46,852 nucleotides of DNA, from NCBI GenBank assembly GCA_016209635.1, contig JACQWC010000258.1, positions 1 through 46,852 of the forward strand, given 5' to 3'. A program made the position numbers and the translations under genes. The stretch comes from Candidatus Rokuibacteriota bacterium (GTDB lineage: Bacteria > Methylomirabilota > Methylomirabilia > Rokubacteriales > CSP1-6). Within the stretch, counting starts at the first letter, position 1; every line of letters starts with the position of its first letter. Shown one piece after another: positions 1-46,852 of this stretch. Under the pieces are notes generated by a model that was not told where the DNA came from, did no database searches, and worked only from the letters and a program-made list of their open reading frames with translations.

Positions 1-2
1 AG

Positions 3-227
3 TCCGGGCTGTCGTTCCTGGGACTGGGCGTCCAGCCGCCCTACGCCACGTGGGGGAACGTCCTCAACGACGGCAAGGACTCCATCGAGATCGCGTGGTG
101 GCTGTCCCTCTACCCGGGTCTGGCGATCCTGATCACGGTGCTGTCCTACAACCTCCTCGGAGAGGGGATCCGCGACGCCCTCGACCCGCGACTCCGGCAG
201 GCGCTGGGGAGGTTTGTCACGCGCTAG
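3..227 (+). CDS. ABC transporter permease (DppC/OppC-like), C-terminal fragment cut by window edge
   Basis: Open frame from the edge: [64 protein letters not shown], the typical C-terminus of dipeptide/oligopeptide permeases. Confidence 0.9.
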
Positions 228-242
228 CGTTGGCGGTATACT
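214..242 (+). promoter_or_regulatory. Putative sigma70 promoter for tRNA-Leu
   Basis: TTGTCA (214-219), 17-nt spacer, TATACT (237-242); the tRNA begins at 254. Confidence 0.65.
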
Positions 243-253
243 GCGCCCTCGAC

Positions 254-338
<85 letters not shown>

Positions 339-371
339 TTCCTCGCTTCGCCCTGCCAAAAGGAGACGGCG

Positions 372-865
372 ATGGCGCGAGCCAGCGCGTTCATCCTCGA
401 CAGTGGCGACACGTTCCCGGCGCTCGGCTTCGAGACGGTCGCCCACGGTCGGGTCGCGCTGCCCGATGGCTTCGGCGACGGCTGGGGCGTGTTCCTCGCC
501 TATCGCGCCCACTGGTGAACGTACTGCAAGCAGCAGTTGGCTGCCTTCGAGAGGGCGCGGGATCGGCTCAGGGACGAGGGGATCGCGTCGTCGCGGCGTC
601 GACGGACCCCCGTGAGAAGGCGAGGGAGACCGTCGTCGAGTTCGGTCTCGGGTTTCCGGTCGGCTACGGCCTCTTCCTCGAGGAGACGGCGCGCGCCCTC
701 GGCGCCTTCTACGAGACGCGGCGCGGAATCCTCCACGCGACGGGCTTCCTCGTGAAGCCCGACCGCACGATCGCCGTCGCCCAGTACAGTTCGGGGCCGA
801 TCGGCCGCCTCGTCTGGCAGGACCTCCTCGCCCTCGTCCAGTTCGGGAAGCGCCAGGCGAAATAG
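372..865 (+). CDS. Peroxiredoxin-like (AhpC/TSA, thioredoxin-fold) protein; candidate selenoprotein with in-frame UGA at 516-518 (UxxC) and an apparent -1 frameshift near 578-582
   Basis: Frame from 372 gives [48 protein letters not shown]-(TGA)[21 protein letters not shown]; the other frame continues [94 protein letters not shown]. Confidence 0.65.
530..544 (+). promoter_or_regulatory. SECIS-like stem-loop just downstream of the UGA
   Basis: GCAGC-AGTTG-GCTGC: perfect 5-bp stem with a 5-nt loop; loop G at +18 from the UGA, G in the second loop position followed by U. Confidence 0.5.
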
Positions 866-975
866 CGGTCGTTGCGGTAGTGGGTCGATGCGGTGACCCA
901 CTGCGGTCCGTCTTGTCCCGCTGCGGGTCGCCCGAGGGCTGTGGCATAATAACTCGGTTTGACCAGCGGGAATCA

Positions 976-1884
976 ATGTCGATGACGCAACCGCTTCCCG
1001 TGCTCCAGCCGCCGACCCCGCTCGAGGGCCGGAAACCGCCGTGGCTCAAGGTGCGCGCTCCGGGCGGGCCGAGCTACATGCGGCTCAAGCACCTCGTGCG
1101 CTCGCTCAATCTCCACACCGTCTGCGAGGAGGCGCACTGTCCGAACATCGGCGAGTGCTGGGAGGATGCCACCGCGACGTTCATGCTCCTGGGGGATGTG
1201 TGCACGCGCAACTGCGGCTACTGCGCGGTGACGCACGGGACGCCGACGTGGGAGGACCGCGAGGAGCCCGAGCATATCGGCCGCGCCGTCGCCCGCCTGG
1301 GCCTCGAGCACATCGTGCTGACGTCCGTCAACCGTGACGACCTCGCGGACGGCGGCGCGACGCACTGGGCCGCGACGATCGGGGCCGTCCGCCGTCTGGC
1401 ACCGGGCTGCCGCGTCGAGGCGCTGATTCCCGACTTCCAGGGCCGCGTGCGAGACCTCGAGACGGTGATCACTGCGCGCCCCGACATCCTGAACCACAAC
1501 ACCGAAACGGTGCCGCGCCTCTACAAGGTCGCGCGCCACGGCGGGCGATACGAGCGGGCGCTCGCGCTGTTCCGGCACGCGCGGACGGTCGCGCCCGCGC
1601 TCGTGACGAAGTCCGGGATCATCCTCGGCCTTGGCGAGACGCGGGAGGAGCTGGTCGGGACCATGCGCGACCTCCTCGGCGTCGGGGTGCGCATCCTGAC
1701 GCTCGGCCAGTACCTCCGGCCCTCGGCGGTCCATCTGCCCGTCGCGAGGTACTACCACCCCGGAGAATTCGAGGAGCTGGCGGGGGTCGGGCGCGCCCTC
1801 GGCTTCGCGCACGTGGAGGCGGGGCCGCTCGTGCGGAGCTCGTACCACGCGAAGCGGCAGGCGGAGGCCGCGGGAGCGCGCTGA
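976..1884 (+). CDS. lipA: Lipoyl synthase
   Basis: CEEAHCPNIGECW and radical-SAM CTRNCGYCAV motifs; typical LipA length and C-terminus VRSSYHA. Confidence 0.97.
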   Translation: MSMTQPLPVLQPPTPLEGRKPPWLKVRAPGGPSYMRLKHLVRSLNLHTVCEEAHCPNIGECWEDATATFMLLGDVCTRNCGYCAVTHGTPTWEDREEPEHIGRAVARLGLEHIVLTSVNRDDLADGGATHWAATIGAVRRLAPGCRVEALIPDFQGRVRDLETVITARPDILNHNTETVPRLYKVARHGGRYERALALFRHARTVAPALVTKSGIILGLGETREELVGTMRDLLGVGVRILTLGQYLRPSAVHLPVARYYHPGEFEELAGVGRALGFAHVEAGPLVRSSYHAKRQAEAAGAR

Positions 1885-2234
1885 TGGAAGTGGCGCCGAT
1901 CCTCATGGTGTTCGCGTTCGCGGCGATCGTCGGGGGCGCGATGCTCTTCCTCCCGTCGCTCCTGGCGCCGCGGCGGCTCACGCCCGTCAAGGCCGAGCCC
2001 TTCGAGTGCGGGAAGGATCCCGTCGCGATCGCGGAGGGACGGTTCGCCATCATGTTCTCGACGATCGCGATGTTCTTCATCATCATCGACATCGAGCTTC
2101 TCTTCATCTGGCCCTGGGCCATGCTCTACCGGAAGCTCGGATGGTTCGGGTTTGCCGAGATGATGGTGTTCGTGGGCATCCTCATGCTCGGGTTCCTCTA
2201 CGTGTGGCGCAAAGGGGGTCTCGAATGGGAATAG
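1884..2234 (+). CDS. nuoA: NADH-quinone oxidoreductase subunit A
   Basis: FECGKDPVAIAEGRFAIMFSTIAMFFIIIDIELLFIWPWA. Confidence 0.95.
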   Translation: MEVAPILMVFAFAAIVGGAMLFLPSLLAPRRLTPVKAEPFECGKDPVAIAEGRFAIMFSTIAMFFIIIDIELLFIWPWAMLYRKLGWFGFAEMMVFVGILMLGFLYVWRKGGLEWE

Positions 2235-2683
2235 GGAGCTTCTTCACATCGAAGCTCGACGAGGCCATCGGCTGGGCGCGAAAGTATTCGATCTTCCAGT
2301 ACCCGTTCGTCACGGCGTGCTGCGGCATGGAGTACATGGCGACGGCGTGCTCGCACTACGACATCGACCGGTTTGGCGCGGGCCTTGTGCGCTTCTCCCC
2401 GCGTCAGGCCGACGTCCTGTTCGTCGTCGGAACCATCAGCCACAAGATGGCGCCTGTCCTGAAGCGGGTCTACGACCAGATGACGGAGCCCAAGTGGGTG
2501 GTCGCGTTCGGCGTGTGCACCTGCACGGGCGGTTTCTACGACAACTACGCGACGGTGCAGGGCATCGACACGATCATCCCGGTCGACATCTATATCCCCG
2601 GGTGCCCGCCGCGACCGGAGTCCGTCATCGACGGCCTGATGAAGCTCCAGGACCGGATCGCCGCGGGGGCCCAGAGGTTCTGA
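2225..2683 (+). CDS. nuoB: NADH-quinone oxidoreductase subunit B
   Basis: VTACCGMEYM...CTCTGGFYDNYATVQGIDTIIPVDIYIPGCPPRPE. Confidence 0.97.
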   Translation: MGIGSFFTSKLDEAIGWARKYSIFQYPFVTACCGMEYMATACSHYDIDRFGAGLVRFSPRQADVLFVVGTISHKMAPVLKRVYDQMTEPKWVVAFGVCTCTGGFYDNYATVQGIDTIIPVDIYIPGCPPRPESVIDGLMKLQDRIAAGAQRF

Positions 2684-2691
2684 CGAGGACC

Positions 2692-3177
2692 ATGATCCTC
2701 GAGCGGCTTGGGCAGACCTTCGGCGCCTCGATCGTCGAGACCCACGACCACCGCGGTGACCAGACGGCGGTCGTGGCCCCGGACGCGATCATCGCCGTGC
2801 TCCGCTACTGCCGCGACGATCCGGCGCTGGCCTTCGACCTCCTCATGGACCTGACCGCAGTCGACTACCTCCGGTATCCGGGGCGGGAAGACGGGCCGCG
2901 CTTCGAGGTCGTCTACCACCTCTACTCGATCCCGAAGCATCACCGGCTGCGGGTGAAGGTGCGGGTGGACGAGGATGACCCCCACGTGCCGACCGCCGTC
3001 GGCCTCTGGCCCATCGCCAACTGGTTCGAGCGCGAGGTGTGGGACATGTTCGGCGTGCGGTTCGACGGGCATCCCGACCTCCGGCGGCTCCTGATGTACG
3101 AGGAGTTCGCGGGGCACCCGCTGCGGAAGGACTACCCGATCACCCGGCGCCAGCCGCTGATCGGACCGAAGACCTGA
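2692..3177 (+). CDS. nuoC: NADH-quinone oxidoreductase subunit C
   Basis: ERLGQTFG...WPIANWFEREVWDMFGVRFDGHPDLRRLLMYEEFAGHPLRKDYP. Confidence 0.95.
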   Translation: MILERLGQTFGASIVETHDHRGDQTAVVAPDAIIAVLRYCRDDPALAFDLLMDLTAVDYLRYPGREDGPRFEVVYHLYSIPKHHRLRVKVRVDEDDPHVPTAVGLWPIANWFEREVWDMFGVRFDGHPDLRRLLMYEEFAGHPLRKDYPITRRQPLIGPKT

Positions 3178-3178
3178 C

Positions 3179-4552
<1,374 letters not shown>

Positions 4553-4615
4553 TGCGAAGCTTCCCTATGGCAAGGCCCGCCTGCGGGCCGTCGCCGGTCA
4601 ATTAAGCCAGCTAGC

Positions 4616-5095
4616 ATGACCACGCGCCCCGAGTTCTTCCCCGAGCAGCTTGCGGAGGTGCGGCGCCTCCAGGCGCTCTATCCGAACCCGCGCGGGGCGT
4701 TGCTCCCGGTGCTGCACCTGGCGCAGGAGACCTTCGGCCACATCTCGCTCGAGACCGAGGAGTATGTCGCGCGGCTCTTCGACCTCTCGCCGGCGCACGT
4801 GCACGAGGTGGTGACCTTCTACACCCTCTTCTTCCAGCGGCCGAAGGGGCGGCACGTGATCGCCGTCTGCCACAATCTCTCGTGCCACCTGGCCGGCGCG
4901 CAGGAGATCCTGGGACACCTGCGGGACCGGCTCGGCATCGAGGTCGGAGAGACCACCGAGGACGGGCGCGTCACGCTGCAGGCCGTCGAGTGCCTCTGCG
5001 CGTGCGAGCTGGCGCCGATGATGCAGGTCGACGACCGCTACGAGGGCAACCTCACGCCCGCGAAGGTCGACCGTCTTCTCGGGGCGCTGCCGTGA
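4616..5095 (+). CDS. nuoE: NADH-quinone oxidoreductase subunit E
   Basis: Thioredoxin-like 2Fe-2S protein: AVCHNLSCHLAGA...CLCACELAPMMQVDDRYEGNLT. Confidence 0.95.
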   Translation: MTTRPEFFPEQLAEVRRLQALYPNPRGALLPVLHLAQETFGHISLETEEYVARLFDLSPAHVHEVVTFYTLFFQRPKGRHVIAVCHNLSCHLAGAQEILGHLRDRLGIEVGETTEDGRVTLQAVECLCACELAPMMQVDDRYEGNLTPAKVDRLLGALP

Positions 5096-6366
5096 CGACC
5101 GAGAAGATCCTCATGCGCAACTTCGATCGCGCCGAATCGCACACGCTCCGGGTCTATCGCGAGACGGGCGGCTACACGGCCCTCGCGAAGGCGATGGCGA
5201 TGGAGCCCGCGGCGATCGTCGAGGAGGTCAAGCGGTCGAACCTCCGGGGACTCGGCGGCGCCGGCTTTCCGACCGGGACGAAGTGGTCCTTCATCCCGAA
5301 GGGGCACCCCGGGCCGGTCTACCTCGTAGTCAACGCGGACGAGGGCGAGCCCGGCACCTTCAAGGACCGGTACCTGCTCGAGCGCGACCCCCACGCGCTG
5401 ATCGAGGGGATGCTCATCACGGCGAGGGCGATCCGCTCGGCACTCGGGTTCGTGTACGTCCGCGGCGAGTACGTGGAGCCCTGGCGGCGGTTCAGCACGG
5501 CCGTGCGGGAGGCCTACGAGGCGGGCTATCTCGGGCGGGGCTTCGACGTCGTCGTCCACCGGGGCGCCGGCGCCTACATCTGCGGCGAGGAGACGGGCCT
5601 CATCTCGTCCCTCGAGGGGATGAAAGGGTGGCCCAAGCTCAAGCCGCCGTTCCCGGCGATCAAGGGCGCGTTCGGCGCGCCGACGATCGTGAACAACGTC
5701 GAGACGCTCTGCCACGTCCCGCACATCATCGAGCGTGGCGCCGAGTGGTTCGCGGGCCTGGGGACGAAGACGCAGGGCGGGACCCGGATGTTCTCGATAT
5801 CGGGTCGGGTGAAGCGCCCGGGCGTCTACGAGGCCTCCGTCGCGGTGACGCTGCGCCAGCTCATCGACGACTACGCCGGCGGCGTCAGCGGCAGCGGGCG
5901 CCTCAAGGCGGTCGTGCCCGGCGGGTCGTCCGCGGCGGTCCTCAGGGCGGACGAGATCGACGTGCCGATGGACGTCGATGGGCTCCGGAACGCGGGCACG
6001 ATGGCCGGCTCGGCGGGCGTGATCGTGATGGACGAGACGGTCTCGATCCCCGAGGCGCTGATGGTCGTCGCCCGGTTCTACGCCCATGAGAGCTGCGGCC
6101 AGTGCACGCCCTGCCGCGAATCGACCGGCTGGATCTACAAGATGACGCGCCGGATCGTGGCGGGGAAGGGCCGCAAGGAGGACCTCGACACGATCCTGGA
6201 CGTGGCCCGCCGCGGGGCGGGCACGACGATCTGCGCCTTCTACGACGGCGCGGTCGGGCCCTACATCTCGTACATCGAGAAGTTCCGGAGCGAGTTCGAG
6301 GCGCTGGTCGAGGGCGCGGGCACCCGGGCCGTCGCCACCCGCCGCGAAGCGAGCGCACATGCCTAG
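5092..6366 (+). CDS. nuoF: NADH-quinone oxidoreductase subunit F (GTG start)
   Basis: LRGLGGAGFPTGTKWSFIPK...NADEGEPGTFKDR...ESCGQCTPCRESTGW; GTGA overlap with nuoE. Confidence 0.96.
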   Translation: MTTEKILMRNFDRAESHTLRVYRETGGYTALAKAMAMEPAAIVEEVKRSNLRGLGGAGFPTGTKWSFIPKGHPGPVYLVVNADEGEPGTFKDRYLLERDPHALIEGMLITARAIRSALGFVYVRGEYVEPWRRFSTAVREAYEAGYLGRGFDVVVHRGAGAYICGEETGLISSLEGMKGWPKLKPPFPAIKGAFGAPTIVNNVETLCHVPHIIERGAEWFAGLGTKTQGGTRMFSISGRVKRPGVYEASVAVTLRQLIDDYAGGVSGSGRLKAVVPGGSSAAVLRADEIDVPMDVDGLRNAGTMAGSAGVIVMDETVSIPEALMVVARFYAHESCGQCTPCRESTGWIYKMTRRIVAGKGRKEDLDTILDVARRGAGTTICAFYDGAVGPYISYIEKFRSEFEALVEGAGTRAVATRREASAHA

Positions 6367-7954
6367 GCTCACGGTCAACGGCCAGGAGGTCGAGGTCGCT
6401 CCCGGGACGAACCTGATCGAGGCCGCCCACGCGGCGGGCTTCGAGGTCCCCCACTACTGCTACCACCCGGCCCTGTCGATCGCTGGCCAATGCCGGCTCT
6501 GCATGGTGGATATCGAGCGGAACCCGCGGCCCCAGATCGCGTGCAACACGCAGGCGGTCGACGGGATGGTCGTGCACACGGAGACGGAGCGGGTGCGCGA
6601 GACGCGTCAGTCGGTCATGGAGTTCCACCTGATCAACCACCCGCTCGACTGCCCCGTGTGCGATCAGGCGGGCGAGTGCTGGCTGCAGATCTACTACATG
6701 AAGCACGGGCTCTACAACCCGCGCATGGTCGACGAGAAGGTGCACAAGCCCAAGGCGGTGCCGCTCGGCCCGCACGTCATCCTCGACGCCGAGCGGTGCA
6801 TCCTGTGCTCGCGGTGCGTGCGGTTCTGCGACGAGGTCACGCGCACGGGCGAGCTCGGCATCTTCAATCGCGGCGACCATTCCGAGATCGGCCTCTTCCC
6901 GGGCCGCGATCTGGCGAACCGGTACTCGGCGAACGTCATCGACATCTGCCCCGTGGGAGCGTTGACCGACCGCGACTTCCGCTTCCAGGTGCGCGTCTGG
7001 TACCTGGACACCGCGAAGTCCGTCTGCGCCGGATGCGCCCGCGGCTGCAACATCGAGGTGCACGTCAACCGGAAGCGCCCCCACCACGCGCAGGGCCGAC
7101 GGGTGGCGCGCCTGAAGCCCCGCTTCAACGAGGCGGTCAACGCGTGGTGGATCTGCGACGACGGCCGCTACGGGTTCAAGTGGGTCGACGACGAGACCCG
7201 CCTGACCGTGCCGACGCGCCGCGAGGGGGACGCCACGGTCGAGATGGGCTGGGACGACGCCGTCGCCGGGGTGGCCGGGACCCTCGCGCGTGTCAGGCCG
7301 GCCGAGGTCGGCGTCCTGGTGTCGCCAAAGATGTCGAACGAGGACCTGTGGGCGCTCCGGCGGCTGACCGAGCGGCTGGGTATCGGGGAGGTGGCCTTCC
7401 GGGTGCCGGCGCGGACGCCGCGCGACGAGGACGACTTCCTCATCCGGGCCGACAAGAACCCGAACACGCGTGGCGCCGAGCTGATCGGCCTCGACGGCGA
7501 CGCGGCGGCGATCCTCGCCGGCGCGCGCGCGGGCCGGCTCCGCTGCCTGTGGGTGTTCCACCACGATCTCCTGGCGAGCGCCTGGCCCGACGCCGAGACG
7601 CTCGCCGCGCTGGGCGCCGTCGAGACGCTGATCTTCTCCGGCACGAACGCCAACCGGACGAGCGCGCTCGCCCACTGGGTGCTGCCGAGCGCGGCCTGGG
7701 TGGAGCGCGACGGGACCTTCACGAACTTCCAGGGGCGGGTGCAGCGCTTCAGAGCGGCGATGGAGCCGCTCGGCCAGGCGTTGCCCGACTGGGAGGCGCT
7801 GGGGCGCGTCCTCGGCGTCCTCGGCGACGTGCCCCTGCCCCCGCGCGCCGAGCGCTGGTTCCGCGCGCTCGCGGAGGCCGTGCCCGCCTTCGCGGGAATG
7901 CGGTATCAGACGATCGCCGACGCAGGACAGACGATCGCACCGGGTGACTCGTGA
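6359..7954 (+). CDS. nuoG: NADH-quinone oxidoreductase subunit G (short form)
   Basis: N-terminal 2Fe-2S (CYHPALSIAGQCRLCMV), CILCSRCVRFC and CAGCARGCNIEVHVN...WWICDDGRYG cluster motifs; molybdopterin-oxidoreductase-like C-terminus. Confidence 0.93.
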   Translation: MPRLTVNGQEVEVAPGTNLIEAAHAAGFEVPHYCYHPALSIAGQCRLCMVDIERNPRPQIACNTQAVDGMVVHTETERVRETRQSVMEFHLINHPLDCPVCDQAGECWLQIYYMKHGLYNPRMVDEKVHKPKAVPLGPHVILDAERCILCSRCVRFCDEVTRTGELGIFNRGDHSEIGLFPGRDLANRYSANVIDICPVGALTDRDFRFQVRVWYLDTAKSVCAGCARGCNIEVHVNRKRPHHAQGRRVARLKPRFNEAVNAWWICDDGRYGFKWVDDETRLTVPTRREGDATVEMGWDDAVAGVAGTLARVRPAEVGVLVSPKMSNEDLWALRRLTERLGIGEVAFRVPARTPRDEDDFLIRADKNPNTRGAELIGLDGDAAAILAGARAGRLRCLWVFHHDLLASAWPDAETLAALGAVETLIFSGTNANRTSALAHWVLPSAAWVERDGTFTNFQGRVQRFRAAMEPLGQALPDWEALGRVLGVLGDVPLPPRAERWFRALAEAVPAFAGMRYQTIADAGQTIAPGDS

Positions 7955-9039
7955 TCGCGGATCTCGGCATCGTCTTCGGGCGCGTGGCGTTCGTGATGCT
8001 GTTCGTCCTGAACCTCGGCGGCCTCCTGACCTGGGTGGAGCGCAAGCAGTCGGCGATCATGCAGGACCGGATCGGGGCGAATCGCGCGTCGATCCTCGGC
8101 TTCCGGCTGCTCGGCCTCTTCCACCCGGTCGCGGACGCCATCAAGATGCTCACGAAGGAGGACTTTTGCCCGGCCCGCGCCGATCGGTTCCTGTTCACGC
8201 TCGCGCCCTTCGTGTCGGTCTTCTTCGCGCTCGCGGCGTTCGCGTCGATCCCGTTCGGCGACGTGCTGCGCGTCGGGGATCGGGAGATCCCCCTGCAGGC
8301 GATCACGCTCAACGTGGGCATCCTCTACCTGTTCGCGATGCTGTCGCTGGGCGTCTACGGGGTCATGATGGCAGGCTGGTCGTCGGCCAACAACTACGCC
8401 CTGATGGGGGGCCAGCGGGCGGCGGCGCTCATGATCTCGGCCGAGATCGCGATCGGCGCGTCCATCATGGGCGTCATCATGGTCTACGGGTCGCTGAATA
8501 TGATGGAGATCGTCCGGGGGCAGGGGCGCCTCCTCTGGGGCTGGGTGCCGATGTGGGGGATCGTCACGCAGCCGCTCGCCTTCCTGCTCTTCGTGACGGC
8601 CGGGATCGCCGCGACGAAGCGGATCCCGTTCGACATGCCCGAGGGCGAATCGGAGATCATCGGCTACTTCATCGAGTACAGCGGCATGAAGTTCGGGATG
8701 TTTGCCATGGCGGACTTCCTCGAGACCGTGGTCATCGCCGGGATGACGACCGCGCTCTTCCTGGGCGGCTGGCAGGTCCCGTACCTCGGCGCCGACGGGT
8801 TCGGGTTCCCGTGGGGCTCGGCGCTCGCGCTGCCGCACCTGCTGGTGGTGCTGCTCCAGGTGGGAAGCTTCGTGGCGAAGGTCGTGGCCATGATCTTCGT
8901 CCTCATGGTGGTCCGCTGGACGCTCCCGCGCTTCCGCTATGATCAGGCGATGCGCCTCGGCTGGCTCGGCCTCTTTCCGCTCTCGATCCTCAACATCGCG
9001 CTCACGGGCGCGGTGCTGCTGCTCTGGAACGCCCGATGA
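7951..9039 (+). CDS. nuoH: NADH-quinone oxidoreductase subunit H
   Basis: WVERKQSAIMQDRIGANRASILGFRLLGLFHPVADAIKMLTKED...PFDMPEGESEIIGYFIEYSGMKFGMF. Confidence 0.96.
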   Translation: MIADLGIVFGRVAFVMLFVLNLGGLLTWVERKQSAIMQDRIGANRASILGFRLLGLFHPVADAIKMLTKEDFCPARADRFLFTLAPFVSVFFALAAFASIPFGDVLRVGDREIPLQAITLNVGILYLFAMLSLGVYGVMMAGWSSANNYALMGGQRAAALMISAEIAIGASIMGVIMVYGSLNMMEIVRGQGRLLWGWVPMWGIVTQPLAFLLFVTAGIAATKRIPFDMPEGESEIIGYFIEYSGMKFGMFAMADFLETVVIAGMTTALFLGGWQVPYLGADGFGFPWGSALALPHLLVVLLQVGSFVAKVVAMIFVLMVVRWTLPRFRYDQAMRLGWLGLFPLSILNIALTGAVLLLWNAR

Positions 9040-9575
9040 GGTTCCTCCAGCGCTTCTACGTCGTCGAGGTCGTGTCGGGCCTGGCGCTCACGACGGCCCA
9101 CTTCTTCCGGAACATGGGCCGTCACACGGCGCACGCCCTCGGGCGGAAGGACGCGCGGGGCGCCGTCACGGTGCAGTATCCCGACGAGCACCGCCCCTAC
9201 TCGCCGCGACTCCGCACGCTCCACCGACTGGTGCGTCGGGAGGACGGCTCGCCGCGATGCGTCGCGTGCATGATGTGCGAGACCGTGTGCCCCGCGCGAT
9301 GCATCTACATCGTCGCGGACGAGCATCCGAATCCCGAGATCGAGAAAGTGCCCGCCCGATTCGACATCGATCTGGGCAAGTGCGTGTTCTGCGGTTACTG
9401 CGTCGAGGCGTGTCCCGAGGACGCGATCCGCATGGACACGGGGATCCTCGAGTTCTCGTCCTACAGCCGGCGGGGGATGATCTACACGAAGGAGATGCTG
9501 CTGTCGCTCGAGCCCGCGGGGCCGGACGGTCGGCCGGCCTCGCCCGTGCCGATCCCGGCGGGGCGGACGCCCTGA
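9036..9575 (+). CDS. nuoI: NADH-quinone oxidoreductase subunit I
   Basis: Two 4Fe-4S motifs: CVACMMCETVCPA and CVFCGYCVEACPEDAI. Confidence 0.96.
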   Translation: MRFLQRFYVVEVVSGLALTTAHFFRNMGRHTAHALGRKDARGAVTVQYPDEHRPYSPRLRTLHRLVRREDGSPRCVACMMCETVCPARCIYIVADEHPNPEIEKVPARFDIDLGKCVFCGYCVEACPEDAIRMDTGILEFSSYSRRGMIYTKEMLLSLEPAGPDGRPASPVPIPAGRTP

Positions 9576-10066
9576 TGTCCTTCGCCGCCTTCTTCCTGAT
9601 CGCGGCCGTCGCCGTGGGCTCGGCGCTCGGGCTGATTCTCAAGAAGAACGCGATCCACGGCGCGCTCTTCCTCGTCGTGAACCTCGGCTCCATCGCCGCC
9701 CTCTACCTCATGCTCGGCGCAGAGTTCCTGGCGGCCGCGCAGGTGATCGTGTACGCCGGAGCGATCATGGTCCTGTTCGTCTTCGCCATCATGGTCCTCA
9801 TCCCGGGCAAGGAGGAGACCGGCCCCGATCCGCGGCGGCCGTACCGGCTCCTGGCCGTGCCCGTCGGCGCGTTCCTGCTGGCGCAGCTCGCGCTGATCCT
9901 GGGCTCGCCCCGCGGCGGGCGCGGGCCGGCGGACCCGGCGTCGGGGAGCGTGGAGGCGATCGGACGCTTGCTCTTCACGGACTACCTCTTTCCGTTCGAG
10001 CTGACCTCGGTGCTCCTCCTCGCCGCGATGGTCGGCGTGCTCATCCTCGCGCGGCGGCGGGTGTAG
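9575..10066 (+). CDS. nuoJ: NADH-quinone oxidoreductase subunit J
   Basis: [53 protein letters not shown]. Confidence 0.95.
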
Positions 10067-10067
10067 G

Positions 10068-10370
10068 ATGGTTCCGGAGTCGTACTACACGGCGCTCTCG
10101 GCGGTGCTGTTCGTGATCGGCGTCGTCGGGGTCGTGACGCGACGGAACCCGCTGGTGATCTTCATGTCGATCGAGCTCATGCTCAATGCGGCGAACCTGG
10201 CGCTGGTGGCGTTCGGCCATCGCTTCGGGAGCCCGGACGGACAGGCCCTCGTCTTCTTCGTCATGGCCGTCGCCGCGGCCGAGGTCGCCGTCGGCCTGGC
10301 GATCATCGTCGCGATCTTTCGAGTCCGCCGCCGGCTGTCGGTGGACGATCTCAGCCTGATGCGCTGGTAG
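10068..10370 (+). CDS. nuoK: NADH-quinone oxidoreductase subunit K
   Basis: [23 protein letters not shown]...[24 protein letters not shown]. Confidence 0.96.
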
Positions 10371-10381
10371 CGGGAGGACGC

Positions 10382-11395
10382 ATGGCTCAGAAGACGACGA
10401 CCCGGGAGGCGGCCGCCCCGTCGCTTGGCATCGACACCGACCTGGCGCGACGGCTCCTCCGGGACATGATGCGCATCCGGCGCTTCGAGGAGAAGGCGGC
10501 CGAGGCGTACGCGCTGGGAAAGATCGGCGGGTTCCTCCACCTGTACATCGGCGAGGAGGCGGTGGCGGTCGGCGCCACGTCCACGCTCCGGCCCGACGAC
10601 TACGCGATCTCCGCCTACCGCGAGCATGGCCACTGTCTGGCCAAGGGGTCCGATCCGGCGCGGATCATGGCGGAGCTGTTCGGTCGGCGCGACGGGTTGA
10701 GCAAGGGGAAGGGCGGCTCGATGCACCTGTTCGACCGAGGCGTCAACTTCCTCGGCGGGCACGCGATCGTGGGCGCCCACCTGCCCATCGCCGCCGGGGT
10801 CGCCTTCGCCATCAAGTATCAGGGCGGCGACCAGGTCGTCGTGTGCTACTTCGGCGACGGGGCAGTGCCGGAAGGGGAGTTCCACGAGGCCATGAACCTG
10901 GCGGCGCTCTGGAAGCTCCCGGTGATCTACCTGTGCGAGAACAACCGGTACGCGATGGGGACCTCGCTCGAGCGAGCGCTGGCGCAGACAGAGATCTGGA
11001 AGTTCGGCCAGGTGTACGGGGTGCCCTGCGAGGCCGTCGACGGCATGGACGTGCTCGCGGTTCGCGAGGCGGTCGCCCGCGCGGTCGCGCGGGCGCGGGT
11101 GGACAAGACGCCATCGCTCATCGAGGCGCGCACCTACCGCTTCCGCGGCCACTCGATGCGCGACCCGGCTGGCGCCGTGTACCGCACGCGGGAGGAGGTC
11201 GAGCGGGAGAAGCAGCGCGACCCGCTCATCGTCTTCCGCGATCGCGCGCTGGCCGCCGGTCTCCTGGGCGAGGCGGACATCAGGGCGATCGAGAAGGATG
11301 TGAACGACCGGATCGACGAGGCGGTGGCGTTCGCGGACGCCTCTCCGGAACCGCCGGTCGAGTGGCTGCTCACCGACATCTACAAGGAGGGCTGA
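10382..11395 (+). CDS. pdhA: Pyruvate dehydrogenase E1 component, alpha subunit
   Basis: MRIRRFEEKAAEAYALGKIGGFLHLYIGEEAVAVG...FGDGAVPEGEFHEAMNLAALWKLPVIYLCENNRYAMGT. Confidence 0.92.
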   Translation: MAQKTTTREAAAPSLGIDTDLARRLLRDMMRIRRFEEKAAEAYALGKIGGFLHLYIGEEAVAVGATSTLRPDDYAISAYREHGHCLAKGSDPARIMAELFGRRDGLSKGKGGSMHLFDRGVNFLGGHAIVGAHLPIAAGVAFAIKYQGGDQVVVCYFGDGAVPEGEFHEAMNLAALWKLPVIYLCENNRYAMGTSLERALAQTEIWKFGQVYGVPCEAVDGMDVLAVREAVARAVARARVDKTPSLIEARTYRFRGHSMRDPAGAVYRTREEVEREKQRDPLIVFRDRALAAGLLGEADIRAIEKDVNDRIDEAVAFADASPEPPVEWLLTDIYKEG

Positions 11396-11396
11396 G

Positions 11397-12386
11397 ATGG
11401 CGGTGATGACCTATCGAGAAGCCCTCAACCTGGCCCTGCGCGAGGAGATGCGGCGCGACCCGCGCGTCTTCGTCATCGGGGAGGAGATCGGCCTCTACGA
11501 GGGGGCGTACAAGGTCACGCAGGGCCTCCTCAAGGAGTTCGGCCCCCAGCGCGTCGTCGACACCCCGATCGCGGAGTCCGGGTTCACCGGGGTCGGCATC
11601 GGGGCGGCCATGGTGGGCCTCCGTCCCGTCGTCGAGATGATGACGTTCAACTTCGCCCTGCTGGCCCTCGACCAGATCGTGAACTCGGCCGCGAAGATGT
11701 ATTACATGTCGGGCGGGCAGTACAACGTGCCGATCGTCATCCGCGGCCCTGGCGGTCCCGCGCACCAGCTCGCGGCGCAGCACTCCCAGTCGATGGAGAG
11801 CTACTTCTACCACGTGCCGGGGCTGAAGGTCGTGCGCCCCTCGACGCCGGCGGACGCGAAGGGGCTCCTGAAGGCGGCCATCCGGGACGACAACCCGGTC
11901 ATCTTCATCGAAGCCGAGACCCTCTACGCGCTCAAGGGGGAAGTGCCCGACGACCCCGACTTCGTCATCCCGCTCGGGCAGGCGATCGTCCGCCGGGAAG
12001 GACGCGACGTCACCGTCGTCGCCTACATGGGCATGATGTACCGAGCGCTGGAGGCGGCCGAGGCGCTCGAGAAGGAGGGAATCTCGGCCGAGATCGTCGA
12101 CCCGCGGACCCTCCGGCCGATGGACACCGGGACCATCATCGGCTCCGTGCGGAAGACCCACCGCGTCGTCGTGGTCGAGGCGGGCGCGGGGTTCGCCGGC
12201 ATGGGGTCGGAGATCGCCTCGTTCATCACGGAGCAGGCGTTCGACGACCTCGACGCGCCGGTCGAGCGCGTCACCGGCGCCAACGCGCCGATGCCGTACG
12301 CGCGCGACCTCGAGCGTGCAAAGACGCCGTCGACGGAGAAGATCATCGCCGCGGTCCGCCGCGTCTGCTACACCAACGGGGGCTGA
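11397..12386 (+). CDS. pdhB: Pyruvate dehydrogenase E1 component, beta subunit
   Basis: FVIGEEIGLYEGAYKVTQGLLKEFGPQRVVDTPIAESGFTGVGIGAAM. Confidence 0.94.
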   Translation: MAVMTYREALNLALREEMRRDPRVFVIGEEIGLYEGAYKVTQGLLKEFGPQRVVDTPIAESGFTGVGIGAAMVGLRPVVEMMTFNFALLALDQIVNSAAKMYYMSGGQYNVPIVIRGPGGPAHQLAAQHSQSMESYFYHVPGLKVVRPSTPADAKGLLKAAIRDDNPVIFIEAETLYALKGEVPDDPDFVIPLGQAIVRREGRDVTVVAYMGMMYRALEAAEALEKEGISAEIVDPRTLRPMDTGTIIGSVRKTHRVVVVEAGAGFAGMGSEIASFITEQAFDDLDAPVERVTGANAPMPYARDLERAKTPSTEKIIAAVRRVCYTNGG

Positions 12387-12389
12387 GCC

Positions 12390-13709
12390 ATGGCCGTGAC
12401 CAAAGTGGTGATGCCGAAGCTCTCGGAAGCGATGGAGACGGGGAAGATCATCAAGTGGCTGAAGCGCGAGGGCGACCGCGTCCAGGGAGGCGACATCCTG
12501 GCGGAGGTCGAGACGGACAAGGCGGACGTCGAGATGGAGGCCTTCGGCGGGGGCGTGCTGCGGAAGATCCTCGTCCCTGCGGGCGACCGGGCGCCGGTCG
12601 GCGGGCTCATCGCCGTGATCGCCGAGCCGACCGACGACATCTCGGCGCTGCTCGCGACGTCGCCGGCGGGGGTGGGGACAGGCGCCTCGGCTCGGAACGA
12701 CACTCGCCCGACGGCTGCCCCCACTCCTTCCTCTACTCCCGCCCCCGTCGCCCCCGTCCCGACCCCGGTGCCCGCCGCGGGCGGGGGGACGGAGGCGGGC
12801 TCCGAGCGAGTGTCGTTCCGAGGGGGGGAGCCCGCCTCCGTCCCCATGCGGGTCGCAGGTGCGCCGGCGCGTGTGAAGGCCTCCCCGCTCGCGCGCAAGA
12901 TCGCCGCCCAGTCGGGCGTCGACCTCCGTCTGATCCAGGGCAGCGGTCCCGGCGGGCGGATCGTGCGGCGCGACGTCGAGGCGGCGGCCGCGGCGCCGGC
13001 GGCCGTGCCCGCCGCGGCCGGCGCCGCGGAGTTCGAGGACCGGCCGCTCTCCCCGATCCGCGCGACGATCGCCAAGCGGATGCCTCTCGCGAAGGCCCCG
13101 GTCCCCCACTTCTACGTGACGAGCGAGGTCGCGATGGACCGCGCCTGGGCGCTCCGCGAGGAGCTGAACGGGCTCGAAGGGCAGCCGAAGATCAGCGTCA
13201 ACGACCTCGTCGTCCGGGCGTGCGCGCTCGCGCTCGGCGAGCATCCGGGCGTCAACGCGTCCTTCCAGGGGGAGGCGATCCGCGTTTACCGGCGGGCGCA
13301 CATCGGGCTCGCGGTCGCCCTCGACGACGGGCTCATCACCCCCGTCCTGCGCGACTGCCACGTGAAGTCGCTCGCCCAGATCGCGGCGGAGTCGCGCGAT
13401 CTCATCGAGCGCGCCCGGGCCCGCCACCTGCGTTCGACCGAGCTGTCGGGCGCCACGTTCTCGATCTCGAACCTCGGCATGTTCGACGTCGCCGAGTTCT
13501 CGGCGATCATCAACCCGCCCGAGGGCGCGATCCTGGCCGTGGGATCCGTCCGCCGCGTCCCCGTGGTCGACGGCGAGACCCTTCGCATCGGGCGGCGGAT
13601 GTCGATGACCCTGTCCTGCGACCACCGCGTGATGGACGGCGCGATGGGCGCACGCTTCCTCCAGGACGTGAAGCGGCTCCTCGAAGAGCCGCTCCGTCTT
13701 CTCGTGTAG
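12390..13709 (+). CDS. pdhC: Dihydrolipoamide acetyltransferase (PDH E2), one lipoyl domain
   Basis: Lipoyl domain VETDKADVEMEAF, E3-binding ASPLARKIAAQSGVDLRLIQGSGPGGRIVRRDVE, catalytic SMTLSCDHRVMDGAMGARFLQD. Confidence 0.95.
   Translation: MAVTKVVMPKLSEAMETGKIIKWLKREGDRVQGGDILAEVETDKADVEMEAFGGGVLRKILVPAGDRAPVGGLIAVIAEPTDDISALLATSPAGVGTGASARNDTRPTAAPTPSSTPAPVAPVPTPVPAAGGGTEAGSERVSFRGGEPASVPMRVAGAPARVKASPLARKIAAQSGVDLRLIQGSGPGGRIVRRDVEAAAAAPAAVPAAAGAAEFEDRPLSPIRATIAKRMPLAKAPVPHFYVTSEVAMDRAWALREELNGLEGQPKISVNDLVVRACALALGEHPGVNASFQGEAIRVYRRAHIGLAVALDDGLITPVLRDCHVKSLAQIAAESRDLIERARARHLRSTELSGATFSISNLGMFDVAEFSAIINPPEGAILAVGSVRRVPVVDGETLRIGRRMSMTLSCDHRVMDGAMGARFLQDVKRLLEEPLRLLV
12671..12725. repeat. 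Possible degraded, oppositely oriented copy of the palindromic element at 12785-12845
   Basis: Contains CTCGGAACGACACTCGC (12691-12707), the exact reverse complement of 12806-12822; flanks form an imperfect inverted repeat. Confidence 0.45.
12785..12845. repeat. Palindromic (REP/RPE-like) element embedded in frame in pdhC
   Basis: Perfect 19-nt inverted repeat GGGGACGGAGGCGGGCTCC (12785-12803) / GGAGCCCGCCTCCGTCCCC (12827-12845) with a 23-nt loop. Confidence 0.8.
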
Positions 13710-13735
13710 TCGTGATGGCCACGATTCGTCGCAGG

Positions 13736-13807
13736 CGGAGGTCGGGGGGACCCTCCTCGGCCACGACCGCAACGGCCACGGGTCTCGGAGAGTCCCCCCG
13801 GCCTCCG
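13736..13807. repeat. GC-rich inverted repeat in the pdhC-lpd intergenic region
   Basis: CGGAGGTCGGGGGGAC / GTCCCCCCGGCCTCCG, 16-nt arms with one G-U wobble, 40-nt loop. Confidence 0.6.
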
Positions 13808-13826
13808 TACCCCGCGCATCGGCGTC

Positions 13827-15209
13827 ATGGCGACGCATAAGGTGGATGTCGCGGTCGTCGGCACGGGCCCCGGCGGCTACGTGGCAGCGATCCGCTGCGC
13901 CCAGCTCGGCCTCTCGGTGGCGGCGGTGGAGGACGACCGTCCCGGTGGCGTCTGCCTCAACTGGGGATGCATCCCCACCAAGGCGCTCCTCCGCAACGCC
14001 GAGGTCGTCAACCTCTTCCACCGCGCGGCGGAGTTCGGCATCCGGCTCAAGGGCTTCGAGGCGGACTACGCGGAGGCGATCCGCCGGAGCCGGTCGGTCG
14101 CGGACCGTATGGCCAAGGGGGTCGAGTTCCTCTTCCGCAAGAACAAGATCACCCTGATCTCCGGCCGGGGCACCCTGCGGAGTGCCACGGTGGTCGAGGC
14201 GGCGACCGCGACCGCGAGGGAAGCGATCGAGGCGCGCGCCGTCATCCTCGCGACCGGCTCCCGGCCGAAGTCGCTCCCCGGGGTCGCGATCGACGAGCAG
14301 CGCGTCGTCTCCTCGAACGGCGCCGTGCGGACCGAGCGGGCCCCGAAGTCGATCGTCGTCATCGGCGCCGGAGCCGTCGGCGTCGAGTTCGCGGACGTCT
14401 ATGCGGCGTACGGCGTCCAGGTGACGCTGCTCGAGGCGCTCCCGCGCATCGTCCCCGTGGAGGACGAGGAGGTCTCGACCCAGCTCGCGCGGAGCTTCTC
14501 CCGACGGGGCATCGCGCTCAGGACGGGCGCCCGGGTGATGTCCGTCCGCGCGGGCGCCGAGGGGGTCGAGGTCGAGACGGACTCGGACCGGATCCAGGCG
14601 GAGCAGGCGCTGATGGCGGTCGGGCGCGCGGCCCGGGTCGACGGGCTCGGGCTCGAGGCGCTCGCCGTGGCCATCGATCGCGGGTCCGTCAAGGTCTCCC
14701 CGCGGATGGAAACCTCCGTGAAGGGGCTCTACGCCATCGGCGACATGACCGGGCCGCCGCTCCTCGCCCACAAGGCGATGGCCGAGGGCGTGGTGGCGGC
14801 GGAGGCGATCGCGGGACGGGACCCGCGCCCCGTCGACTACGGCAACGTCCCCTCCTGCACCTACTGCCGGCCCCAGATCGCCTCGCTCGGTCTGAGCGAG
14901 GCCCGGGCGCGCGAGAACGGGCGGGAGGTGGCGGTGGGGAAGTTCCCCTTCACGGCAAGCGGCAAGGCGGTCGCGCTCGGCGAGACGGAGGGGTTCGTCA
15001 AGGTCGTGGCCGACAAGGGGACGGGCGAGATCCTCGGCGTCCACGTGCTCGGGCCCGAGGCGACCGAGATCATCCACGAGTTCGCCGTGGGCCGGACGCT
15101 CGAGGCGACGCTCGAGGAGATCGTCCACACGATCCACGCCCACCCGACCCTGTCGGAGGCCGCGCTCGAGGCGACCCTGAGCGCCCTCGGCCAGGCCATC
15201 CACATCTAG
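13827..15209 (+). CDS. lpdA: Dihydrolipoamide dehydrogenase (E3)
   Basis: GTGPGGYVAAIRCAQLG...GGVCLNWGCIPTKALL...HAHPTLSEA. Confidence 0.96.
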   Translation: MATHKVDVAVVGTGPGGYVAAIRCAQLGLSVAAVEDDRPGGVCLNWGCIPTKALLRNAEVVNLFHRAAEFGIRLKGFEADYAEAIRRSRSVADRMAKGVEFLFRKNKITLISGRGTLRSATVVEAATATAREAIEARAVILATGSRPKSLPGVAIDEQRVVSSNGAVRTERAPKSIVVIGAGAVGVEFADVYAAYGVQVTLLEALPRIVPVEDEEVSTQLARSFSRRGIALRTGARVMSVRAGAEGVEVETDSDRIQAEQALMAVGRAARVDGLGLEALAVAIDRGSVKVSPRMETSVKGLYAIGDMTGPPLLAHKAMAEGVVAAEAIAGRDPRPVDYGNVPSCTYCRPQIASLGLSEARARENGREVAVGKFPFTASGKAVALGETEGFVKVVADKGTGEILGVHVLGPEATEIIHEFAVGRTLEATLEEIVHTIHAHPTLSEAALEATLSALGQAIHI

Positions 15210-15225
15210 AGTCGGGAGGCCCGCC

Positions 15226-16386
15226 ATCGACTTCGAGCTGACGCCCGAGCAGGAGGCCCTGCGGTCCCGGGCGCGAGAGCTCGCGGACTCCGTGTTCGCC
15301 GGGCGCGCGTCCCGGTGGGACGAGCGCGAGGAGTACCCGTGGGACAACGTGAAGGACCTCGTCGCCGCGGGCTTCATGGGGATGACCGTCCCGCGGGAGT
15401 TCGGCGGCGCCGATCGGCCGCTGCTGGACGTGGTTCTCGTGATCGAGGAGATCGCCCGCGCATGCGGCGTCACCGCGCGCATCGTCGTGGAGGGAAACCT
15501 CGGCACCGTGGGGGCGCTGCGAGCGTACGGCAGCGAGACGCAGAAGCGGATCTACCTCCCGTGGGTCCTCGAGGGCGAGAAGCCGGCCATCGCCATCTCC
15601 GAGCGGAACGCCGGCTCGGCGGCCACCGACCTCGAGACGTGCGCGGAGGAGACCGGCCAGGGGTTCCTGCTCACGGGGCACAAGCGCTGGATCACGGGGG
15701 CGGGCACGTCCCGCCTCTACCTCGTGTACGCCCGCCTCGGGGAGCGACCGGGCGCCGAGGGCATCGGCGGCCTCCTGGTGGAGCGCGACACGCCCGGCTT
15801 CACGATCGGTCCTCGCGAGCCGATGATGGGGCTCCGCGGCATCCCCGAGGGCCAGCTCCACTTCGAGCGGTGTCTCGTGCCCAGCGCGAACCTGCTCCTG
15901 GCGCCCCCCGACGGGTTCAAGAAGCTGATGCGCGCGTACAACGGCCAGCGGCTCGGCGCCGCGACCGTGGCCCTCGGGCTGGCACAGGGCGCGTACGAGC
16001 GCGCCCTCGCGTACGCGACGGAGCGCCGCCAGTTCGGGCGACCGATCGCCGACTTCCAGGGCATTCGCTGGAAGCTCGCCGACATGGCGCTCGAGATCGA
16101 CGCGGCCCGGCTCCTCGTCCACCGCGCGGCGGCCCGTGCCGGCCGCGCCTTTCCCGACGCGCTCGAGGCGGCGAAGGCAAAGACCTTCGCGGCCGAGATG
16201 GCGCAGGAGGTCACGAGCCAGGCGCTCCAGATCCATGGCGCGGCCGGCTACAGTCGCACGCTGCCCCTCGAGCGGATGGCGCGGGATGCGCGGATGTTCG
16301 CCATCGGCGGCGGCACGGTCGAGATGATGCGCAACCTCATCGCCGACCGGATCCTGCCCTCGCGCGCCGACTGGCGCCGGTCCTGA
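15226..16386 (+). CDS. Acyl-CoA dehydrogenase, probable ATC start codon
   Basis: Family N-terminus (M)DFELTPEQEALRSRARELADSVFAGRASRWDE lies upstream of the first GTG at 15292; GGAGG at 15215-15219; body GQRLGAATVALGLAQGAYERALAYATERRQFGRPI. Confidence 0.85.
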   Translation: MDFELTPEQEALRSRARELADSVFAGRASRWDEREEYPWDNVKDLVAAGFMGMTVPREFGGADRPLLDVVLVIEEIARACGVTARIVVEGNLGTVGALRAYGSETQKRIYLPWVLEGEKPAIAISERNAGSAATDLETCAEETGQGFLLTGHKRWITGAGTSRLYLVYARLGERPGAEGIGGLLVERDTPGFTIGPREPMMGLRGIPEGQLHFERCLVPSANLLLAPPDGFKKLMRAYNGQRLGAATVALGLAQGAYERALAYATERRQFGRPIADFQGIRWKLADMALEIDAARLLVHRAAARAGRAFPDALEAAKAKTFAAEMAQEVTSQALQIHGAAGYSRTLPLERMARDARMFAIGGGTVEMMRNLIADRILPSRADWRRS

Positions 16387-17312
16387 AGCTCGGCTTCGGC
16401 CTGCCTGTCGCCGGCGCCTGGGCGACGCCGGACGCCCTCGAGCGGCTAGCACGGCGCGCGGAGGCCCTCGGGTATCACTCCCTCTGGGTCTTCCAGCGGC
16501 TGCTCTACCCGCTCCGGCCGAGGAACGAGTACTACGGCGCGCCTGGGCGCGCCTGGCCCGAGGCGTTCAGGTCGGTCCTCGATCCGCTGGTGGCGCTCGC
16601 GTTCGTGACGGCGGTGACCCGCACCATCCGGCTCGGCGCGAGCGTCCTGGTGATCCCGTTCTACTCGCCCGTCGTGCTGGGCAAGCAGCTCGCGACCCTC
16701 GACGTCCTCTCGCGCGGTCGGCTCGACGTGGGGCTCGGCCTCGGGTGGTCGCTCGACGAGTACGAGGCGGCGGGTGCCTCGTGGGCTCGCCGCGGCGCCA
16801 GGGCGGACGAGTTCCTCCAGTGCCTCAAGACCGTCTGGACCGAGGAGGAGCCGGAGTTCCACGGCGAGTTCTATTCCGTGCCCCGCGCGCGGATCGAGCC
16901 CAGGCCCGTCCAGAAGCCGCATCCGCCGCTCCTGATCGGCGGCTACAGCGACGGCGTGTTCCGCCGGGCGGCCACGCTCGCGGATGGCTACACCGGCGGC
17001 AACATCCCGCTCCACGAGATCGCGGCGGTCGTCGCCCGCCTCCGCGGGGCGGCCGAGCGCGCCGGTCGCGATCCGGCGACGCTCGCCGTCGTCTGCCGCG
17101 GCGCCTTCACCCTGACGCCGCACCCCGGGGGACCGGGGCGCCGGGCGCTCACGGGCTCGATCGAGGAACTCCGCGAGGACATCCGCCGCTACGCCGAGTG
17201 CGGCGTGACGGAGCTCTTCCTCGATCCGAACTTCCAGCCCGGTCCGCCCTCCCCCGAGCGGGTGCTCGAGCAGATGGAGGCGCTGGCGCCCTCCCGGAGA
17301 GAGGAGGCCTGA
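16383..17312 (+). CDS. LLM-class (luciferase-like, F420/FMN-dependent) oxidoreductase, probable CTG start
   Basis: KLGFGLPVAGAWATPDALERLARRAEALGYHSLWVFQR...GRLDVGLGLGWSLDEYEAAG...KPHPPLLIGGYSDGVFRRAATLADGY. Confidence 0.85.
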   Translation: MKLGFGLPVAGAWATPDALERLARRAEALGYHSLWVFQRLLYPLRPRNEYYGAPGRAWPEAFRSVLDPLVALAFVTAVTRTIRLGASVLVIPFYSPVVLGKQLATLDVLSRGRLDVGLGLGWSLDEYEAAGASWARRGARADEFLQCLKTVWTEEEPEFHGEFYSVPRARIEPRPVQKPHPPLLIGGYSDGVFRRAATLADGYTGGNIPLHEIAAVVARLRGAAERAGRDPATLAVVCRGAFTLTPHPGGPGRRALTGSIEELREDIRRYAECGVTELFLDPNFQPGPPSPERVLEQMEALAPSRREEA

Positions 17313-17313
17313 C

Positions 17314-17820
17314 ATGTTCGACATCTGGGTGCCCGAGATCTCCGTCCTCGAGAAGGTGCTCCGGTCGGTCGTCGTCTATCTGTTCATGCTCGCGGCGTTC
17401 CGGTTCACCGGGAAGCGCCAGGTGGGGCAGCTCACGCCCTTCGATCTGGTCGTGCTGCTCATCATCTCGAACGTGGTCCAGAACGCCGTGATCGGTCCGG
17501 ACAATTCCCTCGGCGGGGGGCTCATCGGGGCCGCCGTCATCCTGGCCCTGAACGGGGCACTCGTCGAGGCCGCGTACCGATCGAAGTGGCTGCGCCGGGT
17601 GCTCGAGGCGGAGCCGACGCTCTTGATCCACAACGGGCGGATCCTCGCCGAGAACATGCGGCGCGAGCGCGTGACGCTGGAGGAGCTCCACGCGGCGCTC
17701 CGCCGCAGCGGGATCGTCGAGCCGGGACAGGTGCGGTTCGCGGTCCTGGAGGAGAGCGGGGCGATCAGCGTGGTCCCGCGCCCGGCCGCGGGCGACGCCC
17801 ACGCTGACGGGTCCCCTTGA
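17314..17820 (+). CDS. DUF421 (YetF-like) membrane protein
   Basis: VYLFMLAAFRFTGKRQVGQLTPFDLVVLLIISNVVQNAVIG...EPTLLIHNGRILAENMRRERVTLEELHAALRRSGI. Confidence 0.9.
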   Translation: MFDIWVPEISVLEKVLRSVVVYLFMLAAFRFTGKRQVGQLTPFDLVVLLIISNVVQNAVIGPDNSLGGGLIGAAVILALNGALVEAAYRSKWLRRVLEAEPTLLIHNGRILAENMRRERVTLEELHAALRRSGIVEPGQVRFAVLEESGAISVVPRPAAGDAHADGSP

Positions 17821-17823
17821 CGC

Positions 17824-19113
17824 ATGGACGGAGTCTTCCGCCCCGACGCGCACACCCACAACCCGATCGTCCGCTACTTCAAGCTTCTCGGCCCGGGCCT
17901 CGCGACCGGGGCCTCCGACGACGACCCGAGCGGCATCACCACCTACTCGGTCGCCGGCGCCTCCCTGGGCTACGGGATGCTCTGGACCGCCATCGCGACC
18001 GCTCCCATGATGATCGCCATCCAGCTCATCTGCGCGCGGATCGGCCTCGTCACCGGTCAGGGCGTGGCCGCCGCCCTGCGTCACCACTACCCGCGACCGT
18101 TCCTCTACGCGGCGTGCCTCCTGCTCCTCGCGGCCAACGTCTTCAACATCAGCGCGGACCTCGGCGGTATGGCCGAGGCCGCGGCGCTCCTGACCGGTGT
18201 CCCGTCTATCGTCTTCGTCCCCCTGTTCGGCCTGGCGATCACGGCGGTCACCGTGTACTCGAGCTACGCGACGTTCGCCCGCTCGCTCAAGTGGCTGACT
18301 GCCGTCCTGTTCGCCTACGTCGCCGCGGCGCTCCTCGCGCGCCCCGACTGGAACGCGGCCGTCCGCGCGAGCGTGCTGCCGCGGATGGGGTGGGACCCGA
18401 CCACCGTCGCCACGCTGGTCGGCATCCTGGGGACGACGATCTCGCCGTATCTCTTCTTCTGGCAGGCGTCGCAGGAGGTCGAGGGGGAGCGGGCGCACGG
18501 CCGGCGGACACTCGCGCAGCGGCGGGGGGCGACCGCCCACGAGCTTGGGGACGCGCGCCTGGACGTGATGACCGGGATGTTCTTCTCGAACCTCGTGATG
18601 TACTTCATCATCCTGGCGACGGCGTCGACGCTCTATCGCGGCGGCGTCCATGACATCGCGACCGCGAGGGAGGCCGCCGAGGCGCTGAGACCCCTGGCGG
18701 GCGACGGCGCGTACGTCCTCTTCGGCCTGGGGCTGATCGGGACCGGGCTCCTGGCGATCCCCATCCTCGCCGGGTCCGCCTCGTTCGCGGTCGCCGAGCT
18801 GTTCGGCTGGCGCTCGGGGCTCGACCTCGCCCCGCGCCGGGCACACCGGTTCTACCTGGTCCTGGCGGGGGCGATCGTCGGCGGGATGGTCCTCGATCTC
18901 TTCGAGACCAACCCGATCCGGATGCTCTTCCTCTCCGCCGTGCTCAACGGGATCCTCGCCCCGCCGCTCCTCGTGCTCGTCATGCTCGTCGGCGCGAACG
19001 GCAAGATCATGGGCGAGCACACGAACGGGTTCTGGCTGAACCTCCTCGGCTGGGCGACGACCGCGGTGATGACGCTGGGGGCCGTCGCCTTCCTCCTCAC
19101 CTCACTGGCGTAG
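17824..19113 (+). CDS. Nramp-family divalent metal transporter
   Basis: LLGPGLATGASDDDPSGITTYSVAGASLGYGMLWT...LGTTISPYLFFWQASQEVE. Confidence 0.92.
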   Translation: MDGVFRPDAHTHNPIVRYFKLLGPGLATGASDDDPSGITTYSVAGASLGYGMLWTAIATAPMMIAIQLICARIGLVTGQGVAAALRHHYPRPFLYAACLLLLAANVFNISADLGGMAEAAALLTGVPSIVFVPLFGLAITAVTVYSSYATFARSLKWLTAVLFAYVAAALLARPDWNAAVRASVLPRMGWDPTTVATLVGILGTTISPYLFFWQASQEVEGERAHGRRTLAQRRGATAHELGDARLDVMTGMFFSNLVMYFIILATASTLYRGGVHDIATAREAAEALRPLAGDGAYVLFGLGLIGTGLLAIPILAGSASFAVAELFGWRSGLDLAPRRAHRFYLVLAGAIVGGMVLDLFETNPIRMLFLSAVLNGILAPPLLVLVMLVGANGKIMGEHTNGFWLNLLGWATTAVMTLGAVAFLLTSLA

Positions 19114-20286
19114 CTGGTTTCCCGGCGATGGGGGCGGAATACGCCGCTCGGCGCCTGGTGTCACGGTGCCCGGCGGGACGTCGCCAGGCAGCAGGGGCCG
19201 CTCGGGCAGGCGGTACTCCACGTCGCGGTACTCCCCGTCCCTGTAGACCGTCAGCCGCACGGTCTCGCCCACCTTGAGCGACCGCATCGCCTCGATAATC
19301 GTGTCGGGGGAGTTGAGCCGCGTCGTGTTCAGGCTCGTGACGATGTCGCCGCCGATGAGGATCTCCCGTCCCCCGATCGCGATCTCGAGCTGTCCGCCCC
19401 GGATCCCCGCCTGCTCGGCCGGGCTCCCCGGCTCGATCACCTCGACCAGGAGACCCTCCACGAGGGGGATCCGGAGGAGCTCGCGGAGCGCGGGGTCGAC
19501 GTGCTGCCCGTGAAACCCGATCCACGGGCGAACGACCCGGCCCCGGGCGAGGAGCGCGGGGATCACCGCCTTGACCAGGTTGATCGGGATCGCGAAACCG
19601 ATGTTCTGGGCGTCGGGGATGATCGACGTGTTGATGCCGATGACCTCGCCGCACGCGTTCAGGAGCGGACCCCCGGAGTTGCCCGGGTTGATGGGCGCGT
19701 CGGTCTGGATGAGCGGCTCGTAGAGCGAGAGCGGGGTCTCGGGGAGGATCCGGTTGATCGCGGAGACCACGCCGCGGGTCAGGCTCTGGCTGAGGCCGAG
19801 CGGGTTTCCGATCGCGATGACGTCCTCGCCCACGCGGAGGCTGTCGGAGTCGCCGAGCGCGGCCGCGGGCAGCCCCCCCTTGGCGGGCGGGGGAATACGC
19901 AGGAGGGCCAGGTCGAAGATCGGGTCGGCGCCGACCAGCTCCGCCTGCTGGATCGTGCCGTCGTTGAGCGTCACGGTGATCGACTGACGGCCGAACGCCA
20001 CGTGAGAGTTGGTCAGGACGAGCCCCGCGGGGTCGACGATCACTCCCGATCCCACGATCCGCGTCACCCGGTCGGTCAACTGGTAGGGATTGATGGACTT
20101 GGCCGCGATGAAGACCACGGTGGGAGCGACCTCGGCGAAGATGTCGGGGATCGGTTTCGAGCAGCGCGCGCGCTCCGCGGCGGCGCCCTCTCCCGCGATG
20201 CTGCAGGAGGCGAGCGGGGCGACGAGGAGCAGGAGGAGGACGGCGGTGGCGCTCGACCTGGCGGACCGGGAGCGGGGCACGCGCAT
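19102..20286 (-). CDS. HtrA/DegP-like trypsin-type serine protease with one PDZ domain; probable lipoprotein
   Basis: Lipobox-like PLASC; TNSHVAF (His), DLALLRI (Asp), GNSGGPL (Ser); C-terminal PDZ. Confidence 0.93.
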   Translation of the reverse strand: MRVPRSRSARSSATAVLLLLLVAPLASCSIAGEGAAAERARCSKPIPDIFAEVAPTVVFIAAKSINPYQLTDRVTRIVGSGVIVDPAGLVLTNSHVAFGRQSITVTLNDGTIQQAELVGADPIFDLALLRIPPPAKGGLPAAALGDSDSLRVGEDVIAIGNPLGLSQSLTRGVVSAINRILPETPLSLYEPLIQTDAPINPGNSGGPLLNACGEVIGINTSIIPDAQNIGFAIPINLVKAVIPALLARGRVVRPWIGFHGQHVDPALRELLRIPLVEGLLVEVIEPGSPAEQAGIRGGQLEIAIGGREILIGGDIVTSLNTTRLNSPDTIIEAMRSLKVGETVRLTVYRDGEYRDVEYRLPERPLLPGDVPPGTVTPGAERRIPPPSPGNQLRQ

Positions 20287-20296
20287 CCTGCGCGCC

Positions 20297-20887
20297 TCAG
20301 TGGCCGTGGAGGACGGGGAGGCGGACGAGCAGCGCGAACCCGTTGATCGTGGACACGGCGCCGAGGACGGCCAGCGAGGCGGAGAACCAGAACATCGGGC
20401 GAGACGTCGAGAGGATCGAGACCGACGCGCAGACGATCGCGATCTGGAGGAACACCTCGGCGTAGTCGAAGTACGGGTCGCGATCCCGGTTCACGTCGCG
20501 CTCGCGCTCGAGCTTCTTCGCATCCTTCTCGATATCCTTCTTCTCCGCGCTGTAGCGCTTCTCCTCCTCGGCGAACTTCCTCGCCAAGGCCTCCAGGTGG
20601 GGCCGCTCCGGGCCCCGCCCGGAGGACGGCACGGCGAGCTGGGCCTCGAGGAGGAGTTTCTGCATGCGGTACTGGTGCTCGCGGATCACCTTCGCCTGGT
20701 AGAAAGCCCACTGGTCGGAGGACTGCTGCTGGGCGAGGAGCATCTCCTTCATCGCGTTGTTCCCGCCCAGCGACGCGATGGCGAGAACCACGGCGTAGAC
20801 GGCGGTGGTGAGGGCAACGCGACGGCTGAACGCCCTTTCGCCCCGCTCGCTCAGCTCTTGCGGGTCGGGGAGCTCGACCTCAGCCAC
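20297..20887 (-). CDS. DUF4337-like membrane protein (GTG start)
   Basis: AFSRRVALTTAVYAVVLAIASLGGNNAMKEMLLAQQQSSDQWAFYQAKVIREHQYRMQ. Confidence 0.8.
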   Translation of the reverse strand: MAEVELPDPQELSERGERAFSRRVALTTAVYAVVLAIASLGGNNAMKEMLLAQQQSSDQWAFYQAKVIREHQYRMQKLLLEAQLAVPSSGRGPERPHLEALARKFAEEEKRYSAEKKDIEKDAKKLERERDVNRDRDPYFDYAEVFLQIAIVCASVSILSTSRPMFWFSASLAVLGAVSTINGFALLVRLPVLHGH

Positions 20888-21197
20888 GCTCGGCGGCGGC
20901 CTCCTTCCGGATCTCCTCCCGCATCGCTTCGCGTCCCGCCTCGAAGGCGGTGACGAGGCGCTGCGTTTGCTCCTCGAAGACCTCGCGGCTCTTGTCCAGC
21001 CACTCGCCTGCGCGGCCCTGGGCCTCGGTGGCCATCTCCCCCGCCTTCCGGGCGAGCTCGCTGCTGCGCTCGGCCAGGAGCTCGCGGGCCTCGCGCCCCG
21101 TGCGCGGTGCGAGGAGCAGCGCGGCGGCGGCGCCAGCCAGGGCGCCGAAGAAGAACCAGCCGAGGTACCCGGCCGCATCGTTTCTGTTGTCGCTCAT
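20880..21197 (-). CDS. YtxH-domain protein
   Basis: GYLGWFFFGALAGAAAALLLAPRTGREARELLAERSSELARKAGEMATEAQGRAGEWLDK. Confidence 0.85.
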   Translation of the reverse strand: MSDNRNDAAGYLGWFFFGALAGAAAALLLAPRTGREARELLAERSSELARKAGEMATEAQGRAGEWLDKSREVFEEQTQRLVTAFEAGREAMREEIRKEAAAERG

Positions 21198-21583
21198 GAC
21201 CCGTCTCCTTGTTCCCTTCGCAGCCGATGCACGAACACGTCGATGCCCTTCCGGATGCCCGCGGCCACGCCGATGAGCTGCCCGGCCCGCGTCAGCCCCA
21301 TGAGTCCCGTCGCAAGACGGCCGAGCCCCTGCGACAGCGCGTCGATCCGCTCGACCATGACGCCGAACCGGCCCAGCTCCCGATCGGCCTGACGGCTGAG
21401 CGCTTGGAGGTCTTCGGTGAGGGCCGCCGCCTGGCCGAGAAGCGGCCGGAGATCCTGCTCGAGCACAGCGAGGATGGTGTCGGCCTTGAGCGCCGCTCGG
21501 CGGATCGCCAGCAGCGCGGGGACCGCCACGACTGTGACGGCCACGACGCAGAGGACGAGGACGAACTGAACCCAGAGGAGCAT
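21194..21583 (-). CDS. DUF948-like membrane protein
   Basis: N-terminal TM MLLWVQFVLVLCVVAVTVVAVPALLAIRRAALKADTILAVLEQDLRPLLGQAAALTEDLQALSRQAD. Confidence 0.7.
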   Translation of the reverse strand: MLLWVQFVLVLCVVAVTVVAVPALLAIRRAALKADTILAVLEQDLRPLLGQAAALTEDLQALSRQADRELGRFGVMVERIDALSQGLGRLATGLMGLTRAGQLIGVAAGIRKGIDVFVHRLRREQGDGS

Positions 21584-21592
21584 GGGGTTCGA

Positions 21593-21622
21593 ATTATCCC
21601 CGCAAAGAATGCAGAAAGTCAA
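21593..21622 (-). promoter_or_regulatory. Putative promoter for the DUF948-YtxH-DUF4337-htrA operon
   Basis: On the minus strand TTGACT (21622-21617), 18-nt spacer, GATAAT (21598-21593). Confidence 0.6.
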
Positions 21623-21638
21623 TAAATCCATTGACTTT
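21615..21638. promoter_or_regulatory. Inverted repeat AAAGTCAAT-N6-ATTGACTTT carrying both divergent -35 elements
   Basis: Perfect 9-nt arms at 21615-21623 and 21630-21638. Confidence 0.7.
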
Positions 21639-21660
21639 GCGAGATTCCGCTCCCTATAAT
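21631..21660 (+). promoter_or_regulatory. Putative sigma70 promoter for the acyl-CoA carboxylase gene
   Basis: TTGACT (21631-21636), 18-nt spacer, TATAAT (21655-21660). Confidence 0.7.
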
Positions 21661-21710
21661 CGCGCAGCGAATCACGCTGGTCCTCCGACTGTCCGCCAAC
21701 GGGGAGCGCC

Positions 21711-23257
<1,547 letters not shown>

Positions 23258-23261
<4 letters not shown>

Positions 23262-24859
23262 GCGCGACCGGCGACGAGCGGAAGCCCCGGTTCCTGACCT
23301 CTTGGGGGACGCCGCTCGAGCGCGTCTACGGGCCGGGTGGCGTCTCCCGCCCGGTCGGAGAGGACCCGCTCGGCGGGCCGGGGGAGTTCCCCTACACGCG
23401 GGGCGTCCACCCCACCATGTATCGCGGGCGGTTCTGGACCATGCGACAGTACGCGGGGTTCGGCTCGGCCGCCGAGACGAACAAGCGCTACCGAGTCCTG
23501 CTCGAGCAGGGGCAAACCGGACTGTCGGTCGCCTTCGACCTCCCGACCCAGATGGGCTACGATCCCGACGCTCGACTCGCGCGCGGCGAGGTGGGCAGGG
23601 TCGGCGTGTCGATCGCATCCCTCGAGGACATGCAGGACCTCTTCGAGGGGATTCCGCTCGATCGCGTCTCGACCTCGATGACGATCAACGCGACCGCCTC
23701 CGTGCTCCTGGCGCTCTACATCGTCGTCGCGCGGCGGGGCGGCGTCGCGACCGACCGCCTCTCGGGGACGGTGCAGAACGACATCCTGAAGGAGTACATC
23801 GCCCGCGGCACCTACATCTTCCCCCCGGGCCCCTCCATGCGGCTGATTACCGACGTGTTCGCCTACTGCAAGCAACACGTGCCGCGGTGGAACACGATCT
23901 CCATCTCGGGCTACCACATGCGCGAGGCCGGGTCCACGGCCGTGCAGGAGGTCGCCTTCACGCTCGCCAACGCGATCGCCTACGTGCGCGCGGCCCAGGA
24001 GGCCGGACTCACGATCGACGAGTTCGCGCCGCAGCTCTCCTTCTTCTTCAACGCCCACAACAACCTCGTGGAGGAGGTCGCGAAGTTCCGCGCCGCCCGC
24101 CGCCTGTGGGCGCGCATCATGCGTGACCGCTTCGGCGCCCGCGATCCGCGAGCGATGATGCTGCGCTTCCACGCACAGACCGCGGGCAGCATGCTCACCG
24201 CGCAGCAGCCGGAGAACAACATCGTGCGGGTCGCCATCCAGGCCCTGGCCGCGGTGCTGGGCGGCTGCCAGTCGCTCCACACGAACTCGATGGACGAGGC
24301 GCTCGCGCTGCCGACCGAGGCCGCCGTCCGCATCGCGCTCCGGACGCAGCAGATCCTCGCGTACGAGTCCGGCGTGGCCGACACGATCGATCCGCTCGGG
24401 GGGGCCTTCGCGGTCGAGCGGCTGACGCGCGAGATCGAGGAAGGGGCGGAGGCCTATATCCGGACGATCGACGACCTGGGCGGCTCCGTGGCGGCGATCC
24501 CCTTCATGCAGCGGGAAATCCAGGACGCCGCGTACCGCTACCAGCGGGAGGTCGAGGACAAGGCGCGCATCGTGGTGGGCGTGAACGAGTTCGTGACCGA
24601 CGATCCTCCGCCGGTCGACCTCTTCCAAGTCGACCCCTCCATCGGCGGCGCGCTCGCCGACCGACTCCAGCGCCTCCGGGCCGCGCGCGACCGTGACCGC
24701 GCGGAGCGCGCGCTGGACGCGCTCGAGCGGGGCGCCCGGGGGCGGGCGAACCTCATGCCCCTCATCGTTGATGCGATCGACGCGGCGGTGACGCTGGGCG
24801 AGATCTGCGACCGGCTGCGCGCCGTCTTCGGCGCCCACGCGCCGTCGGTGACGTTTTGA
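23258..24859 (+). CDS. Methylmalonyl-CoA mutase, large (alpha) catalytic subunit without B12-binding domain
   Basis: [56 protein letters not shown]; ends after [12 protein letters not shown] with no DxHxxG domain. Confidence 0.93.
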
Positions 24860-25665
24860 GGGGTCGGGCGCGGGCGATCGGACTCCTCCTGGGCGTCGCC
24901 ACCCTGTTGCCCGCCTCCTCGGCGGCGGCCGGCCTCGCCGATCGCGTCGGGGCCACCTTCGCGCTGATGGCGGCCGACTTCATCAAGGCGTTCCAGCCGC
25001 TCGAGGGGATCGTCGTCGACGTCGCCGCCGACCTGATCTACCTCGACCTCGGCGAGGCGGTCGGCGCGCAGGTCGGCCAAGAGTTCACGGTGTTCCGCAA
25101 GGGCAACGTGTTCACGCATCCGCTCACGGGGAAGCCCCTGGGGCGCTACGAAGAGGTGCTGGGCTGGGCGCAGGTGCGACGGGTCCTCGCGCGGTTCTCG
25201 GAGGCGGCGTTCGTCCCCGCGCCGGGAAAGCCGGCGCCGCGCGCAGAGGACGGAGTGCGGATCACGCGGGGGCGGATCAAGGTCGCGATCACCCCGGTGC
25301 TCGACCTGACCCGGTCGAAGGCCGACGTGCGGCGCGTGCCCTACCTCTTTGCGACCGTGCTCGAGCGTTCCAAGCGCTTCCAGGTGATCGATCCCCTGGC
25401 GGTGACGGACATGTTCGCCAACGGCTCCGTGCGCGTCGAGGAGATGCTCGCCCGTCCCGAGCGGGCGACGCGCGCAGCCAGGAACCTCGAGGTGGCGGGG
25501 TGGCTCGTGCCGGTCCTCATCGAGCGGCGGGGCGTCACGTATCTCGACGCCACCTGGATCTCGGCGGTGACCGGGACCGCGCTGTTCTCCCGCCGGCAGC
25601 CGATCCTGGCGGCCGAGGCGACGGAGGAGCAGCGCTTCCCGTGGGAGCCCCGGGTGGAGGATTGA
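24856..25665 (+). CDS. Secreted FlgT-like protein (paralog A; TTG start)
   Basis: Signal peptide; [66 protein letters not shown], then a TolB-N/FlgT_M-like region. Confidence 0.65.
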
Positions 25666-25693
25666 TCTGCGTCTTGTGCTATCGTTACCGCGC

Positions 25694-26392
25694 ATGCTGA
25701 CCTGGCGCTTCGCGTGGCTCGTGGCCCTGCTGCTCGCCGTCTCGGCGTGCACGACGCTGCGCGAGCTCGCGGGATTCCCGGCGCAGGGTGACCCGTCCGT
25801 CGCGATCAAGCCCGCGGAGACCCGCTGGCTGCTCATCAAGAACCCGCGCTTCGGCGACGTGCCGAGCGAGCCGGAGTACGTCTGGGTCGAGGAGGACAAG
25901 GTCCCCTTGACGTTCAAGACGTTCTTCCGCGGCAAGAGCGCGATCATCGCGCCCCCCGAGGTGGTCGCCAGGTACGGCGCGCCGCCGGGCGGCGGAAAGA
26001 TCAGCCCCCGCCAGGGCGCGCCGTACCAGGTGTCGGCCGCCGAGCCGGCGAAGGCGGAGGCGAAGCCCGCGGCGGGCCCGGTCGTCCAGCGCGCGGGCGC
26101 GCCGGCCGTTCCCGAGGCTGCGAAGCGCGGCTATGTCGTCTACGTCGACACGAACCGGATCGTGATCGATCTGGTGGCCTCGGACGGCGTGCGCCTCGGC
26201 GCCGTCGTGAGCCTCCGCCGGGACCGGATCCCGATCGTCCATCCGGTGACCGGCGAGGTGCTCGGCAGCCTCGACGAGGAGGTCGCCACCGCCCGCGTCA
26301 CCGAGGTCCGCGACAAGTTCTCGGTCGCGGAGATCCAGGCGGTGGCCCCCGGATCGCAGGTCCAGGTCAAGGACCGCGTCATCCCCAAGTAG
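25694..26392 (+). CDS. Lipoprotein with FlgT_C-like C-terminal domain (paralog B)
   Basis: Lipobox LAVSAC; YVVYVDTNRIVIDLVASDGVRLGAVVSLRRDRIPIVHPVTGEVLGSLDEEVATARVTEVRDKFSVAE. Confidence 0.7.
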   Translation: MLTWRFAWLVALLLAVSACTTLRELAGFPAQGDPSVAIKPAETRWLLIKNPRFGDVPSEPEYVWVEEDKVPLTFKTFFRGKSAIIAPPEVVARYGAPPGGGKISPRQGAPYQVSAAEPAKAEAKPAAGPVVQRAGAPAVPEAAKRGYVVYVDTNRIVIDLVASDGVRLGAVVSLRRDRIPIVHPVTGEVLGSLDEEVATARVTEVRDKFSVAEIQAVAPGSQVQVKDRVIPK

Positions 26393-26402
26393 CGCCGGTC
26401 GC

Positions 26403-27401
26403 GTGCCTCCCCTCACGCTCGAGCAGGTCCTCAAGGAACGCGTCACCGCCCTCGTGGGCGAGGACCTCGAGTCCGTGGAGGTGGAGATCCGGCGCGAGCT
26501 GGACTCGCCGGTCGCGCTCATTCAGGAGATGGGCGGCTATATCGCGAGCGCCGGTGGAAAGCGTCTGCGGCCCATGCTCCTGCTCCTGGCCGCGCGGCTG
26601 GCGGGATGCCGTGGAGCGCGCTGCGTGCGGCTCGCCTGCGTCGTCGAGCTGCTGCACACGGCGACCCTCATCCACGACGACGTCGTCGACCAGGCGCCGC
26701 TCCGCCGCGGGCGCCCGTCGGTGAACGCCCAGTGGGGCGACGACGCGTCGGTGCTCGTCGGTGATCACCTCTACTCCAAGTCGTTCGCGATGCTCGTCCG
26801 CGACAACGATCGCGCGGTCATGGAGACCCTGGCCCGCGCGACCGTGTCGATGACCGAGGCGGAGGTGTTCCAGCTCGAGCGCAAGCGCAGCGGCGTGACG
26901 GCCGAGGCCGACTACGTCCGGATCATCACGCAGAAGACCGCGTCGTTCATCTCCGCGTGCTGCCGCATCGGGGCGCTCCTCGGCGGTCTCGGGGCGGAGC
27001 GGGTCGAGGCGCTGACCCGCTACGGGCTCGACGTCGGCGTGGCCTTCCAGATCTCCGACGACTCGCTGGACTTCGTCGCGGACCAGGACCGGCTCGGCAA
27101 GGCCATCGGGGCCGACCTCCGCGAGGGCAAGCGGACGCTGCCCTTGATCGCAATGCTCGAGCGCGCGGACGCCCGCGACGCCGAGCGGGTGCGGGGCCTC
27201 CTCAAGCGCCGCGCGCTCCACCCCGAGGAGCTCGAGGAGATCCGGCGATACGTGCTCGAGCACGACGGCGTCGAGTACGCGCGGGCCCGCGCCCACGAGT
27301 ACGCGCAGGCGGCCAAGGTCGACCTCGAGGCGTTTCCTCCGTCCGAGGAGCGGGAGACGCTCGCCCTCATCGCGGACTTCGTCGTCGACCGCGACCGCTG
27401 A
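26403..27401 (+). CDS. Polyprenyl diphosphate synthase (GTG start)
   Basis: GGKRLRPMLLLLAARL, LIHDDVVDQAPLRRGRPSVNAQWG, FQISDDSLDFVAD. Confidence 0.94.
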   Translation: MPPLTLEQVLKERVTALVGEDLESVEVEIRRELDSPVALIQEMGGYIASAGGKRLRPMLLLLAARLAGCRGARCVRLACVVELLHTATLIHDDVVDQAPLRRGRPSVNAQWGDDASVLVGDHLYSKSFAMLVRDNDRAVMETLARATVSMTEAEVFQLERKRSGVTAEADYVRIITQKTASFISACCRIGALLGGLGAERVEALTRYGLDVGVAFQISDDSLDFVADQDRLGKAIGADLREGKRTLPLIAMLERADARDAERVRGLLKRRALHPEELEEIRRYVLEHDGVEYARARAHEYAQAAKVDLEAFPPSEERETLALIADFVVDRDR

Positions 27402-27402
27402 C

Positions 27403-28215
27403 GTGGTCGCGGTCATCACGCTGACCACGGACTTCGGCCTCCGCGACACCTACGTGGCCGAGATGAAGGCCGCGATCCTGTCCATCACCCCCGGCGTCTG
27501 CCTGGTCGACCTGACCCACGAGGTATTGCCGCACGACATCACGGAGGGCGCGCTGGCGCTCGAGGCCGCGGCCCCCTTCTTTCCGCAGGGGACGATTCAC
27601 GTGGCGGTCGTCGATCCGGAGGTGGGCACGGCGCGGCGCGGGATCGCGCTCGCCTCGGGCGGGCACGTGTTCATCGCGCCCGACAATGGCCTGCTGACGC
27701 CCTTTTTGGCGCGGGACGGCTGGCGGGCCTGGGAGCTGCGTGCCGCCGAGTACCGTCTGCCCGAGGTCAGTCGCACCTTCCACGGGCGCGACATCTTCGC
27801 GCCAGCCGCGGCCCACGTCGCGCGCGGGGTCGAGCTGCACCGGCTGGGCCCGGCGGTGCGGGATCCGGTGCGCCTCGCGTGGCCCGGCACCCACCACGTC
27901 CGCGGGGGCCTGGCAGGGGCTGTCCTCCACGTCGACCGGTTCGGCAACCTCGTAACGTCGATCGACGCCGACGCGGTGGAGTCGCTCGGGCCTCGCGTAA
28001 CGATCCGCATCGCCGGGAGGTCCCTTCCGCTGGTCGGGACCTACGCGGACCTGCCCCCCGGCCGCGCCGGCGCGCTCCTGGGCTCGCGGAACCGGCTCGA
28101 GGTGGCGGTGCGGGAGGGCAGCGCGGCGGCCCAGCTCCGGGCGCGCCGGGGCACGCCCGTCGTGGTCAGTCGGACGACTTCGTCGACGAAGGGGCGGGCG
28201 CGGAAGAAGTCGTAG
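27403..28215 (+). CDS. SAM hydroxide adenosyltransferase (DUF62 family)
   Basis: ITLTTDFGLRDTYVAEMKAAILSITPGVCLVDLTHEV...VVDPEVGTARRGIAL...APDNGLLTPFL. Confidence 0.93.
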   Translation: MVAVITLTTDFGLRDTYVAEMKAAILSITPGVCLVDLTHEVLPHDITEGALALEAAAPFFPQGTIHVAVVDPEVGTARRGIALASGGHVFIAPDNGLLTPFLARDGWRAWELRAAEYRLPEVSRTFHGRDIFAPAAAHVARGVELHRLGPAVRDPVRLAWPGTHHVRGGLAGAVLHVDRFGNLVTSIDADAVESLGPRVTIRIAGRSLPLVGTYADLPPGRAGALLGSRNRLEVAVREGSAAAQLRARRGTPVVVSRTTSSTKGRARKKS

Positions 28216-28504
28216 CCGCCGCCGGCGAGGTGCTAGACTTCTCGCCAGATGGCGTGTCCTTCTTCTCGGCCTTCTCGGCGCCCTTCTCGGCGCCCTTCTC
28301 GGACTCCACGGCCTTCTTGCGCGCCTCGGAAGGGTAGTCGGTGACGTGCCAGCCTCCGCCCTTCAAGATGAACGGAGCGGGGGAGAGGAGCCGGCGGACC
28401 GTGCCGCCGCAGGCCTCGCACGTCGCGAGCGGCTCCGCGGAGATCCGCTGCCGCACCTCGAACACCCGCCGGCAGCGCTCGCACTCGTACTCGTACGTCG
28501 GCAC
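28166..28504 (-). CDS. FmdB-family zinc-ribbon protein with low-complexity tail
   Basis: MPTYEYECERCRRVFEVRQRISAEPLATCEACGGTVRRLLSPAPFILKGGGWHVTDY. Confidence 0.92.
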   Translation of the reverse strand: MPTYEYECERCRRVFEVRQRISAEPLATCEACGGTVRRLLSPAPFILKGGGWHVTDYPSEARKKAVESEKGAEKGAEKAEKKDTPSGEKSSTSPAAATTSSAPAPSSTKSSD

Positions 28505-28519
28505 GACTCGAAACGCTAC

Positions 28520-29212
28520 ATGGGCAGGCTGAAGGTGTCAAGCCGAGTCGGCTCCTGGCTCATCCTCATCATGAGCGTGGCGGTCCTGCTCTCCGGCTGC
28601 GCGGGATCGAGCAAGCAGGCGACGGAGATGCAGCGCCTCCGGGCGCGCGCCGCGTACGAGCGGGGCCTGAGCTACATCCGCGACAAGCAGGCTTCGCTCG
28701 CCCTGGCGGCGCTCCAGGAGGCGATCTCCATCGACGGCACCGTCGTCGAGTACCGGAACACGCTCGGCCTCCTGTTCCTCGAGATCCGCCGTCCCGACCT
28801 CGCGCTCGAGCAGTTCCGGAAGGCGACGGAGCTGAACCCGCTCTCCGGCGAGTCCCACCTCAACATGGGCATCGCGCTGGCCGAGATGGCGCGGTGGGCC
28901 GAGGCGGTGGGCGCCTACCGTAAGGCCCTCACCGCGCCGACCCTGCCGACCCCCCACGTCGCCCACCAGAACCTGGGCCTGGCCCTCTATCACCTCAAGA
29001 GCTACGACGAGGCCGAGACGGCGCTCCGGTTCGCGATCAGCCTCGAGCCTGAGCTGGAGGCCGCGTACTATAACCTCGGTTTGGTGTTGATCGCGCGGGG
29101 CAGGATGGACGAGGCCAAGCTGGCCCTCCGCCGGGCCCGCGACCTGGCCCCCGAGTCGCCCTTCGGGCAGGCGGCGCTCCAGAAGCTCCGGGCCCTCGGA
29201 GAGGGCGGGTAG
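28520..29212 (+). CDS. TPR-repeat lipoprotein (PilF/PilW-like)
   Basis: Lipobox LLSGC; multiple TPR units such as AYYNLGLVLIARGRMDEAKLALRRARDLAP. Confidence 0.87.
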   Translation: MGRLKVSSRVGSWLILIMSVAVLLSGCAGSSKQATEMQRLRARAAYERGLSYIRDKQASLALAALQEAISIDGTVVEYRNTLGLLFLEIRRPDLALEQFRKATELNPLSGESHLNMGIALAEMARWAEAVGAYRKALTAPTLPTPHVAHQNLGLALYHLKSYDEAETALRFAISLEPELEAAYYNLGLVLIARGRMDEAKLALRRARDLAPESPFGQAALQKLRALGEGG

Positions 29213-29260
29213 GGCCCTGGAATCCGGCGTTCGACAGCGACGAACGAACGCAAATTTCGC

Positions 29261-29290
29261 TTGACCTTAGCTCGGACCGCGGGGTAAAAC
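29261..29290 (+). promoter_or_regulatory. Putative sigma70 promoter for the porin gene
   Basis: TTGACC (29261-29266), 18-nt spacer, TAAAAC (29285-29290). Confidence 0.5.
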
Positions 29291-29390
29291 TATGCCCGCC
29301 GTTGGAGTTTGCACCGCAGCTGTTGGTGATGGTCTGTGTGGCGCGTGACGGGATGTCGACGTCGTTCAATCACCACATGAGGAGGGGGTA

Positions 29391-30911
29391 ATGAGGAAGA
29401 CGGTTGCGGTAGCAGCCGCTCTCGTCGCCATCCTCGGGATGCTGGCCCCGCCGGTTTTCGCGCAGGCGCCCGCCCCGAAGGTGACGATCAGCGGCTTCGT
29501 GGACAACATCAGTTCGTGGTCCCACAACCTCAGCACCGTGGACCAGAACTACGCGCGGAACGGTGAAACCGAGTGGTACGCGCGTACCCGTGTGCGGCCG
29601 GACATCACGGCCGAAGTCGGGAAGACCAAGTTCGTGCTCGGCCTCGAGATCGACTCGACGTGGGGCCAGACGGGCGCCACCGACATCACGGCGCCCAACC
29701 GGTTCGGCACGTCCTCGAGCTGGGACCTGAACACGGACACGCTCGGCAACATCGAGCTGAAGTGGGCGTACACGGAGTTCGACGTGCCGTTGATCCCGTG
29801 GGCGTCGCGGCTCCGCATGGGCGCCCAGCCGTTCTCGACCACGTACAAGGCCGCGATCCTGGCGACCGGTGACTTCGCCGGCCTCCACTGGACCACCACG
29901 TTCAACCCGGCGGTCAAGGGTAACCTCACGTACGCAGCGATCGAGGAAGAGTCGACCGGGCCGCGTGACGGCTTCGTCCGCGGTGAGGACTACGCGATCA
30001 TCGCGAGCCTCGAGATCACGCCCATCAAGGGTCTCGATCTCCGGCCCATCTACGCGTTCGCCTCGTACGACGGCATCACCAGCGGCTCCTCGCGACAGGG
30101 GCGCGGCGGTGTCTCGAACACCACGGCGTTCTTCCCGGGTGGTAACACCGAGTCGCGTCACACCCTCGGTCTGGACATGAAGTGGAGCTCCGGCCCCTGG
30201 TCGCTCGACCCGACGGTGTTCTACCAGTTCGGCGACCGCACGCTGACGCCGGGCGCGCCGTTCACCGCCGTCGGCCGGGAGGACCAGGACCGCAGCGCCT
30301 GGCTGCTCGACATCCGCGGCGGGTGGCGGTCGGGCCCGCTGCTCCTCGAGGCCGCGTTCATCTACACCTCGGGTAACACCGCCGGTGAGGATGTGCGCGA
30401 TCCGAACCAGGAGATCAACTACTACGAGCCCATCAACACCGACACGTCGTACTACGCGACCTGGGCCGAGATCTGGGCCCTCGGTATCGACTACTTCAAC
30501 ATCATGTACGCCGCCTCCGGCCTGAACCCGGGCGTGGCGATCGGCTACGACAAGTACGGTCTCATCCGCCTCGGCACCCGCGCGACGTACGCGCTCACGC
30601 CGAACTTCAGCCTCCGGGCGAACCTCACGGGGAACTGGACGGCTGAGGCGGTCGACAGCTCGTCGACCTACAGCACGGCGGCGGGCCTCACGCCGGGTGA
30701 CGGGAACGGCAACTCGAGCTACCTCGGGACCGAGTTCGACCTGGGCTTCACCTGGCGCTTCGCGCCGGGCGTCGCCCTCGACCTGGTCGGCGCCTACATG
30801 TGGGCCGGGAACGCGCTCAGCTACCATCTGGGTGGCGCCTCCGGCACCGTGAACGGCCGCGACCCGCAGGACGTCCAGGCGATCGCAACTCGAGTCCGCT
30901 TCTCGTTCTAG
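29391..30911 (+). CDS. Outer-membrane porin-like beta-barrel protein
   Basis: Signal peptide ending VFAQA; alternating aromatic beta strands; C-terminal IATRVRFSF with terminal Phe. Confidence 0.8.
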   Translation: MRKTVAVAAALVAILGMLAPPVFAQAPAPKVTISGFVDNISSWSHNLSTVDQNYARNGETEWYARTRVRPDITAEVGKTKFVLGLEIDSTWGQTGATDITAPNRFGTSSSWDLNTDTLGNIELKWAYTEFDVPLIPWASRLRMGAQPFSTTYKAAILATGDFAGLHWTTTFNPAVKGNLTYAAIEEESTGPRDGFVRGEDYAIIASLEITPIKGLDLRPIYAFASYDGITSGSSRQGRGGVSNTTAFFPGGNTESRHTLGLDMKWSSGPWSLDPTVFYQFGDRTLTPGAPFTAVGREDQDRSAWLLDIRGGWRSGPLLLEAAFIYTSGNTAGEDVRDPNQEINYYEPINTDTSYYATWAEIWALGIDYFNIMYAASGLNPGVAIGYDKYGLIRLGTRATYALTPNFSLRANLTGNWTAEAVDSSSTYSTAAGLTPGDGNGNSSYLGTEFDLGFTWRFAPGVALDLVGAYMWAGNALSYHLGGASGTVNGRDPQDVQAIATRVRFSF

Positions 30912-30935
30912 TCACATCGCAGTCCTGAGTCAGGC

Positions 30936-30975
30936 CCACGGGGCCCGGGAGTCCTCCGGGCCCCGTGGTGTTTCC
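30936..30975 (+). terminator. Strong hairpin terminator after the porin gene
   Basis: CCACGGGGCCCGG-GAGTCCT-CCGGGCCCCGTGG, perfect 13-bp stem, followed by TGTTT. Confidence 0.75.
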
Positions 30976-30979
30976 ATGC

Positions 30980-30985
30980 TATAGT
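30980..30985 (+). promoter_or_regulatory. Putative -10 element (TATAGT) 6 nt before the ATG at 30992
   Basis: CCATGCTATAGTGGCGCCATG. Confidence 0.45.
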
Positions 30986-30991
30986 GGCGCC

Positions 30992-32860
30992 ATGCCGAGA
31001 CTCATCCCGCTGATTTCCCTCGCCTTTGTCTTCGGCACTGGGCTGCTGGGCGGCCGGATGGCGGTCGCCCAGACGGTGACGCCGGCGTCACCGCCGCCCC
31101 TTTCGCTTGGCGCGCTGATCGACCAGACGCTGGCCGTCTTTCCCGAGGTCGAGGGAGACGTCGTTGAGGCACGGGGCCCGGTCCTGACCCTGTCACCCGG
31201 TCGCCGGAGCGGGGTCCAGCCGGGGCTCACGCTCGAGGTCTTCCGCGAGGGTCGGGAGATCCGCCACCCGCGCACCGGCCAGCTCCTCGGCAAGGCCGAG
31301 CAGCCGCTCGGTCGGGCGGTCGTCACCGAGGTCTTCGAGGGGTACTCGTTCGCGAGGCTCGACGGGGAGGGCGCCAGGCCCGGCGACCGGGTGCGCGCGC
31401 CCTCGGGCAAGGTGAAGCTCATGCTCCTCCCGCTCGCCGGTGGGGGCGTGAAGGACGGCCTGATCGAGGCGATGACGAACGAGATCTACGAGGGGCTGAA
31501 CCGCTCAGGGCGATTCCAGGTGGTGCTCGGCGATCCGGTCGGCCTCTGGCTCGCGCAGGAGAGGATCAAGCCCGAGGAGTTCCTCGGGGGCCGCGGCGTC
31601 CGCGAGGCCTTCGAGCGCTTCAAGGCGGAGAACATCCTGGCCCTCCACTTCAAGCAGGTCCAGAAGAAGCCGTTCCTCGAGGCGCGGCTGTTCTCCACGG
31701 GTCGAGCCGATCCGATGCTCACGACCGCCTTCGTCGTCCCGCCGTCGATCAAGCCGGCGCAGCCCGGCCGGTTCTCGGCGTCGGACCGGACCCAGTCGCC
31801 GACCCCCGAGAAGAAGCCGAAGTCACTGCTGGCCCGGCTGCTCGGCGGCGACCTCGAGCCCGGCACCTACTCGAGCGGCGAGTCGTCCATCCCGTTGAAG
31901 GAGGTCGCGCGCCTCGGGTTCACCGTGGTCTCGATGGACGTCTCGGTGGCGCCGGCGGACCGGATTCCGAGGCTCGCCATCACCGACGGCGACCGCGTCT
32001 GGGTCTACAGGATCGTCGACCGCGCGTTGGAAGCCGAGTGGACCTACTCCGCCCGTGCGATCGGTCGCTACATCTCCGTCCAGCTCGCCGACCTCCAGGG
32101 CGATGGTGTGCTGAGCGTGGTCGCGAACCGGTTCGACTCCAAGATCGGGATGAACTCCGCAATCATCGGGCTCCGGGGCGGCAAGCCCGCCGCGATCGTC
32201 GAGAACGTCAGCGCGTTCCTCATCGCCGTTGACGAGCGCGGCACCGGCGTCAAGCAGACGCTCTGGGCGCAGCGGTACAGCGAGGAGTCATTCTTCACCA
32301 AGGGACAGGCCGACCAGGTGGTCGTCAAGAACGGTGCCCTGGTGAAGGAGCGCGCGGCGCTGGTCCCCGACACCTTCCGGGCGACGGGCGCCACGTTCAG
32401 CAACATCGCCGGGAACGACCGGCAGGCCCTGGCCTTCGTCGACGAGCAGAACCGGCTCCGGATCACCGCCGGCGCCGACGAGATCTGGCGCTCGTCGAGC
32501 GCCGTGGGCGGCGGGGGGCAGAAGATCGAGGTCGTGCGGATGCTCGAGCGCGGGGGCCGGAGCTACTTCTACCAGATGGAGCCGGCGCCGCTCTCGATCG
32601 ACCTGGACGGCGACGGGGTCCAGGAGGTCATCGTTCCCCAGAACCACCTCGAGGGCGGCATCCTCGGCGTGGCCTACCGGGGCCCCGCGGGCATCCGCTT
32701 CCAGCAGGTCAACTCCGGCTTCGAGGGGGTGATCGCCGGGATGGGCGCGATCCCGAGCGACGACGGCGGCTCCCCCACGCTGGTCGCCGCGATCGTCCGC
32801 TACAAGGATTTCCTCAAGGTGAGCGGGGAGACACAGATCATCATGACGACGCCGGACTGA
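30992..32860 (+). CDS. Secreted FlgT-like protein fused to FG-GAP/VCBS-type repeats (paralog C)
   Basis: VEGDVVEARGPVLTLSPGRRSGVQPGLTLEVFREGREIRHPRTGQLLGKAEQPLGRAVVTEVFEGYSFA; later DLQGDGVLSVVAN and DLDGDGVQEVIVP. Confidence 0.7.
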   Translation: MPRLIPLISLAFVFGTGLLGGRMAVAQTVTPASPPPLSLGALIDQTLAVFPEVEGDVVEARGPVLTLSPGRRSGVQPGLTLEVFREGREIRHPRTGQLLGKAEQPLGRAVVTEVFEGYSFARLDGEGARPGDRVRAPSGKVKLMLLPLAGGGVKDGLIEAMTNEIYEGLNRSGRFQVVLGDPVGLWLAQERIKPEEFLGGRGVREAFERFKAENILALHFKQVQKKPFLEARLFSTGRADPMLTTAFVVPPSIKPAQPGRFSASDRTQSPTPEKKPKSLLARLLGGDLEPGTYSSGESSIPLKEVARLGFTVVSMDVSVAPADRIPRLAITDGDRVWVYRIVDRALEAEWTYSARAIGRYISVQLADLQGDGVLSVVANRFDSKIGMNSAIIGLRGGKPAAIVENVSAFLIAVDERGTGVKQTLWAQRYSEESFFTKGQADQVVVKNGALVKERAALVPDTFRATGATFSNIAGNDRQALAFVDEQNRLRITAGADEIWRSSSAVGGGGQKIEVVRMLERGGRSYFYQMEPAPLSIDLDGDGVQEVIVPQNHLEGGILGVAYRGPAGIRFQQVNSGFEGVIAGMGAIPSDDGGSPTLVAAIVRYKDFLKVSGETQIIMTTPD

Positions 32861-33609
32861 TGACGACGCGCCGGGCCCTTCCTCTCCTCCTGCTCCTGCT
32901 GGTCGGCGCCGCCTCCGTGACGCCCGTCGCGGCCGTCGAGTATCGCCTGCAGGTGGCGAGCCTCCACCAGGACACGTTCACCCACTACCTCGAGGGCAAG
33001 ATCGGCTCGGGCGTGGGCGAGCTGGTCCTGGCGCGCCTCGCGGCCGCGATGGACGCGGGGCAGGTGGCGAAGGGCGGCCTGCTCTACGACCGCCCGCTCC
33101 AGGGGGTGCCGGGGACCGTCGCGGAGGGGTTCCGCGCGGTCAAGATCCGCGCGGAGGTCGTCCGCGGGGGCGAGGGCAGCCGGCTCTGGGACGAGGTGGT
33201 GTGGGACGGAACGCCCGGCGAACGGAGCGTGTGGCTGATCGGCGCCACCACCCCGCACTTCCCAGAGGTGCGGCACGTCGGGCTCAAGGCCGCCTCGCCG
33301 CTCCGCTACTACATCCCCTACAGCGTGCCGCTCCGGCCCACGCCTCAGCGGGTGGTGGCGTTTCCGCTCAACTTCGTGCAGTGGCAGGGGGAGCGGGGCA
33401 CCCTCTGGGACAAGTACCTCGGCCGGGCGGTGAGCCCCGACGAAGGGATCGCCGTCGTCATCGGCGTGAACGACAACATGCGATTCGCCGACTGGGTGTA
33501 CTTCATCATCGAGCAGCCCCGAGAGCCGCAGACGTTCAAGGCGGTGCTGGGCTGGGAGCGCCGCCGCAGCCTCACCGACGAGGCGCCCAGGCTGAAGCAG
33601 GATCAGTGA
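32860..33609 (+). CDS. Secreted protein of unknown function
   Basis: Long ORF with signal peptide ALPLLLLLLVGAASVTPVAA, coupled by 1-nt overlap to the upstream gene; no family recognised. Confidence 0.75.
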   Translation: MTTRRALPLLLLLLVGAASVTPVAAVEYRLQVASLHQDTFTHYLEGKIGSGVGELVLARLAAAMDAGQVAKGGLLYDRPLQGVPGTVAEGFRAVKIRAEVVRGGEGSRLWDEVVWDGTPGERSVWLIGATTPHFPEVRHVGLKAASPLRYYIPYSVPLRPTPQRVVAFPLNFVQWQGERGTLWDKYLGRAVSPDEGIAVVIGVNDNMRFADWVYFIIEQPREPQTFKAVLGWERRRSLTDEAPRLKQDQ

Positions 33610-33631
33610 GGGCGCGCCCCTCCGACCCTCC

Positions 33632-34150
33632 GTGATCCACGCGTACCAGGGGTATGTCCCGAAGGTCCACGCGACGGCCTTCGTGGCGCCGTCGGCCCAC
33701 ATCATCGGTAACGTCGAGCTGGGGGAGGACGCGAGCGTCTGGTTCGCGGCCGTGGTCCGCGGCGACGTGAACATGGTCCGCATCGGGCGCGGGACCAACA
33801 TCCAGGACGGGACGGTCATGCACGTGAACCGGCACGGCCACCCGACCCTCCTCGAGGACTTCGTCACCGTCGGGCACGGGGTACGACTTCACGGGTGCCG
33901 GATCGCGTCGAACTGCCTGGTCGGGATCGGCGCGATCGTGCTGGACGGCGCGGAGCTGGGCGAGGAATGCCTGATCGCGGCCGGCTCCCTGGTGGCGCCG
34001 GGAACGAAGGTGCCGCCCCGGAGCGTCGTGATGGGGTCGCCCGCCCGCGTGCGCCGCGAGGTGAACGAGCAGGATCTGGACCTGATCCACCGCTCGGCGC
34101 GGAACTACATCGCGCTGAAGGACGAGTACCGGGCAGGCCAGGGCCCATGA
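33632..34150 (+). CDS. Gamma-carbonic anhydrase-like hexapeptide-repeat protein (GTG start)
   Basis: VHATAFVAPSAHIIGNVELGEDASVWFAAVVRGDVNMVRIGRGTNIQDGTVMHV...TVGHGVRLHGCRI. Confidence 0.92.
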   Translation: MIHAYQGYVPKVHATAFVAPSAHIIGNVELGEDASVWFAAVVRGDVNMVRIGRGTNIQDGTVMHVNRHGHPTLLEDFVTVGHGVRLHGCRIASNCLVGIGAIVLDGAELGEECLIAAGSLVAPGTKVPPRSVVMGSPARVRREVNEQDLDLIHRSARNYIALKDEYRAGQGP

Positions 34151-35409
34151 CGATCAAGGCCGTCCGCGGCGTGCACGACATCCTGCCCGACGCCTCGTCC
34201 ACCTGGCAGCGGCTGGAGGCGACGGCCCGTCGCGTGTTCGAGGCGTACGGGTACCGCGAGATCCGCCTGCCGATCTTCGAGCGGACCGAGCTGTTCGCCC
34301 GCGGCATCGGCGAGGTGACGGACATCGTCCAAAAGGAGATGTACACGTTCGACGACCGGACCGGGGAGTCGCTCACGCTCCGGCCCGAGGCCACGGCGTC
34401 GCTCCTCCGCGCCTACATCGAACACGGTCTGTACGTCCAGCCCAAGCCGGTCAGGCTCTACACGATGGGGCCGATGTTCCGCTACGAGCGCCCGCAGGCT
34501 GGCCGCTACCGGCAGTTCCACCAGCTCAACGTCGAGGCCCTCGGCGAGGACCACGCGGGCGTGGACGCCGAGGTGCTGGCGATGCTCGTCGAGCTGTTCC
34601 GCGCGCTCGGTCTCGCCGACCGGCTGGAGCTCCAGCTCAACACGCTCGGCGATGCAGCGTGCCGTCCCCGCTACCGCGAGCGCCTCGTCGAGTACCTCCG
34701 CCGGCACGCGGCATCGCTCTGCGAGGAGTGCCGCGACCGGACGGAGCGCAACCCGTTGCGAGTGCTCGACTGCAAGAAGTCCCAGTGCGCCTCCGTGCTC
34801 GAGGGCGCACCCTCGCTCCTCGCCTCCCTCTGCCGCGAATGCGACGAGCACTTCGCCCGCGTGCGGGCCCACCTCGAGGCGATGACGCTCGCGTTCGTCG
34901 TGAATCCGCGACTGGTCCGGGGGTTCGACTACTACGTGCGCACGACCTTCGAGCTCACGACGCGCGAGCTCGGGGCGCAGAACGCGGTCGCCGGGGGAGG
35001 CCGCTACGACGGCCTCGTCGAGCTGTTGGGCGGGCCCCCCGACGCGGGGATCGGTTTCGCGATCGGCATGGAGCGCGTCGTCCTCCTCCTGGCCGCCGAT
35101 GCGTCGACGGACGCCCGGCCTCTGGCGCTCCTGATCCCGCTCGGCGCGGAGGCGTTCGCCCGGCTCCTGCCCGTGGCCCAGGCCGTCCGCGCCCGCGGCG
35201 TGGCAGTCGACCTCGCGTACGGCGAGCGCAAGCTCCGGAGCGAGCTGGAGCGGGCGAACAAGCTCGGCGCCGCCTACGCCGTCATCGTCGGCGAAACGGA
35301 GCTCGCCCGTGGCGAGGCGACGGTGCGCGAGATGAAGTCGGGCGAGCAGCGCGCGGTTCCGCTGAGCGAGTTGGCGTCGGAGCTCGGCGTGCTGGGGGGG
35401 CGCGCGTGA
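34147..35409 (+). CDS. hisS: Histidyl-tRNA synthetase
   Basis: VRGVHDILPDASSTWQRLE...LRPEATASLLRAYIEH...GGRYDGLVELLGG. Confidence 0.96.
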   Translation: MTIKAVRGVHDILPDASSTWQRLEATARRVFEAYGYREIRLPIFERTELFARGIGEVTDIVQKEMYTFDDRTGESLTLRPEATASLLRAYIEHGLYVQPKPVRLYTMGPMFRYERPQAGRYRQFHQLNVEALGEDHAGVDAEVLAMLVELFRALGLADRLELQLNTLGDAACRPRYRERLVEYLRRHAASLCEECRDRTERNPLRVLDCKKSQCASVLEGAPSLLASLCRECDEHFARVRAHLEAMTLAFVVNPRLVRGFDYYVRTTFELTTRELGAQNAVAGGGRYDGLVELLGGPPDAGIGFAIGMERVVLLLAADASTDARPLALLIPLGAEAFARLLPVAQAVRARGVAVDLAYGERKLRSELERANKLGAAYAVIVGETELARGEATVREMKSGEQRAVPLSELASELGVLGGRA

Positions 35410-37196
35410 CCGAGGGGCTTGGAGGCTGGCAGCGGTCCCACCCTTGCGGGGCGCTCCGGGCCGGGGACGCCGGAGCCCCGGTCACCCTGATGGGATGGGT
35501 CCATCGCCGGCGGGACCACGGCGGGCTGATCTTCGTCGACCTCCGCGACCGGTCGGGCCTCGCCCAGTGCGTGTTCGACGAGGCGACGGGACGGAGCGCG
35601 TACGAGCGGGCGCAGGCCGTTCGCGGCGAGTTCGTCGTCGCCGTGCGCGGCGTCGTGGCGCGGCGTCCGGCCGGGACCGAGAACGCGAAGCTCCCGACCG
35701 GCGAGGTCGAGGTCCACGTCCGGGCGATGAAGGTCCTGAACGAGTCGCGGCCGCTCCCGTTCCCCATCGAGGACACGGTCGACGTGGACGAGTTGACCCG
35801 CCTCCAGCACCGCTATCTCGACCTCCGCCGCCCGTCGATGTACCGGAACTTCGCGATCCGGGACGCCGTGTACCAGGCCGTCCGCGACTACCTCCACGGG
35901 CACGGCTTCCTGGAGGTGGAGACGCCGTTTCTCACCCGCTCGACCCCCGAGGGGGCGCGCGACTTCCTCGTCCCGAGCCGCCTCAGCCGAGGGAGCTTCT
36001 ACGCGCTCCCCCAGTCGCCCCAGCTCTTCAAGCAGCTCCTGATGGTCGCCGGGTTCGAGCGGTACTTCCAGATCGTGCGCTGCTTCCGCGACGAGGATCT
36101 CCGCAAGGACCGCCAGCCCGAGTTCACCCAGATCGACGTCGAGACCTCGTTCCTGGACCGCGACGACTTCCTGCCGTTGATGGAGGGAATGGTCCGCGAG
36201 GTGGTGGGTCGCGTGCGTGGGATCGAGCTCCCGCAACCGTTCCCGCGGCTCACCTACGCGGAGGCCCTCGACCGCTACGGGTCGGACAAGCCCGATCTTC
36301 GCTTCGGGCTCCCGCTGATCGATCTGACCGATCTCTTCCGCGGGGGGGAGTTCCAGGCGTTCGCTCAAGTGGCGGCCACGGGCGGCGCGGTCAAGGCGCT
36401 CCGCGTGCCGGGCGCGGGAGGGATCAGCCGGAAGGAGGCGGACGACCTCGTGGCAACCGCGAAGGCCCTCGGCGGGCGGGGACTCGTCTGGGTGAAGGTC
36501 GCGGGCGAGGGGCTCCAGTCGCCCGTCGCGAGGTTCCTCGAGTCGATACGGCCCGCGTTGCTGGACCGGCTGGGCGCCGTGGCGGGCGATCTCCTGCTCC
36601 TGGTCGGCGACGCGATGCCGACCGCCGCGACGGTGCTCGGGCGGTTCCGCGTCGACCTGGCGCAGCGCCACGGGCTGATCCCGGCGGACCAGCACGCAGT
36701 CCTCTGGGTGGTGGACTTCCCCTTGGTCGAGTGGAGCCCAGAGGAGCGCCGGTGGCAGGCGATGCACCACCCGTTCACCGCGCCCCGCGACGAGGACGTG
36801 GCCCTGCTGGAGACCGATCCTGGCGCGGTGAAGGCGAAGGCCTACGACCTGGTCCTGAGCGGCCAGGAGGTGGGCGGTGGCAGCGTCCGCATCCACCAGC
36901 AGTCGATCCAGCAGAAGGTCTTCGACCTCCTGGGCATCACGAAAGACGAGGCGCGGGCGAAGTTCGGCTTCCTTCTCGACGCCCTCGAGTTTGGCGCGCC
37001 GCCGATGTGCGGCGTCGCCTTTGGCCTTGACCGGCTGGTCGCCATCCTCGCCGGGGAGGAGTCGATTCGAGAGGTCATCGCCTTCCCGAAGACGCAGAAG
37101 GGGACCGACCCGATGATGGAGGCCCCGGCGCCGGTGAGCGCCGCGCAGCTCCGGGAGCTCGGGATCGTCGTCATCGATTCGGAGAAGGACTCGTAG
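35406..37196 (+). CDS. aspS: Aspartyl-tRNA synthetase (GTG start)
   Basis: VTLMGWVHRRRDHGGLIFVDLRDRSGLAQ...FRDEDLRKDRQPEFTQIDVE...FGLDRLVAILAGEESIREVIAFPK. Confidence 0.96.
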   Translation: MTEGLGGWQRSHPCGALRAGDAGAPVTLMGWVHRRRDHGGLIFVDLRDRSGLAQCVFDEATGRSAYERAQAVRGEFVVAVRGVVARRPAGTENAKLPTGEVEVHVRAMKVLNESRPLPFPIEDTVDVDELTRLQHRYLDLRRPSMYRNFAIRDAVYQAVRDYLHGHGFLEVETPFLTRSTPEGARDFLVPSRLSRGSFYALPQSPQLFKQLLMVAGFERYFQIVRCFRDEDLRKDRQPEFTQIDVETSFLDRDDFLPLMEGMVREVVGRVRGIELPQPFPRLTYAEALDRYGSDKPDLRFGLPLIDLTDLFRGGEFQAFAQVAATGGAVKALRVPGAGGISRKEADDLVATAKALGGRGLVWVKVAGEGLQSPVARFLESIRPALLDRLGAVAGDLLLLVGDAMPTAATVLGRFRVDLAQRHGLIPADQHAVLWVVDFPLVEWSPEERRWQAMHHPFTAPRDEDVALLETDPGAVKAKAYDLVLSGQEVGGGSVRIHQQSIQQKVFDLLGITKDEARAKFGFLLDALEFGAPPMCGVAFGLDRLVAILAGEESIREVIAFPKTQKGTDPMMEAPAPVSAAQLRELGIVVIDSEKDS

Positions 37197-37199
37197 GAG

Positions 37200-38201
37200 T
37201 TGAGCGAAGCGACCACCATCACGCGCCGTCTCTCCCTGGCACCGGATGTCGACCTCCTCCCGCTGCTCGGGCGAAATGACGACCACCTCCGCACGCTGGA
37301 GTCCGAGCTCGATGTCCGCATCGTCGCCCGGGGACACGAGATCATGCTGAAGGGCGAGGAGCGACAGGTGAAGAAGGCGGAGCGCGCCCTGACCCAGCTC
37401 GCGGAGCTGGTGCGGTCCGGCGCGCCCGTGCGCTCCGGCGAGGTCCGCGCCGCCCTCCGGATGCTGTCCGACGACGAGGGCGCCGACCTCAAGTCGGTCT
37501 TCGCCGACGCGATCGCCGTGCCTTCCCGGAAGAAGTGGATCGCCCCGAAGACGCTCGGCCAGAAGCGCTACGTCGACGCGATCCGCGCCCACGACATGGT
37601 CTTCGCGATCGGGCCGGCCGGGACCGGCAAGTCGTTCCTCGCGGTGGCGATGGCGGTGTCGGCGCTGATGAAGCGGGAGGTCGCGCGGATCGTGCTCACA
37701 CGTCCCGCGGTGGAGGCGGGCGAGCGGCTCGGCTTCCTGCCCGGTGACCTCTACGAGAAGGTCCACCCCTACCTCCGCCCCCTCTACGACGCCCTCTACG
37801 ACATGCTCGAGTCGGAGAAGGTCGCGGGCCTCCTGGAGAAAGGCGCGATCGAGATCGCGCCGCTCGCCTACATGCGCGGGCGGACGCTGAACGACTCCTT
37901 CATCATCCTCGACGAGGCGCAGAACAGCACGACCGAGCAGATGAAGATGTTCCTCACGCGGCTCGGCTTCAACTCGAAGATGGTCATTACGGGCGACATC
38001 ACGCAGGTCGACCTACCGGCCTCGCGCGGCTCGGGGCTCATCGAGGTCCAGTCGGTGCTCAAGGGCATCCCGGGGATCGAGTTCGTCTACTTCACCGACC
38101 AGGACGTGGTCCGGCACCAGCTCGTCTCCGCGATCATCCGCGCGTACGACGCCCACGAGACGCGGGCGCGCGAGGGCGGCGCGGGCGCCGCGGAGGCGTG
38201 A
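37200..38201 (+). CDS. phoH: PhoH-family ATPase (TTG start)
   Basis: AIGPAGTGKSFLAVAMAV...LTRPAVEAGERLGFLPGDLYEKVHPYLRPLYDALYDM...ILDEAQNSTTEQMKMFLTR. Confidence 0.95.
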   Translation: MSEATTITRRLSLAPDVDLLPLLGRNDDHLRTLESELDVRIVARGHEIMLKGEERQVKKAERALTQLAELVRSGAPVRSGEVRAALRMLSDDEGADLKSVFADAIAVPSRKKWIAPKTLGQKRYVDAIRAHDMVFAIGPAGTGKSFLAVAMAVSALMKREVARIVLTRPAVEAGERLGFLPGDLYEKVHPYLRPLYDALYDMLESEKVAGLLEKGAIEIAPLAYMRGRTLNDSFIILDEAQNSTTEQMKMFLTRLGFNSKMVITGDITQVDLPASRGSGLIEVQSVLKGIPGIEFVYFTDQDVVRHQLVSAIIRAYDAHETRAREGGAGAAEA

Positions 38202-38662
38202 TGGGCGCGGTGGTCGTGAACCGCCAGGACCGGGTCCCCGTCGCCGGCGCCCGGCTCGCCGCCGCGGCCCGGCGCGCGCTCGCCGCGGTGGGACGGACGG
38301 GCGCGGCGGTCGAGGTCGCGGTGGTCGACGACCGGGAGATCAGGCGGCTGAACCACGCGTTCCGGCGGGTCGACCGACCGACCGACGTGCTGGCGTTTCC
38401 GCTCGAGGTCCCCGAGGCGGCGGGCGGCCTCGTCGGACAGGTCGTGATCTCGGCCGAGACCGCGCTCCGCCAGGCGCGGCGCGCGAGAGTGCCGGTCGCG
38501 CTGGAGCTGGACCTCCTCGTCACCCACGGGGTACTGCACCTCGTCGGCTACGACGATCGGGATCCCCTCGAGGCCGAGCTGATGCACCGTCGCGAGTCCC
38601 AGATCCTCGGCGCGCGCCGCCGACCACCGGCGCGGCTCATGGAGGGGCTCACCTCCGCGTGA
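38198..38662 (+). CDS. ybeY: Endoribonuclease YbeY
   Basis: VVDDREIRRLNHAFRRVDRPTDVLAFPLE...LVTHGVLHLVGYDD. Confidence 0.92.
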   Translation: MMGAVVVNRQDRVPVAGARLAAAARRALAAVGRTGAAVEVAVVDDREIRRLNHAFRRVDRPTDVLAFPLEVPEAAGGLVGQVVISAETALRQARRARVPVALELDLLVTHGVLHLVGYDDRDPLEAELMHRRESQILGARRRPPARLMEGLTSA

Positions 38663-39552
38663 TGCGTGCGGGCTTCGTCTCCCTCATCGGCCGTCCCAAC
38701 GCGGGAAAGTCAACGCTGCTGAACCGGCTCGTCGGTCAGAAGCTCGCGATCGTCTCCGCGCGTCCGCAGACGACCCGGAACCGCATCACGGGGATTCGGA
38801 ACCTTCCGGGGGCGCAGATCGTCTTCGTCGACACGCCGGGCCTCCATCCGGCGAGGGGGAAGCTCTCGGAGTTCATGGCGAAGACGGCCGAGCGGGCCGT
38901 CGAGGACGTCGACCTCGTCTGCCTCGTGGTGGACGGAGCGGAGCCCGGGGACGCGGACCAGCTCGTGCTCGGTCCCCTGCGCCGGCACCACGGGCCCGTG
39001 TTCTGCGTGCTGAACAAGGTCGACCGCGTCACGCCGAAGAGCCGCGTGCTCCGCCTGATCGAGACGTGGAGCCGCGCCCACCCGTTTCGCGAGGTGGTCC
39101 CCACCTCGGCCACGGACGGGACTAACTGCGATCGCCTCCTCGACCTCGTCGTCTCGCTCCTGCCCGAGCACCCCCCGTTCTTCCCCGAGGACGCGACGAG
39201 CGACCAGCCGGAAACCTTCTGGGTAGCCGAGGTGATCCGGGAGAAGATCTTCCACCTGACCCACCAGGAGGTGCCGTACGCGACCGCGGTCCGGGTGGAC
39301 GAGCTCGTCGAGCGGACCGGCCCCGAGTGCCTGTACATCGGCGCGACCATCTTCGTCGAGCACGACTCGCAGCGGGGCATCCTGATCGGGCGCGGGGGCG
39401 GGATGCTCAGGCGCATCGGCACCGCCGCCCGCCTCGAGCTCGAGGCCTTCTTCGGGATCAAGGTGTTCCTGTCGCTAGCGGTCCAGGTGCGGCGCAACTG
39501 GCGAAAGGACGCGCGCGCGCTGCGCGAGTTCGGGTTCCTCCTGACCTCCTGA
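38659..39552 (+). CDS. era: GTPase Era
   Basis: [42 protein letters not shown]...FVDTPGLH; C-terminal KH domain. Confidence 0.96.
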
Positions 39553-39554
39553 GC

Positions 39555-40333
39555 ATGGGGCTCGAGCGCTCGGCCGCGGTGGTCATCGGAAGCTTCCCGC
39601 TGGGGGAGAGCGATCGCGTCGTGACGTTCTTCACGCGGCAGTTCGGCAAGGTGCGCGGCGTCGCGAAGGCCGCGCGCCGGATGCGGTCGAGATTCGCCGG
39701 CGCCCTCGAGCTGTTCACGCTCGGCGAGCTGGTGTTCTTCGACACCGGTCGGAGCGATCTCGTGCGGGTCGATCACTTCGACATCGTGCGCCCGTTCGAC
39801 CGCGTCCGCGACGATCTCGACAGGCTGGGCCAGGCCGCGTGGATGGCGGAGTGCGTTGCCCGCCTCACCGCCGACCACGACGCCAACGCCGCCGTGTACG
39901 GGTTGCTGGTGCGTGCGCTCCGGAGCGTCGAGGCCTTGACCCCGCCGGGCCGGGTGGCCGTCGTCTTCGGCGTCCGCTGCGTCGACGCGCTGGGCCACCG
40001 GCTGCGCACCGATGCCTGCGTCGGCTGCGGCCGCGCGGCCCTCGCGGCGGGCCCCACCGCATGGATCGACGTCGCGGGCGGCGGCGTGGTGTGTGGAGCG
40101 TGTGCGACGGGCAACCCGGACGCCGTCAGGGTGGCGCCGGGGACCGTGAGCGCGCTGCGACGGTTGCGCCTGCTCGACTGGACCGAGGCGACCGGCGGGA
40201 GGCTCGGCCGGGCGGAATACGAGCTCCGCGAGGTTCTCGAGGCGCAGATCGCCCGCCTCATCGGCCAGGCGAGCCGCGCCTCGCGATTCGTGCGCGAGGT
40301 GAGCCGCGCCGCGTCTGTCCCGACGGGGTCGCG

Positions 40334-40337
<4 letters not shown>
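39555..40337 (+). CDS. recO: DNA repair protein RecO
   Basis: [46 protein letters not shown]; zinc motif CVGCG...CGAC. Confidence 0.92.
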
Positions 40338-41214
<877 letters not shown>

Positions 41215-41218
<4 letters not shown>

Positions 41219-43287
41219 CGCACGCGCTGCTCTTCGAGGTCGGCACCGAGGAGCTGCCCCCGTCGGAGCTGCCGACGGTGCTCCAGGCGCTCGAGGAGGG
41301 CGCCGGCCGGGCGCTCACCGAATCCCGGCTCGCCTTCGAATCGCTCCGCGTCCTCGCCACGCCACGGCGGCTGGCGCTCGCCGTCTCCGGGCTCGCGGCG
41401 CACCAGACCACGCAGCGCCTGACCGTCACGGGACCGCCGATGAAGGCGGCGTTCGACGCGGAGGGACGGCCCACGAAGGCGGCCGAAGGCTTCGCGCGCT
41501 CGCAGGGCGTCGGCGTCGACCGCCTGACCGTGATCCCGACCGAGCGGGGGGAGTACGCTGCGGTGGAGCGGACCGAGGCGGGCCGCCCGGCGGCCGAGAT
41601 CCTCGGCGAGCTGCTCCCACGTCTGGTATCCTCGCTCCCGTTCTCGAAGCAGATGCGCTGGGGCGCGGGCGACGTCCGCTTCGTTCGCCCGATCCGCTGG
41701 GTGGTTGCGCTCCTCGACGCGGGCGTCCTTCCCCTCGCGGTGTGCGGGGTAACCGCCGATCGCGTGACCTACGGGCATCGCTTCCTCCGCCCTGAGCCGA
41801 TCGTGTTGAGCGAGCCGGGCGAGTATCCGGCGCGGCTCGAGCGCGCGTTCGTGATCCCCGACGTGACGGCGCGCCGCGACATGGTCCGGGACCAGGTGGA
41901 GTCCGCCGCCGCGGCGTCCGGCCACCGCGCGCGCGTCGACGCCGCGACCCTCGAGACGGTTGTCCACCTGGTCGAGTACCCGGTGGCCGTCGTCGGGACG
42001 TTCGCGGAGACCCACCTCAAGCTGCCGCGGGAGGTCGTCGAGACACCGATCCGGCGCCACCAGAAGTGTTTTCCGGTGGAGACGCCCGGCGGCGAGCTGG
42101 CGCCGCTGTTCGTGACGGTATCCAACATGCCCGGCGCGGATCCGGCGGAGATCCGTCGCGGCAACGAGCGGGTGATCCGGGCCCGGCTCGCCGACGCTGA
42201 CTTCTACTTCCGGGAAGATCTGAAGGTCGCTCCCGCCGACCGCCTGCCCCGGCTCGCGGGAATGGTGTTCCACGAGCGGCTCGGCAGCTTGCTGGAGAAG
42301 ACCGAGCGGGTTACCGCGCTCGCCGAGCACTTGGCATCGGGTTTCGACCCCGTGGAACGGGAAGCGCTTCGGCGGGCAGCCCGCCTGGCGAAGTCGGATC
42401 TCCCCTCGGGGATGGTCCGCGAGTTCCCGGAGCTCCAGGGTGTGATCGGCGAGGAGTATGCGCTCCGGGCCGGAGAGCCGCCGGCCGTGGCGCTGGCGAT
42501 CCGCGAGCACTATCTGCCGCGGTCGGCCGACGACGCGCTGCCCCGCTCGCTGCCCGGCGCGATCCTGAGCGTCGCGGACAAGGTCGACTCCGTCGTCGGC
42601 TGCATCGCCGCGGGGCTCGTGCCGACCGGCTCGCAGGACCCGTACGCGCTCCGGCGCCACGCCCAGGGCATCGTGCAGATCGCGCTCGGGAGACCGCTGC
42701 GCTTCTCGCTCGAGGGCCTCGTCGACCGCGCGCTCGCGCTGGTCGCCGGAAGGCTCGTCGAGTCGCCCGAGGCGACGCGCGAGCGGGTGTTGGAATTCTT
42801 CCGCCTCCGGCTGGAGACGACCCTGGCCTCGCGCGGGCTGCGCGCCGATGTCGTCGACGCCGTCCTGTCGAGCGGATTCGACGACATCGTCCAGGCCACG
42901 AAGCGGGCCGAGGCGCTGACGACGCTGATGGGCCGTCCGGACTGGGAGCCGCTCGTCATCACGTTCAAGCGCACGATCAACATCCTGCCACTGCGCGCGA
43001 TCGGTGCGGTGGATCCAACGGCGTTCGTGGACGACGCCGAGCGCCAGCTCCACGTGGAGACGGAGGCGTGCCGCCCCCGCGTCCGCGCGGCGCTGGACGC
43101 AGAGGACTTCGCGACGGCGCTGAGCGAGCTAGTCGTGCTGCGGCCGCTCGTCGATCGGTTCTTCGACGCGGTGCTGGTGATGGACAGGGACCCTGCGATT
43201 CAGGAGAACCGCCTGGCCCTGGTCAAGGCGATTGCCGACCTGGTACTCCCGGTCGGCGATCTTCGAAGAATCCAGCCGGCAGCATAG
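41215..43287 (+). CDS. glyS: Glycyl-tRNA synthetase beta subunit
   Basis: [22 protein letters not shown]...[24 protein letters not shown]. Confidence 0.96.
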
Positions 43288-45343
43288 GGGTGCGCTCGGG
43301 CGTCCACGGGTCGGTCGCTCGGCGAGGGCCGCAGAGGACCGACGGTTCGGTGCCTCGGACGAACGCCATGGTGACGACCCGGACGCACTCGTTCGATGGG
43401 TCGAGATCGACCGGCGCCGTCACCACCCGGTCGGGGACCGGAAAGTCCTCCTTCGGGCTGTCGCCGAGGACCCGGCCCATGTACGCCACCCAGATCGGCA
43501 CCGCCACCCGCGAGCCTGTCTCGTCGCGGCCGAGGCTTCGCGGCCGGTCGTAGCCCACCCACACGCCCGTCGCCAGCCGCGGGGTGAAGCCGATGAACCA
43601 GGCGTTCGAGTAATCGTTCGTCGTCCCGGTCTTCGCCGCGATCGGCCGCGCGAGGACCTTCGCCCCCTGGCCAGTCCCTCGCTCGATCACGCCACGCAGC
43701 ATATGGGTGACCACGTACGCGGTCTCAGGTGAGATCGCCTCCTTGCCCTGGGGAAAGTGCTCCTCGAGCAGCTTGCCCTGCGCGTCGGTGAGGTAGCGGA
43801 TCGTCGTGGCGGGTATCCAGATACCCTGGTTCGCGAGCGCGGAGTAGGCGGACGTCAGCTCGAGCAGCGTGAGATCGGAGCTGCCCAAGGCCAGCGTGAG
43901 GTCGGTGTTCAGCGGGCTCGAGATGCCGAGCCGCCGCGCGACGTGGATCGTGCGATTGATCCCAACGCGCTCCTGGAGCTTGACGGTGACGACGTTGACG
44001 GAATCCTCGATCGCCTGCTGGAGGGTTGTCGGCCCGCGGAACTTCCGGTCGTAGTTGTCCGGTTTCCAGGCCTGACCGTTCTGGCCGACCGGGTAGGTGA
44101 CCGGCGAATCCTCGATGCGCGTCGCAGGGGTGAATCCGGCCTCCAGAGCGGCGATGTACACGAACGGCTTGAACGCCGACCCGGGCTGGCGCTTCGCCTG
44201 GACCGCGCGGTTGAACTCGCTGCGGAAGAAATCGTAGCCGCCGACCATCGCACGCACGTAGCCGGTCTGCGGCTCGATGGTGACGATCGCGCCCTCCGGG
44301 TGCTCGCCCGGACGTGTCTTGCTCGAGCGGGTCTCGAGCGCCTTGAGGCCGTCGCGGAGCGCCTGCTCGGCGATGAGCTGCATCGACGGATTCAGCGTCG
44401 TGTAGACCTGGAGCCCTCCTTTGAAGACCATGTCGGCACCGTACTTCGCCTCGAGCGTCTGCTGGACGTATTCGAGGAAGTACTGCCCGGTCGTCCGGCG
44501 GCGCTCGGGCGGGATGAGCCCGAGGTCCGTCCTCGCGAGCCGCTTCGACTCGCCGTCCTTCAGCTTGCCGTACTCGACGAGGCGGCGGAGCACGAGCTCG
44601 CGCCGGCGCTTGGCGGCCTCGGGATGGTCGAAGGGGGAGTAGCTCGTCGGGGCGCGCGGCAGTCCGGCGAGGAGGGCAGATTCGCGCACGTTCAGCTCCG
44701 AGACCGACTTGCCGAAGTACGTGCGCGCCGCCGCCTCGATCCCGTACGCGCCGTGGCCGAAGTACACCTGGTTGAGGTACATCTCGAGGATACGGTCCTT
44801 CGAGTAGCGCCGCTCGAGCTCAAGCGCCAGGACGGCCTCCTTGAGCTTACGCTCGAGGCTCTTGTCCGGCGTGAGGAAAAGTACTTTCGTCAGCTGTTGG
44901 GTGATCGTGCTCCCGCCCTCGACAATCCTTCCCCGCTGGGTGTTCTGGAAGATCGCGCGAGCGACCCCGATCGGGTCGATCCCCCAGTGGTAGTAGAAGC
45001 GTCGGTCCTCCGTGGCGATGACCGCGTCTCGGAGCGTCTGCGGGACCTGGGCGAGGGGCACGAAGATTCGGCGCTCGACGTGCAGCTCCGTGATCAGCTC
45101 GTCGTTGTCGTCGTAGAGCTTGGTCCCCTGGAGCGGCTGGAACGACTCGAGCGCAGTGACCGAGGGCAGGGACCGCGGGAGGAAAGCGAACGCCCACAGC
45201 GCGGCGACGGCCACGGCGGATCCCAGGAGGAGCGCGGTCACGCCGGCGCCGATCAGAATGCCGCGCAGCCAGCGGCGCGGCCGGGCGTGGGACGAGGCGC
45301 GCCGCGGGCGATGGGTGGCCACCTTCGACTTCTCCGAGACCAT
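43223..45343 (-). CDS. Penicillin-binding protein 1A (transglycosylase/transpeptidase)
   Basis: AVIATEDRRFYYHWGIDP, GSTITQQLTKVLFL, SAFKPF (SxxK), EDSVNVV, AKTGTTNDYSNAWFIGFTP. Confidence 0.95.
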   Translation of the reverse strand: MVSEKSKVATHRPRRASSHARPRRWLRGILIGAGVTALLLGSAVAVAALWAFAFLPRSLPSVTALESFQPLQGTKLYDDNDELITELHVERRIFVPLAQVPQTLRDAVIATEDRRFYYHWGIDPIGVARAIFQNTQRGRIVEGGSTITQQLTKVLFLTPDKSLERKLKEAVLALELERRYSKDRILEMYLNQVYFGHGAYGIEAAARTYFGKSVSELNVRESALLAGLPRAPTSYSPFDHPEAAKRRRELVLRRLVEYGKLKDGESKRLARTDLGLIPPERRRTTGQYFLEYVQQTLEAKYGADMVFKGGLQVYTTLNPSMQLIAEQALRDGLKALETRSSKTRPGEHPEGAIVTIEPQTGYVRAMVGGYDFFRSEFNRAVQAKRQPGSAFKPFVYIAALEAGFTPATRIEDSPVTYPVGQNGQAWKPDNYDRKFRGPTTLQQAIEDSVNVVTVKLQERVGINRTIHVARRLGISSPLNTDLTLALGSSDLTLLELTSAYSALANQGIWIPATTIRYLTDAQGKLLEEHFPQGKEAISPETAYVVTHMLRGVIERGTGQGAKVLARPIAAKTGTTNDYSNAWFIGFTPRLATGVWVGYDRPRSLGRDETGSRVAVPIWVAYMGRVLGDSPKEDFPVPDRVVTAPVDLDPSNECVRVVTMAFVRGTEPSVLCGPRRATDPWTPERTPMLPAGFFEDRRPGVPGRQSP

Positions 45344-45351
45344 GTGAACTC

Positions 45352-45357
45352 ATTATA
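45352..45357 (-). promoter_or_regulatory. Putative -10 element TATAAT, 8 nt upstream of the PBP1A ATG
   Basis: Minus strand reads GGTATAATGAGTTCACATG. Confidence 0.5.
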
Positions 45358-45387
45358 CCGGGACGGCCACCCGGGGGGTGCGGCGCC

Positions 45388-45416
45388 TTGCACGCTGGAG
45401 GGGCGTGTGATACAAC
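45388..45416 (+). promoter_or_regulatory. Putative promoter for tyrS
   Basis: TTGCAC (45388-45393), 17-nt spacer, TACAAC (45411-45416). Confidence 0.4.
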
Positions 45417-45425
45417 GCCGATGCC

Positions 45426-46649
45426 TTGAGCCGGACCACGTTTTCCGCCGTCGACGAGCAGATGCGGGTGATCGCACGCGGCACCGCCGACATCATTGTA
45501 GAAGCCGAGCTGTGCGCGAAACTCGAGCGCTCACGCGCGTCAGGCCAGCCGCTCAGGGTGAAGCTCGGACTCGATCCGACGGCTCCCGATCTCCACCTGG
45601 GTCACACGGTCGTGCTGAGGAAGCTGCGGGACTTCCAGGACCTGGGACACCAGGTGATCGTGATCATCGGCGACTTCACCGGCATGATCGGCGACCCCAC
45701 CGGGCGGTCCGAGACACGAAAGCCGCTGACCTGGGACGAGATCCGCGCGAACGCGGAGACCTACCGCACGCAGCTCGACAAGGTGCTGGAGATGTCGCGC
45801 ACGCGGATCGAGTTCAACTCGTCGTGGCTCGGGCCGCTCGCCATGGAGGACGTGATCCGCTTGACTGCGCACGTGACCGTCGCGCAGATGCTGCAGCGGG
45901 AGGACTTCGCCGCGCGGTACGCCGCCGGGCGGCCCATCAGCCTGCACGAGCTCCTCTACCCGATCGCCCAGGGCTACGACTCGGTGGCCCTCGCCGCCGA
46001 CGTAGAGCTGGGAGGGACCGACCAGACGTTCAACCTCCTGGTCGGCCGGGACCTCCAGCGGGCGTGCGGGCAGGAGCCCCAGATCGCGCTCACCGTCCCG
46101 CTCCTCGAGGGACTCGACGGCGTGCAGAAGATGTCCAAGAGCCTCGGGAACTACGTCGGGATCAACGAGAGGCCGGAGGACATCTACGGCAAGGTGATGT
46201 CGATCTCCGACGAGCTGATGTGGCGCTACTTCGACCTGCTGACGCGCATTCCGGAGACCGATATCGCGGCCCTGCGTGCGGGGCACCCGATGGAGGCCAA
46301 GCAGCGGTTGGCCGCGACGCTCACCGCCGACTATCACGGGGCGGCCGCGGCGACGCGGGCGGCCGCTCACTTCGCCCGGGTCCACCAGAAGCGCGAGGTC
46401 CCCGTCGAGGTCGACGAAGTTCGGCTGTCCGGGCCCCGGCCACTCTGGGCCGTCCTGCGGGACGCGAAGCTCGTGGCCTCGGGCTCCGAGGCCCGGCGCA
46501 TGATCCAGCAGGGCGCGGTCGAGGTGGATGGACGGCAGGTCTCCGCCGGCGGCGAGGCGTTGAGCCCCGGCCGCGGCTACCTGATCAAGGTAGGAAAGCG
46601 CCGGTTCAAGCGGGTGATCCTCGAGGGCGGGGCCGAGCCGGCGGAGTGA
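45426..46649 (+). CDS. tyrS: Tyrosyl-tRNA synthetase (TTG start)
   Basis: KLGLDPTAPDLHLGHTVVLRKLRDFQDLGHQVIVIIGDFTGMIGDPTGRSETR...KMSKSLGNYVGI; C-terminal S4 domain. Confidence 0.96.
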   Translation: MSRTTFSAVDEQMRVIARGTADIIVEAELCAKLERSRASGQPLRVKLGLDPTAPDLHLGHTVVLRKLRDFQDLGHQVIVIIGDFTGMIGDPTGRSETRKPLTWDEIRANAETYRTQLDKVLEMSRTRIEFNSSWLGPLAMEDVIRLTAHVTVAQMLQREDFAARYAAGRPISLHELLYPIAQGYDSVALAADVELGGTDQTFNLLVGRDLQRACGQEPQIALTVPLLEGLDGVQKMSKSLGNYVGINERPEDIYGKVMSISDELMWRYFDLLTRIPETDIAALRAGHPMEAKQRLAATLTADYHGAAAATRAAAHFARVHQKREVPVEVDEVRLSGPRPLWAVLRDAKLVASGSEARRMIQQGAVEVDGRQVSAGGEALSPGRGYLIKVGKRRFKRVILEGGAEPAE

Positions 46650-46659
46650 GCCGAGGTAC

Positions 46660-46688
46660 TTGACAAGTGTTGGGCGGGACCGTATAGT
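46660..46688 (+). promoter_or_regulatory. Strong sigma70-type promoter, probably for an rRNA operon
   Basis: TTGACA (46660-46665), 17-nt spacer, TATAGT (46683-46688). Confidence 0.75.
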
Positions 46689-46756
46689 CGGTGTTCGCCC
46701 ACGGTAACGTGAGGTAGCGGTCTACCAGTTCAGGTTTCTTTCCAGGCCGACCGCAG

Positions 46757-46768
46757 TGCTCTTTGAAA
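46757..46768 (+). promoter_or_regulatory. boxA-like antitermination motif
   Basis: TGCTCTTTGAAA, close to the E. coli rrn boxA TGCTCTTTAACA, followed by hairpin GCTCAC...GTGAGC at 46785-46805. Confidence 0.6.
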
Positions 46769-46852
46769 GCCGCATATGCTACTGGCTCACCGAAAAGGTG
46801 TGAGCACCATCCGTTCTATTCGAGTGCCTTGCGCTCGGGCCGAGTGACTGCA

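Follow-up and report, generated by a model that had tools for sequence, protein, structure and literature searches.

The gene at positions 372-865 of the window (the whole stretch of DNA analysed, 46,852 bp) is, judging from sequence comparison, very probably a copy, frameshifted by a single base, of a genuine selenoprotein gene of the UxxC Prx-like kind. Intact relatives of the gene, present in many related bacteria from soil and groundwater, would carry selenocysteine (Sec) at the UGA. The window belongs to a 4.16-Mb Rokubacteriales (Methylomirabilota) bin (G000:C222; 270 contigs, 92.6% complete, 7.9% contaminated), and the features of the locus are listed in Table 1. The initial annotation had read the TGA at 516-518 as Sec insertion and not as a nonsense mutation. 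This stands as a trait of the gene family, for which the TGA/Cys pattern of the column, the machinery of the genome and a conserved hairpin all speak strongly, but the window copy as sequenced cannot make the full selenoprotein. Codon 49, UGA, would be read as Sec in these relatives, with SelB-GTP and Sec-tRNA-Sec binding the 5-bp, G-containing hairpin 3' of the UGA, as suggested by the conservation of the element and the completeness of the machinery. The product would be a ~164-aa peroxiredoxin-fold thiol/selenol oxidoreductase in which Sec49 and Cys52 most likely form a selenenylsulfide during reduction of a peroxide or disulfide substrate. In the window copy, translation would halt at the UGA or end early past the frameshift, and an intact paralog in the same bin (contig C208), which can make the full selenoprotein, would supply the function if its contig is from the same organism.

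Table 1. Features of the Prx-like locus in the window, its neighbours and its intact paralog
Feature	Position	Strand	Detail	Basis
tRNA-Leu(GAG)	254..338	+	upstream neighbour, outside the unit	
Shine-Dalgarno-like AGGAGA	361..366	+	5 nt upstream of ATG 372	sequence
N-terminal half, Prx-like selenoprotein gene	372..584	+	codons 1-71, MARASAF...DEGI	PF00578
Sec codon UGA	516..518	+	UxxC first position	TGA in all close homologs
Bacterial SECIS hairpin	530..544	+	GCAGC-AGUUG-GCUGC	pairing in Sec genes, invariant codons
Frameshift	584..590	+	window one base short vs intact homologs examined	nucleotide alignment
C-terminal half in shifted frame	587..865	+	TAG stop 863-865	
lipA	976..1884	+	downstream neighbour, intact	
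C208 paralog, intact	L095:8449-8940 (G000:C208)		67% to window copy	

The UGA column and the selenocysteine machinery

Homologs were sought with a query that has Cys at the TGA column and was bridged across the window lesion for searching only. With this Cys query we found 18 homologs in other genomes as well as the C208 paralog, and all of them have TGA at the Sec column, which makes it more than a chance stop. Thirteen of the homologs are at 68-75% and are in other Rokubacteriales and Methylomirabilota genomes, and the other five, at 35-39%, are in Methylomirabilia. All 18 and the C208 paralog are otherwise open, one of them with an extra adjacent TGA. A scan of named genomes identified further Sec forms in Thermodesulfobacteriota (Desulfobacterales and others), Nitrospinota, the ODZ_NOB7a bin and Verrucomicrobiales, and Cys forms (CPYC/CPFC) in Ktedonobacter, Dictyobacter, other Chloroflexota and alphaproteobacteria. 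The in-frame UGA is at the first UxxC position of a family that also has Cys homologs, as the initial annotation had proposed, and no residue other than Sec or Cys was seen at this column among the homologs scanned. The Sec/Cys state requires three changes on the tree, at least two of which are forced by well-supported branches. We note that at L055:2291-2296 (the same gene as L019, G058:C230) two TGA codons stand in a row (HUUPYC), the conserved Trp codon TGG having become TGA; either the UGA is double here or the sequence, from a short contig, is in error.

All four genes that the initial annotation had named for a search, selA, selB, selC and selD, are present in the window genome. Those for selB, selA (593.6 bits) and tRNA-Sec (69.7 bits, gathering score 47) are together on contig C168, and selD is on C160 (L097, G000:C160:8563-9507). 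The selD gene has an in-frame TGA of its own, and selenophosphate synthetase is here likely to be a selenoprotein itself. Among 100 genomes, the window genome and its relatives, selB is present in 87 and tRNA-Sec in 81. A strong full-length Prx-like match (E below 1e-27) is found in 19 genomes, and selB is in all 19 (in G025 as a fragment at a contig end).

The homolog loci compared do not share the tRNA-Leu/lipA neighbourhood found in the window. About 3.6 kb downstream of the C208 paralog lies what remains of the C-terminus of a third copy (L095:12515-12634). With 7.9% contamination in the bin, C208 may itself be a contaminant. In several genomes (L049, L051, L054, L094, L095) there is near the Prx-like gene a protein that we take to be DUF3179-like, and homologs of it flank the C208 copies. 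DUF3179 is among the families with selenoproteins (PMC13188914), and a functional link between this protein and the Prx-like gene is possible.

A conserved hairpin downstream of the UGA

The initial annotation had pointed to a hairpin at 530-544 with a small loop and an early G, and we find there a 5-bp stem and a 5-nt loop (AGUUG) with G second, the apical loop beginning 16 nt past the UGA. In the bacterial SECIS model the loop is 3-9 nt and lies 16-37 nt from the UGA, the upper stem has at least 4 bp, there is a G in the first two loop positions, and the minimum free energy is at or below -7.5 kcal/mol (PMC13188914). The distance in the window is at the lower limit of this published model and the window hairpin alone is at -7.7 kcal/mol, in agreement with all of these values; the L064 form of the hairpin, at -5.9 kcal/mol, is above the energy limit.

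The hairpin is paired at all five positions in each of the 25 aligned Sec genes (columns 15-19/25-29), with slid controls pairing in no more than 52% of cells, and the Cys homologs (n=15) have 0-4 of the five pairs at these positions and never all. Fifteen Sec genes have G-C as the outer pair and the other 10 have U-A, which is one compensatory pair; the covariation consists of this single pair and is tied to a K/M/Q...A vs N...D amino-acid pair. The codons CAG CAG TTG GCT are invariant in the 15 Rokubacteriales-type genes. In the remainder of these genes TTG is rare (14 of 218 Leu codons), as is GCT (7 of 238 Ala codons), and we interpret the hairpin as a SECIS because such rare codons are invariant there. 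A search of the genome for the UGA-SECIS pattern, with two mismatches allowed, returned only the window copy and its paralog on C208. RNA folding, which had been proposed as a check, showed no unusual stability of the window hairpin on its own (z = -0.03), and a competing fold is preferred with the UGA-proximal bases free, the isolated hairpin not being the minimum-energy fold. The significance of the hairpin derives from its conservation and not from its energy.

The frameshift in the window copy

The frame from 372 had been taken to be broken only by the TGA (context YRAHW-TGA-TYC), and this does not hold. The span 372-865 is 494 bases, which is no multiple of 3, and past GI (~584) frame 0 loses its resemblance to the family and meets an additional TGA. 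A family-like C-terminus (...FGKRQAK) is readable from 587 in a different frame and ends at the TAG, and nucleotide alignment with eight intact homologs places the window one base short at ~584-590, such that there are two interruptions (the TGA and the frameshift) and not one. A single open frame apart from the UGA is present in the homologs and the C208 paralog but not in the window copy, and we therefore file the family as Prx-like UxxC and the window copy as a broken copy only. Decay of the downstream frame, which the initial annotation had named as grounds for rejecting Sec insertion, is present in a limited form, as one indel in the window copy, but there are no other clear signs of decay.

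The terminal branch of the window copy (lesion codon masked) has a ratio of first plus second to third position length of 0.115, within the range of the intact copies; the test is coarse, with third-position lengths near saturation for several rows. Because purifying selection on the window copy is normal, the lesion would be either very recent or an assembly error, and we reject an old pseudogene since the window branch is as constrained as the intact copies. Two of 74 conserved columns are changed in the window copy (P50T and G154A). It is also the only copy with A at base 519, directly after the UGA; 23 of the 25 aligned Sec genes have UGA-C and one has G. UGA followed by C is a weak stop context. 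These three departures (P50T, UGA-A and G154A) could be early decay.

A young pseudogene and an assembly error fit the observations about equally. We put at even chances that the window copy is a young pseudogene, dispensable through the C208 paralog and making no selenoprotein, a refinement that keeps Sec in the family. The one-base frameshift, the intact paralog and further C-terminal remnant in the bin, and UGA-A and P50T are in its favor, and the neighboring genes tested (lipA, nuoD, nuoG, nuoH and the PDH operon) look intact, which speaks against a generally error-rich contig. However, the window copy lacks a second decay lesion, and with constraint equal to that of intact copies the pseudogene would have to be very young. 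Slightly short of even chances is an assembly or sequencing error, with the window gene really intact and expressed as a second Prx-like selenoprotein; the normal constraint on either side of the lesion, the conserved SECIS and start region, and the fragmentation of the bin point in this direction, but the site at 584-590 is outside any long homopolymer and the intact neighbors count against it. None of the 100 relatives searched is from the same genus. That the TGA is itself a nonsense mutation or sequencing error and not Sec is highly improbable, for although the window copy has another lesion, every close homolog has TGA in the same column, the 25 aligned Sec genes have a conserved SECIS, and the genome has the full Sec machinery.

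Fold, catalysis and class of the protein

The protein, bridged across the window lesion, matches PF00578 at 52.3 bits against a gathering score of 26. An AlphaFold model of the intact homolog L016 (pLDDT 92, pTM 0.89) has peroxiredoxins as its best PDB matches (TM up to 0.81). Profile alignment places U49 on the peroxiredoxin Thr, C52 on the peroxidatic Cys, R45 on the motif Pro and the invariant R146 on the GR-motif Arg, with the roles of these four residues being those known in peroxiredoxins, and Sec49 stands at the beginning of the active-site helix (50-68). A redox role via a Sec49-Cys52 pair is likely given the predicted fold, the residue alignment and the helix position of Sec49, and the product could be either peroxidase-like or disulfide-reductase-like. 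Since Sec replaces Thr while both Cys52 and the Arg of the active site are retained, it is conceivable, though rather unlikely, that peroxide is attacked by Cys52, which Sec49 then resolves by forming a selenenylsulfide inside a single CxxC-like motif, making the protein a peroxidase rather than a Sec49-led thioredoxin-like disulfide reductase.

Prx-like thiol:disulfide oxidoreductases of PF00578 with UxxC/UxxU are confidently predicted selenoproteins; they include GOS 'Prx-like 1' and the Prx-like family already known from the Sargasso Sea study, whose motif is UxxC rather than TxxU (PMC1088965, PMC2398784, PMC13188914). The Prx-like gene belongs to this already known kind, with which it shares PF00578, UxxC instead of TxxU, a SECIS directly 3' of the UGA and widespread Cys homologs, the match being by domain, motif and SECIS and not by sequence to the published representative WP_010940744.1. 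It differs in its hosts, here mainly Rokubacteriales, and in the frameshift of the window copy. Canonical Sec or Cys peroxiredoxins (PxxxTxxC/U) share the fold, the peroxidatic Cys and the GR-motif Arg, but this class is rejected because the PxxxT/SxxC motif is lacking, with Arg45 and Sec49 standing for its Pro and Thr. SelL-related redox proteins (NF040769) are related thioredoxin-fold redox proteins, and this assignment is rejected at 23.5 bits against a cut-off of 120; no NCBIfam family is above its cut-off for the Prx-like protein.

These findings add a well-supported Sec family to the Rokubacteriales, within a phylum, Methylomirabilota, lately noted for very large predicted selenoproteomes, including a bin with 63 predicted selenoprotein genes (PMC13188914). 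Beside the active site, codons and even amino acids are held fixed by the conserved SECIS. Standard gene callers split or drop UGA-containing genes such as this one, and telling Sec recoding from true frameshifts in metagenome bins needs homolog alignments.
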